DNA from: Thermotogae bacterium
GTDB taxonomy: Bacteria; Thermotogota; Thermotogae; Petrotogales; Petrotogaceae
Reading direction: 5' to 3'
Length of the DNA stretch: 52,190 nucleotides
Assembly (NCBI GenBank): GCA_022704305.1
Contig: JAKJGQ010000004.1
Coordinates: forward strand, 1-52,190
How positions within the stretch are numbered: position 1 is the first letter of the stretch; every line of letters starts with the position of its first letter. The notes below the pieces were generated by a model that was given only the letters and a program-made list of their open reading frames with translations, had not been told where the DNA came from and searched no databases. Below are positions 1 to 52,190 of this stretch, in pieces. The position numbers and the translations under genes were made by a program.

Positions 1-1133
1 GGAAAAACTATTTGATGACTCCAGGACCGGCTCCGGTACCGATAGATATTCTTTTGGCTGGCGCTCAGGATACAATTCACCACAGAACACCACAGTATCT
101 TGAAATACAGAAAAAGGCTCTCGAAGGGGCAAAAGTTTTGTTTCAGACCAGCAACGATGTAATGCTTATGTCTTCTTCAGGAACAGGAGCAATGGAAACT
201 GCAGTTTCCAATCTTGTAAATCCCGGTGATAAGGTAATTGTTATTAATTCCGGTAAGTTTGGCGAAAGATGGCTCAAGCTGTGCAAAACTTTCGGTGCAA
301 ATATTGTTGAAGAAAAGCTTGATTGGGGAGTAGCAATACAGCCGGAAAGATTAAGTGCTTTGCTTAAGGAACATCCGGATACCAAAATTGTATTCACACA
401 GCTTAACGAAACTTCAACCGGCGGTAGGCAGCCTGTAAAGGAGTTAGCCGCTATAACAAGAAATACTGATACTCTGATAGTTGTCGATGCAATATCCGGT
501 CTGCTCGCAATGGAACTCAAAATGGACGAATGGGGAGTAGATGTCGTTATTACCGGTGTTCAGAAGGGTTTTATGATGCCTCCAGGCGTTGCTCTTATCT
601 CACTTAACGAAAGAGCGTGGAAAGCAGTTGAAAACTGTAAAACTCCAAGATTCTACTTTGATCTTAGACAGTATAAAAAGAACTACCCGGATTCACCATG
701 GACTCCTCCGATAAATCTTATCTATCAGCTTGAGAGAGCCGTGGAAATGCTCTTAAAAGAGGGTATAGAAAACATCTGGGCACGTCACGAGCTTCTTGCC
801 CAGGCAACAAGAGCCGCCGTTCAAGCACTTGGACTTAAGCTTTACGCCAAGGATCCCGGAAACGTTCTCACTTCAGTATGTATGCCGGAAAACATATCTT
901 CCTCCAAGATTATAAAGATGCTAAGAGACGATTGGGGAGTAGTTTTTGCCGACGGTCAGGACGATGTAAAAGGAAAAATAGCAAGAATAGCTCATCTCGG
1001 CTATATGTCACAGTTTGATATAATAACTGCTATTGCTGCCCTTGAAATGGGTCTTGCAAAGTTCGGATACAATGTTGAACTCGGAAAAGGAGTAAGAGCA
1101 GCTCAGGAAGTCTTTATGAAGGCAGGGATATAG
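1..1133 (+). CDS. Class-V aminotransferase, probable phosphoserine/serine-type (5' partial)
   Basis: PLP-dependent fold-type I aminotransferase of the alanine-glyoxylate/serine-pyruvate class. The PLP lysine is in the GVQKGFMMPPG segment (codon at 564-566), preceded by the VVDAISG motif that carries the PLP-ring aspartate; the SSSGTGAMET segment is the phosphate-binding region. The frame is open to the first base (codons K-N-Y-L precede the Met at 15), and relatives begin a few residues before this KNYLMTPGP-like motif, so the true start lies upstream and the TTG/ATG at 12/15 are internal. The stop is followed one base later by serA. Given that pairing I infer that it transaminates 3-phosphohydroxypyruvate to phosphoserine, as a substitute for classical SerC; glyoxylate or pyruvate as acceptor is the alternative. 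Confidence 0.85.
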   Translation, partial: KNYLMTPGPAPVPIDILLAGAQDTIHHRTPQYLEIQKKALEGAKVLFQTSNDVMLMSSSGTGAMETAVSNLVNPGDKVIVINSGKFGERWLKLCKTFGANIVEEKLDWGVAIQPERLSALLKEHPDTKIVFTQLNETSTGGRQPVKELAAITRNTDTLIVVDAISGLLAMELKMDEWGVDVVITGVQKGFMMPPGVALISLNERAWKAVENCKTPRFYFDLRQYKKNYPDSPWTPPINLIYQLERAVEMLLKEGIENIWARHELLAQATRAAVQALGLKLYAKDPGNVLTSVCMPENISSSKIIKMLRDDWGVVFADGQDDVKGKIARIAHLGYMSQFDIITAIAALEMGLAKFGYNVELGKGVRAAQEVFMKAGI

Positions 1134-1134
1134 C

Positions 1135-2064
1135 ATGCTTATACATATAAACGATCCTTTGGACAAGCAGGCTACCCAGACACTTTCAAAACTTCTTCCG
1201 GGACATACTATAATTTCTCAGCATCTTGAGACGGCAGACCTTATAGCCAAGATGCCAGAAATAGATGTTCTTGTAATAAGAAGCGCAACCAAGGCCACCA
1301 AAGAAATAATCGATGCTGGAACCCATCTTAAGCTTATTGCAAGAGCAGGTATGGGTCTTGACAACGTTGATCAGAATGCCGCTAAGGCAAGAAATATAAA
1401 AGTAATCAATACCCCAGGCGCCAACTCTCTTTCTGTTGCAGAACTGGTAGCAGGGATGATACTTTCTATAGACAGATTCCTTGTAAGATCTACCACTGGC
1501 ATGATAGAAGGAAAGTGGGAGAAAAAAAGTCTTGAGGGGTTTGAACTCTCAGGAAAGACACTTGGTATAGTAGGTTTTGGAAATATCGGTAAGCTTCTTT
1601 CAAAGATACTCTCCGGCTTTAATCTTAAAGTAATGGTATACGATGTTTTTGAGATAGCCCAGGAAACTTTAAAGGAGTACAATGCCAAACAGGTATCACT
1701 TGAAGAAATTTATTCAAACTGCGATATAATATCTTTTCATGTCCCAAAAACTGAAAAGACGACCCATATGGTTTCTGATAAAGAGTTCGAAATGATGAAG
1801 AAAGGCGTTATAATTGTCAATGCATCAAGAGGCGGCATAATAGACGAACCTGCCCTTTTAAGAGCACTGGAAAGCGGAAAAGTCTTTGGTGCAGGACTTG
1901 ATGTATACGAAGAAGAGCCTCCCAAATCAGAAGTATATCAAAAACTCTTTAAAATGCCTAATGTGATACTTACTCCCCATATTGGCGCCGCTACTGTTGA
2001 AGCTCAGTGGAGAGTAGGCATGGACATTGTAGACCGTATTGTAAAAGAGGTTAAAAATTTCTGA
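1135..2064 (+). CDS. serA: D-3-phosphoglycerate dehydrogenase, short form
   Basis: NAD-dependent 2-hydroxyacid dehydrogenase, 309 aa, first step of serine synthesis. The Rossmann motif GIVGFGNIG is near residues 142-150. The catalytic Arg is in NASRGGIIDE, the Glu in the VYEEEPP stretch and the His in LTPHIGAAT. It ends after the catalytic domain and lacks the C-terminal ACT/ASB regulatory domains of the E. coli type, so serine feedback through an ACT domain is not expected. The ATG lies one base after the aminotransferase stop, with GGCAGGG in the end of that gene as ribosome-binding site: an aminotransferase-serA operon. Other 2-hydroxyacid dehydrogenases are possible, but the neighbour favours SerA. 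Confidence 0.88.
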   Translation: MLIHINDPLDKQATQTLSKLLPGHTIISQHLETADLIAKMPEIDVLVIRSATKATKEIIDAGTHLKLIARAGMGLDNVDQNAAKARNIKVINTPGANSLSVAELVAGMILSIDRFLVRSTTGMIEGKWEKKSLEGFELSGKTLGIVGFGNIGKLLSKILSGFNLKVMVYDVFEIAQETLKEYNAKQVSLEEIYSNCDIISFHVPKTEKTTHMVSDKEFEMMKKGVIIVNASRGGIIDEPALLRALESGKVFGAGLDVYEEEPPKSEVYQKLFKMPNVILTPHIGAATVEAQWRVGMDIVDRIVKEVKNF

Positions 2065-2066
2065 TT

Positions 2067-2324
<258 letters not shown>

Positions 2325-2334
2325 TTCTTTAACT

Positions 2335-2369
2335 GTTAGCCGGGCGTTTATCGTCCGGCTAACTTTTTT
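2335..2369 (+). terminator. Intrinsic terminator after ferredoxin
   Basis: Twelve-base arms GTTAGCCGGGCG / CGTCCGGCTAAC around a TTTAT loop, followed by six T residues. Confidence 0.93.
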
Positions 2370-2408
2370 GTACTTTAAAATAAAAACACCTGGATTAACC
2401 TTTTGTAT

Positions 2409-2437
2409 TTGTAAAAAAAGAAGTCTTAAGGTATAAT
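2409..2437 (+). promoter_or_regulatory. Sigma-70-like promoter for minDE
   Basis: -35 TTGTAA (2409-2414) and -10 TATAAT (2432-2437) with a 17-base spacer, between the ferredoxin terminator and minD. Confidence 0.7.
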
Positions 2438-2495
2438 TACTTTGTGCGTACTTGGAAACCTGACTTGATAATAATTGAAATTGGGGGCGGAAGAG

Positions 2496-3311
2496 ATGGA
2501 TGACTCAAAGGTATTTGTGGTTACATCAGGAAAAGGGGGAGTCGGTAAGACTACCGTAACAGCCAACGTAGGAGCATGTCTTGCCCTTCTTGGCTATAAT
2601 GTCTGTCTTATAGACGCTGATATTGGCCTGAAAAACCTTGATCTTGTCCTCGGACTTGAAAACAGGGTAGTTTACACCATAATAGACGTTGTTCGTGGAA
2701 ATAAAGATCCTCTTGAAGCCGTTGTAAAACATAAGCTCCTCAAAAACCTCAACCTTCTGGCTTCTTCACAGATTGCCAATAAGGATATGGTATCAGAACA
2801 GGATATGATAAATCTTGTAAATGAACTTTCAAAACATTACCACTACATAATAATTGACTGTCCGGCAGGTATTGAAAGAGGCTTCAAAAACTCCATTGCT
2901 CCTGCCCAGCAGGCCATAATAGTTACAACTCCAGAGCTTACTGCTATCAGCGATGCGGACAGGGTAATTGGCATGCTTGAAAACCAGGGTTTTTCGGAAC
3001 AGAGAGTCTCGCTTATTGTAAACAGGCTTAAACCCAGAATGGTTCAAAGAGATAAGATGGTTTCACCGGAAGAGATAAAAAATGCTCTTGCTGTAGAACT
3101 GTTAGGAGTAGTACCTGACAGTGAGGAAATAATCGTGTCTACCAATGAAGGCAATCCGTTGGTTCTTGACGAAAGGAACAGACTATCTATTCCTTTTAAA
3201 AACATTGCACAGAGAATTTTAGGAAATCCGATACCCATTAGTGAAGATATCGCAGGCTCCTCGGAAGATGGATTCCTGGGGTTCATAAAAAAGCTACTGG
3301 GGAGAAGGTGA
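2496..3311 (+). CDS. minD: Septum-site ATPase MinD
   Basis: Deviant Walker A ParA/MinD ATPase, 271 aa from the chosen start. The Walker A motif is SGKGGVGKTT near the N-terminus; LIDADIGLKNLDL and the IIIDCPAG segment (Walker B) follow. The C-terminus GFLGFIKKLLGRR is a typical amphipathic membrane-targeting helix. The ATG at 2496 follows GGGGGCGG at 2483-2490; an upstream in-frame TTG (2475) has no such site. MinD cycles on and off the inner membrane with ATP and, with MinC, keeps FtsZ rings at midcell. It overlaps minE. No minC is adjacent, so the inhibitor must be encoded elsewhere if the system is complete. Confidence 0.93.
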   Translation: MDDSKVFVVTSGKGGVGKTTVTANVGACLALLGYNVCLIDADIGLKNLDLVLGLENRVVYTIIDVVRGNKDPLEAVVKHKLLKNLNLLASSQIANKDMVSEQDMINLVNELSKHYHYIIIDCPAGIERGFKNSIAPAQQAIIVTTPELTAISDADRVIGMLENQGFSEQRVSLIVNRLKPRMVQRDKMVSPEEIKNALAVELLGVVPDSEEIIVSTNEGNPLVLDERNRLSIPFKNIAQRILGNPIPISEDIAGSSEDGFLGFIKKLLGRR

Positions 3312-3580
3312 TTCCTGTGGCATGGTGGTCTCCTGCAAAAAAAGATTCAAACAGAGATATAGCAGTCAAGAGGATGAATGACCTTGTTACCAACAGACGC
3401 GAAGCATGTGCCACGGCTATAAAGTTTGAAAACAAATCCGAAGAAGAAATTGAGTCGATAGTCACATACATAAAGGATTATGCCTGCAGAAATCTCAGCG
3501 TCAATGAAAAGGATGTCAAGGTACACATTTCAAAGGACGGAAACATTGTAACCATAATCGCCAGTATAGCTTATAAGTGA
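3308..3580 (+). CDS. minE: Cell division topological specificity factor MinE
   Basis: Ninety residues, the usual MinE length. The GTG start at 3308 overlaps the minD stop (GTGA), with GGAGAAGG just upstream; a second GTG three codons later is possible. The N-terminal part (residues about 10-35, with a repeated R/K pattern around DIAVKRMNDLVTNRRE) matches the MinD-activating helix, and residues about 40-90 with KDYACRNLSVNEKDVKVHI match the topological-specificity domain. Position directly after minD makes the assignment firm although the sequence is divergent. Confidence 0.88.
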   Translation: MIPVAWWSPAKKDSNRDIAVKRMNDLVTNRREACATAIKFENKSEEEIESIVTYIKDYACRNLSVNEKDVKVHISKDGNIVTIIASIAYK

Positions 3581-3594
3581 GTTTTTCTTTTCTT

Positions 3595-4281
3595 TCAAGC
3601 TATAAGTGTTTTTATATAGTCTAGCAGTATTACTGCACCTAATGAAGGCAGGAAGTTTCCTACCTTTATTTCTTTTATATCCAGAAGCCTTATTCCTATT
3701 GCCAGAACCATGACCCCGCCCACCGCTGTAAAGTTCAGCAGATAAGCTTCATCAGAAAGGAAGCTTAAAGAACCGGCAAAGCTCACCAAAAGTCCCTGGA
3801 TAATCATAACGCTCGCTGCAGAGGCTATTACCCCAAAACCGTATACTGAACCAAATATAACTGATGATATTCCGTCCAGAAGAGATTTGAGATATATTAT
3901 AGAGTTGTCGTTTGTTATGCCTGCATTTATGCAGCCAAGAACAGTCATAGGCCCAACCACAAAAAGAACCGTTGAACTTACGAAGCCTTTTACAAACTTA
4001 GTTTGACCGTCAGACTTTTCGATTCTGCCGGCAAGTCTGGCCAGACGTCCCTCAATATCAATGACTTCCCCGGCAACACCGCCTATCGAAAGAGCTCCCA
4101 GAACAACAAGAAAATTTTCGGCTTTGAGTCCCATCTGTATTCCCATTATTATTGTGGTGAGAGCCACACTTGTAAACAGAATCTTTTGAATTTTTTCAGA
4201 GAGCTTTTTACCTATAAGCAATCCAAGGATTCCGCCGGCTATAATCGCAACGGCATTGACTATTACAGATATATTAAACAT
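3595..4281 (-). CDS. DUF554 (YqgA/YdfK-like) membrane protein
   Basis: 228-residue multi-pass membrane protein, about six to seven helices, glycine rich. Features seen in DUF554 proteins are the N-terminal NAVAIIAGGILGLLIGKKL, the GEVIDIEGRL loop and the VVGPMTVLGCINAG segment. The ATG at 4281 has GGAGG six bases upstream; a longer in-frame ORF (to 4323) has no better site. It runs convergent with minE, 14 bases between the stops. Function is unknown; transport is only a guess from the fold. Confidence 0.8.
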   Translation of the reverse strand: MFNISVIVNAVAIIAGGILGLLIGKKLSEKIQKILFTSVALTTIIMGIQMGLKAENFLVVLGALSIGGVAGEVIDIEGRLARLAGRIEKSDGQTKFVKGFVSSTVLFVVGPMTVLGCINAGITNDNSIIYLKSLLDGISSVIFGSVYGFGVIASAASVMIIQGLLVSFAGSLSFLSDEAYLLNFTAVGGVMVLAIGIRLLDIKEIKVGNFLPSLGAVILLDYIKTLIA

Positions 4282-4421
4282 TTTTCCTCCGGTAGTTTTA
4301 AGATTTATTCCATTTTCATACAACCTAACATAGTATTTATAAAACTAATTGTTGTACATTTATAATACCAAATATAGTATAATATAATTAACTTATTTTT
4401 GCAATGAAGGGACTGATTACG

Positions 4422-7175
4422 ATGATAGACTCAATTCTGAAAATTATTGAACATCAGTATCCTAAAGACTTTTTCACAAGCATTACAAAAGAAATCGCCC
4501 TTTCACTTAGGGAAAAGTTTGGGATAGATTCTTTTATTTTTATATTTGAAAATGAACGTAATATTCTTAAGCTCTTAGGCTCATCTATGGACATGGATCC
4601 CAGGGATGATGACCTGAAAGTATACTATAATGATTTTCCTTCCCTCTTTGAGGAACTGAAAAAAAACAATATAGTGGAACTGGGCTTTAATGAGTTTTTT
4701 TCAATCTACACCCTGAAAGAGGAAAAAACTGTATTCTTTTATCCTATTTTTTCAGGAGAGTCATTCATGGGAGCGGTTGTTTTGAGTAAGCAGTACATTC
4801 AGGCTGAAAATCTCAGGGAGGCTCTGAGAAGTTATCTTGTCGTACTGAAATTAGTTGTGGATACTTCCTCGGTAAATGCCTTCAGAGAAAAATTAGGAAT
4901 TTTTGAGAAATTATCAGATATTTTTGATAACTCTCAGTCAGATGAAACTCTTATAAATAATATTCTTTGTCTTCTAAAGGATACTCTTTTTGCAGAAGTA
5001 GCTGCCTACTGGAAGTATGAGGATGAAAAACTTGTACTTTACAATATTTCTGGATTAGAACCATCTGAAGTGAAAAAAAATATTCTTCCTATCGGCAGTT
5101 CTGTTGAAGGTAGCCTCTTGAATGGAGAAGAAAGTCTGCTTTTAATAGGTAATACCAACTTTGAAAAATACGAAAACCCTTTTGATATCCATATGAAGTC
5201 AGCAGTTTATTCAAGACTTTCCGTAGACAACGTTACCTTCGGGATAGTTGCCATATATAATAAAAAAGAAAGGGAACATTTTCTTCCATATAAGTACTTT
5301 GACAGCATCGACCAGATATTTCTTAACAGTACAGTCAAACGAATGGGTCTGGGCCTGAGCAGAATAAATATCTATAACAGACTGAAAAATGAAATTCAGA
5401 ATCTTAAGGAGCTTAAGCAAAGGCATGAGGAGTCAATAAGGGTTCAGAAAGAGCAGCTTGACAAGATGAACTCACTTCATAAAATAAGTCAGGCTATACG
5501 TTCAACATACGATAAGAACAACTCTATAAAAATTATGCTGCTTGGTCTGACTTCAGGAAGAGGACTACGTTTCAACAGGGCACTCTATCTTGAACGCGAC
5601 CGTGTAAGGGGGTTTCTGATACCCAAACTTTGGATCGGTCCGGATGAAGACGAAGATGTCGATAAGATCTGGAAGGAAGCAAACAGAAGGGCCTTAAAGT
5701 ACGGGGATATGATACAGTACCTGCGAGAAGAAGCTTTATCGCTTCCTTTTACAAATAAGCTGACTGAAAACGTTAAAAATATGGTTCTGGTATATAAGGG
5801 ACATCCCATCCTTGACAGAGTTGTAAGCAAAAAACAGGTAATACATGTGGTTCCCCAGATGTTAAAAATAAAACATGATGAGCTTGAAGATATATACGAA
5901 CTTATCCGGACACAGGAGTTCCTGATATTCCCCGTAACTGGAAGATTTGATACAAGAGGAATTGTTATTATCGACAATAAGTTCACAGGCACTCCCATCA
6001 CAAATGTGGATATTGAAATCATAAAGCTTTATCAGGACAGCATAGGCCTTGGCCTGGAAATGATAGAAAACTACGATGAGCTTAAAGAAAAGACCAAATC
6101 GCTTGAGGAACAGAAAAACCTTATAGATTATTACCGAAGGTTTAAGGATAATATTCTTCAGAATCTTTCTGTCGGGATAGTCGTGGTTGACAGAACAGGA
6201 AAGATACTCGAATGGAATCAGAAAGCAGAGGTATTTTTTTCCAAGGCCAGAGAGAGTATTATCGGAACTTCTATAAAGCTGTTGTCAGGAACCTTCAATG
6301 ACGATATACTAAACACCATAGAACAGATCTATGACACTAAGACGGATCTGAGGTTTCCAAACTACAAACTTAATGTTCATGAAGAAGAAAAAATATTCGA
6401 TATAGAATTTTCACCTCTGTGGAACAGGGATCTAGGAGTAATCGAAGGAGTAATAATCGTTTTTGGCGATATAACGGAGGTTTACAAACTTCAGAAGGAG
6501 ATTGAAAAAAGGGAAAAGCTTTCCGCCATAGGTGAAATGACAGCAAGAATTGCACATGAGATAAGAAACCCGCTTACCGTCATAGGAGGCTTTCTTAACC
6601 GTATGCTTAAAAAGCTTGATGATCCGCAGAGCATAAGGAAGTACTCCGGCATAATTCAGTCCGAACTTACACGGCTTGAGGATATAGTTTCAGAAATTTT
6701 AGAGTACTCAAGAGGTGAAAGACTGCCAACTTTTGAAAAAGTAAGCATAGGTACTATCTTGGACGATGTTGTAATGATGTTCGAGGATTTTATCTCCCAA
6801 AAGGAGATAAATATACAGGTACATAAAAATGAACCAGAATTGTTCACTAACGGAGACAAAAGCCGTTTGAAGCAGGTTCTTATAAATCTTGTAAAAAATG
6901 CCATTGAAGTTGTTCCGCAAAAAGGAAGCATAAAAGTACACTCTTTCGCTGATGATTCAACCATTGTTATAGAGGTTGAAAATAACGGAACAGCTATAAC
7001 GCCGGAAATAAAAGAAAAGCTTTTTCTGCCGTTTTTCACTACCAAAACCAACGGAACAGGTTTAGGACTGGCTATATGTAAAAAAATAATAGAAGAGGAA
7101 CATAAAGGAAAACTCTTTTTGTTAAAATCTGATGATTTCAGTACTGTATTCAGGATTGAATTGCATTCATGCTGA
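4422..7175 (+). CDS. Soluble multi-GAF/PAS sensor histidine kinase
   Basis: 917-residue cytosolic kinase without transmembrane helices. Three GAF-like regions fill roughly residues 20-560, with a coiled coil at about 315-350; a PAS domain (SVGIVVVDRTGKILEWN) follows at about 590-690. HisKA has its phospho-acceptor in ARIAHEIRNPL (His near 712), and the HATPase domain has the N box LINLVKNAIEVV and the G2 region TNGTGLGLAIC. ATG 4422 is preferred because AAGGGA (4407-4412) sits nine bases before it; ATG 4404 is in frame but lacks a site. The partner is almost certainly the lone receiver 32 bases downstream. A weak promoter, TTGTAC (4352) with TATAGT (4374), may drive it. The signal is unknown. 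Confidence 0.9.
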   Translation: MIDSILKIIEHQYPKDFFTSITKEIALSLREKFGIDSFIFIFENERNILKLLGSSMDMDPRDDDLKVYYNDFPSLFEELKKNNIVELGFNEFFSIYTLKEEKTVFFYPIFSGESFMGAVVLSKQYIQAENLREALRSYLVVLKLVVDTSSVNAFREKLGIFEKLSDIFDNSQSDETLINNILCLLKDTLFAEVAAYWKYEDEKLVLYNISGLEPSEVKKNILPIGSSVEGSLLNGEESLLLIGNTNFEKYENPFDIHMKSAVYSRLSVDNVTFGIVAIYNKKEREHFLPYKYFDSIDQIFLNSTVKRMGLGLSRINIYNRLKNEIQNLKELKQRHEESIRVQKEQLDKMNSLHKISQAIRSTYDKNNSIKIMLLGLTSGRGLRFNRALYLERDRVRGFLIPKLWIGPDEDEDVDKIWKEANRRALKYGDMIQYLREEALSLPFTNKLTENVKNMVLVYKGHPILDRVVSKKQVIHVVPQMLKIKHDELEDIYELIRTQEFLIFPVTGRFDTRGIVIIDNKFTGTPITNVDIEIIKLYQDSIGLGLEMIENYDELKEKTKSLEEQKNLIDYYRRFKDNILQNLSVGIVVVDRTGKILEWNQKAEVFFSKARESIIGTSIKLLSGTFNDDILNTIEQIYDTKTDLRFPNYKLNVHEEEKIFDIEFSPLWNRDLGVIEGVIIVFGDITEVYKLQKEIEKREKLSAIGEMTARIAHEIRNPLTVIGGFLNRMLKKLDDPQSIRKYSGIIQSELTRLEDIVSEILEYSRGERLPTFEKVSIGTILDDVVMMFEDFISQKEINIQVHKNEPELFTNGDKSRLKQVLINLVKNAIEVVPQKGSIKVHSFADDSTIVIEVENNGTAITPEIKEKLFLPFFTTKTNGTGLGLAICKKIIEEEHKGKLFLLKSDDFSTVFRIELHSC

Positions 7176-7207
7176 AAATAATCATAATGCTTAAGGAGGC
7201 GGTCTAA

Positions 7208-7564
7208 ATGGCTAGAATACTGATTGTTGACGATGAGGATAACATAAGGCTCCTTATAAAAGAAGAACTGCTTGACGGCGGTTATGAAATTGTTGACGCC
7301 AACAGCGCAAAAAAAGCCTTGCAGATACTTTCTGCGGACAGAAACTTCGATCTTGTGTGCACCGATATAGAAATGCCGGATATAAACGGACTTGAACTGG
7401 CCGGCGATATACGCAAAAAATATCCGGAGATGAAGATCATTTTTCTTACAGCCTACTCACATTATAAGAGCGAAATGGCTTCATGGGCAGCCGACGCTTA
7501 TGTGGTCAAATCGATGGATCTCACCGAACTGAAAGATACCATACAAAATCTGTTAAAGCTTTAA
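7208..7564 (+). CDS. Single-domain response regulator (CheY-like)
   Basis: 118-residue receiver with no output domain. Acidic pocket in IVDDEDN, phospho-accepting Asp53 in CTDIEMP, the switch Thr in FLTAYS and the Lys in YVVKSMD. The ribosome-binding site is AAGGAGG. Lying between the kinase and ileS, it is the likely phosphoryl target of the kinase and may act by protein contact or as a relay to another output. Confidence 0.92.
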   Translation: MARILIVDDEDNIRLLIKEELLDGGYEIVDANSAKKALQILSADRNFDLVCTDIEMPDINGLELAGDIRKKYPEMKIIFLTAYSHYKSEMASWAADAYVVKSMDLTELKDTIQNLLKL

Positions 7565-7585
7565 TACTACCTGGAGGTGTTTGTT

Positions 7586-10339
7586 TTGGATTACAAAGAT
7601 ACATTGAACCTTCCCAGTACTACTTTTTCCATGAAAGCCAACCTTAAGGAAAAGGAACCAGAAATTCTTAAAAAATGGGAAGGTTTAGATATTTATAAGT
7701 ATGTTCAGCAGACCAGAAAAGACTCGGAGATGTTTTTGCTCCATGATGGGCCTCCTTATGCAAACGGGCATATACATATGGGGCATGCCCTGAATAAAGT
7801 TCTTAAAGATATAGTCATAAAATATAAAACCCTGAGAGGGTATAACTCCCCGTATGTACCAGGATGGGATACCCACGGTCTGCCTATAGAGCATAAAGTA
7901 ACTACAGAACTCGGAGAAAAGGCCAAGCAGCTCAGCAAGAACCAGATAAGGGATCTTTGCAGGGAGTACGCACTAAAACACGTTCAGATACAAAAAGAAG
8001 AGTTTAAGCGCTTAGGCGTACGCGGAAATTGGGATGAGGCATATGTAACTCTTGATCCTGTATACGAATCACAAGTGCTTGATGTATTCAACTCTTTTGT
8101 AAAGCAGGGAAACGTTTACAGAAAGAAAAAACCTATCTATTGGTGTGCTGAATGTCAGACTGCACTTGCAGAAGCGGAAGTAGAGTATCATGATCATTCT
8201 TCCTCATCTATATATGTGAAGTTTGAGTTTGATGTAAATACCTATATAGTAATATGGACAACTACACCATGGACTCTTCCGGCCAATGTTGCTATCGCTG
8301 TTCATCCGGAGTACGACTACTGCAAGGTAAAGGTAGGAAACGAATACTGGATACTTGCCAAACAGTTAGTTCCTAAGGTTATGAAAGATGCTAAAATTGA
8401 TTCTTACGAAATAACAGAAGTATTTAAGGGTTCTTCACTTGAAAACAAATCGGCAAAACATCCTTTTATTGAAAGGCAGTCTCTCATTGTTTTAGCGGAC
8501 TATGTGACTCTGGAGGACGGCTCAGGATGTGTACACACGGCTCCCGGACACGGAGCGGACGACTATACTACCGGTCTGAAGTACAATCTACCGGTTCTTT
8601 CCCCTGTGAATCACGAGGGTATATTTACCAAAGAAGCCGGAAAGTATGAGGGTCTTAAGATATGGAAGGCTAATGAAGTAATAATAAATGACCTAAAAGC
8701 CAGCAACCACCTTATAGCAAGCCAGAAGATAACTCATTCCTATCCGCATTGCTGGAGATGCAAAAGCCCGATAATATTCAGAGCTACTGAGCAGTGGTTT
8801 ATAAGCGTTGAAAATAACAGTTTGCGTCAGAAAGTTTTGAATGAAATAAAAAATGTCCAGTGGATACCTGAATGGGGAGAAACCAGAATCACCTCCATGA
8901 TTCATGACAGGCCGGACTGGTGTATATCAAGACAGCGTGCATGGGGAATACCTATACCCGCCCTTTATTGTGAAAACTGTACAGAGGTACTTCTTGATCC
9001 ACAGGTTCTTGAAAAATTTATTTCAATCGTAAAAGCTAAAGGTACGAACGCATGGTACGATATGGATCTTAAGGAACTTCTTCCGGATGGGTTCAAATGT
9101 CCCAAATGCGGATCGGATCATCTGAGAAAGCAGTACGATATACTTGATGTATGGATAGATTCCGGAGCTTCTTTCCAGGCCGTTATCCATGCCAGAGAAG
9201 AACTTAAAAAATTTCCAGCAGATCTTTATCTTGAAGGAAGCGACCAGCACAGAGGCTGGTTTCAGAGTTCGATATTTATGTCGGTTGGGAAGCACGGAAA
9301 AGCTCCTTACAGAAAGGTTCTCACCCACGGATTCATCAAGGATGAGGAAGGCAAAAAAATGTCCAAATCTATCGGCAACGTTATAGCACCACAGGAGATT
9401 ATCGACCGTTACGGAGCTGATGTGCTTAGACTTTGGGTTGCATCTTCCGATTATCGCGGAGATATAAGCATATCTTACAAGATACTTGACCAGCAGGTTG
9501 ATGTTTACAGAAAGTTCCGAAACACCGTACGGTTTTTGCTCGGCAATATAAGCGACTTTGATCCAAAAAAAGATCTTGTCAAGTATGAAGAAATGCCTGA
9601 ACTTGACCGCTGGGCTATGATGAAGCTTCATGAGCTTATACGTGATGTAACCCAGGCGTATGAGAGCTATGAATTCTACAGGGTACACCAGATGCTTAAC
9701 AACTTCTGTACTGTTTCTATGAGTTCCATCTATCTTGATATCATAAAAGACAGACTTTATACTCTCAGCAAAAAGTCTCAAATGAGGCGTTCGGCTCAGA
9801 GCGTAATGTATGAGATCCTCATGGCCATGACCAAAATGATGGCTCCAATAATTACCTTTACAACAGAAGAAATATACGACCATCTCTCAGAAAACTTTGA
9901 AAAAAAGGCTACTGTACAGGCTGAAAGTTGGCCCGAATTCAATGAAAACTATATTGATAAAGCATTGGAAGAAAAGTGGAACAGAGTTCTTCTCATAAGA
10001 GAGGACATACTCAAAGCACTTGAGGAAAAGAGGCGTGATAAGTTCATAGGCCACTCTTTAGAAAGCAAGGTTACGGTGCAGCCTAAAGAACCTTCAGATT
10101 GTGCTATACTTGATTCTTTAGGAAATGAATTTATGTCTGATGTCATAATTGCTTCAGGGTTTGAAACAGGTACTGTTGAAAACGGATATGAAGGAAGTCT
10201 TTGCAGGGTCAGAGTAGAGAAAGCCAGCGGCAAAAAATGCGAAAGGTGCTGGAAAATTGATGAACATACAGGCGAAGATCCTCAGTTCCCAGATACATGT
10301 CCAAGATGTGCCCATACTCTTAAAACCATGAACTCTTAA
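7586..10339 (+). CDS. ileS: Isoleucyl-tRNA synthetase
   Basis: Class-I synthetase, 917 aa, bacterial type. The HIGH motif appears as GHIHMGHA in the [13 protein letters not shown] block, the KMSKS motif as [10 protein letters not shown], and the C-terminal zinc ribbon as KCERCW...CPRC. The editing CP1 domain is present, with the [11 protein letters not shown] segment. I choose the TTG at 7586 because GGAGGTG (7573-7579) lies seven bases before it; the in-frame GTG at 7577 is inside that site. It lies 22 bases after the receiver gene, too close for a T-box leader, so expression probably comes from the kinase promoter. Confidence 0.97.
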
Positions 10340-10342
10340 TTC

Positions 10343-10367
10343 ATGCGTGGCTATGCCACGCATTTTT
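10343..10367 (+). terminator. Intrinsic terminator after ileS
   Basis: Nine-base arms ATGCGTGGC / GCCACGCAT with a TAT loop and five T residues, placed between the ileS stop and the next ribosome-binding site. Confidence 0.85.
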
Positions 10368-10382
10368 ATACTGGAGGAAAAA

Positions 10383-11732
10383 ATGAAAACTTCTTTCATC
10401 CTTATGGACTATCAGAATCAACCGGTTGATCCTGAGCTTATAGTAAAAAAGATTGCTGAATTTGCTAAAGTTATCGGAGGAAAGGCTTATGGACACTGGT
10501 CCAAATATCCGGCTACCATGTTCACGTTTTTAAAGTACGGTATAGAACTGATCGAAATGCCGGAAGATGGATTCTCAAATAAGAAAGGAAACGATATCAA
10601 ACTTGCTGTGGATACAATAGAGTCTATGTTCATGTTCCCGCATATAGAATCATACGTTCTTGTGACTGGGGACGCAGACTTTCTGCCACTGGTGAGAAAA
10701 CTCAAAACATACGGGAAATCTGTAATTGTCATCAGCCGCAGCAAAACCACATCCGCAGATATGCAGCTGGCAGCCGATATGTATATTCCATACGAGGATA
10801 TTGTAAAAAATGAATCTATAGTGGATATAGATACCTTTGATGATCTTGTCGAAGAGATAATACGAAAGACTGATGAAAAAAATCTTTCTCCCGATGAGGC
10901 AATCGTAAAAAGAATTATTACCGGCATCGGCGTTGACTATTCAAAATTCAGGTATACTTCCATGAATGCTTTTGTAGAAGATATATTGAAAGCTATAAAG
11001 TGCAGGCTTATGAACAGTGATGAAGTCAGTGAATATGAAGAGAACTACATGCGTTTCATGGAAAGACTTATCGTTACATCCATAACCCCCGTTGACTACA
11101 AATCTCTTGAATCGACTGCCATATCCCGCCATCCGTGGATATCATCAAATTCAAGAACATCGTTGAAAGATTTGATAAAAAATATGATAGAATCTAAGAG
11201 ACTGATAAAAACAGATTCCGGAATCCTGAAAGTACCCGCTCCACGAAGATGGGAGATAAAGTATGAAAAACTCCTTCCATACCCGGAGTACAGAAACAAC
11301 TTCGTAAATATGACTTTCAAATCGTTTGCAGAGAAAAAGTCAAACACTATATACGAGGTTCTTCATCAGGCAAAGGATTCTCTTGGTCTTACAAACAAAG
11401 CTATAAGCTCTTTCGGTATCGCCCTTAAGTTTTCAGGTATGTTCCTTGGAAAAGACGGCAGCGATTATGTTAGCATTAAAACTCCCGTCATAATAAAAGG
11501 CAGTTTTGAACAGCTTAAAGCTTCAATGGATACTTTTTACATTAAAAGGATCCTTAAAGATGAAGATATTCATTCACAGGATATTAAGTATGTCTCAGAG
11601 TATGTGTTCGATAATCAGGATGAAAAAACCTGCATCAGCCTGCTTAAGGAACTTATACAAAAAAATGAAGTCGTTTTTGAAAAACCGTTTTACAAATATA
11701 TCAGAAGAACTCAGAATAATGAAGAAAATTAG
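10383..11732 (+). CDS. NYN-domain (LabA/PIN-like) putative RNase with LOTUS-like tail
   Basis: 449 aa. Residues about 1-140 form a NYN/PIN-like nuclease fold: SFILMDYQN supplies the first acidic residue and VTGDADFLPLVRKLKTYGK carries the conserved Asp pair; the strand KSVIVIS follows. The rest contains two or three segments like OST-HTH/LOTUS domains, the clearest at about 185-215 (IGVDYSKFRYTSMNAFVEDIL) and another near 265-300. Start 10383 follows GGAGG. It is 12 bases upstream of hfq, so the two are probably co-transcribed, which suggests a role in RNA turnover or processing. Nuclease activity is inferred from the fold. Confidence 0.75.
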   Translation: MKTSFILMDYQNQPVDPELIVKKIAEFAKVIGGKAYGHWSKYPATMFTFLKYGIELIEMPEDGFSNKKGNDIKLAVDTIESMFMFPHIESYVLVTGDADFLPLVRKLKTYGKSVIVISRSKTTSADMQLAADMYIPYEDIVKNESIVDIDTFDDLVEEIIRKTDEKNLSPDEAIVKRIITGIGVDYSKFRYTSMNAFVEDILKAIKCRLMNSDEVSEYEENYMRFMERLIVTSITPVDYKSLESTAISRHPWISSNSRTSLKDLIKNMIESKRLIKTDSGILKVPAPRRWEIKYEKLLPYPEYRNNFVNMTFKSFAEKKSNTIYEVLHQAKDSLGLTNKAISSFGIALKFSGMFLGKDGSDYVSIKTPVIIKGSFEQLKASMDTFYIKRILKDEDIHSQDIKYVSEYVFDNQDEKTCISLLKELIQKNEVVFEKPFYKYIRRTQNNEEN

Positions 11733-11744
11733 GAGGTTCCTTTT

Positions 11745-11987
11745 ATGGCAGAAAAAACCAAAATCCAGGACAAGCTGCTGAACATAGCCAGAGTAAACAA
11801 CATAGAACTTAAGATCTTTTTTGAAGGAACGTTCAGTATTTCAGGTTACATAAAGTCATTTGATGAGTTTACAGTGCTGATAGAAAAAGACGGACAGCAG
11901 ACTCTTATATATAAGAGCTCCATAAGCCGTATAGATCCCATGAAGACTATAATGCTGTTTCCAAAGGATTCAACCTTCAAAAAATAG
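11745..11987 (+). CDS. hfq: RNA chaperone Hfq, divergent
   Basis: Eighty-residue Lsm protein. Sm1 is in QDKLLNIARVNNIELKIFFEGTFSISGYIKSFDEFTVLI and Sm2 in QTLIYKSSISRI. The usual Sm2 signature is YKHAIS; here the His-Ala pair is Ser-Ser, and the proximal U-pocket His is therefore missing. QDK and the FDEFTVL segment are otherwise as expected for Hfq. The AGGAGG site at 11731-11736 lies in the end of the NYN gene. Likely a hexamer that anneals sRNA and mRNA, with altered proximal-face specificity. No long acidic C-terminal tail. Confidence 0.88.
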   Translation: MAEKTKIQDKLLNIARVNNIELKIFFEGTFSISGYIKSFDEFTVLIEKDGQQTLIYKSSISRIDPMKTIMLFPKDSTFKK

Positions 11988-12001
11988 CGGTTTTAAACTT
12001 T

Positions 12002-12029
12002 AAGGGAGATACTCTCTCCCTTATTTTTA
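12002..12029 (+). terminator. Intrinsic terminator after hfq
   Basis: Arms AAGGGAGA / TCTCCCTT with a five-base loop, followed by ATTTTTAA. Confidence 0.85.
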
Positions 12030-12109
12030 ACGCAATTTAAAATAAACAGCTTATAAAAAATACACTTTGAGAGTACCATTATGATAAGACTATTTTTTCG
12101 GAGGTAAGC

Positions 12110-13480
12110 ATGGATCATTCAAAAGTTTTAGGTGAAGAAAGCATAGAGAAACTTATTGTAAAATTTTCTATACCAGCAATAATAGGGATGCTGGTCAATG
12201 CTCTGTATAATGTTGTAGACAGAATTTTTATAGGTAATGGAGTCGGTTCTCTGGCACTTTCCGGATTAACAGTAACTTTTCCTATAATGCTCATATCTAT
12301 GGCTCTTTCAATGTTGATAGGACTTGGTGCAACCTCTCTGATTTCCATAAAGCTCGGAGAAAAAAAGAAAGAAGAAGCAGAAAAAATTGCCGCAAATGCA
12401 TTCACTCTGCTAATAGGAGTCTCACTGATTTACTCAGTAGTCTTTCTTTTGTTTCTTGATAAAATTCTTCTTCTTTTCGGAGCCAGTCAGAACACTTTGG
12501 CATATGCAAGGGATTATCTGAGCATAATCCTTTATGGTTCGATATTTCAGTTTATTGGTTTTGGAATGAACCATTTTATAAGAGCAGAAGGCAACCCAAA
12601 AAGAGCTATGAGTACCATGGTAATAGGTGCAGTTCTGAACACCGTTCTGGATCCATTATTTATATTTGTATTCAAAATGGGAGTTCAGGGAGCGGCTATC
12701 GCAACTATAATATCTCAGGCAGTATCTGCGGCATGGGTGCTTTATTACTTTATGGCAAAAAAAAGCACTGTAAAGATACACGCAGCCAATATGAAGCTTA
12801 GCTGGAAGTATGTACGTCAAATAGTATCTATGGGACTTGCGCCGTTTTCAATACAGCTTGTGGGAAGTATATACAATCTTATACTCAACAACTCTCTTGC
12901 CAGATACGGTGGAGATAAGGCCATCGCGGCCATGGGCATAATAAGCAGTGCGGCCATGATTGTTATGATGCCGGTCTTTGGCATAAACCAGGGAACTCAG
13001 CCTATCGTAGGGTACAACTACGGTGCAGGAAAGTATGACAGAGTAAAAAAAGCCCTTATGTATGCTTATATTGGGGCCACATCGGTTGTAATTCTCGGTT
13101 TTTTAATGGCTATGCTTTTCCCGACACAGATAATACAGTTTTTTAATAGAACAGACGGTGAGTTAGTCTCCATAGGAGTCCCGGCAATGAGAATTTTTTC
13201 TCTTCTTATGCCTGTTATAGGATTTCAGATTGTAAGTTCAAATTACTTCCAGGCAATAGGGAAACCTAAGAAATCGATGTTTCTTACTCTTCTCAGACAG
13301 CTTATAGTACTGATACCTATGGTTATTATACTTCCTCTTTTCTTTGGACTCAACGGAATATGGTACGCTGTACCGATGTCCGATGGAATATCAACCATGC
13401 TTACGGCAGTCTTTATGTACTTTGAAATGAAGGAGCTTAACAGAAAAATCACCGAGACTGTCAAGGTTCCTGCCATATAA
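12110..13480 (+). CDS. MATE-family multidrug/sodium efflux protein
   Basis: 456-residue membrane protein with about twelve helices in two homologous halves. The N-terminal PAIIGMLVNALYNVVDRIFIGNGVG is the classical MATE opening, and the MGLAPFSIQLVGSIYN stretch begins the second half. The Gly-Gln-Pro element appears as FGINQGTQPIVGYNYGAG. GGAGG precedes the ATG at 12110. Probably exports cationic drugs or metabolites in exchange for Na+ or H+; substrate unknown. The next gene starts two bases after its stop. Confidence 0.92.
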   Translation: MDHSKVLGEESIEKLIVKFSIPAIIGMLVNALYNVVDRIFIGNGVGSLALSGLTVTFPIMLISMALSMLIGLGATSLISIKLGEKKKEEAEKIAANAFTLLIGVSLIYSVVFLLFLDKILLLFGASQNTLAYARDYLSIILYGSIFQFIGFGMNHFIRAEGNPKRAMSTMVIGAVLNTVLDPLFIFVFKMGVQGAAIATIISQAVSAAWVLYYFMAKKSTVKIHAANMKLSWKYVRQIVSMGLAPFSIQLVGSIYNLILNNSLARYGGDKAIAAMGIISSAAMIVMMPVFGINQGTQPIVGYNYGAGKYDRVKKALMYAYIGATSVVILGFLMAMLFPTQIIQFFNRTDGELVSIGVPAMRIFSLLMPVIGFQIVSSNYFQAIGKPKKSMFLTLLRQLIVLIPMVIILPLFFGLNGIWYAVPMSDGISTMLTAVFMYFEMKELNRKITETVKVPAI

Positions 13481-13481
13481 A

Positions 13482-14456
13482 ATGGAGAACAACTTATACT
13501 GTAACCTTTGCGGCGTAAAGAACGATTTTTATTTCAGAGAAAAGAAAATGACTATAACTGTCAGATCAGAGCCGGTAGAGTTCAGCGGTATAGTTGCTGT
13601 ATGTAAAAACTGTGGAAATGAAATAGACAATAACGTTATATATCTGCGAAATCTTTTCGCTGCCTACCGCATATATGAGAAAAAGCATTCTCTGGCAGGT
13701 TCACAGCAGTTAAAAGAGTATGAGAAGCTTTTTATGTGTACTCTGCAAGAACTTTCAGTCCTCGTAGAGATACAATACTCAATACTGAAGAAATATACTG
13801 CGGGCGATCTTATGACAAAAGAAGACTCAGAAAAAATAAAAACTTTTTTGGATCCTAAAAAGTTTTTTGAACTTTTAGAAAAAAATAAAAAACTTATGAC
13901 TTCGGAATCTTATAAAAAAATTCTGGAAAAGTTAAAAACTTTTGACGGCCTTGTAAAAGAAAAAAATCCTTATGAAGCTATTGTACTTAAAGCCCATCCC
14001 TCTATTGACATTGAAAGAGTGAAACTGTCTTTTATGGCTGTTACAAGTATTGTTCCGGAAAAAAGCTATATACGGCTTATACGTTTCATGTGGCTTTGCG
14101 ATAAGTTTTTTTACAACAGCCACACAAGGCCATTTACCGGTATTTCATATATAAAACACCAGTCTGGCATCGATATTGAAAAAAGGACTGAATTTCTTTC
14201 TTACTTCGAGTTTGAAGGACTTATAGAGCTTTCCGGGACAGCTTCATCGGAAGATATTCTCAAAATATCCATAACACCTAAAAAATCTTTGCCAACGACT
14301 TTGTCTGAGGAAAATTTCAAAGCGCTGCAGTCTGTATGCACTTCCTACAAATCTTTAGGAAATGATGCGCTCACATCCTTTATCTATAAGTTTGAAGAGT
14401 TCAGAAATATAAAAAATAACCAGCAGATTGTTTTTTCCAAAAACGGTAATGTTTGA
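13482..14456 (+). CDS. MqsA-type zinc finger / HTH / Panacea (SocA-like) antitoxin-like protein
   Basis: 324 aa. The N-terminus is a YgiT/MqsA-like zinc finger: YCNLCG and, about 35 residues later, VCKNCGNEI give four cysteines. The middle (about 80-130: MCTLQELSVLVEIQYSILKKYTAGDL) aligns by eye with an XRE-like HTH of the form T-x-x-E-L-A, but is degenerate. The C-terminal part (about 175-300: YIRLIRFMWLCDKFFYNSHTRPFTGISYIKH) looks like the Panacea/DUF4065 domain. This domain order is that of Panacea antitoxins, yet no toxin gene adjoins it: MATE lies upstream and an ABC exporter downstream. It may be a regulator freed from its toxin. Assignment is by motif only. Confidence 0.6.
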   Translation: MENNLYCNLCGVKNDFYFREKKMTITVRSEPVEFSGIVAVCKNCGNEIDNNVIYLRNLFAAYRIYEKKHSLAGSQQLKEYEKLFMCTLQELSVLVEIQYSILKKYTAGDLMTKEDSEKIKTFLDPKKFFELLEKNKKLMTSESYKKILEKLKTFDGLVKEKNPYEAIVLKAHPSIDIERVKLSFMAVTSIVPEKSYIRLIRFMWLCDKFFYNSHTRPFTGISYIKHQSGIDIEKRTEFLSYFEFEGLIELSGTASSEDILKISITPKKSLPTTLSEENFKALQSVCTSYKSLGNDALTSFIYKFEEFRNIKNNQQIVFSKNGNV

Positions 14457-14468
14457 ACGGAGGGATTC

Positions 14469-16193
14469 ATGATCAAAAAGTTTATAAGCTACTATAAACC
14501 TCATAGGGGGCTTTTTTACCTTGATATTATCTGTGCCTTTCTAATATCTTCAAGTGATCTTGCTTATCCTATGGTAACCAGATACATAATCAACAGCGTG
14601 ATACCAGACAAAAACCTTTCAAAGATCTTTGCTTTCGGATTGTTCCTGCTTTTGCTTTACTTTGCAAGGATGCTTTTGGAGTACATAGTCGGATACTACG
14701 GACATATTCTGGGAGTACGAATACAGTACGACATGCGCAAAGAAATCTTTTCTCATATACAAAAGCTTCCTATATCCTACTTTGACAATACTAAAACAGG
14801 TCATCTGATGTCCAGGGTAACCAACGATCTTTTTGAAATCTCTGAAATAGCCCACCACGCACCGGAAGATCTTTTCCTGTCAATAGTAAAGATTATCGGC
14901 GCTTTCATACTTTTATGTACTATAAACTGGCAGCTTACACTGATAGTCTTTCTTATAATACCGTTTATGTTCTACTTTATGGTGGTATACAACACTAAAC
15001 TTGAAAATACCTTCAGAAAAGCAAAAGAAAGCTATGCTAATATAAATGCAAGAGTAGAGGAGTCCATATCCGGAATAAGAGTCGTAAAATCCTTCACAAA
15101 TGAGAGGTTTGAAAACATCCGTTTCGATGAGGGAAATGAAAAAATGAAAGATATCCATGAAGAGACGGTAAAACAGATAGGTATCTTCGATTCTACCATT
15201 CATTTTCTCTCGAACTCCAGCACAGTAATAGCTATGGTTGCAGGCGGCTACTTCGTATACACAGGAAGTATAAATATAGGTGATTTTGTTGCTTATATTA
15301 TTTATATGACCCAGTTCCTCCAGCCGCTCAACATTCTGCTCAGATTTGTCGAACAGTATCAGGAAGGAATGGCCGGTTTCAGAAGGTTTGTCGAAATACT
15401 TAATCTCAATCCGGAAAAAGAACTCGCCAACGGAAAGCTTCTTGAAAATGTTCGCGGAGAAATCAGCTTTAAAGATGTGTCTTTCAGCTATGACGATAAA
15501 AACACCGTGCTCAAGGATATCAACCTGACCATAAAAAAAGGTGAGAGTGTTGCAATAGTTGGACCCTCCGGATCAGGCAAAACAACATTGTGCAGCCTTA
15601 TACCAAGATTTTATGATATTGACAGCGGAAGTATACTTATTGATTCAGTCGATATAAACACTGTTTGTCTTGAATCTCTTCGGAAAAATATCGGAATTGT
15701 TCAACAGGATGTCTTTCTTTTTTCCGGAAGTATCCGGGAAAATGTTGCTTACGGAAAGCTTGATGCAACAGATGAGGAGATAAAACTGGCATGCAGAAAA
15801 GCTAATGCAGATGAGTTTATAACTGCAATGCCTTATGGCTATGAAACCATAATAGGGGAAAGGGGAATAAAACTTTCAGGAGGACAGAAGCAACGCCTTT
15901 CAATTGCACGGATGTTCCTTAAAAATCCTCCCATACTTATTCTTGATGAGGCCACATCCTCACTGGACAACAAAAGTGAAAGCATTATTCAAAACTCAAT
16001 TGAAGAGCTTTCAAAAGACAGAACCACACTTATTATCGCCCATAGACTGGCAACCATACGCAACTCCAAAAGGATAATCGTCCTTACAGAAAACGGTATA
16101 GAAGAAGAAGGGACTCACGAACAGCTTATAAAAAGAAAAGGAGTTTACTACAATCTTTATAATGCACAGTTTGAATCTCTGCTTATAGGATAA
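14469..16193 (+). CDS. ABC exporter, fused permease-ATPase half-transporter
   Basis: 574 aa of MsbA/Sav1866 architecture: six transmembrane helices in residues 1-310, nucleotide-binding domain 330-574. Walker A GPSGSGKTT, Q-loop NIGIVQQD, signature LSGGQKQRLSIAR, Walker B ILILDEATSSLD, and the switch His in IIAHRL are all intact. A single gene implies a homodimer. It is 12 bases after the Panacea-like gene; with the MATE gene it forms a three-gene operon that suggests coordinated export. Substrate unknown. Confidence 0.93.
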   Translation: MIKKFISYYKPHRGLFYLDIICAFLISSSDLAYPMVTRYIINSVIPDKNLSKIFAFGLFLLLLYFARMLLEYIVGYYGHILGVRIQYDMRKEIFSHIQKLPISYFDNTKTGHLMSRVTNDLFEISEIAHHAPEDLFLSIVKIIGAFILLCTINWQLTLIVFLIIPFMFYFMVVYNTKLENTFRKAKESYANINARVEESISGIRVVKSFTNERFENIRFDEGNEKMKDIHEETVKQIGIFDSTIHFLSNSSTVIAMVAGGYFVYTGSINIGDFVAYIIYMTQFLQPLNILLRFVEQYQEGMAGFRRFVEILNLNPEKELANGKLLENVRGEISFKDVSFSYDDKNTVLKDINLTIKKGESVAIVGPSGSGKTTLCSLIPRFYDIDSGSILIDSVDINTVCLESLRKNIGIVQQDVFLFSGSIRENVAYGKLDATDEEIKLACRKANADEFITAMPYGYETIIGERGIKLSGGQKQRLSIARMFLKNPPILILDEATSSLDNKSESIIQNSIEELSKDRTTLIIAHRLATIRNSKRIIVLTENGIEEEGTHEQLIKRKGVYYNLYNAQFESLLIG

Positions 16194-16196
16194 TAC

Positions 16197-16231
16197 TTAA
16201 CCCATAGGTGAAAAATCAGCCTGTGGGTTAA
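16197..16231 (+). terminator. Hairpin terminator between convergent genes
   Basis: Arms TTAACCCATAGG / CCTGTGGGTTAA (one mismatch) followed by TTTATT; it overlaps the stop of the minus-strand kinase and can serve both directions. Confidence 0.75.
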
Positions 16232-18393
16232 TTTATTACATGCACTGGAACGGTGAGAGTGAAAATGGAACCTTTTGAATACTGGCTTTCGACTGTTACA
16301 GATCCACCCATGGCTCTTGCATATTTTTGACTTATAACAAGTCCAAGTCCGGTTCCGCTTTGCCTAACGGTTCCTTTACGCTCTATACGGGAATAAAAGT
16401 TAAAGATCCTGCTGATATCCTCATTGCTTATACCTATGCCTGTATCCTGGACAGATATTTTAAGAATGCCTGGTTCAGTCATACCGACACTGAAGATTAT
16501 TTCACCCTTTTCAGTATACTTGAAAGCATTGCTGATGAGATTTATACATATCTGTCTGATTTTTTGCGAATCACTTATAATAAAGTTGGGTAACGGTCTG
16601 ATAAGATTGATTTTAAAATCTATTTTTTTCTGCCGTGCCATAACCTCAAAAAGCTGATATATGCTTTTAGCCTGCTCTTTTATGCTGAAACTGTCTAGAA
16701 TTACTTCATCTCTGCCTGCCTCAAGTTTTGAAAAATCTATTATCTCATTGATTATCTGCAAAAGATTATGCTGAGAAACTATAAGAATTTCCGCTATGTC
16801 CTTCTGTTCAATGTTTAAACCTGATTCAATGAGCATCTGGGTTATAGAAACCATTGCATTCATTGGCGTTCTTATCTCATGACTCATGCTGGCTATGAAA
16901 TCTGTCTTTTTCCTTGCGTTCTCCAGGGCTTTTTCTACGCTTTCGTTCATTCTTCCATTCCGTGCTTTTTCCTCTGTGATATCTCGTGCGATTGCATAAA
17001 GTAATTTTTCATCAAAAGCCAAGTAGAAGTCCAGAGCTATCCAGCCGCTGCTTTCTGCATTTTTAAAAAAGACCTCCAGAGATATTAAGCTCTGTAAAGG
17101 ATCGTTCATATGACAAAACTTTTCAATTTTTCCGACATCTTCACCAGTAAGCACCTGTCTAATATTTTCGGGATGTTCACTTCCGAAATACCTTTTCATC
17201 CAAAGTACCCAGGCCTGATTACATTCTTTTATTTTTCCGTTGTAATCAATTACAAGCAGCATATACAAAGGTAGACTGAAAAATTTTTGTAGGCTATGAA
17301 TCTTATTTTTTGTATATACTTTAAGTTTTATATGGAAAAACAACGTACCTCCTGCCAATAAGCTCAGAATGCCAAAGCTCATATAAGGCAGCAGTTTGGA
17401 TGGCAACTTTTCAGGAGGCTCTTCATTCTCATACTCCCATGCAAAAAATCCTTCCGTCCCAGAAGACGAGTCAGTCATGCCAAGCCGGCGGTAAGTTTTC
17501 CCTATCTCCTCCCACCGTCCCGGATTGGTATGGCCAAGCTCTACTTCTTTATTCATTATAAGACTGTCCCGGATAGCACTGCCTTCATATCTGAGCATAT
17601 CAATGTCCGCATCGCTGCGGTACTTCTCTTTTATAAGCAAGGCTATTTCATCTATATTATTAAGAGCATACTCCCAGCCTTTTATGCTCGCCTGACGGAA
17701 TGCCCGTACACGGAGAGGATAGTTATTTATCTCCTCTTCGGTTGTAAAAATACAGTCACCGTAAAAATCAATACCATACTTTAGCGGATTTATAACTCTT
17801 ATATCAGTACCCATGCTCTTTAAAATATACGGCTCGTTTGTAATATATACGGCCAGCGCATCAATCTTTCCTTCAAGCAGCATATCTGTATCAGCACTGC
17901 CGTCATAGTATCCGTAGCTTTGAGGATTTACTCCTTCCGACATGAGCATTGCTCCTATTTCAGCATCACTTCCGTCCTCGTGAAGCAGAATTCTTTTATC
18001 AATCAGATCTATAGGAGAATAAATATCAGAGTTGCCCATGACCATAAGAACCAATGGAGAATGTTGGAAAATGTTTGCAAGCAGTACAAGAGGATATCCT
18101 CTTAGCCTGTGCAAAAGAAGTTCAGATCCGCATACACCGTATTGTGCCTCTTTGTTATATACCGCCGCCACCGGAAAGACATCAGGTCCTCCTTCAATAA
18201 TACTTACATCAAGTCCTGCCTGTTCATAAAAACCCTTTTCTAAAGCTGCATAATACCCAGCAAACTGAAATTGATGGTACCATTTGAGCTGAAGCTTTAT
18301 ACTATAAAGATCTTTACCATATGAATCACTCTTATCTGCATATAAAGATGCAGATAAGAGCCATAATGTTATCAGAAAAATCAAAATTTTCAT
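16228..18393 (-). CDS. THI5/NMT1-headed membrane sensor histidine kinase
   Basis: 721 aa from the ATG. Signal peptide, then a periplasmic THI5/NMT1 (ThiY-like) solute-binding domain at about 25-320 (LKWYHQFQFAGYYAALEKGFY is its hallmark), one transmembrane helix at about 335-355 (LLPYMSFGILSLLAGGTLFF), a PAS domain at 380-470, HisKA with SMSHEIRTP (His505) and HATPase with NAFKYTEKG, DTGIGI and GTGLGL. No receiver domain. The family fold binds pyrimidine thiamine precursors or similar, so a sensor for these is plausible but unproven. The ATG at 18393 has no ribosome-binding site; an in-frame ATA at 18432 sits six bases after GGGGGGAG (18437-18444) and may be the real start. No response regulator adjoins it. 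Confidence 0.88.
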   Translation of the reverse strand: MKILIFLITLWLLSASLYADKSDSYGKDLYSIKLQLKWYHQFQFAGYYAALEKGFYEQAGLDVSIIEGGPDVFPVAAVYNKEAQYGVCGSELLLHRLRGYPLVLLANIFQHSPLVLMVMGNSDIYSPIDLIDKRILLHEDGSDAEIGAMLMSEGVNPQSYGYYDGSADTDMLLEGKIDALAVYITNEPYILKSMGTDIRVINPLKYGIDFYGDCIFTTEEEINNYPLRVRAFRQASIKGWEYALNNIDEIALLIKEKYRSDADIDMLRYEGSAIRDSLIMNKEVELGHTNPGRWEEIGKTYRRLGMTDSSSGTEGFFAWEYENEEPPEKLPSKLLPYMSFGILSLLAGGTLFFHIKLKVYTKNKIHSLQKFFSLPLYMLLVIDYNGKIKECNQAWVLWMKRYFGSEHPENIRQVLTGEDVGKIEKFCHMNDPLQSLISLEVFFKNAESSGWIALDFYLAFDEKLLYAIARDITEEKARNGRMNESVEKALENARKKTDFIASMSHEIRTPMNAMVSITQMLIESGLNIEQKDIAEILIVSQHNLLQIINEIIDFSKLEAGRDEVILDSFSIKEQAKSIYQLFEVMARQKKIDFKINLIRPLPNFIISDSQKIRQICINLISNAFKYTEKGEIIFSVGMTEPGILKISVQDTGIGISNEDISRIFNFYSRIERKGTVRQSGTGLGLVISQKYARAMGGSVTVESQYSKGSIFTLTVPVHVIN

Positions 18394-18592
18394 TATTAAT
18401 AAATCATTCTGTTTTAAGAATGCTTTTGATATACTTCTCCCCCCTGTTGATAATAATAATTATATTATAACATAATTTTAATTATTCCTTCTTTGTTATA
18501 AAAAAAATACTTTGTCCTAGAAGTTTAAGAAGTGCGGATTTAATAAATTTGATGTATAATCTGTATGATCATTTTTTATTGGGGGTAAGAAA

Positions 18593-18922
18593 ATGGAAAA
18601 ATCAGTAAGAACAACTCCGACTTTCAAGCTTGACGCATATGCAAAAAAAGATGTGCTTACCAAGCTTAAGCAATTGTGTACGGAACTAAAGCTTGAAGAT
18701 GAAATAACAGATATTTCCATAAGAGCGGGAAGAGTTTATCTGACATTTTCCCAGGAAATAAATACAAGGATAAGCATATATGACGGTTCTCTTGATCATT
18801 GCTCTCTGGAAAGACCTTATTCTAATGCAAAATGGAAATCTGTTTCGGAAGGAAGTATGAAAGCATGTCTAAACTTTATAAAAGAAAAAATTTTACTCTC
18901 AGGTGAAAAAGGTGATTGTTGA
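18593..18922 (+). CDS. Hypothetical protein, small, overlaps aroH
   Basis: 109 aa, no recognised family. Mixed alpha/beta pattern without signal peptide or membrane helix; about five strands are predicted by eye around residues 38-75. GGGGG and a TATAAT (18555-18560) precede the start, so it is probably expressed. Its end overlaps the start of the AroH gene by 11 bases, which indicates translational coupling and perhaps a shared process. Confidence 0.6.
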   Translation: MEKSVRTTPTFKLDAYAKKDVLTKLKQLCTELKLEDEITDISIRAGRVYLTFSQEINTRISIYDGSLDHCSLERPYSNAKWKSVSEGSMKACLNFIKEKILLSGEKGDC

Positions 18923-19253
18923 TATACGCGGAGCTACTTCGGTTGAAACCTTTTCGGAACAGGAGACGGTCGAACGTACAAAAGAACTGATGGAAGAACT
19001 TTTTCTGCGGAATAAAGTAGAACGGATAATAAGCATAACCTTCTCAGTCACGGAAGATATCAATCTTATAAACCCGGCTTCTATTGTACGCAGAGCCTTC
19101 GGACTTGACCATATTTCACTGATGTGTCTTAGAGAAGCTCACTTTGAAGGCTCAATGAATGGCATTATACGTGTAAGCATGTTGTGCGAGTCACAGGACA
19201 GCAATTTTGTATATCTCCATAGAGCCTGTATGCTCCGCCCTGATTTAAAATAA
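18912..19253 (+). CDS. aroH: Monofunctional chorismate mutase, AroH (Bacillus) type
   Basis: 113 aa; converts chorismate to prephenate for Phe and Tyr. The order of motifs fits the trimeric AroH fold: IRGATSVE at the start, ITFSVTEDINLINPA in the middle (B. subtilis has a comparable F-T-V-T-x-D-L-N-x-A-F-P-A segment), LMCLREAHFEGSMNGIIRVSML, and a VYLHRACMLRPDL end. The Arg in IRGAT and the Arg in ACMLRPDL match conserved positions. I choose GTG 18912, with AGGTGA five bases before it; GTG 18903 has no site. No other aromatic-pathway gene is in the window. Confidence 0.87.
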   Translation: MIVDIRGATSVETFSEQETVERTKELMEELFLRNKVERIISITFSVTEDINLINPASIVRRAFGLDHISLMCLREAHFEGSMNGIIRVSMLCESQDSNFVYLHRACMLRPDLK

Positions 19254-19277
19254 ACGGACCCGAAGGTCCGTTTTTTT
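19253..19277 (+). terminator. Intrinsic terminator after aroH
   Basis: Arms AACGGACC / GGTCCGTT with a CGAA tetraloop and seven T residues; it separates aroH from the convergent mechanosensitive channel. Confidence 0.92.
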
Positions 19278-19281
19278 GTTT

Positions 19282-20511
19282 TTAATGAAGAATTTTAAAT
19301 TCGTTACCTGTCGGATTTTGAAACAGCTTAAGTTCGAACATCGGCAATACGGCAAGTATATGATCAAAAATATCAGACTGTATGGCTTCATACTCAACCC
19401 ATATTATTGTATCTGTAAAGGCATATATTTCAAGCGGAAGACCTCTTTCATTATTGGCAAGCTGCCTTACCATGAGTGTCATATCTTTCCTAAGACGCGG
19501 ATTTCTTTTCAGATACTCAAGTATATATATCCTGAACGTACCTACATTGGTTAAACGTCTTGAATTTACGGGATTACTGTTATCTGCTCCCATAAGCTTA
19601 TTATATTCTTCAATCTCCCTGACCTTTGAGGCTATGTATTCAGATATGTATCTTATTTCAGAGAACTTTTTTATCATCTGCTCATCACAGAACTTAATAC
19701 TCGTCATATCAATAAAGATGGACCGTTTTATTCTTCTGCCGCCGGAAGCTTGCATACCACGCCAGTTTTTAAAAGAATCTGATATCAAGGCATACGGAGG
19801 AATGGTCGTTATCGTTTTATCCCAGTTCTGCACCTTGACAGTATTCAATAAAATATCTATAATCTCACCGTCAGCATCATACTTAGGCATCTCAATCCAA
19901 TCGCCTATACGAACCATATCGTTAGCTGAAAGCTGTATACTTGCTACAAAACCAAGAATTGTATCTTTAAATACAAGAGAAAATACTGCTGTCATTGCAC
20001 CTATTCCGCCTATAAGATACCCAAAAGGCTTATTTATAAGGGTTCCCACGATACTTATGACTGCAATTATGGCAAAAAATATTTTAAAAACCTGAACATA
20101 TCCTTTAATAGGTCTTTGCCGTGATACTTCATGATAAGAGTACATATCGGTAAACGCATTCAAAAATGCATTGAGCGTCAGCAGAGAGACAAATATCATA
20201 TAAGAAAAGACACACCTTTGAATGATATCCTGATAATCAGAAAATGCCGAAGAAAAACCGTATATCACAAAAGCCGGAAAAAACATGGAAAGACGAACAA
20301 AAAAACCCCTTTTGAGCAGTACATCATCCCATCTGGTCTTGCTTTTTTCAACAAAATGTTTCATCGTACGCTGAAGAATAACTTTAGATATCTTATAGGA
20401 AAGATAAGATACCATAGCAATTATACCAATTATAAATAAGGTGGTCAGAACATCCGAAAACAGTCCTTTTACACCATTGGTTTCAAGCCAATCGTTAAAA
20501 AATTCAAACAT
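19282..20511 (-). CDS. MscS-family mechanosensitive channel, YbdG-like
   Basis: 409 aa. Five or so transmembrane helices occupy residues 15-190 (N-terminal pairs, then the pore-lining TM3 near GGIGAMTAVFSLVFKDTILGFVASIQL). The MscS beta domain follows with DMVRIGDWIEM and a long IPPYALISDSFKNWRGM stretch found in the YbdG/Ynai-like group rather than in small MscS. GGAGGA precedes the ATG at 20511. A pressure-relief channel of the inner membrane; in the E. coli relative conductance is small. Confidence 0.88.
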   Translation of the reverse strand: MFEFFNDWLETNGVKGLFSDVLTTLFIIGIIAMVSYLSYKISKVILQRTMKHFVEKSKTRWDDVLLKRGFFVRLSMFFPAFVIYGFSSAFSDYQDIIQRCVFSYMIFVSLLTLNAFLNAFTDMYSYHEVSRQRPIKGYVQVFKIFFAIIAVISIVGTLINKPFGYLIGGIGAMTAVFSLVFKDTILGFVASIQLSANDMVRIGDWIEMPKYDADGEIIDILLNTVKVQNWDKTITTIPPYALISDSFKNWRGMQASGGRRIKRSIFIDMTSIKFCDEQMIKKFSEIRYISEYIASKVREIEEYNKLMGADNSNPVNSRRLTNVGTFRIYILEYLKRNPRLRKDMTLMVRQLANNERGLPLEIYAFTDTIIWVEYEAIQSDIFDHILAVLPMFELKLFQNPTGNEFKILH

Positions 20512-20605
20512 CCGATCATTCCTCCATGACTTTATAAATATTCATATATGATTATAACATACAAATTCTGAAAATAGAACTATACTTTTTCTTTTTAATT
20601 TAAGA

Positions 20606-20634
20606 TTGACTTTAACTACTTTATATGTTATGAT
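20606..20634 (+). promoter_or_regulatory. Sigma-70-like promoter for metQNI leader
   Basis: -35 TTGACT (20606-20611) and -10 TATGAT (20629-20634) with a 17-base spacer. Transcription would begin near 20641 and make a leader of about 208 bases before metQ. Confidence 0.75.
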
Positions 20635-20669
20635 TGGAAAAAAGAAATACGATACCGAGGTGTTAGATA

Positions 20670-20756
20670 ATGAACTGTACTTTAAAAGGAAAACTTCATA
20701 TGTGCATGCCATGGCAACCGACTTTATTTTGCCATGAGTTTTTTTTGCACTCATAA
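20670..20756 (+). CDS. Putative 28-residue leader peptide of metQNI attenuator
   Basis: A complete ORF, ATG at 20670 to TAA at 20754-20756. GAGGTG (20657-20662) sits seven bases upstream, the same type of site that real genes here use. Codons 11-13 read Met-Cys-Met (20700-20708), and Cys also occurs at codons 3 and 21, unusual for a random 28-mer. The peptide has no other recognisable features. The proposed role is to let ribosome movement report on Met (or Cys) tRNA charging. It could be a chance ORF within an unrecognised riboswitch, as there is no homologue to compare with. Confidence 0.5.
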   Translation: MNCTLKGKLHMCMPWQPTLFCHEFFLHS

Positions 20757-20807
20757 ATTGGCAATAATCAAAATCGGTTGCACTCACAGGGTGTAGCCGA
20801 TTTTTTT
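20710..20807 (+). promoter_or_regulatory. Transcription attenuator: competing hairpins and terminator
   Basis: Three mutually exclusive helices. Helix 1: CATGGCA (20710-20716) with TGCCATG (20730-20736), then eight T residues, itself terminator-like. Helix 2: GCAACCGA (20714-20721) with TCGGTTGC (20774-20781), perfect eight pairs. Helix 3: 20772-20785 with 20789-20802, about 12-14 pairs, followed by TTTTTTT, a strong terminator 42 bases before metQ. Helix 2 shares bases with both others. A perfect nine-base repeat TTGCACTCA (20745-20753, 20779-20787) lies at the leader stop and in the terminator arm. Confidence 0.75.
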
Positions 20808-20848
20808 ATTTAAAAAATCATTACTACATAATACTTAGGAGGTGTACC

Positions 20849-21667
20849 ATGTTAAAAAAAAGAAGTCTGTTTGTTGCACTGCTTGTTGCGCTTATTGTTC
20901 TTGCAGTAGTTCTTGTTATAACGCTTAACCCATCAAAAGAAAAAGTATTCAAGATAGGAGCATCTCCTGTTCCTCATAATGAAATTCTGGAACAGGTAAA
21001 GGATGACTTCAGAAAAGAGACCGGATATGAACTCAAAATCATAATCTTTACCGATTATGTACAACCAAATATAGCTTTGGAACAAGAAGATATCGATGCT
21101 AATTTTTTCCAGCACATACCTTATCTTGAATCGTTCAATCTCAAAAACGGTTACACGGATCTCATAAGTGCTGCCAAAATTCATGTTGAACCTATGGGAC
21201 TTTATCTTAAAAAACCACTTAACGAGCTTTCACCATCAGATACCGTCCTTCTCCCAAATGATTCTACAAACGAGGGAAGAGCCTTGATGCTCCTTGAAAA
21301 TAACGGAATTATAACCCTTAGATCCGAAAACAAACTTATTGCAACTGTAAAAGACATCTCAGAGAATAAATACGGAATAAACTTCCTGGAACTAGAGGCT
21401 CCTTTGCTTCCCAGAACCTTTAAAGAAGATAGCAAGATTGCCGGAGCAGTCATAAACACAAATTATGCCATTGAAGCCGGACTAAATCCGATTTCGGACA
21501 GCACCTTCATTGAGGGAAGCGATTCTGCATACGCCAACATAATTGCCGTTAAAAAGAAAAATATTGATTCAAAGCTTTTAAAATCACTCATCTCTCTTTT
21601 ACAGTCTGAAAAAATTAAAAGCTTTATTAATTCAAAATACAACGGAGCCGTAGTTCCGGTCTTTTAG
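20849..21667 (+). CDS. metQ: Methionine ABC transporter, substrate-binding protein (NlpA family), without lipobox
   Basis: 272 aa. MetQ/NlpA binding fold: KIGASPVPHNEILE at the start, GYELKIIIFTDYVQPNIALEQEDIDANFFQHIPYL in the first lobe, and IAGAVINTNYAIEAGLNP in the second, all typical. Captures methionine outside the inner membrane. Most relatives are lipoproteins with a Cys after the signal; here the N-terminal hydrophobic segment (residues 7-26) runs into TLNPSKEK and no lipobox Cys exists, so the protein is probably held by an uncleaved helix or released. GGAGGTG precedes the ATG. Nine bases separate it from metN. Confidence 0.9.
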   Translation: MLKKRSLFVALLVALIVLAVVLVITLNPSKEKVFKIGASPVPHNEILEQVKDDFRKETGYELKIIIFTDYVQPNIALEQEDIDANFFQHIPYLESFNLKNGYTDLISAAKIHVEPMGLYLKKPLNELSPSDTVLLPNDSTNEGRALMLLENNGIITLRSENKLIATVKDISENKYGINFLELEAPLLPRTFKEDSKIAGAVINTNYAIEAGLNPISDSTFIEGSDSAYANIIAVKKKNIDSKLLKSLISLLQSEKIKSFINSKYNGAVVPVF

Positions 21668-21675
21668 GAGAGTTC

Positions 21676-22677
21676 ATGTTAAGACTTGAAGATGTAAACT
21701 TATTCTATCAGAAAAACAATCATGTGCTGAAAAATATCAGCTTTGAAACACAAAAAGAAGAGATACTAGGAATAATAGGACTTTCCGGAGCTGGAAAGTC
21801 CTCTCTGCTCAAAACATTTAATCTTTTACAGAGACCCTCCAGCGGAAAAATTTTTCTTGACAACATTCTGATTACAGATCTCAAAAAAAAAGAGCTCAGG
21901 CAGGTACGAAAACAGATCAGCGTTGTTTTTCAGAACTACAACCTTCTTAATTCCAGAACAGTATTTGAAAATGTAGCCCTGGCTCTTGAACTTGAGCATC
22001 AAAAGTTTATTGAGCCTACGGTACTGAATGTTTTGGAAAAAGTAGGACTTTCGCACAGAAAAGATGCTTACATATCGCAGCTCTCAGGCGGAGAAAAACA
22101 GCGTACCGCTATTGCAAGAGCTGTGGTAACTAATCCGAAAATCCTTCTTTTGGATGAACCCACATCTGCTCTTGATCCTAAAACTACCGAAAAAATACTT
22201 GATCTTGTTCTTTATGTAAATAAGGAGTTGGGAATAACAACCATTGTGGTTACTCATGAGATGGAAGTTATTAAAAGGATCTGTGATAGGGTTCTTTACC
22301 TGAAAGACGGAACCATAAAGTTTCTTGGACAGACTCACAGACTTTTTATAGAAAAAGACAGTCAGATTCTTGAAGATTTTTATGAAGAGATAAATATTGA
22401 TAAAGAGCTTATAAATCAAAAGCTTGAAAAAAAAGAGAGTCATCTGCTACGTATTGTGTTCTGGGGAAGTTCTACCCACTGTCCGGTAATAAGCACGTTA
22501 TCTTTAAAGTACTCTGTCACTTCTAATATCCTTTATGGAAAGATAGAACATCTCAAAAACAACCCCTATGGCACCCTTATACTTGAAATCTCTGAAAATC
22601 CTAACTACTCTGATTTTTTAAATGAGCTGAAAAAAAATGTATACTTCTGCGAAGAGCTTACCGGAGGCGGAAAATGA
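21676..22677 (+). CDS. metN: Methionine ABC transporter, ATP-binding protein with NIL domain
   Basis: 333 aa. Walker A GLSGAGKSS, signature LSGGEKQRTAIARAV, Walker B KILLLDEPTSALDP and His in VVTHEM. Residues about 250-333 form the NIL (ACT-like) domain, which in the E. coli homologue binds methionine and inhibits transport (trans-inhibition), so post-translational control is likely. Its stop overlaps the metI start (ATGA at 22674-22677). Confidence 0.93.
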   Translation: MLRLEDVNLFYQKNNHVLKNISFETQKEEILGIIGLSGAGKSSLLKTFNLLQRPSSGKIFLDNILITDLKKKELRQVRKQISVVFQNYNLLNSRTVFENVALALELEHQKFIEPTVLNVLEKVGLSHRKDAYISQLSGGEKQRTAIARAVVTNPKILLLDEPTSALDPKTTEKILDLVLYVNKELGITTIVVTHEMEVIKRICDRVLYLKDGTIKFLGQTHRLFIEKDSQILEDFYEEINIDKELINQKLEKKESHLLRIVFWGSSTHCPVISTLSLKYSVTSNILYGKIEHLKNNPYGTLILEISENPNYSDFLNELKKNVYFCEELTGGGK

Positions 22678-23312
22678 TTGAAGAACTCTTAAAAGCAACC
22701 ATAGAAACACTTTATATGACCTTTTTCTCCACCCTTATTGCTTTTATGGCCGGACTTCCGCTGGGAATTTTGCTGTATCTGCTTTCAAAAAAGAAAGATC
22801 ATGCCAGTAAGATTATTTATACTTTCTTTGATTTTATTATCAATATTTTCCGTTCCATACCTTTTATAATCCTTATAATACTCCTTATTCCACTGACCAA
22901 GCTTATTGCAGGAACTATTATTGGCGCCAACTCTGCCATAGTTTCTCTTTCCATTGCAGCTATTCCTTTTATGGCAAGGCTCTGTGAGAACTCATTCAAC
23001 AGTCTTTCTCACGAAATGCTTGATACGGCAAGTTCAATGGGTATGACCACATGGCAGCTAATAACCAAAGTGCTCATTCCAGAGAGTTTGCCTGAGATTA
23101 TTTCAAATACCACTATCCTTATAATCAACCTTATAACCTACACAGCCATAGCCGGTGCTGTCGGAGCCGGAGGACTTGGTGCAATGGCCATAAACTACGG
23201 TTATCAGCGCTTCAGAGCGGATATACTTCTGTATACGGTCTCAATACTTGTTATTATCACACAACTGGTTCAGTTTGCAGGAACATTGCTGTCAAAAAGG
23301 CTGCGCAGGTAA
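22674..23312 (+). CDS. metI: Methionine ABC transporter, permease
   Basis: 212 aa, five transmembrane helices. The EAA loop with DTASSMGMTTWQLITKVLIPESLPEI couples to MetN. The AGAVGAGGLGAMAINYGYQRF tail is typical of MetI. It ends the metQNI operon; the start overlaps metN by four bases. Confidence 0.93.
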   Translation: MIEELLKATIETLYMTFFSTLIAFMAGLPLGILLYLLSKKKDHASKIIYTFFDFIINIFRSIPFIILIILLIPLTKLIAGTIIGANSAIVSLSIAAIPFMARLCENSFNSLSHEMLDTASSMGMTTWQLITKVLIPESLPEIISNTTILIINLITYTAIAGAVGAGGLGAMAINYGYQRFRADILLYTVSILVIITQLVQFAGTLLSKRLRR

Positions 23313-23371
23313 TTTGCCGGCCTATTCTGAATTTTTCGGTTACAAGCTATTCTTTTTTTTTAGCTTTCTTC

Positions 23372-23380
23372 CTGATATAA
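23372..23380 (+). promoter_or_regulatory. Extended -10 promoter for ftcD operon
   Basis: TGaTATAAT at 23372-23380 with no convincing -35; an extended -10 element 50 bases before the ftcD start. Confidence 0.55.
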
Positions 23381-23429
23381 TAAGTATGGTATGAAATTTA
23401 TTTCAGCATGCAAACAGGAGGTATTTGAG

Positions 23430-24332
23430 ATGTCTTTTGGCAAGATCATTCAGTGTGTTCCCAACTACAGCGAAGGAAAAGACCTTGAAAAAGTAGAGAT
23501 GATCCTTGACTGTTTCAGAGGAAAAGAAGGAGTTAAGCTTCTTGACTACAGCAGCAATAAAGATCACAACAGAACCGTCGTGACCCTTATAGGAGAGCCG
23601 GAACCTTTAATGCAGGCAGTTATTAAATCGGTAGGTGTGGCGGCAGAACTTATAGACCTTTCAAAACATAAGGGAGAACATCCTAGGATGGGAGCAACAG
23701 ACGTCATTCCTTTTATACCTATAAGAAATACAGATATGAAAGAGTGTGTAGATCTTTCAGTGAAAGTTGCAGGTGCCATATCTGAAAAATACGGCATACC
23801 GACCTTTCTTTACGAAAAATCGGCTTCTTCACCACAGAGAGCTAATCTTGCTGATATAAGAAAAGGCGAGTACGAAGGCATGTTTGAAAAAATCAAGCGA
23901 CCGGAATGGAAACCGGACTTTGGTCCGGCAGTAAACCACCCCAAGGCAGGAGCAACCGTAGTTGGTGCAAGAATGCCGCTTGTGGCTTTTAATATTAATC
24001 TTAATACCAACAATCTTGATATAGCAACAAAGATAGCCAAAAATATAAGGTACATAAACGGCGGTCTGCGTTATGTGAAAGCTCTCGGAATAGATCTTAA
24101 GGAAAGAAATATTGTGCAGATCTCCATAAATATGACAGACTATACCAAAACATCCCTTTACAGGGCATATGAACTTGTAAAAATAGAAGCTCAACGTTAC
24201 GGTGTGGTTCCTGTAGGAAGTGAGATCGTAGGACTCGTGCCTATGCAGGCTCTCATCGATACAGCGGAGTACTATCTGGGACTTGAGGATTTTTCAAATA
24301 ATCAGATCCTCGAAACACGAATCTGGGAGTAG
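23430..24332 (+). CDS. ftcD: Glutamate formiminotransferase
   Basis: 300 aa, the formiminotransferase domain alone. Transfers the formimino group of N-formimino-glutamate to tetrahydrofolate. IQCVPNYSEG at the start and the KHKGEHPRMGATDVIPFIP block are diagnostic; the catalytic His is in that block. ATG 23430 is preferred over an upstream in-frame start (23391) because CAGGAGG lies nine bases before it. In mammals this domain is fused to the cyclodeaminase; here that partner is two genes downstream. The gene order ftcD-hutI-cyclodeaminase is a histidine utilisation operon without hutH or hutU in view. Confidence 0.95.
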   Translation: MSFGKIIQCVPNYSEGKDLEKVEMILDCFRGKEGVKLLDYSSNKDHNRTVVTLIGEPEPLMQAVIKSVGVAAELIDLSKHKGEHPRMGATDVIPFIPIRNTDMKECVDLSVKVAGAISEKYGIPTFLYEKSASSPQRANLADIRKGEYEGMFEKIKRPEWKPDFGPAVNHPKAGATVVGARMPLVAFNINLNTNNLDIATKIAKNIRYINGGLRYVKALGIDLKERNIVQISINMTDYTKTSLYRAYELVKIEAQRYGVVPVGSEIVGLVPMQALIDTAEYYLGLEDFSNNQILETRIWE

Positions 24333-24340
24333 GTGGTACT

Positions 24341-25594
24341 ATCAATTTCCGTGAAAGCCTCCTCATAAAAAACGCTTCTGAGATACTTACCTGTTCAGGC
24401 TTTTCAGCCAAAAAAGGCGTACAGATGAGAGATATAGGCAGGATCGAAGGAGCAGATATTCTTATAAAAAACGGCAAAATATCTTTTATAGGGAAAGTTG
24501 AAACAGATCAGCTTGATACGCAGATAAAAGTTATTGATGCTCACGGCTGCTCTGTGCTTCCGGGCTTTGTTGACTCACACACACACTTTATATTCGGCGG
24601 ATACAGACAGGATGAGTTTATGGACCGTCTGCAGGGAGTACCGTACATGGAGATTATGCAAAGAGGCGGAGGTATCATAAACTCTGTAAAAGCCACGCGT
24701 AAAGCAACACATGAAGAGCTGGCCTCCACCGGAAAAAAGAGACTGGCCTCAATGCTTTCCTTCGGAGTAACTACCGTTGAGGGAAAAAGCGGATATGGTC
24801 TTGATCTGGAAACAGAGTTGAAACAGCTGCGTGTAATGAAAGAACTAAACACTGCCCAGCCTGTCGACATAGTTAGTACTTATATGGGTGCACATGCAGT
24901 TGCACCTGAGTATGAAAAGGATCCGGACAGATATATAGACTTTATCATATCCGACGTTCTGCCCAAAGTAAAAGAAGATAAACTGGCAGAGTTCTGTGAT
25001 GTTTTCTGTGAAAAAAATGTCTTCAGCATAGAACAGTCAGAAAAACTTCTCAACAGCGCAAAAAAACTTGGAATGGGAATCAAAGCACATGCAGACGAAA
25101 TAGTCCCCTTTGGCGGAGCAGCAATGGCTGCAAGAGTCGGAGCAACCTCTGCAGATCATCTTCTTAAAGCAAGTTTGCAGGATATAACTCTTATGTCTCA
25201 AAACAATGTAGTGGCAACACTGCTTCCCCTTACTGCCTTCAGTCTTAATGAAGAGTATGCGGATGCAAGACTTATGATTGAAAGAGACTGTGCGGTTGCT
25301 CTTGCAACAGATATGAATCCCGGCTCCTGTTTCAGCGAGTCTATACCGTTGCTTATCTCTTTGGCTGCCATACATATGAAGATGTCCATAGAAGAGATTA
25401 TCATTGCCCTTACCATAAACGGCGCTGCTGCTGTGGGACGCGAGAAAAACATCGGCTCTATTGATATAGGCAAAGAAGGAGATATTCTTATTCTTGATTC
25501 TCCTTCATATAAGTTCCTTGCTTACCATATAGGCGTAAGCTCTGTTCAGACAGTTATAAAAAACGGAAAAGTAGTTTTTTCAAAAGGAGGATAA
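24341..25594 (+). CDS. hutI: Imidazolonepropionase, probable non-AUG start
   Basis: Amidohydrolase that opens imidazolone propionate to formimino-glutamate. Metal ligands: HTH in VDSHTHFIFGG, His in IKAHADEI, and Asp in LATDMNPGS. The first ATG in frame is 24425, but the 28 codons before it encode SLLIKNASEILTC...VQM, which aligns with the N-terminus of B. subtilis HutI (similar ILIN-x-G-x-L-L-T segment). No ATG, GTG or TTG exists in that stretch. The best start is ATC at 24341, after GGTGG (24332-24337); a CTG at 24323 is a weaker option. From ATC the protein has 417 residues. The reading frame is otherwise intact. Confidence 0.9.
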   Translation: MNFRESLLIKNASEILTCSGFSAKKGVQMRDIGRIEGADILIKNGKISFIGKVETDQLDTQIKVIDAHGCSVLPGFVDSHTHFIFGGYRQDEFMDRLQGVPYMEIMQRGGGIINSVKATRKATHEELASTGKKRLASMLSFGVTTVEGKSGYGLDLETELKQLRVMKELNTAQPVDIVSTYMGAHAVAPEYEKDPDRYIDFIISDVLPKVKEDKLAEFCDVFCEKNVFSIEQSEKLLNSAKKLGMGIKAHADEIVPFGGAAMAARVGATSADHLLKASLQDITLMSQNNVVATLLPLTAFSLNEEYADARLMIERDCAVALATDMNPGSCFSESIPLLISLAAIHMKMSIEEIIIALTINGAAAVGREKNIGSIDIGKEGDILILDSPSYKFLAYHIGVSSVQTVIKNGKVVFSKGG

Positions 25595-25595
25595 A

Positions 25596-26213
25596 ATGCT
25601 TATTGATAAAAAAGTTTCTGAGTTTATTGATGAAGTTGCTTCAGACTCTTCCGTTCCAGGAGGAGGAAGTGTCGCTGCACTTAGCGGAGCCATCAGCGCT
25701 GCTCTCGTTTCAATGGTTTCCAACCTCACTATAGGAAAAAAAGGCTATGAAGATAAAGAAGAACATGTGAAAGGAATTCTGGTTAAGTCCGAAAAAATAC
25801 GTCAAGAGCTAACCTTACTTATAGACGAGGACAGCAAGGCCTTTGAAAAGGTCATGAAAGCCTTTAAGCTTCCAAAAGACACCCAAGAACAGAAAGAATT
25901 AAGAACCAGCACAATTCAGCAGGAAACCAAAAATGCATCACTTATACCGCTTAAAGCAGCCAAAAGTGCAGCTGAAATATTTGAGCTTGCAAGATATGTC
26001 CTGCTGAACGGAAATAAAAATGCAGCTTCCGATGCCGCGGTATCTGTCATGCTTGCGCGGACAGCGGTTCTGTCAGCCTGCTATAATGTGCTTATAAATC
26101 TTTCCTCCATAAAAGATCAGGAGTTTGTTCAAAATATAAAACAGGAAGTTGTACAGCTTCAAAAAAATGCTTTGGAGACTGAAACGGAGATACTTTCATT
26201 ATATACTTTCTGA
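25596..26213 (+). CDS. fchA: Formiminotetrahydrofolate cyclodeaminase-like protein
   Basis: 205 aa, mostly helical. The SVPGGGSVAALSGAISAALVSMVSNLTIGKKGY block is the cyclodeaminase/cyclohydrolase folate-binding signature, with LIDEDSKAFEKVMKAFKLPK after it. Releases ammonia from 5-formimino-THF to give methenyl-THF and thus completes the pathway begun by FtcD. It starts one base after the hutI stop, with GGAGG in the end of hutI. The symbol follows clostridial use; a methenyl-THF cyclohydrolase role cannot be excluded. Confidence 0.9.
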   Translation: MLIDKKVSEFIDEVASDSSVPGGGSVAALSGAISAALVSMVSNLTIGKKGYEDKEEHVKGILVKSEKIRQELTLLIDEDSKAFEKVMKAFKLPKDTQEQKELRTSTIQQETKNASLIPLKAAKSAAEIFELARYVLLNGNKNAASDAAVSVMLARTAVLSACYNVLINLSSIKDQEFVQNIKQEVVQLQKNALETETEILSLYTF

Positions 26214-26228
26214 AAAGAAGGTGATAGT

Positions 26229-26735
26229 ATGGACTTTAAAGAAGTTAGCGTAAAGGATATTTCCGAAAGCGTTTTCAGGCTTTTCGACGATGAATGGACC
26301 ATCATTGCCTCAGGAAACAGGGAGAAGAACAACTTTATGACCGCGAGCTGGGGCGGTATGGGCGTACTTTGGAACAAGGAAGTCTGTTTTATTTTCATAA
26401 GACCGCAGAGATATACTTATGAGTTTGTGGAAAAAAACAACTTTTTTACTCTGAACTTCTTTGACCAAACCTACAGGGGAGTTTTGGAGTTCTGCGGCAC
26501 CAAATCAGGAAGAGAGTACGATAAGCTTAAAGAAACCTCTCTTTCACCTGCTTTTGATGATCCAGGATATATGTACTTTCAACAGGCCAGATTAGTTTTC
26601 ATGTGCAAAAAGCTGTACTTTCAGGATATTTCTCCAAATGGTTTTATTGACTTTGATATCGATAAGACCATTTATTCAAAAAAAGACTATCACAGAATGT
26701 ATGTAGGAGCTATAGAAAGAGTAATATCAAAATAA
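26229..26735 (+). CDS. Flavin-reductase-like FMN-binding split-barrel protein
   Basis: 168 aa. Family hallmarks: FMTASWGGMGVLWNKEVCFIFIRPQRYTYEFVEKNNFFTLNFF, which forms the FMN-binding barrel face. AAGGTG precedes the ATG at 26229. It follows the cyclodeaminase by 15 bases, but a role in histidine breakdown is not obvious. Likely an FMN-dependent reductase or flavoredoxin. Confidence 0.85.
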   Translation: MDFKEVSVKDISESVFRLFDDEWTIIASGNREKNNFMTASWGGMGVLWNKEVCFIFIRPQRYTYEFVEKNNFFTLNFFDQTYRGVLEFCGTKSGREYDKLKETSLSPAFDDPGYMYFQQARLVFMCKKLYFQDISPNGFIDFDIDKTIYSKKDYHRMYVGAIERVISK

Positions 26736-26760
26736 AACCCGCTCATGCGGGTTTTATTTT
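26734..26760 (+). terminator. Bidirectional terminator between convergent genes
   Basis: Nine-base arms AAAACCCGC / GCGGGTTTT with a TCAT loop followed by ATTTTT; overlaps both flanking stops. Confidence 0.9.
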
Positions 26761-27977
26761 TCAGCAATCACCTTTATTATTTCAACAATAGCCTGAACAG
26801 CCTTTTCCATTGAAGAAACCGGAATATACTCGTATCTTCCGTGGAAGTTATGACCTCCGGTAAATATATTCGGACATGGCAGCCCCATATAAGAAAGCCT
26901 GGCTCCGTCTGTTCCGCCTCTTATAGGAACTATATGAGGCTCAATTCCGCACTGCTTGAAAGCTTTTACCGCATAATCCACAATAAACATGTTTTCCTGG
27001 ATTATCTGTTTCATGTTATAGTAAGAATCACGTATATCGACCTCAACTCTGTCCTGCCCATATTTATTTTTCATTATCATAGCATTTCTCATGCATATCT
27101 GTTTTTTATACTCAAACTCCTGCCTGTCATGGTCTCTTATTATAAAATGTACTCTGGCCTGCTCAACTGTTCCGGTTATCTTGGTAACATGATAAAAGCC
27201 CTCATATTTTTCCGTATTCTGAGGAGTTTCTGCAAGAGGAAACAAAGCAAGAAGATCGGCCACCATGAGATTAGCGTTTACCATCTTGTCTTTTGACGTT
27301 CCAGGATGAACGCTTTTGCCTTTAAGGATATACTCCGCACTCGCACCGTTGAAATTTTCATACTCCAGCTCGCCCAACGGACCGCCGTCTACAGTATATG
27401 CAAAATCCGCTCCAAATGCTTTTATATCAAACTTCTCTGTTCCTCTTCCGACTTCTTCATCGGGAGTAAAACCTATTCTGACCTTACCGTGCTTTATATG
27501 AGGATTATTTATTAGATACTCAACAGCCGTTATTATTTCGGCAATCCCGGCTTTGTCATCTGCTCCAAGCAAAGTGGTTCCGTCCGTGGTTATTAATGTC
27601 TGTCCTTTATACTTTTCTATCTCAGGAAAATTGAGTGTCTTAAGGACAATATTTTGCTCTACATTCAAAACAATATCTCCGCCGCCGTACTTTATTATCA
27701 TCGGCTTGACATTCTCTCCGCTTACCTCAGGTGAAGTATCCATATGGGCAATTAATCCAATCACAGGTATCTTTTCTTCAGTATTGGCGGGAAGTGTAGC
27801 CATAAGATATCCATTGTGGTCAAGAGAAATTTCAGCGAGCCCTAACTGTTCAAGCTCTTTTTTGAGAAAAACGGCCAGATCCTTCTGCCTTTGGGTACTG
27901 GGAAAAGTTGTAGAATCTTCGTCAGAAGTAGTATAAATCTTAACATATTCAAGAAATCTCTTTACCAGGTTTTCCAT
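26754..27977 (-). CDS. pepT: Peptidase T (tripeptide aminopeptidase)
   Basis: 407 aa, M20B family with two catalytic zincs. Ligands and catalytic residues: His-x-Asp in IAHMDTSPEVSG, Asp in LLGADDKAG, Glu-Glu in PDEEVGRG, Asp in TVDGG, and His in FTGGHNFHGRYE. Removes the N-terminal residue of tripeptides in the cytosol. GGAGG precedes the ATG. It starts nine bases after the C11 peptidase stop and closes a four-gene operon about peptide handling. Confidence 0.95.
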   Translation of the reverse strand: MENLVKRFLEYVKIYTTSDEDSTTFPSTQRQKDLAVFLKKELEQLGLAEISLDHNGYLMATLPANTEEKIPVIGLIAHMDTSPEVSGENVKPMIIKYGGGDIVLNVEQNIVLKTLNFPEIEKYKGQTLITTDGTTLLGADDKAGIAEIITAVEYLINNPHIKHGKVRIGFTPDEEVGRGTEKFDIKAFGADFAYTVDGGPLGELEYENFNGASAEYILKGKSVHPGTSKDKMVNANLMVADLLALFPLAETPQNTEKYEGFYHVTKITGTVEQARVHFIIRDHDRQEFEYKKQICMRNAMIMKNKYGQDRVEVDIRDSYYNMKQIIQENMFIVDYAVKAFKQCGIEPHIVPIRGGTDGARLSYMGLPCPNIFTGGHNFHGRYEYIPVSSMEKAVQAIVEIIKVIAEK

Positions 27978-27986
27978 TTTTTCCTC

Positions 27987-29294
27987 CTATTTTAAGGATC
28001 CCCATACACTTTCTATCCATGATGAATTATCTTTATAAAAAAGAAGCTGCTTATAATCCTGCTTTGCGATCAAAGAACCTATACTGTATGCAAAACCTAT
28101 ACCGCTGTAATTCTCTGTCTTATCAGTATATACATACCCTGAAACCAGAAATTCCTTTATCTGCGGTATACTTTGAATCACATCGGTCATGACTGCTTCA
28201 AAAGAGCCCAGATAGTATACTGGCAAAAGCTCCTGCCTGGACTTGATTGAACAAAGCGATTCTTTTATGAATGACTTAAACCCGCGAAGTCTTACAGCGC
28301 TCATCGAAATATTTTTATAGCCTTTATAATATTTGGCATACGAAGAAACAAGAGCTTTTAAAAGTTCTTCATTATTTCCTATGTACTCTTTTAGAAATTC
28401 ATAGTGCCATCCCTGGACATCTTCAAGAAAGGCAGAGCCTACAAAATAATCGGCCAACTCAGATACTTCATAAATTATTTCAAGACATGACATATTACAG
28501 GCATCAAATCCAACTATATCTGTATTTCTTCCACGTTTTTGCTTAAGTGATGATAAAATGCTTCTTACATCGCCTATTTTAAGAAAAGTTCCGGAAGTAC
28601 TGTCCTGAACTATTGATTTCATACTCTTTACATAGCTTTCATCCAGCCAGCCGCTTCCATGATTCCAAAAGTCTAAGAACAGATCTGTGTTTTTATTTTC
28701 AGAGGCCACTTCTAAAATTATGCTCTCAGCAGCCGCACAGCTACCAGAATCAATTTCCGCTTCTCCACTGTTATATGTCTCAATCAGTCTTTCAATGCAT
28801 GCATAACTTCCTTCAAACTTATAAACAGTCCACAGTCTGTCTGGTTTGCTCTTATAATCGGCAATGAAGTTAACCGTCATATTTAGGGAACTGTTTGCAA
28901 CAGCATCGCATATTTCGGTAAGATCCTGCCAGATATGATCTGCCGATGATGTAAGGCTGTTATCGCCTCCTGAGTATATGACCATCTGAAAAGATGTATC
29001 ACGAAAAAAAACCTTCTCTGTATGCACCTGCCCGTTTGAACTTTCATATCTGACAGTTCCGTAGTCCAACCCAGCGGCTTTTTCGTATGGAAGTAGATAA
29101 AATTTATCTTTTTTCTCAAGCTGTAAACCATTAAACTCTACATTGCTTACATCGGCACGAAAAAAAAGAGCTTTGTCATAACTGCCTTTTGGAAGATATA
29201 CCGATGAAAGCTCAGACGGGAAAATAACACATCCTGAGATCATAAATACCAATACTACAATTAAAGATATCAGAATAAACTTCTTTTTCCTCAT
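27987..29294 (-). CDS. Clostripain-like C11 cysteine peptidase, lipoprotein
   Basis: 435 aa. Signal segment with lipobox MISGC, so likely anchored on the outer face of the inner membrane. The C11 dyad is present: His in FWNHGSGW and Cys in IVGFDACNMSCLE; downstream EDVQGWHYEFL corresponds to the family's E-D-x-P-G-x-GW stretch. It is longer at the N-terminus (an additional 100-residue strand-rich region at 25-110). The start overlaps the preceding gene by four bases (ATGA). Specificity for Arg/Lys is the family norm but not shown here. Confidence 0.87.
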   Translation of the reverse strand: MRKKKFILISLIVVLVFMISGCVIFPSELSSVYLPKGSYDKALFFRADVSNVEFNGLQLEKKDKFYLLPYEKAAGLDYGTVRYESSNGQVHTEKVFFRDTSFQMVIYSGGDNSLTSSADHIWQDLTEICDAVANSSLNMTVNFIADYKSKPDRLWTVYKFEGSYACIERLIETYNSGEAEIDSGSCAAAESIILEVASENKNTDLFLDFWNHGSGWLDESYVKSMKSIVQDSTSGTFLKIGDVRSILSSLKQKRGRNTDIVGFDACNMSCLEIIYEVSELADYFVGSAFLEDVQGWHYEFLKEYIGNNEELLKALVSSYAKYYKGYKNISMSAVRLRGFKSFIKESLCSIKSRQELLPVYYLGSFEAVMTDVIQSIPQIKEFLVSGYVYTDKTENYSGIGFAYSIGSLIAKQDYKQLLFYKDNSSWIESVWGSLK

Positions 29295-29992
29295 AAAGTA
29301 CCCTCATGTTTTATAATAAACCGCTGCAATTCACTATAGGAAAGCTCATATCCGCTTGCTGTATATATTTTTCTGGGAGCGTAATCGGACATTTTTTTCA
29401 GGGAAAAGATGGACTGTTTGAGGTCATAACATATCAAAGGCGCTGTAATCCTGGACGGAATGCCTTTTTTCACCTGAAATTGATCGGAAAGAATAAGATC
29501 GCCATCCTTGGTAAGGACGCTTAAAGATCCGCAAGTATGACCTGGAGTATGAAATACTGTGGCAGAAATACCAAAATCGCTGAGATCATATGAATCATCA
29601 ACTATAATATCCGGTTCAACTTTAATCGCTTTGGGACAACAGGACTCCCTATAGAAATACTTGGAAAATATCCTTCCTCTTATCCCTACGGGTTTATAAT
29701 CGGCGGACACTCCTCTTATCATCCTGTTGGCATCCTGTCTCTGAACCAACACAGGAATACCGTACAGCTCTTTTATTTCGGAAGCTACACCATAGTTGTC
29801 GGTATGGGCATGAGTAATAACTATAAGTTTGATTTTGGCTATTTCTATCTCAAGATTCTCCAAGATGCTATAAAATTGGAGTCTCTGATTTCTATGGCAT
29901 GTGTCTATAAGAATGGAACTATTTTCGTTTTTAAGCACAAAAACAGTTTTCAGTTTATTTACAGTGATTTTCACCACATTTATTTTTGACAT
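29291..29992 (-). CDS. Metallo-beta-lactamase-fold hydrolase with altered metal site
   Basis: 233 aa. The MBL core is clear: ILIDTC, VITHAHTDNYG, FHTPGHTCGSL and LILSDQF. Compared with the usual H-x-H-x-D-H, the last His of the first motif is Asn (HAHTDN), and the C-terminal His, often in a GH element, seems replaced (TASGYELS). The His of PGHTCGS and the Asp of LSDQ are kept. So metal site 1 may be complete and site 2 impaired. GGAGACGGG precedes the ATG. Encoded between an unknown gene and a C11 peptidase, with a four-base overlap to the latter. Confidence 0.8.
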   Translation of the reverse strand: MSKINVVKITVNKLKTVFVLKNENSSILIDTCHRNQRLQFYSILENLEIEIAKIKLIVITHAHTDNYGVASEIKELYGIPVLVQRQDANRMIRGVSADYKPVGIRGRIFSKYFYRESCCPKAIKVEPDIIVDDSYDLSDFGISATVFHTPGHTCGSLSVLTKDGDLILSDQFQVKKGIPSRITAPLICYDLKQSIFSLKKMSDYAPRKIYTASGYELSYSELQRFIIKHEGTL

Positions 29993-30015
29993 ACCCGTCT
30001 CCGTTTCTAATTATT

Positions 30016-30693
30016 TTAAAATTTACATGATCCTTCCTCATATTCGGCTGACAAGGCTATTATTTTTTGAAAAAAAAAGTTCTGCCTGCGAAACTTTCTG
30101 AGATCCTTCATCGCATTTATAAAGTATTGAAGATCCTGCTCCTCACAAAAAAAGATCTCATCGCTTATAAGCGTGTTTTCTCTGAATTTTTCTTGGGGTA
30201 TCTTAAGGCACAACTGATATTCCGACCGTTCCACTTCAAAGCTTATACTGCTGTTACGGTCATACAGCACATAAAGGTTTTCATTAAAGTCCTGTTTTTC
30301 AAAGTTTTCATCCGAGTATACCTTTACTTCACGGTAAAGACGGCTGAGCTTTCTTGTGTTTTTGAGCCTGTTATTGGTTTTGTAAAAATTTATCTTTTTA
30401 CGGTACTCCTTCCTAAGCATAGAATTATATTTCTTAATATTCTCCAGTGTCAAGAGTATCTCGCCTACTGCTTCGCAGTCAAGAATGGAAGGCATTTGTA
30501 AGAACTTGCCATCAGGAGCTATCAGTATATAAAGATCATCACAACAGACTACTTTTATACTGAAATCGCCTAAAAACTTTATGGAATAATCATTTTCCCC
30601 ACCGCGCGCATACTCGTAATACCCGGTTTGGCAGTTGTATTCCCAGTTCGGAGCCTTACTCAGTATCTCCTGCTGCAAATAAAATTTAAGCAT
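30016..30693 (-). CDS. Hypothetical protein, first gene of peptidase operon
   Basis: 225 aa, not recognised. No signal peptide or membrane helix. The N-terminal half is strand rich (about 15-75), followed by a basic helical region at 85-125 with many Lys/Arg/Tyr, then further strands and a C-terminal helix (about 185-210). GGGGGAG sits six bases before the ATG, and 23 bases separate it from the MBL gene, so it is probably the promoter-proximal gene of the operon down to pepT. No function can be proposed. Confidence 0.6.
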   Translation of the reverse strand: MLKFYLQQEILSKAPNWEYNCQTGYYEYARGGENDYSIKFLGDFSIKVVCCDDLYILIAPDGKFLQMPSILDCEAVGEILLTLENIKKYNSMLRKEYRKKINFYKTNNRLKNTRKLSRLYREVKVYSDENFEKQDFNENLYVLYDRNSSISFEVERSEYQLCLKIPQEKFRENTLISDEIFFCEEQDLQYFINAMKDLRKFRRQNFFFQKIIALSAEYEEGSCKF

Positions 30694-30780
30694 AATTTCT
30701 CCCCCGTTTTACATTCTACTTAAATTCTACCATATAAAGATACAAAAAATGATATTTTTAAATATTAAATAATTACTTCT

Positions 30781-33498
30781 TTATTGAAACATTTTTATGA
30801 ACTCGATATAACTTAACGGTTTGCTGAAATAATAGCCCTGGATGGTATCACAGCCTATTTTTTTAAGGAAGTCTAGCTGTTCTTCATTTTCAACACCCTC
30901 AGCGATAATCTGGACATTAAGTCCTTTTGCCATAGCTACTATTGTACTTATAACCTTACGGTCCCTGTCTGTAGCACTTATCTTGTTCACAAAACTTCTG
31001 TCTATTTTGATGAAGTCTATCGGCAGGAGCGTAAGATAACTGAGGGAAGAGTAGCCTGTTCCAAAATCATCCAGCATTATTCCCATTCCACGTTTTTTAA
31101 ACTCATAAAGGGTATTACGCACAACCGGAAGCTTCTGCATAGCCATACTTTCGGTTACTTCTACCGAAATAAGCTCTTTGTTGATACCGTAGCCTTCGGT
31201 TATGTGATCAAACTTTTCTATCAGATAAGGATCGCAAAGCTGCTGCATAGAAAGATTAAGACTTATCTTTACTTCTATCGAAAGCTCCTGCTTGGTCTTT
31301 ATTATGTCTCTGCAGACATTATGAAGCACCTCTTCGCCTATGGCAGATATAAAGCCAGACTCCTCGGCGATATCTATAAACTTGGACGGAGGTACTATTC
31401 CCCACTGCGGATGATTCCACCTTACAAGTGCTTCTGCTTCCTTTATCTTCCAACCGGAAATATCAACTATAGGTTGATAGTAAACTAAAAACTGTTTCTC
31501 ATTTATAGCTCTGCGGAGATGACTCTGCAGGAAAAGTTTTTCGGATATCTTTCTTTTCATTCTGGTCTCATAGACTTCAAAAGCATTACCGCCGGACTCT
31601 TTAGACTTATACATAGATATCTCGGCATTTTTCAGTAGCTCTCCGCAGTCGTTTCCGCCATCCGGATATGTTGTGACACCCATGCTTATACTTATAAAAA
31701 AGTCTGCATCGTTAAGCTTAAGAGGCTCAGAAAAGCTTTTTAGTATCTGCTCGGAAATATCTTTAATATCCTGGATCGAAGTTCTGTTTCTTATATAGCC
31801 AATGAACTCGTCGCCTCCCATTCTGGCAAAAGCTCCGTCCTTTTCAAAATGCTTTTTCAGCCTTTTTGAAACTTCTTTAAGAACCTCATCTCCAAAAACA
31901 TGTCCGTGAACATCATTTACAAACTTGAACCTGTCAATATCCATGAGAAAAATGCTTACCTTTTCATCCGGACTTTTTTCTATCTGTTCAGAAAGGACTT
32001 TTAAAAAAAGAGTTCTGTTGGCAAGTCCTGTAAGCTGATCAAAATTTGCACTGTAGTAAAGCGCAGCTTCAGATTTCTTCTTTTGGGTAATATCGTCTCC
32101 GGTAAAAAGCTCAAGCTTTTCACCCGTAGTTCGGTCATAGACACCTGATTTTTTCCATACTATCGTCTTCACACCCGAATCTTTGCATAAAAGTGTACCC
32201 TCCATAACAGATCCGGGAAAATCAGGATCAAGAAACTTATATACTTTTTGCCCTAATACTTCGGTTTTATCGTATCCACTTACCTTTTGGGCATACTTGT
32301 TAAAAATCTGTATTCTACGCTGCTCATCTATAGCTATTATCATTATCGAAGCACTCTCTATTATGCTTTCTTTTATTTTTTTCTCATTTTCAAGCTTAAT
32401 ACTTAACTGACGCTTTTTGAAGCCATAAAAAAGAATTATTACTATTAAAATACATGCTGCGGCAAATATAACCAAAAAGATCAAAAAAACGTCCCTGTAC
32501 TCATCAATAAACCTTCTGGGCTTACTTATCAAAACAGCATTTTCAGGAATGCTTCCCATATCCACGGAATATTTTACAAGCATATTGTAATCAAAAATAT
32601 ATCTGTTGAGCGTATTGGTCAAAACAGGTATCTCTCCTACATCTTTGCCCTGAAGGATCAGAAGAACCATCTGGGCAGCCTCATATGCAAGGTCATAGCC
32701 TGATATGACATAACCTCCCACAACATTTCCCTTTATAAGGAACTCCCATGGAACGTATATAGGAATATCCGAGTATGTAGATATTGTAGGCGCGATATCC
32801 TCGTAATTGACAAGCTCTCCGGTTTCGCTGCGCAGAGTAGAAATTATAATAAGCGCACTCTGCGGACCTGCCTGGCGGACATCCTGTATTACCTGCTCTA
32901 TACTCATATCATTGCGGATAATAAAGTTGATTTCAGGAAAAGAAATTGATTCTTTCTCTATCTGACTTTTATTCATATAGTAGATTGAGCTGTTGTCTCC
33001 ATAAACAAGGAACCTCTTGATCTGCGGTGTAAGTTTAAGTGCAATATCAATGGTTTTCTTAAAATCAATGCTCTCAACTACTCCGGTGAAACCTTTTTTT
33101 CCTTTAAGCATTTCAGGATAAAACTCATTTATTCCAAGAAAAACAACCGGCTTTTCGCCAAAAAGAACGTCCCTGTACTCAAGAAGAAAGTCAAGTGCAT
33201 CATTATCAACGCAGACAATAACATCTATAACCTTTTTTGCATATTTCATAGCGTATACTTCGGCAAGCTTGGCAAAATACTCTTTGCTTATTATATTCTT
33301 GGTATCCATATACTCGTAAAAAATATCAACGGGATACTTCGAAGTATTAAGCTCTTTTTCAAGCTCTGAAAAAATTTCCTGATTCCAGCCAAGCTCAGGA
33401 TGATATGAAAAAAGGACAAGAATATTTTTTTTCTGAGAGAAACATACCGAAACTGTTAATAAAAGAAAGAATAGAAAAAATAAGTTTTTATACCTCAT
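30781..33498 (-). CDS. Periplasmic-sensor GGDEF-EAL protein
   Basis: 905 aa. Signal peptide, a periplasmic ABC-type binding fold of the YP-binding (ABC_sub_bind) type at about 25-320 (KNILVLFSYHPELGWNQEIF), a transmembrane helix at 335-357, PAS at 375-480, GGDEF at 485-640 (RMGGDEF intact) and EAL at 655-905 (EAEALVRWNHP, VEVTES, DDFGTGYSSLSYL, AEGVENEEQ intact). The residues where an inhibitory RxxD site would lie read EKDG, so no I-site. Both cyclase and phosphodiesterase motifs look active, so it can make or degrade c-di-GMP. Translation is coupled to the upstream gene by ATGA. Confidence 0.92.
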   Translation of the reverse strand: MRYKNLFFLFFLLLTVSVCFSQKKNILVLFSYHPELGWNQEIFSELEKELNTSKYPVDIFYEYMDTKNIISKEYFAKLAEVYAMKYAKKVIDVIVCVDNDALDFLLEYRDVLFGEKPVVFLGINEFYPEMLKGKKGFTGVVESIDFKKTIDIALKLTPQIKRFLVYGDNSSIYYMNKSQIEKESISFPEINFIIRNDMSIEQVIQDVRQAGPQSALIIISTLRSETGELVNYEDIAPTISTYSDIPIYVPWEFLIKGNVVGGYVISGYDLAYEAAQMVLLILQGKDVGEIPVLTNTLNRYIFDYNMLVKYSVDMGSIPENAVLISKPRRFIDEYRDVFLIFLVIFAAACILIVIILFYGFKKRQLSIKLENEKKIKESIIESASIMIIAIDEQRRIQIFNKYAQKVSGYDKTEVLGQKVYKFLDPDFPGSVMEGTLLCKDSGVKTIVWKKSGVYDRTTGEKLELFTGDDITQKKKSEAALYYSANFDQLTGLANRTLFLKVLSEQIEKSPDEKVSIFLMDIDRFKFVNDVHGHVFGDEVLKEVSKRLKKHFEKDGAFARMGGDEFIGYIRNRTSIQDIKDISEQILKSFSEPLKLNDADFFISISMGVTTYPDGGNDCGELLKNAEISMYKSKESGGNAFEVYETRMKRKISEKLFLQSHLRRAINEKQFLVYYQPIVDISGWKIKEAEALVRWNHPQWGIVPPSKFIDIAEESGFISAIGEEVLHNVCRDIIKTKQELSIEVKISLNLSMQQLCDPYLIEKFDHITEGYGINKELISVEVTESMAMQKLPVVRNTLYEFKKRGMGIMLDDFGTGYSSLSYLTLLPIDFIKIDRSFVNKISATDRDRKVISTIVAMAKGLNVQIIAEGVENEEQLDFLKKIGCDTIQGYYFSKPLSYIEFIKMFQ

Positions 33499-35525
33499 CT
33501 TTTTGATAAATTCCTTTCGATTATAGTATACAGATCACTCATGTTGACAGGTTTAGTTATATAATCGTTCATTCCGCTTTTTATACAGCTTTGCCTGTAC
33601 TCCGTCATGGCATAGGCCGTCATTGCCACAATGGGAATCTTTGCAACGGTCTGGTTTTCAGACTGCCTTATTCTCCGTGTGGTCTCATATCCATCCATAT
33701 AAGGCATCTGAACATCCATAAGAACGATATCAAAACTTTTGTCTTTGAGAACCTCCAAAGCTTTCAGACCATTATCCGCCACCAATGGGTTCCATCCTCT
33801 TTTTTTCAAAATTGCACAGATAAGTTTCTGATTTATCTCATTATCCTCAACCACAAGTATATTAAGCTTGTCTTGGAAGCTTTCGACAGATAAGCTTTCA
33901 GCTTGGGATACTGGAAAAGTATTCCCCAAAACAAAGGTTATTTCATACTTTCTCAAACCGTCGGTTTTCTCTGTCCATATCTTGCCGCCCGCCTGAGAAG
34001 CAAGATCCAAACATTCGGAAAAGCAGTCCCTAACGTTAGTCCTATGATCAGCTTCATCATTTGCAGGAGATTGAATATACCGTCCTTCGGTTATTGAAAA
34101 AACAAAGTACGAATTTTCTCTGTCATGGTAGATTTTTTGTGCTTTTATGGAAAGTTCGTTACTCTCAGTGTAAAAAAGAAGCTTTTCAAGAACACAGGAC
34201 AACAGAAGTCTTAATTTTACTGGGTCGCCTTCATAAATACTGTCCTGTTCCACTTCCAGAAATTCAATGCTTGTACTTATGTCTTTATTTTCAGCATTTT
34301 CAGCAAACTGTCTGTAAGCTCCGTCTAAAAGATTTTTAAGATTAAATCTGGTTTTGATCTGCCGGTCATTTTTGGTTTTTTCACAAGCTTGCCTATACAT
34401 TTCATTTTTACAGGCCAGTATTTCTCTTGCACTTTCTTCTATGCGGACTATATATTCTGACTGTTCACCATCATTAAGTGTACGTCCCAGCAGATCCGCC
34501 ATCGTAAGGATGGACTCCGCTTTCATTGATACTTGCCTGTCTTGTTCAAGCTGAACTGACTTTTCAATAGTATCTTCATTTACAACAGGATGATCTTGCT
34601 GTGAAGAAATACCAGAATAATCTGGATGAAAAAAACTTTGATTTTTCAAAGAAACGACTTCCATTCTCTGATCGTTGTACCAAACACTTATACAGTCCTC
34701 AAAAAGGTCATCCTGATTTTTTGTTCTCTGCCTGTATTCATTTTCAGCATCCCCTAGAGTCATTGTTTTTAAGATCTCTCTTCCTACACCTAAAAAAATT
34801 TCAGCAGCATTATTAGCATCATATATCTCATTGTTCTTTCCTTTTACAATAAGAAAAGGAATACTGCTCTGCGTGAAAAGCTTTATAAAGTTCTCTGAAC
34901 TCCCTGCATTGGCAGAAATCACCTTGTTCATAAATACTATGAACATCACAATCCCTACTGCAAAGTTCACCAGTCCGCAAAACAGAACAATAATCCCTGA
35001 CCATAAAGAAAAACCATCAACCCAAAAAACAAAGGATAAGTTAAAAAAGAAAAGCAAAATAAAAAAAAGCTGAAGAAGTTTTTTCTCAAATTTACCTTTA
35101 TCTAAGTATTTTGCAAGTATATAAGAATTCAGCAGACAGAATATACAGGACATAAGATGAACAAGTCCGGAGGTCAGAAAGTAGGGAATACGGTATATAA
35201 AACTTAAAATAAGCCATATTAAAACAAATATCACGGGACTTATTCCAGTCTTAAACTTCTTTATATCAAAAAAATCGCATAATCCGTCGAAAATTAAAAA
35301 ATAAAACATGAAAATTAAAAAAAGAGAGATAAAAGGAATGCCAGAAAAGCTTACATGAAAACTGAAAATATCAATTGAGCACTTAAAAGTAAAAAAAAGC
35401 CATGCGAAGATGAACTTACGCACAGAGCTTTTGTTATCCAGACTTTTTATGTACAAAAACATCAAAAATAAGCCCAAAGAGGCTACTATTCCCCAGATGC
35501 CGAAAGAGTAAAGCCAATCATGCAT
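33495..35525 (-). CDS. Membrane hybrid protein: dead kinase core plus intact receiver
   Basis: 676 aa. About eight transmembrane helices (1-225), a PAS-like segment (245-330), a degenerate HisKA/HATPase region (340-540), and a receiver (550-676) with VVEDNEIN, phospho-acceptor Asp in VLMDVQMPYMDG, MTAYA and ITKPV. The usual S-M-S-H-E-I-R-T-P box is shortened to VSMKAESILTMADLL, so the phospho-acceptor His is absent; the N box reads LEKLLFYT rather than a SNAIKFT type; no DTGIG box is found. ATG 35525 is chosen for CGGAGGG at 35533-35539. It must be phosphorylated by another kinase, and probably controls the overlapping GGDEF-EAL protein. Confidence 0.82.
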   Translation of the reverse strand: MHDWLYSFGIWGIVASLGLFLMFLYIKSLDNKSSVRKFIFAWLFFTFKCSIDIFSFHVSFSGIPFISLFLIFMFYFLIFDGLCDFFDIKKFKTGISPVIFVLIWLILSFIYRIPYFLTSGLVHLMSCIFCLLNSYILAKYLDKGKFEKKLLQLFFILLFFFNLSFVFWVDGFSLWSGIIVLFCGLVNFAVGIVMFIVFMNKVISANAGSSENFIKLFTQSSIPFLIVKGKNNEIYDANNAAEIFLGVGREILKTMTLGDAENEYRQRTKNQDDLFEDCISVWYNDQRMEVVSLKNQSFFHPDYSGISSQQDHPVVNEDTIEKSVQLEQDRQVSMKAESILTMADLLGRTLNDGEQSEYIVRIEESAREILACKNEMYRQACEKTKNDRQIKTRFNLKNLLDGAYRQFAENAENKDISTSIEFLEVEQDSIYEGDPVKLRLLLSCVLEKLLFYTESNELSIKAQKIYHDRENSYFVFSITEGRYIQSPANDEADHRTNVRDCFSECLDLASQAGGKIWTEKTDGLRKYEITFVLGNTFPVSQAESLSVESFQDKLNILVVEDNEINQKLICAILKKRGWNPLVADNGLKALEVLKDKSFDIVLMDVQMPYMDGYETTRRIRQSENQTVAKIPIVAMTAYAMTEYRQSCIKSGMNDYITKPVNMSDLYTIIERNLSKR

Positions 35526-35599
35526 AATAATCCCTCCGCACTGTTTTGTTATTATTATATCATAAAAAGTTGTTTTATTCGTTAATTGACCATCCATAA

Positions 35600-35629
35600 G
35601 CAAAACAAAACCGGCCTGACGGCCGGTAA
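35600..35629 (-). terminator. Intrinsic terminator after TPM-LemA gene
   Basis: On the minus strand ACCGGCC / GGCCGGT with a GTCA loop, followed by TTTTGTTTTG. It separates the chimeric gene from the hybrid-receptor operon. Confidence 0.88.
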
Positions 35630-35630
35630 A

Positions 35631-36500
35631 TTAAAACTGAACTTCTGGAGTTTCTTTCTTTTCTGCGGGAACCTCAAAATAATCTTTCTGTTCAAACCCC
35701 GAGGCACCGGCAACTATACTTGAAGGAAACTTCTTAATCTGCATATTGAATGCCTTTACAGAATCATTATATCTCTTTCTTGCCACCGACAATCTGTTTT
35801 CTGTACCTGACAGCTCATCCATGAGAGATATGAATACCTTGTCTGATTTAAGCTCCGGATAGTTTTCAACAACAACAAGAAGTCTGGAAAGTGCTCCGTC
35901 AAGTTCATTCGACGCATCCATCTTTTCTTTTGCGCTTGAAGCCCCGGCAAGTTTAGCCCTCGCATCCGAAACACTCTGTATAACTGTTTTTTCCTGGGCT
36001 GCAAAACCTTTTACCGTATTAACAAGGTTAGGAATGAGATCTGCCCTGCGCAGAAGCTGGTTGTCAATTTCCGACCAACTGGAAGTAACAGACTCTTCTG
36101 AACTTACTAAGGAGTTATAGGTACCGAACCACCAGAAAACTCCTATAAGAACGCCTACCTCAATCTGTATCTCATTTCCGCCTTTGGTTCCGTCAGGATC
36201 AAGAGCCAAAAGCAAAACAAGTCCGTTATCCTTGCCTTTGCTGCCTACGCCCCATTTGTTGAAGAGCTCAGTGGCCATCTCCTTGGGCGTTATATCCTGA
36301 GAAACATTTACGGTAACGATTGCTATCTGAACTCCCTTCTCTTGCTCAACTTTTTGGGCAAGACTATTCAGCTCTGCTTCTTCGGCAGGCGCAATCACAT
36401 TTATAAAATCGTTGACATAATTATAATAATCAGGAACACTCCATGCACTAACCAATATCGCAGATAAAACAGCTACAATAACCAAGAACTTTTTTTTCAT
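35631..36500 (-). CDS. Chimeric TPM-LemA exported/membrane protein
   Basis: 289 aa. Signal peptide 1-20; residues about 22-115 are the N-terminal part of a TPM (YgcG-like) domain ([42 protein letters not shown]); from about 117 the sequence becomes LemA, starting with its membrane helix VLIGVFWWF, then YNSLVSSEE and [23 protein letters not shown]. The switch occurs at IEVG/VLIG (near 36150) with no linker. The TPM domain stops before its C-terminal third and Gly-rich tail. LemA and TPM proteins are normally encoded by neighbouring genes, so this looks like an in-frame deletion fusion, or a real fusion. ATG 36500 chosen for AGGTGG upstream and to begin the signal peptide. Confidence 0.85.
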
Positions 36501-36743
36501 CCTCCACCTCATTCTGCTTTTTATTTTCAGGTTTATTATATCAGATAATGTTAAATTTATACTATACCTAAGTTTATTTTTTGTGCACAAACCTTTAATA
36601 TATCAGATAGATAAAAGCTTTTTTAATACCTTTGCCTTTTTTCGTCTGTTTATAAGTTTGCATACTAGGTTTTAAAGTTATAGAATAATATTAATCACTT
36701 TTTATATATATTAACTTTAAAAATATCTCTTCAGGAGGCAAAG

Positions 36744-38522
36744 ATGGAAAATTCTATCGACTTCAAAGAAATACTTCACCGCATACCTGTCGGATATGCT
36801 TTGCATAAGGTGCTTACCAATGAAAAAGGAAAAGTTGTGGATTACATAATTCTTGATGTCAATAAAGCTTTTGAAAGAATTATGGGAGTCAGAGCCTGTG
36901 ATGTCATCGGAAAAAACAGGACTGAGCTTTTAAATGGAAAAGATGACAGTATGTTTGATTGGATAAACTTTTATGGTGAAGTGGCATTAACCGGCGGTGA
37001 GAAAGAAATACAACATTACTCAAGCTTATGGCAGAAGTGGTTCGATATAAAGGTTTTTTCTCCGGAGAAGTATTTTTTTATTACTTTTTTTACAGATGCA
37101 GATAAACTGGTCAATGAAAAGGAGTTTTTCAAAAGGCTTTTATGTTCTTTGAATGATGGAATTATAGCGTTGGATGTCCATAAAAAAATTTTGTATACTA
37201 ACATGGCAGCCGGTACTTTTTCGGTTATTCTTCCAAAAGATGCTTTCGGAAAAGATATTTCAGATTTTTTCAGATTTGAACAAATTAAAGAAAAGGAAGT
37301 TTTTCTTTCTTTTATTGACAAAGCATATGAAAAAAAAGAAAGCTTTTACGCCGAGTTTACAACGGATGTACTCTCAGCTAACAACAGAAGTTTTTCACTT
37401 AATTTCGGCATATCAAGCATCTCCGATCCCCTCGGAAAGTTCATAGGTCTGAATATTATAATTAAAGACGTTACCCAACATCTGAAGTACCAGGATGATT
37501 TGCTTTATGCTTCTTTTCACGACAGTCTGACAGGTCTTTACAACCGCACTTTTTTCAATGAAAAAATAGATCAGATCGACACAGCTCAAAACCTTCCGCT
37601 TTCACTTATAATAGGAGATATTAACGGTCTGAAGCTTGCTAACGATGCCTTTGGCCATCTCGAAGGAGACCGTTTAATAGTAAATGCTGCACGGGCTATT
37701 CAGAAAGGATGCAGAAAGACCGATATCATTGTCCGCTGGGGCGGTGATGAGTTTATAGTCTTGCTTGCACAGACTCCTTTAAGCTCACTTGACCCCATTG
37801 TTAGCCGGATAAAAGAAGAATGCTTAACCCAGGAAAAAGGAAAGATAGAGCTTTCAATATCCCTAGGATATGCAACTAAAACCGAAGAATCAAAAAGCAT
37901 GGATGAGCTTTTAAAATCAGCCGAAGAAGTTATGTACACCTCTAAAATACTTGAAAGCAGGAGCATAAAGAGTAAAACCATGAACCTTATAATAACCACT
38001 CTACATGAGAGAAGTCCTATGGATGCCCAGCACTCCTTAAACGTAAGCAAACTGTGTAAAATTTTCAGCAAAAAACTGGGATTGACTGAAAAAGACTGCT
38101 CAACACTTGAAATACTAGGTAATATTCATGACATAGGTAAGATAACTATAAGTGACAGTATCCTAAACAAGAAAACCTCATTGGATGAATCTGAATGGAA
38201 GGAAGTCAAGAAACACTCAGAAGTGGGATATCACATACTATCCTCGACTCATGACCTTGCCTTTCTGGCAGACTGTGTTCTTTTTCACCATGAACGCTAC
38301 GATGGAAAGGGTTATCCTAAGGGAATTAAAGAAAAAGAGATACCTTTTTTCTCAAGAGTCCTGAGCATCTGTGATGCTTATGATTCAATGGTTTCAGGCA
38401 GGCCATACAAAAAATCTATGACTAAGAAACAAATCATAAAAGAGTTTGCTGACTGCTCCGGAAAACAATTTGATCCTGAACTGTGCATTTTCTTCATAGA
38501 AAAGGTTATAGAAAACCTATAG
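36744..38522 (+). CDS. PAS-GGDEF-HD-GYP protein
   Basis: 592 aa, cytosolic. PAS-like region at 8-120, a second PAS at about 135-250, GGDEF at 255-420 (RWGGDEF intact, I-site RKTD five residues upstream), and HD-GYP at about 430-592 (NIHDIGK, HHERYDGKGYP). AGGAGG precedes the ATG at 36744. It can both synthesise c-di-GMP with product inhibition and hydrolyse it; opposite activities in one protein imply that PAS input selects one. It is divergent from the TPM-LemA gene. Confidence 0.93.
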   Translation: MENSIDFKEILHRIPVGYALHKVLTNEKGKVVDYIILDVNKAFERIMGVRACDVIGKNRTELLNGKDDSMFDWINFYGEVALTGGEKEIQHYSSLWQKWFDIKVFSPEKYFFITFFTDADKLVNEKEFFKRLLCSLNDGIIALDVHKKILYTNMAAGTFSVILPKDAFGKDISDFFRFEQIKEKEVFLSFIDKAYEKKESFYAEFTTDVLSANNRSFSLNFGISSISDPLGKFIGLNIIIKDVTQHLKYQDDLLYASFHDSLTGLYNRTFFNEKIDQIDTAQNLPLSLIIGDINGLKLANDAFGHLEGDRLIVNAARAIQKGCRKTDIIVRWGGDEFIVLLAQTPLSSLDPIVSRIKEECLTQEKGKIELSISLGYATKTEESKSMDELLKSAEEVMYTSKILESRSIKSKTMNLIITTLHERSPMDAQHSLNVSKLCKIFSKKLGLTEKDCSTLEILGNIHDIGKITISDSILNKKTSLDESEWKEVKKHSEVGYHILSSTHDLAFLADCVLFHHERYDGKGYPKGIKEKEIPFFSRVLSICDAYDSMVSGRPYKKSMTKKQIIKEFADCSGKQFDPELCIFFIEKVIENL

Positions 38523-38546
38523 GCTGTTTCAAACGAAACAGCCTAT
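38519..38546 (+). terminator. Hairpin between convergent genes
   Basis: Twelve-base arms ATAGGCTGTTTC / GAAACAGCCTAT with a four-base loop; the T-run is weak on either strand, so a terminator by stem strength only. Confidence 0.65.
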
Positions 38547-38553
38547 AGTATAT

Positions 38554-40176
38554 TTATGCTTTCTGCTTATCCTCTATACTGTCGTCTTTTTGAGAAGCTT
38601 TCTTACTCAGTACCCTCACCAGGATATAAAGTACTGGCACACAGAATAAAAGATTTAACGTTCCGCTGACCCCAAGACCATATCTGGCCGTAAAACCCAT
38701 TATTATATAGCCCACAAAGCATACTCCGGCAACCAAAGTAGCATAAGGCATCTGGGTATTTACATGGTCAAGATGGTTACATCCGGCACCTGTCGAACTC
38801 ATAATAGTTGTATCTGAAATCGGTGAAACGTGATCTCCATAAACTGCTCCGCCAAGAACTGCCGAAATCATAGCCATAAGCAGATCTGTCCGTCCTGTCG
38901 AAACAACCATAGGTATGGCCATCGGAATAAGAATAGCAAAAGTTCCCCAGGAAGTTCCGGTTGAGTATGCAACCAGACAGGCTATAAGAAAAAGAATTGC
39001 CGGCATGAGCTCTATAGGGAAGTTCTGCGCAGCAAGGGTTCCTATAAACTGCCCTGTCTGAAGATCATTCTTAATTATGGAGCCTATTCCCCAGGCAAGA
39101 ATGAGTATGCAGTTAGCCGGAAGCATAAGCCTGAATCCTGCCCAGAAAAGCTTGGGATACTCGCCCAATGGAATCAGTTTTCTTGCAGCAAAGTACACTA
39201 CCGCAAAGATAACCGATATAAGACCGCTGTAGAACAAAGCCTTGGCAGAGTTCATATTCTGAAAAGCATCAAACATGCTGTTTTCACCGCCTAAAAGCTT
39301 ATAACCGCCTGTGTACAGCATAAAACCTATGAGCATAACTATAAGAAAGAGTATAGGAATTAAAAGATCTATTACCTTACCGTTTTTTGAAGGTGTAATT
39401 TCCTTATCTACTATTTTGCTGACCTCTTTTCCTCCGTTATAGAGATCGCCGAATTTTTTTGCCCTTATCTCATGTTCTCTCATCACTCCGAAATCATAAC
39501 TCTTAAATGCCATAAGAACTACCATAAACATTGTCAGAAGAGCATATGAGTTAAAGACAACCGATGTAAGGAAAACATTGTACGGATTGAATGCGGCAAG
39601 CGTATCCTTTCCCACACCCGACTGGGTAAGCTGGGATATAACGTTTGCAACCCAACTTGATACAGGAGCTATTATGCAGACTGGTGCTGCGGTAGAATCG
39701 ATTATATATGCAAGCTTGGCACGCGATATCCTGTGCTTGTCCGTAAGAGGCTTCATGACTGTGCCTACTGTAAGACAGTTAAAGTAATCATCCAGAAAGA
39801 TTAGAACTCCCAGTATAAATGTTGCAAAACTAGCTCCTTCACGGGTTTTTATCTTTTTTATAACCCAATTTCCGTAAGCAAGCGCTCCGCCAGCCCTGTT
39901 GACAAGTGCCACCAGTATTCCAAGAAAAATAAGGAAGAACAGAATGAAAAGATTCCAGCTGTTGTTGAAATTTTCCCACGAAGAAAAATTTTTCAGCTCA
40001 AGATTATCCCAGAAAATGGTTACAATCTTCCCTATTGCTGAAATGATATCCCCGTGGGTAAAGATAAGCGCCCCCACTGCTATACCGGCAAAAAGTGAGA
40101 TATATACCTTTTTGGTTATAAGAGCAAGCCCTATAGCTAAAACCGGTGGAATCAGCGACCAATATCCAAACTCCAT
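38554..40176 (-). CDS. NhaC-family antiporter, probable lysine transporter
   Basis: 540 aa with about twelve membrane helices. The LDDYFNCLTVGTVMKPLTDKHRISRAKLAYIIDSTAAPVCIIAPVSSW block is the NhaC-family core, and SPISDTTIMSSTGAGCNHLDHVNTQMPYA the second conserved half. GGGAGGTG at 40181-40188 precedes the ATG. The lysine riboswitch in its leader strongly suggests that lysine is the substrate (the LysW group of NhaC proteins), rather than plain Na+/H+ exchange. Expression should rise when lysine is scarce. Confidence 0.88.
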   Translation of the reverse strand: MEFGYWSLIPPVLAIGLALITKKVYISLFAGIAVGALIFTHGDIISAIGKIVTIFWDNLELKNFSSWENFNNSWNLFILFFLIFLGILVALVNRAGGALAYGNWVIKKIKTREGASFATFILGVLIFLDDYFNCLTVGTVMKPLTDKHRISRAKLAYIIDSTAAPVCIIAPVSSWVANVISQLTQSGVGKDTLAAFNPYNVFLTSVVFNSYALLTMFMVVLMAFKSYDFGVMREHEIRAKKFGDLYNGGKEVSKIVDKEITPSKNGKVIDLLIPILFLIVMLIGFMLYTGGYKLLGGENSMFDAFQNMNSAKALFYSGLISVIFAVVYFAARKLIPLGEYPKLFWAGFRLMLPANCILILAWGIGSIIKNDLQTGQFIGTLAAQNFPIELMPAILFLIACLVAYSTGTSWGTFAILIPMAIPMVVSTGRTDLLMAMISAVLGGAVYGDHVSPISDTTIMSSTGAGCNHLDHVNTQMPYATLVAGVCFVGYIIMGFTARYGLGVSGTLNLLFCVPVLYILVRVLSKKASQKDDSIEDKQKA

Positions 40177-40196
40177 GATGCACCTCCCATTAAATT

Positions 40197-40223
40197 AAAA
40201 AATTCTCCCTTGTGAGGAGAATT
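40197..40223 (-). terminator. Riboswitch terminator hairpin 2
   Basis: AATTCTCC / GGAGAATT with a short loop, then TTTTTT, just before the GGGAGGTG ribosome-binding site of the transporter; a second off-switch or the main one. Confidence 0.75.
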
Positions 40224-40230
40224 ATCATAT

Positions 40231-40256
40231 AAAAATCAAAACCCTCTTTTCGAGGG
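40231..40256 (-). terminator. Riboswitch terminator hairpin 1
   Basis: CCCTC-GAAAA-GAGGG followed by TTTTGATTTTT on the minus strand, directly after the lysine aptamer. Confidence 0.7.
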
Positions 40257-40302
40257 AGAGATTTCTGTGAGTGATTTGATAGATTTACTATAAAATCATC
40301 CA

Positions 40303-40460
40303 TTTGACGGCTCTCCACTATAAGTGACAGTTATACGGGTATTTCCCGCATACCCAGAAGTATAAAAAGAGTCTTTTTTATACCCTTCGGCGGCCTTGCC
40401 TTTCCCCAGCATATTAAGACTCGTTTGTGTGCAGGGTACTATTCTGTGCCGCTCCTCCGT
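40303..40460 (-). promoter_or_regulatory. Lysine riboswitch (L-box) aptamer
   Basis: On the minus strand the order of conserved blocks is that of the L-box: GGAGGAGCGGC, AGTA, GGGGAAAGGCAAGGCCGCCG, CTTCTGGGTATGCGGGAAATA, ACTGTCAC and AGTGGAGAGCCGTC. The outer stem can form between ACGG (40460-40457) and CCGT (40310-40307). Reported from motif recognition. Confidence 0.9.
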
Positions 40461-40541
40461 AATTAATTATTAACTTTGTTATATTATTTTAACTTAAAAC
40501 TATTGCTTCTTAATTAAAAAGTAATTACAAAAACCACATTT

Positions 40542-41429
40542 TCATATTTTACTTTTGGTTTTTTTCAAAATCATAACAAGCACGCTCATGCTGACAAGAA
40601 TCATACCGAATATCTTTAGCGCATTTGGTTTTTCTCCAAGAAAAGCCAGAGCCATGATACTAGAAATAACAGGCTTGAGCATGTATGAAAAAGAACTGAC
40701 CGAGGCATCAAGTATCTCAAGCGCCTTGAAAAAGGTAATATACGCCAGACCTGTGACAAAAAAACTCACATAGACCAGCATAAGTATTACCTGAAGATTC
40801 ACTTCAAAGACAAAAGGACTGATACCGCAAGCTTTAAGGATAAAATAATACGGTATCGATGAAAAAAGAAATGAAAGCGGCGCAAATACAGTTGAAGGAA
40901 TATCTTTTATATACTTTTTACTCATAACTGTATAAAAACCGAACGAAAACGCCGAAAGCAATCCGAAAATTATTCCTTTAACAGAATCTCCCACACTCTT
41001 GGAAAGTATTATAGTAATAAGTCCTGCAACACCTATAACTAACGAAAGAATCTTTTGGGCGGTAATTTTTTCTCCAAGTACGAGCCAAGCAATCAAAACC
41101 ACAAAAACAGGGTTTGAGCTAACCAGTATGGCGGCCGTAGAAGCATTTGAATACTTTACCGCAAGCTGCAGAAATGCCATTGCAATCAATGAGTTTAGCG
41201 CTCCGACACCCATCAGCAGAAAAAATCTGCCTGCAGTAAGTTTAAACTTTTTTATTTCACCGGTGACGAAAGGAAAAATTAAAAGTATCAGCCCGCCGAA
41301 AAAGAATCTGAGGAAGGTAATCTGAAAAGGATTAAAAACAGAAGAGAATGGTTTGGTGGCTACTTCAATCGTACTGAAAAAAAATATGGTTACAAAAAGA
41401 TATATCCAGCCTTTGACAGTTTTTTTCAA
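40542..41429 (-). CDS. EamA/DMT-family transporter
   Basis: 295 aa, ten transmembrane helices in two EamA repeats (first about 10-140, second about 155-290). The starting TTG at 41429 has GGAGGA five bases upstream; the first in-frame ATG further out does not. Typical sequences include IAMAFLQLAVKYSNASTAAILVSSNPVFVVLIAWLVLGEKIT. Substrate unknown; family members export amino acids or metabolites. It shares a divergent intergenic region with the next gene, 108 bases between starts. Confidence 0.87.
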   Translation of the reverse strand: MKKTVKGWIYLFVTIFFFSTIEVATKPFSSVFNPFQITFLRFFFGGLILLIFPFVTGEIKKFKLTAGRFFLLMGVGALNSLIAMAFLQLAVKYSNASTAAILVSSNPVFVVLIAWLVLGEKITAQKILSLVIGVAGLITIILSKSVGDSVKGIIFGLLSAFSFGFYTVMSKKYIKDIPSTVFAPLSFLFSSIPYYFILKACGISPFVFEVNLQVILMLVYVSFFVTGLAYITFFKALEILDASVSSFSYMLKPVISSIMALAFLGEKPNALKIFGMILVSMSVLVMILKKTKSKI

Positions 41430-41537
41430 GGTAATCCTCCGACTTATGTGATAATACACAAAATTTTGATCTATTTTAAAAAGATTATTTTGTTCTCCGT
41501 GATAGAATTGTCTCAGATCTCATAAGGAGGAATTCAA

Positions 41538-42824
41538 ATGTTAAACGGCGCTCTTGTCATAGTAATTGCGATAGTGGCGTACTATTTTATTATTTTTTCT
41601 AAGAAGGTGAAAAAATCTGTCACCACCCTTTTACTGTCTATTATACTTTATATCTTCAATCCTGTAAATACCCTGACATTGGAAAACATCGGAAAGATCA
41701 TCAGCTTTGAAACTCTGGGCATACTTTTTGGGATGATGATAATAGTTGAATTCCTTAAGGAAAGCGGTTTTTTTACTTTTTCGGCAGTATGGGTTATAAA
41801 AGCAAGTAAAGCAAAGTTTTGGGCGGCTTTGTTTTCACTCATGCTCATTACCGCTCTGTTTTCAGCTTTTCTTGACAACCTTATAACCATCCTTTTCATA
41901 TCTCCTATAATCTTTCTTATTACCGACACGCTGGAGATAGATGCTGCTCCGTTTATCATGCTTACTATATTCATAGACAATATCGGCGGGATGTCAACGC
42001 TTATCGGAAGTCCTCTTAATATTGTACTGGGCAGCATAAGCAGACTTGATTTTACGCAGTTTATGAAGATAATGTCGGTGATAGCCTTTATTACTTTTAT
42101 CTCCACATTCACCGTTTTCAGAAAAAAATATACAAAAGCTCAAACAGCGGAGTTTTCAGAAAAACTCAAACGGCTGGGAAATATGAAGCCGGAGAAAGCC
42201 ATAACAAATAAAAAGCTTCTTATAATATCTATTATAGTATTTGCATTGGTTCTGACAGGTTTCATTTTCAGCTCTGCCATAAAGATCAATTCTGCTCTTA
42301 TAGCGGTATTTGGTGGATTAATCCTTCTGTTTGTCTTTAATCACGATTTTGCATCCTTTTCCTCTAGGATAGACTGGGATACAATGTTCTTCTATGCAGG
42401 TCTTTTCAGTATTTCATACGCACTGGATAAAATAGGCGTCACTCAGTCGATAGCATGGATTTTTAAACCGCTTATAGGCGCTCCTGTGGTTCTGATGCTT
42501 TGCTTCATGTGGCTATCGGCCTTTGTCATACCTTTTTTAAGCGCCGTACCAGGAACACTTCTTTTGGCACCTGTAGTAAGAATTCTTATAGGCTACGGGG
42601 CACCCACAGAATTATGGTATGCATACGCAGTAGGGGCAAATCTCGGAAGCAACTTCACACCCTTAGGTGCTGTTCAAAATATCGTCGGAGTTTCACTGCT
42701 AGAAAAACACGGCGGAAAAAGCCTTTCGTTCAGCCAGTTTATGAATTACTCCAAAAAAACATTTTTTGTTTCACTGATCTTAGGAACATTTTTTGTTCTT
42801 GGCCTTTATTTTGTAAAGTTCTAA
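41538..42824 (+). CDS. ArsB/NhaD-type ion or anion transporter
   Basis: 428 aa, about eleven helices. Ion-transporter superfamily features include SAFLDNLITILFISPII, FIDNIGGMSTLIGSPLNIVLG and NLGSNFTPLGAVQNIVGVS, the two Asn/Thr-rich re-entrant motifs of the family. GGAGG is nine bases before the ATG. Could transport arsenite, Na+/H+ or a dicarboxylate; no ars regulator or reductase is nearby, so arsenite is not supported. The small membrane-protein gene follows by 34 bases. Confidence 0.82.
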   Translation: MLNGALVIVIAIVAYYFIIFSKKVKKSVTTLLLSIILYIFNPVNTLTLENIGKIISFETLGILFGMMIIVEFLKESGFFTFSAVWVIKASKAKFWAALFSLMLITALFSAFLDNLITILFISPIIFLITDTLEIDAAPFIMLTIFIDNIGGMSTLIGSPLNIVLGSISRLDFTQFMKIMSVIAFITFISTFTVFRKKYTKAQTAEFSEKLKRLGNMKPEKAITNKKLLIISIIVFALVLTGFIFSSAIKINSALIAVFGGLILLFVFNHDFASFSSRIDWDTMFFYAGLFSISYALDKIGVTQSIAWIFKPLIGAPVVLMLCFMWLSAFVIPFLSAVPGTLLLAPVVRILIGYGAPTELWYAYAVGANLGSNFTPLGAVQNIVGVSLLEKHGGKSLSFSQFMNYSKKTFFVSLILGTFFVLGLYFVKF

Positions 42825-42858
42825 TTTTTTTGATTTTTATCAAAAGAGGGAGGGAAAA

Positions 42859-43359
42859 ATGTATAACTCACGCAACGGTTCTCTTTGGGTTTCTTTAGTA
42901 CTTATTTTCCTTGGAGTCACTATTCTTCTTGGAGTTATCTTTCCGGGAATGAAGGTATGGGCTTTAATATGGCCTCTGTTCATACTTATACCAGGTATCG
43001 CCTTTGAATTGAGCTTTTTCCAGAGACCTACCCCGATACGTGCTGGACTGCTTGTCCCTGGAGGTATCTTATGCACTATAGGCTTGCTTTTTCTTTTCCT
43101 TGGGTTTACAGACTACTCCTATATGGCTTTTTTATGGCCTGTTTTTATACTGGCACCTGCAGTCGGACTTTTCCAGCTTTATCTGTTCGGTATGAGAATA
43201 CCTGCTCTTATGATACCGGTAAGCATTCTCAGTATTATTTCCGCATTTTTTTTCATGCTGAGCATGAGTTCAACAGCACCAGGAGCGCTTGTATTCGGAG
43301 CATTTCTTATTTTTATAGGAATAATAATACTTTCTGGAGTCTTCAGGAAAAAGTATTGA
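42859..43359 (+). CDS. Small multi-pass membrane protein, LiaF/DUF5668-like repeats
   Basis: 166 aa with six hydrophobic segments in two repeats, each with a conserved WP-(L/V)-FIL-x-P motif (WPLFILIPGI and WPVFILAPAV). Such repeats are seen in small LiaI/LiaF-type proteins. GGGAGGG precedes the ATG. It ends inside the 3' end of the minus-strand sensor (17-base tail-to-tail overlap). Function unknown. Confidence 0.7.
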   Translation: MYNSRNGSLWVSLVLIFLGVTILLGVIFPGMKVWALIWPLFILIPGIAFELSFFQRPTPIRAGLLVPGGILCTIGLLFLFLGFTDYSYMAFLWPVFILAPAVGLFQLYLFGMRIPALMIPVSILSIISAFFFMLSMSSTAPGALVFGAFLIFIGIIILSGVFRKKY

Positions 43360-45337
43360 GACTGACTTCAGAATGAATTATTCTGACAGCTATATCTACA
43401 ATATGCGGGTCAAACTGCTTGGCAGATTCTTTTTTCAGCTCTGCAACCGCTTCATCGATACTTACCGCTCTGCGGTAGGATCGGTTGTTTGTCATAGCAT
43501 CAAAAGCATCTGCTACAGCTATTATTCTTGAAAATACAGGAATCTCACCTTCACGAAGTCCTTTTGGATAACCTCTGCCGTCATAACGCTCATGGTGATA
43601 AAGGACTATTTCGGCGATATCTTTAAGACCTTGATTCCTGTTAAAAAATTCATATCCGTAAACAGGATGCTTCTTTATCTCATCGTATTCATCAACAGTT
43701 AGTTTGGCAGGCTTGTTAAGTATACCCACCGATATGAGGATTTTACCTATATCGTGAACCAGACCTGCCCAGTATATTTTTTCGCATTCACTTTCGGCAT
43801 ATCCCATTTCTGCGGCAATACTTCTGGAGAGAACCGCAACATTCTTAGAATGGCCTTTAGTGTACGGATCATGCATATCAAGTATATTAAGCACAGCTGA
43901 TATTACTTCCTCCTGAACTCTGTTCTTCATAGACAAAAAGTTCTTGTATGCCATGAAGGAAGCTGCAATATTCGCAAAGCTCCGGAGAGCTTTTTTTGAT
44001 TCCTCTGTAAAAAAATACGGGTTGTTTTCTCCTATATCAAGCGATATGTTTCCCGCAATTCTGTTTTCAATCTCCATAGATACTATCATAGATTCTTTTA
44101 CCCTGACGGAAGCTTCATTGATCTTTTCGAAAAGTTCCTTCGGAAGTATTTTTCTGTTTTCCTCAAATATATGATTTACTATTTTTATATCACGGGCATC
44201 TATCATATATTCAGCCTTAAGATCAAGTTCCCTGAGCTTTTCAATATCATGCCCCACAGCAGAAACAAAGCACCATCTGTCCTCATCTACCAAGGATATG
44301 CTTCCGTAATCTGCCTCAGGCACTATTTTGAAAGAAGCCTTCAGAAGCTCGTCAAAAAAAGTCTGCTCACTCAGACCTTTCTTGAATATGGTCTTGGAAG
44401 AAATATCTATAAGTGTCTGAAGCTTAAGTGTAAGGTCCTCGGTATGCCTGTACGCCGTCTGAAGTTCAATATTTTTCGTCTGGATCTCTCTTGTGCGTCT
44501 GCGCAGCTTTATAAAAAGTATCATCAGAAACACAATCATCACCAAAAGAACAGCAAATACAGCCATAAATATGCCGTTATATATATCCTTCATTCTGGAG
44601 TAGTTATACAGATCTTCTCCAAACCATTTTTTGTATATTTTGTCAAAGGTACCGTCTTTTTTTATTCTTGAAAGTGCTTGGTTAAGCTCTTTAAGAAGTT
44701 CTTTATTACCCTTTTTTACGGCAAAAGCATAGTAATTTGAGTCCAGGCGGTCTGTCAACACCAGCTTTTTCCCTGCATCCTGCGCATTTATAAAATACTG
44801 TGCCGCATTGTAATCTCCTACTACAAGGACATCGGCACTTTCGTTGAGAAGATACTCAAGGGCCGTTTTATAGTCAGGAGCCTTCAAAATGTTTTTATAT
44901 CCGTTTTTCACAAGCCAATCATGTGAAGCTGTACTCTCTTCAACGGCAGCTATCAGCTCTGTACTGTCTTTGATCGACCTTATAGCTGAACCATACCGTG
45001 TAAAAACCACCATATCCATTTTCAGGTACGGATCACCAAAATCAAAGTTTCTTAGGCGGTTTTCAGATACTTTCATTCCCATTAGAAAATCGGCTTTTCC
45101 CGAAAGCACTTCCTCCTGTGCCTGAGTCCAGTCTTTCAGCTGTATATCAAACATTCTGCCGGTTTCATTAGATAAAGAAAACATCAGATCGACTAAAAAC
45201 CCATCAATCTGACCGTCTTCATTTAAAAATTCATACGGTGGAAAGTTTTTATCCCCAAGAACTCTTAACTGTTCACTTGAAAAAATATTGCAGTTTATTA
45301 AAAAAAGAGTAATTCCGAGTATGATATATTTTTTCAT
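43343..45337 (-). CDS. SBP_bac_3-headed GAF-HD-GYP protein
   Basis: 664 aa. Signal peptide, periplasmic family-3 solute-binding domain at 22-245 (LRVLGDKNFPPYEFLNEDGQIDGFLVDL), transmembrane helix 258-280, coiled coil, GAF at about 305-460, and HD-GYP at 475-650 (LVHDIGKI, HHERYDGRGYP, VADAFDAMT). All HD-GYP metal motifs are present. A c-di-GMP phosphodiesterase governed by amino acids or similar ligands is the likely role. The N-terminal LINC could be a lipobox, but Asn before Cys is unusual. ATG 45337 follows GGGTGAG; MGEI codons upstream lack a site. Confidence 0.9.
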   Translation of the reverse strand: MKKYIILGITLFLINCNIFSSEQLRVLGDKNFPPYEFLNEDGQIDGFLVDLMFSLSNETGRMFDIQLKDWTQAQEEVLSGKADFLMGMKVSENRLRNFDFGDPYLKMDMVVFTRYGSAIRSIKDSTELIAAVEESTASHDWLVKNGYKNILKAPDYKTALEYLLNESADVLVVGDYNAAQYFINAQDAGKKLVLTDRLDSNYYAFAVKKGNKELLKELNQALSRIKKDGTFDKIYKKWFGEDLYNYSRMKDIYNGIFMAVFAVLLVMIVFLMILFIKLRRRTREIQTKNIELQTAYRHTEDLTLKLQTLIDISSKTIFKKGLSEQTFFDELLKASFKIVPEADYGSISLVDEDRWCFVSAVGHDIEKLRELDLKAEYMIDARDIKIVNHIFEENRKILPKELFEKINEASVRVKESMIVSMEIENRIAGNISLDIGENNPYFFTEESKKALRSFANIAASFMAYKNFLSMKNRVQEEVISAVLNILDMHDPYTKGHSKNVAVLSRSIAAEMGYAESECEKIYWAGLVHDIGKILISVGILNKPAKLTVDEYDEIKKHPVYGYEFFNRNQGLKDIAEIVLYHHERYDGRGYPKGLREGEIPVFSRIIAVADAFDAMTNNRSYRRAVSIDEAVAELKKESAKQFDPHIVDIAVRIIHSEVSLNTFS

Positions 45338-45546
45338 AATCTCACCCAATATTAAACATACATATAATATTATTTATTATATTATACATCAATGTAACTA
45401 ATAAAAATAGAGTGGAAATTATCATTTTTAACTGATTATCATTGTTTAAAAAAGACCTTTATCTTTTTAATATATCTTTTTAAACTTTTTGCAACTATTA
45501 AAAATTCTTATAAGATAATTATTTTATCTTCAGCAGGAGGAATTTT

Positions 45547-46941
45547 ATGACCAAAAGTGAGCTTGACAGAATTTTTGAAGATCAGAAACGTTTTTTTGAA
45601 ACCGGTTATACTAAAGATGTGAAAAATAGAGTAGAACTGCTTTCTAAGCTAAAAAAGAAAGTATCTGACTCCGAAGATCTTATATGCTCAGCTCTTGAAA
45701 AAGATCTTGGAAAAAGCAGGACAGAAACCTTTCTTACAGAAACCTATATGCTCATGACAGAAATAAATTATTTTATGAAAAACATACCTGCTCTTTGCGC
45801 ACCAAAGAAAGTAAAAACTCCTCTCTCGGCTTTTCCCGGCAAAAGCCTAATATTTGCTGAACCTTACGGTAATGTTCTTATTATATCTCCCTGGAACTAT
45901 CCACTGCAGCTTGCGCTTGCTCCTCTTGTTGGAGCTGTTGCAGCAGGCAACTGCGTTATACTTAAACCTTCGGAATACGCACCGCACACAGCGGCTGCAC
46001 TGGAAAAAATTATTTCCGGAGTATTTCTCAAAGAGCATGTATGCACAGTCTGCGGTGGCATTGAGGAAACCTCATATCTTCTGGAAAAACCAAACGATTA
46101 TATCTTTTTTACCGGCAGCCCTCAGATAGGAAAAGTTGTAATGGAAAAAGCAGCTCTGAATCTTACTCCGCTGACTCTTGAACTGGGCGGGAAAAGCCCC
46201 TGCATAGTAGACCGTACAGCCGATATTGCCCTGAGTGCCAAACGGATCGCATGGGGAAAGTTTATAAATGCCGGTCAGACCTGTGTGGCTCCTGATTATA
46301 TTCTGATAGAAGAAGAAATAAAAGAACAGTTTATAAAAGAACTTGTAAAGTATATAGAACTTTTTTATGCTTCTGTGGATAAAGACCATCCAAATGGCTA
46401 TGCACAACTTCCCAGAATCATAAACGAAAAACATTTCTCACGATTAGAAGGATACATTAAAAATCAGAAGGTTATCTATGGCGGTATCTGTGAACGCGAA
46501 AAACTTTTTATATCGCCTACAGTCATAGAAAATCCTTCTCTTGACTCCCCTGTAATGCAAAATGAAATCTTTGGACCTATTCTACCTATAATAGAAGTAG
46601 CCAACAGAGAAAAAGCCAGAGAAATAATACAGAAGTACCCAAAACCTCTTGCATTGTATATTTTCTCAAACGATCCTGAGTTTGTATCAACATCGGTCAA
46701 TACTATTTCAAGCGGCGGAGCCTGCATAAACGACACTATATCGCATATTACTTCAGAGTATCTGCCCTTTGGCGGAGTAGGAAACAGCGGGATGGGAAGC
46801 TACCATGGCAAGAGCTCCTTTGATACCTTTACCCATTATAAGAGCGTGCTTTTCAAGGGAAAGTTCGATATAAAAGAAAAGTATCCTCCTTATAGCGAAA
46901 AATTTTTACTTAACCTAATTAAAAAGACCGTATCCAAGTAA
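45547..46941 (+). CDS. NAD(P)-dependent aldehyde dehydrogenase (class-3-like)
   Basis: 464 aa. NAD-binding ISPWNYPLQLALAPLVGAVAAGNCV, FFTGSPQIGKVV, catalytic Glu in LTLELGGKSP and catalytic Cys in NAGQTCVAPDY. Short length and C-terminal hydrophobic-basic tail (LLNLIKKTVSK) resemble the class-3 group acting on medium- to long-chain aldehydes. AGGAGG precedes the ATG. Substrate unknown. A single gene with its own terminator. Confidence 0.93.
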   Translation: MTKSELDRIFEDQKRFFETGYTKDVKNRVELLSKLKKKVSDSEDLICSALEKDLGKSRTETFLTETYMLMTEINYFMKNIPALCAPKKVKTPLSAFPGKSLIFAEPYGNVLIISPWNYPLQLALAPLVGAVAAGNCVILKPSEYAPHTAAALEKIISGVFLKEHVCTVCGGIEETSYLLEKPNDYIFFTGSPQIGKVVMEKAALNLTPLTLELGGKSPCIVDRTADIALSAKRIAWGKFINAGQTCVAPDYILIEEEIKEQFIKELVKYIELFYASVDKDHPNGYAQLPRIINEKHFSRLEGYIKNQKVIYGGICEREKLFISPTVIENPSLDSPVMQNEIFGPILPIIEVANREKAREIIQKYPKPLALYIFSNDPEFVSTSVNTISSGGACINDTISHITSEYLPFGGVGNSGMGSYHGKSSFDTFTHYKSVLFKGKFDIKEKYPPYSEKFLLNLIKKTVSK

Positions 46942-46950
46942 GAAAAAAGA

Positions 46951-46978
46951 AAACTCCCCATATGAAGGGGAGTTTTTT
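46951..46978 (+). terminator. Intrinsic terminator after aldehyde dehydrogenase
   Basis: Arms AAACTCCCC / GGGGAGTTT with an ATATGAA loop and T-run; overlaps the stop of the convergent patatin-like gene. Confidence 0.9.
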
Positions 46979-48701
46979 ATTCTGTCTGAAGGGTTATGCT
47001 AAACTGAAAACCATCTTTATACTTAACGCTCATTTCAACCGGAATCCTGAAAACTCCGCCAAAAGAAAAAGGAAGCTCAAAGCCAGCTTTTATAGTATGA
47101 TTAACTTTTTTAAAATCATCTACCGTCAGAAAATAATCTAAAAAAACATACGCATCATTCAGATATATGAACTGAGCAATATCAAAGTTCATATCTTTCA
47201 TCAAAGAAACTTTTATCTTCTCGTTCAGATAAACTTTCTGGTCAAAGCTGCCAAATACCGTATCGGGATTGACTCTTCCCATCTCATCACCATAGGCATA
47301 GCCTAAGCTAGAATAGAAGGTAGCGCTTGCAGCCTGATTGATACTTCCGGCTTGAAACTCATAATTGAACTTTTCAAAGTCTGTTGAAAACCTGCTGTCA
47401 AAAAAGCATCCGTTTTCTTCAAGCCTGTTTGAAACGGTTGTATCATAGCGAAAATCTGCAAAGTTGTACCAAAGCTTGCTAAACTTATTGTAGTGCCCCA
47501 AGTTAACGGAAAAAAGATTTTTATATTCCTTCAAAAAATAGTTTTTGAAATCAATCCTGAAGGAATCGTCTATTATGTAGTCAAAGCTGATTCTGCTGTT
47601 TTCGAACGGAAAGTAATAAAGCTTTCCGTTGATAAAAGTATCAAGGCTGAAATCATACTTCACAATTTCCCCGGCAGAAAGCCTGAAATCCCCAAATTCA
47701 GAGTAGATAAAAGCTCTCATCATCATGTTTTCTTTCAGGACGGGAGAAATTTTAAATGTATAATAAAAATCACGCGGCCTGTATATGGACTCGGTTTTGA
47801 AATCTGTATATATCTTCTTGTAATCTATCTCCTTAGGCTCAATACTGTTCTTTTCTATAGAATACTGAGAAAATATATCGTTGTTCTTTACCCATTCCTT
47901 TCCTTCAATATAGCCTATGTCGTAAAGCTCTATGGCTTTTGAAAAATTTTTGGGATCTATCTCACTACTGACATCCATATTGAATATGTGGTCATAGTCT
48001 ATCTTATCTGCCGAATAAAGATTATTGGCATAAAAACCCCCAATATCTATAAGAAGGTAGGCTATATTTATAATACTGCTGTAATCCCTGCTGGTTACAA
48101 TTCTGGGATTGGGCGTGATACGCATCAGAAACGTCTTGTCAGTTCCAAAACGGTCTTTAGGATACTTAACCATAAGATCTTTCGGCCCTATATCAGAGTA
48201 AGAACCATCAGGATAACGTATCACCTCAAAAAAAACTTCAAGGGCTGTAGATGCCCCAAGTGCTTTTAAAGCATCTCCCTCAGAAATATACTTGTCTTCC
48301 CACGTATTAAGGTTGAGTACCCCAAGATGAAGCGGATATTTAAACTGATCAAAACTCTTCACCCCGCTGACCGCATAGACCAGATCCATAAGCCTCTGAG
48401 AGTTAACGAATCCTCCGTTAAGAGGAAAGGAAAGATCAAACATCTCTTCAAAATCTATGATTTTAAAAACTTCATAAACAGATTTTGGTTCTATCCCTGC
48501 GGCCATAAAGTATCCGGGAAATCCCCCCATGGATGTGGTGTAATACTCCTGCGGAAAAAAGCCTTCTTCCACCAGCGCCTGCAAAAATCCCATAGATTTG
48601 AATACATAAGCGGCACCGCCTGCGATGGTCAGACCGTAACTCTGTGCGAAAGATGAAAATGAAATGATTATAAGCATTATAAGAACTAATAGTTTTTTCA
48701 T
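46977..48701 (-). CDS. Exported patatin-like protein with predicted beta-barrel C-terminus
   Basis: 574 aa. Signal peptide (1-19, ending FSSFAQ). Residues about 22-290 resemble patatin: LTIAGGAAYVFKSMGFLQALVEEG, then TTSMGGFPGYFMAAG in place of the G-x-S-x-G elbow (first Gly is Thr), and SDIG in place of the DG(G/A) Asp motif. The oxyanion Arg/Lys site lacks Arg. Residues about 310-574 alternate polar and aromatic in short strands, as in outer-membrane barrels of patatin/BamA-like proteins. This implies an outer membrane. The Ser and Asp are kept but the loops are altered, so activity is uncertain. GAGGT precedes the ATG. Confidence 0.75.
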   Translation of the reverse strand: MKKLLVLIMLIIISFSSFAQSYGLTIAGGAAYVFKSMGFLQALVEEGFFPQEYYTTSMGGFPGYFMAAGIEPKSVYEVFKIIDFEEMFDLSFPLNGGFVNSQRLMDLVYAVSGVKSFDQFKYPLHLGVLNLNTWEDKYISEGDALKALGASTALEVFFEVIRYPDGSYSDIGPKDLMVKYPKDRFGTDKTFLMRITPNPRIVTSRDYSSIINIAYLLIDIGGFYANNLYSADKIDYDHIFNMDVSSEIDPKNFSKAIELYDIGYIEGKEWVKNNDIFSQYSIEKNSIEPKEIDYKKIYTDFKTESIYRPRDFYYTFKISPVLKENMMMRAFIYSEFGDFRLSAGEIVKYDFSLDTFINGKLYYFPFENSRISFDYIIDDSFRIDFKNYFLKEYKNLFSVNLGHYNKFSKLWYNFADFRYDTTVSNRLEENGCFFDSRFSTDFEKFNYEFQAGSINQAASATFYSSLGYAYGDEMGRVNPDTVFGSFDQKVYLNEKIKVSLMKDMNFDIAQFIYLNDAYVFLDYFLTVDDFKKVNHTIKAGFELPFSFGGVFRIPVEMSVKYKDGFQFSITLQTE

Positions 48702-49054
48702 TAAAATACCTCTGTTTTATAGATAAACCGTTTACTACACTCTTCTTTAATTATACACTTGTATGTTACATCTGATTTAATTTCATGAAAAACTTTTTAA
48801 ACAGGCAGAAAGATATGTTCTGTTGATAATGCTCTGTTGATAATTTTTTGTAGACACGCAAATGTTTCTTAAAAGAAATTCATGTGTAACATTAGAAGTT
48901 TTATATATTCTGGGGAAGAACTCTCTTTGAGAGGGTTGAAAAGATCGTTTTCAACAAAAAATACAAAAGTTCAACAAAAATTGCAACTGCTGTGCAGAAT
49001 ATAGTGAACATACATACACTTCGGCCAACTTGTCTTGTTTTCTTACTATGACTC
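48702..49054. other. 353-base stretch without a gene
   Basis: AT-rich. Contains a tandem 12-mer (48819-48844), a hairpin AACTCTC/GAGAGGGTT near 48919-48937, and a hairpin GTTGAAAA/TTTTCAAC at 48937-48957. On the minus strand TATAAT near 48752-48757 could be part of the patatin-like promoter. No ORF or recognised RNA; a small RNA is possible. Confidence 0.4.
48819..48844 (+). repeat. Tandem 12-mer TCTGTTGATAAT
   Basis: Two identical copies, 48819-48830 and 48833-48844, with a 14-base period; CTGTTGATAAT also occurs at 18444-18454 before the THI5-headed kinase. Confidence 0.7.
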
Positions 49055-49082
49055 AAAAAGTCCTCCCTGAAGGAGGACTTTT
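49055..49082 (-). terminator. Intrinsic terminator of ligase-ACP-hydrolase locus
   Basis: On the minus strand AAAAGTCCTCC / GGAGGACTTTTT, 18 bases after the hydrolase stop, with a T-run. Confidence 0.85.
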
Positions 49083-49100
49083 ACTATCTTTTACAGTTGT

Positions 49101-50202
49101 TCAGGATTCATGGTATTTTATATCAATAAACTCATTCATTACAGTTTCATAGTAGCCGCCATATACCTTGTAACGATAAGCATCCCCGGATTTTTCAACC
49201 ATACCGTCATTCTGGGAAAAGAGTTCTTCAAACTGGGGAAACAAGCTGTCAAATATTCCCAAAATATTTGAACCCAATGAGTGGCCGCTGTGGGTTACAA
49301 GCTTACCGTCAACCGAAGAGTCATCGATTATCTTAAGCAGGTTATCTATTCCTCTTTCTGACAGAAGCTTGCTGTACTGCATTTTTTTGTCGGCCGGAAC
49401 CATTATATCATCAATACCGCTGAGCATAACAACTTTGGCCTGTGAAGAAAAAAATGCTCCGGCATGAGCAGGCTTCTTATTTCTATCTGCTGCGGTGAGA
49501 CCTCTTCATACACCGAATCAGTCTTCATGCTTATAAAGTAATTGGGCAGAAACGCTTTACAGTACCTTCCGTTAAGTATCCTTTCTTCGTCTATCCCTAC
49601 CAAAGCGCTTATATCTATTATTCCCTTAACAGATTTAGGCAGAAACTTCATGACCATATGGGACAGATAACTTCCCAGAGAGCTTCCCAGAAGATATATT
49701 CTTTTTGAATTTATTAAGTAAGTACGCATGAGATAGTACAGTCCGTTGGCTATATCCAGCGACTGGCAGAACCCGTAGTCTACATAATCGTCCCTTTCCT
49801 GAGAATCAGAAAGGAGATCAAACTTCTCATCCAAAAACAGATCGTTGCTCAGGTCTATGCACTTGTCAGGCTTAGTAAACTTTTTTACATCTTCCAGAGT
49901 TATTTTGGATCTTTCAGCATTGAAAATCAGCTTTCGGTTCAAACTGGCCTCAACCCCCATATAAGCGGCGGTAAATGTTACAACGTTAAATCTTTCTGCA
50001 TATGACTTTCTCATCTTTTTAAAAAAACATTTTCCGGATTAAGACAGTATCCGGTGTGAATTCCCATTAAACCAGTTTTTTCATTTATCCCTGAATCAGG
50101 AATATAATAATAAAGGTTGAAAAATCTATCTTTTTGATACAAAAGGTTTCTTTCAGCAAGTTCATGCCCTGCAGATCTTATTCTGATAACCGTTTCAGCC
50201 AT
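49101..50202 (-). pseudogene. Alpha/beta hydrolase, broken by two frameshifts
   Basis: Three consecutive frames (50202-50011, 50014-49403, 49427-49101) read as one hydrolase of about 367 residues if one base is restored at each of two points: within the T7-A5 run near 50018-50030, and near 49470-49480 (AGAAGCC to AGAAAGCC). The nucleophile elbow GSSLGS is in the middle part; Asp (SGIDDIMVPADKK) and the likely His (THSGHSLGS) are in the last part. The length becomes an exact multiple of three with two added bases. Both are in homopolymer-like runs, so sequencing error is the rival explanation; ATGA at 50011-50014 could also couple the first two parts. Follows ACP with an eight-base overlap; thioesterase is a plausible role. 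Confidence 0.7.
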
Positions 50203-50428
50203 CTTTCCTTACCTTCTGCATAAAAAGTTTTTCAAGTCCGCCGATACTGTCTATAGACGTCGAAAGCTCCAACATATCAAATTCAATTTCATACTTTTCT
50301 TCAAGAAGGCCTATAAACTCCCAGAAGCTTAAAGAGTCTATGTTAAGCTCTAAAATTTTTTTGTTTATAGTAGTTTCATCGATCTCTAAAGAAAAAAATT
50401 TTTTAAACTCATTCCTGAATAAGTCCAT
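50195..50428 (-). CDS. Acyl carrier protein
   Basis: 77 aa. Four-helix carrier protein; the phosphopantetheine Ser is in LNIDSLSFWEF (usual D-S-L). Acidic, as expected. AAGGAGG lies in the end of the ligase gene, whose stop overlaps this start by 20 bases. It is apparently intact. Between an acyl-AMP ligase and a hydrolase it most likely accepts the acyl group activated by the ligase, and is not the housekeeping AcpP. Confidence 0.88.
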   Translation of the reverse strand: MDLFRNEFKKFFSLEIDETTINKKILELNIDSLSFWEFIGLLEEKYEIEFDMLELSTSIDSIGGLEKLFMQKVRKDG

Positions 50429-51727
50429 GGGCTATCCTCCTTAACTCATTTCTTTTTATCTTTCCGCTTTCTGTCTTGGGAAGAACCTCTATCTTTACAA
50501 CCTTATACGGAATCATTGAAGGCATAAGGTTTTCTGCAACAACTTTTTTTATTTGTGCTTCCAAACTCTCTGATGCACAAGACCCATCAGATAAAGACTT
50601 TTCGTCCGAAGATATAAAAAGCACTATCTTTTTATCCGCCGGATGTTCTCCATCCTTCGGATATGATCTATCCGCCGATACGGCGCAGCATTCATTTATA
50701 CTTCCAAATTTTTTCATTACCAGCGATTCAATTTCATCGGGGGATATAAGCTCCCCGGCAATGACTATGATATCATCTGCCCGCGAAACATACTGTATAT
50801 TATACTCTTGAGAATCTTTAGCCTCGGGTATAATTCTCACAAGGTCTCCTGTTTTATAGTAATCGCCTATAAATTTTTTTCTCGCATTTTCATCGGCTTT
50901 ATAGTATTCTTTCATTATACTTGGATGTGTCCTGCGGTTTACCAGCAGCTCCCCTGTCATTTCTGCAAGAGGCATCCGCAGAATACTCTGTATCGGTACT
51001 ATACTATCGTCATTAAGCAGTGCTATATCGACAAAGTCAAGCGGTTTGCCTATATAATCTTGAACAATCATGGTTCCTAATGGAAATGAAGTTTGAGCTT
51101 TTACCCTGCCGCTGATACTTATACAGCCAAGCTCTGTCTGCCACCATGTGTCGGTAATTTCATACCCAAGCTCCAAGTACTTTTTTTTGGTCTCTATGGG
51201 CAGCTTCTCTCCTACCGTATATACTTGCTTTATATTGGTCTCATATTTTCTGAAAAACCGGTAAGCTATGTTAAGAAAACTCGGAGAAGTATAGATCACC
51301 TCAATATTCCACTCCCTGAACCTGCTCAGAGCCTTCATAAGCCTGAACCCGTTCATGTTCTTAACAATAAATAAGTTCAGGTCTGAAATAAGAGGCATGA
51401 ATACTCCGTAATAAAATCCCGTAACCCATCCAAAATCAGCCGTACAAAGGTAGTTAGTCCCGGCTTTGATATCAAAGACCTTCTCAATAGACATTTTCAG
51501 ACCATTAAGATCTTTTGCAGAGTGCGGAACCATCTTAGGCATTCCTGTAGTCCCCGAAGTAAAATGTATAAATGCCAGATCCGGCGTGGAGGTGATCACA
51601 ACATCCTCTCGTGAAACAATAGGTATGTCGGAACTTAAAAGACTTTCAGCCTTTATTTCACGAATTTTATTAAGTTTGAAGCTTATACTGCGCCATGAAA
51701 TAATATAATCCGGATTAAGAAGTGAAG
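50409..51727 (-). pseudogene. Acetyl-CoA-synthetase-like acyl-AMP ligase, cut by IS element
   Basis: ANL-superfamily enzyme. Seen motifs: A3 FTSGTTGMPK, A5 DTWWQTELG (acetyl-CoA synthetase type), A7 YKTGDLVRI, A8 SRADDIIVIAGELISPDEIE, and catalytic Lys in PKTESGKIKRNELR. The first start within the ORF (GTG 51599) is not real: the frame reads on through about 40 sensible codons (NPDYIISWRSISFKL) to 51727 and stops inside the inserted element. The N-terminal part (about 120-200 residues) is missing from this side; it may lie beyond the insertion, outside the window. Overlaps ACP. Short-chain acyl activation and loading on ACP is inferred. Confidence 0.85.
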
Positions 51728-51729
51728 TG

Positions 51730-51766
51730 AACCCCTTTAGTTAGACAAAATCTGACGAAAGGGGTT
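51730..51766 (+). promoter_or_regulatory. Inverted repeat that can mask the orfA ribosome-binding site
   Basis: AACCCCTTT (51730-51738) and AAAGGGGTT (51758-51766) pair perfectly; the second arm contains the AAAGGGG ribosome-binding site for orfA. Confidence 0.6.
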
Positions 51767-51771
51767 TTGTT

Positions 51772-52190
51772 ATGTCAAGAAAAAGAAAGTATTCGGATGA
51801 GTTTAGACTAATGTTAGTTGATGAGTATCTCTCCGGTAAAAATGGAGGATTTAAAACTATTGCAAAGAAATATGGTATAAATCACTCCATTGTTGAACGG
51901 TGGGTTCATCTTTATGAAACTCATGGTTCTGAAGGCTTATGTAGTTCTTTAGGAAGATATAGTGGAAAATTTAAAATCTATGTTGTAGAATATATGCACA
52001 TGAAAGAAATGTCATTAAAAGAAACAGCTAACTATTTCTGTATTCCCAGTGACTCTACAGTGGCAAAATGGGAGCACATATATTATGAAGAAGGACCACA
52101 AGCCCTTCTGAAGGAAAGACGAGGTCGAAAAAGCATGATAAAGAAGAAAAAACTTAAGCCAAAGAAAAATGTCAATGAGAACGAAGATCT
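51772..52190 (+). CDS. IS3-family transposase OrfA (3' partial)
   Basis: At least 139 residues, open to the window end. N-terminal helix-turn-helix (KYSDEFRLMLVDEYL, FKTIAKKYGINHSIVERWV), then a second HTH (SLKETANYFCIPSDSTVAKWEHIY) and the basic RRGRKS linker: two HTH repeats as in IS150-type OrfA. It binds the element ends and would be joined to OrfB by frameshifting; AAAAAA near 52148 is one candidate but the end of orfA is not seen. AAAGGGG is seven bases before the ATG. Confidence 0.85.
   Translation, partial: MSRKRKYSDEFRLMLVDEYLSGKNGGFKTIAKKYGINHSIVERWVHLYETHGSEGLCSSLGRYSGKFKIYVVEYMHMKEMSLKETANYFCIPSDSTVAKWEHIYYEEGPQALLKERRGRKSMIKKKKLKPKKNVNENED

Follow-up and report, generated by a model that had tools for sequence, protein, structure and literature searches.

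A putative methionine-sensing attenuator before metQNI operons of Thermotogota

The metQNI locus and its leader

The metQNI operon of a Thermotogota genome (80% complete) raises the question of how methionine uptake is controlled where no known riboswitch precedes the transporter genes. We analysed a window of 52,190 nucleotides from this genome (contig JAKJGQ010000004.1), to which all coordinates below refer, on the forward strand unless stated otherwise. An original prediction made from the DNA letters held that the stretch before metQ is a ribosome-mediated attenuator and proposed a search of Rfam for a known riboswitch; this search found neither riboswitch nor T-box in the window leader, and no riboswitch in the relatives' scanned leaders. 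The covariance models for SAM-I (RF00162) and the T-box (RF00230) likewise had no match in the window. Since the orthologous metQ lies under a SAM-I riboswitch in nine other genomes, as does metQ of Megasphaera and Colibacter, methionine control of the operon is to be expected.

The operon consists of metQ (20849-21667), coding for a methionine-binding lipoprotein of the NlpA/MetQ family (PF03180, 266 bits), metN (21676-22677), an ATPase with a C-terminal NIL domain (PF00005, PF09383), and the permease gene metI (22674-23312; PF00528). Matches to subfamily models stay under the cut-offs of these models: metQ reaches 1e-52 with the MetQ model NF008285, the best NCBIfam match of metN is TIGR02314 MetN and that of metI is NF008049 MetI (194.6 bits against a cut-off of 212). 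A divergent gene for an MscS-like channel lies upstream of the leader. Downstream, ftcD, hutI and an fchA-like gene (23391-26213) start 79 nt after metI; we looked for a terminator between metI and these genes and found none, and their co-transcription with metQNI, which would link methionine uptake with histidine degradation, is possible. Among the relatives' fetched loci, which are short, hut genes after metI were found only in that of a congener (L049). Elsewhere the window contains a lysine riboswitch (RF00168, 90.9 bits; 40300-40467, reverse strand) with a gene of the Na+/H+ antiporter family 3' of it (38554-40176; PF03553) that is probably a lysine-related transporter, and a gene for an AroH-type chorismate mutase (PF07736; GTG start, 18903-19253) that overlaps the end of a 109-aa ORF (18593-18922) with no Pfam or NCBIfam match.

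As expected of an attenuator, a short ORF with a ribosome-binding site is set between a promoter and a terminator. The sigma-70-type promoter, TTGACT-17-TATGAT with a TG before the -10 box (20606-20634), is plausible but not a significant match, about five such matches being expected by chance in the 800-nt region around it; the leader RNA is expected to start near 20641. By eye, promoter-like sequences are similarly placed in relatives, e.g. TTGACA ... ATGTTAGAAT in L012 and L013. The leader ORF (20670-20756) has 28 codons (MNCTLKGKLHMCMPWQPTLFCHEFFLHS) and a TAA stop and is preceded by the Shine-Dalgarno site GAGGTG (20657-20662). Its presumed control codons ATG-TGC-ATG (20700-20708) specify Met11-Cys-Met13, with methionine codons at 20700-20702 and 20706-20708 and the cysteine codon between them. 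Promoter, ORF with its strong ribosome-binding site, and the two methionine codons around a cysteine had all been named in the original prediction and are present. There are only two methionine codons in this leader, not three, a number within chance for 28 codons (P ~0.05-0.15 against a methionine background of 2.5%), and a DNA search of its own genome brought up no further copy of the leader.

Folding of the leader revealed competing structures. Helix 1, the candidate pre-emptor (anti-antiterminator; 20710-20736), pairs CATGGCAA (20710-20717) with TTGCCATG (20729-20736). The antiterminator (20714-20781) pairs GCAACCGA (20714-20721) with TCGGTTGC (20774-20781) and extends inward through 20723-20725 with 20770-20772, 20726-20728 with 20766-20768, 20729-20734 with 20759-20764 and 20735-20739 with 20749-20753, giving one composite hairpin of -24.2 kcal/mol (shuffle p = 0.002). 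The intrinsic terminator (20770-20811, -21.1 kcal/mol) has a stem of 20770-20785 with 20789-20804 followed by a U tract (T7), and one terminator-like site was found against 0.2 expected in shuffles. Taken as a whole, the region 20640-20812 has a folding energy of -43.7 kcal/mol, where shuffles reach -31.7 +/- 3.4 (z = -3.6). Three competing helices and a strong terminator, as originally predicted, are present; the predicted pairing of 20714-20721 with 20774-20781 is complementary and was recovered, while helix 1 was refined to the boundaries given above and the antiterminator to a composite hairpin. A nine-base repeat, TTGCACTCA at 20745-20753 and 20778-20786, is present as well; the repeat was not seen in the leaders of L019 or other relatives, and we dropped a regulatory role for it, as it looks incidental.

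Taken alone the window is weak evidence, because two methionine codons in 28 are unremarkable and because the only same-genus genome compared, a Petrotoga-like MAG (CALMRR010000032.1), is identical to it over the 231 nt before metQ. We therefore turn to other genera.

Methionine leaders in other genera

A MetQ search of 103 Thermotogota genomes gave 30 with a homologue at E <= 1e-40. In 19 of these a leader precedes metQ, covering seven genera (g1, g5, g7, g11, g12, g13 and g17; one g7 genome is Marinitoga lauensis) in families f1, f2 and f6, and 23 loci when the additional metQ present in some g11 genomes is counted. In these leaders an ORF of 20-35 codons, preceded by a Shine-Dalgarno site, encodes a methionine cluster; downstream come helices that compete with each other and a terminator ending in a U tract. 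Nine of the 30 genomes (g3, g4, g8) have instead a SAM-I riboswitch before metQ (91-98 bits), and in two (G006, G031) the contig ends too early to classify the upstream region. None of the 30 has leader and SAM-I together before one metQ, and every readable metQ upstream region of the Thermotogota set without SAM-I has a methionine leader. Anywhere in the 19 leader genomes SAM-I was found only in G001, before aspartokinase, and none was found in the window's own, 80% complete genome. A search of 42 genomes with the pattern ATGATGATG...TTTTTT returned most metQ leaders as well as an aspartokinase leader in G039, the rest being coding-like by eye; the looser ATGATG...YTTTTT returned mostly noise in 65 genomes. 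Tandem repeats of ~90 nt with GGCGGCAGCCCTAACAA lie between the SAM-I riboswitch and metQ in L018 and L024 (g4).

The methionine cluster is MMM or MMMM at most loci, MNMIM in g17 and M-C-M in the window, whose control codons align with ATGATGATG in L019. Codons for the operon's own amino acid, two in the window and two to four in relatives, are clustered at the pre-emptor helix. In g11 the N-termini vary between species and MMMY(G/S)NALVS is constant; a second metQ in g11 genomes is preceded by a leader of its own, which encodes M-V-M-C and whose stems differ (L090, L091, L092, L035), giving two separate methionine leaders in one genome. Pooled over nine leaders, methionine makes up 29 of 249 residues (P = 1e-11 against 2.5%), a figure that is descriptive only, as methionine clusters served to find the leaders.

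The antiterminator arms differ between genera: GCAACCGA in g1, GUAACCG in g5, CGGUCUUCUC in g7, ACGCCCU in g11 and ACCCCGU before the second metQ of g11. All of them pair with the terminator 5' arm of their own leader. Duplexes of own arms average -16.4 kcal/mol and those of swapped arms -10.0, and the own-arm pairing sum was matched by none of 100,000 permutations (p = 1e-5). Direct alignment of the window with L019 (ATGTGCATGCCATGGCAACCGA against ATGATGATGCCATGGTGTAACCGA) shows a U-A to C-G change within the antiterminator helix. Antiterminator and terminator are mutually exclusive with compensating changes, and across genera they stay in register with the methionine codons while the stems differ. 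The original prediction had proposed such an alignment and named conservation of the RNA without the ORF as evidence against it; in the relatives the leader ORF, the methionine codons and the mutually exclusive pairings are all kept while the sequences change completely.

An eighth genus, g15, has a methionine leader at another target. In G039 an MMM leader with a terminator (MKNQANAFQRKGYMMMRHTPPKLGGRV) precedes aspartokinase and an asd-like gene, and in its congener G051 MKKNTSSLLRKGYMMMRLTPPKLGGRR lies before aspartokinase. The residues before KGYMMMR differ between these two genomes; what they share is the methionine run and the RNA that follows. By eye, no such leader was seen upstream of other aspartokinases outside g15, and in many of them lysC closely follows a dapD-like gene. 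G001, a congener of the window genome, has its SAM-I riboswitch before aspartokinase (L101, 618-719 and 795-2033), and SAM sensing for synthesis seems to be combined in this genus with Met-tRNA sensing for uptake.

The same comparison bears on how methionine would be sensed. An unknown riboswitch or a protein-binding leader could sense methionine or SAM directly, with the ORF incidental, as the strong alternative structures and the SAM-I riboswitches holding the same position in Petrotoga-like relatives might suggest. We consider this very unlikely: there is no Rfam match in the leaders scanned, the conserved sequence core that an aptamer would need is missing between genera, and the common features are a Shine-Dalgarno-led ORF, methionine codons and their spacing to the antiterminator. 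It is also most unlikely that the switch is an arrest of the ribosome by the nascent leader peptide, possibly aided by a small molecule. Within g11 and within g7 the peptides do have a conserved C-terminal part, but the conserved stretches overlap with RNA helices, no peptide sequence except methionine is common between genera, and the N-termini, expected to lie along the exit tunnel, vary within g11 and g15.

Ribosome position and the proposed switch

A ribosome-based switch requires that the position of the ribosome decides which helix can form. In folding the leaders we masked, as covered by the ribosome, the 14 nt that start with the cluster's first methionine codon (Met1) and placed the polymerase at the terminator loop; the limits of the footprint may be off by a few bases. 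If Met11 occupies the A site, the window's antiterminator starts at 20714, exactly at the mask edge, with -24.2 kcal/mol. Moving Met13 into the A site abolishes it (-10.6), and a mask at the stop codon yields helix 1 and the terminator. When Met1 is in the A site, all representatives fold into a single long antiterminator, which starts at +14 to +16 from Met1 in most and at +19 to +21 in L012 and L011. In each of nine representatives the antiterminator region is more stable than its dinucleotide shuffles (p 0.002-0.01, Fisher p = 1e-14). Counting the sequestered terminator-arm bases against shuffles gave no discrimination (Fisher p = 0.71), an uninformative measure because random upstream RNA pairs with the terminator arm too, whereas the energy and cross-pairing tests did discriminate. 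In masked folds, and in these only, a ribosome at the control codons frees the antiterminator arm and a ribosome at the stop codon does not. The original prediction had reasoned that a wait at Met11 leaves 20714 onward free to break the terminator, and that a ribosome at the stop lets helix 1 and then the terminator form; the masked folds reproduce both geometries, and the former recurs across genera.

At equilibrium the full-length RNA favours the terminator even with a stalled ribosome, so that antitermination would have to be kinetic, as in known attenuators. Folded up to the terminator loop with no ribosome, the RNA prefers the antiterminator; the OFF state would thus need helix 1 to form first, or a ribosome at the stop.

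Taken together, comparison and modelling support the attenuator interpretation, and the leader very probably acts as an attenuator of transcription in which a translating ribosome gauges the supply of charged methionyl-tRNA, with the switch ON at low methionine. When methionine is ample, the leading ribosome would pass codons 11-13 and reach the stop; helix 1 would then form and hold 20714-20717 back from its antiterminator role, and the terminator (20770-20804) would halt RNA polymerase upstream of metQNI (OFF). Under methionine shortage, a ribosome translating the leader would wait with Met11 in the A site; its footprint would extend to about 20713, over the first bases of helix 1, and leave 20714 onward free for pairing. 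The composite antiterminator would form once 20774-20781 is transcribed, before the terminator 3' arm exists, and polymerase would read through (ON). A ribosome held at Met13 would instead cover the antiterminator arm, leaving the switch OFF. Lack of methionine restricts initiation with fMet as well, which could weaken the response.

Other codons of the leader deserve the same scrutiny. In the window's genus the amino acid sensed might be histidine (codons 10, 22 and 27) or cysteine (codon 12), given that His10 in the A site yields the same antiterminator fold as Met11, that the hut genes lie 79 nt downstream of metI and that a cysteine follows the methionine cluster in several genera. We find this exceedingly improbable, as methionine is common to all genera but histidine and cysteine are not, the orthologous operon is elsewhere under a SAM-I riboswitch, the transporter has a NIL domain, and turning on histidine breakdown at low histidine makes no sense. 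The chance that there is no regulation, a fortuitous ORF being followed by a plain terminator that shields metQNI from transcripts entering from upstream, is practically negligible: the window's two methionine codons are within chance, but the arrangement recurs in eight genera with stems diverged and pairing preserved.

Relation to known leaders and methionine sensors

Methionine attenuation would extend a familiar type of control. Attenuators of the classical type have been established for only a few amino acids; Rfam holds those for His, Leu, Thr and Trp, Ile/Val and Phe attenuators have also been characterised, and Met is absent (PMC3766115). Outside Proteobacteria and Actinobacteria, His leader peptides are described in Firmicutes (PMC2965389). 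The trp, his, leu, thr, ilv and phe leaders of Proteobacteria likewise have an ORF with control codons, a pre-emptor, an antiterminator and a U-tract terminator, and are ON at amino acid shortage, the direction proposed here. The Thermotogota leaders differ in the methionine control codon, in the uptake operon as target (aspartokinase in g15) and in the phylum.

The original prediction called a methionine attenuator for such genes not described, which was too strong. In C. jejuni, MetL (20 aa, three Met codons) before metBA, with a short RNA ending behind its stop, was proposed as a leader peptide with termination control (PMC3847290); a translation-start signal for MetL and a further candidate, CJsORF19 (MMYQMR) upstream of the metQ-like Cj0772c, are given in PMC11955535. 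Like the Thermotogota leaders these are Met-codon peptides before methionine genes, but their phylum and peptides are different, and the accessible parts of these papers place MetL in C. jejuni, C. coli and C. doylei only and describe neither antiterminator conservation nor a methionine test. In S. lividans TK24 a methionine leader peptide, metL, was proposed before metNIQ, the same kind of transporter operon (PMC8079986). Unlike the leaders here it is leaderless, has no typical Rho-independent terminator and is rich also in Thr, Cys and Arg; the accessible text covers one species and describes no methionine test. As far as the accessible literature goes, we found only such single-species or single-genus candidates. 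By sequence comparison the Thermotogota leaders appear to have the strongest comparative support found for methionine attenuation, through a switch of the classic tryptophan-operon kind, and if the reading is true they would be the first methionine attenuator family backed by conservation across genera.

Two RNA sensors invite comparison. Methionine-specific T-boxes, for example the initiator-tRNA T-box of S. aureus (PMC3771891), also read tRNA-Met charging, but by binding the tRNA directly, and the window has no T-box match. The SAM-I riboswitch (S-box) before metQ of Petrotoga-like genomes occupies the same position at the same orthologous operon, with control expected at the level of transcription; it is a different RNA that senses SAM and not Met-tRNA, and it was not found at metQ of leader genomes. 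The candidate attenuators stand at metQ where close relatives have SAM-I, and the g15 aspartokinase leader has its counterpart in the SAM-I riboswitch of the window's genus. We lean towards the view that much of Thermotogota replaced SAM by Met-tRNA sensing at metQ, and in one genus at aspartokinase, with a sensor that would work despite the limitation of fMet. Whether a ribosome-based sensor can serve the amino acid that every translation start needs becomes testable here, as the leaders of eight genera beside SAM-I relatives offer a natural comparison of a Met-tRNA sensor with a SAM sensor on one operon.
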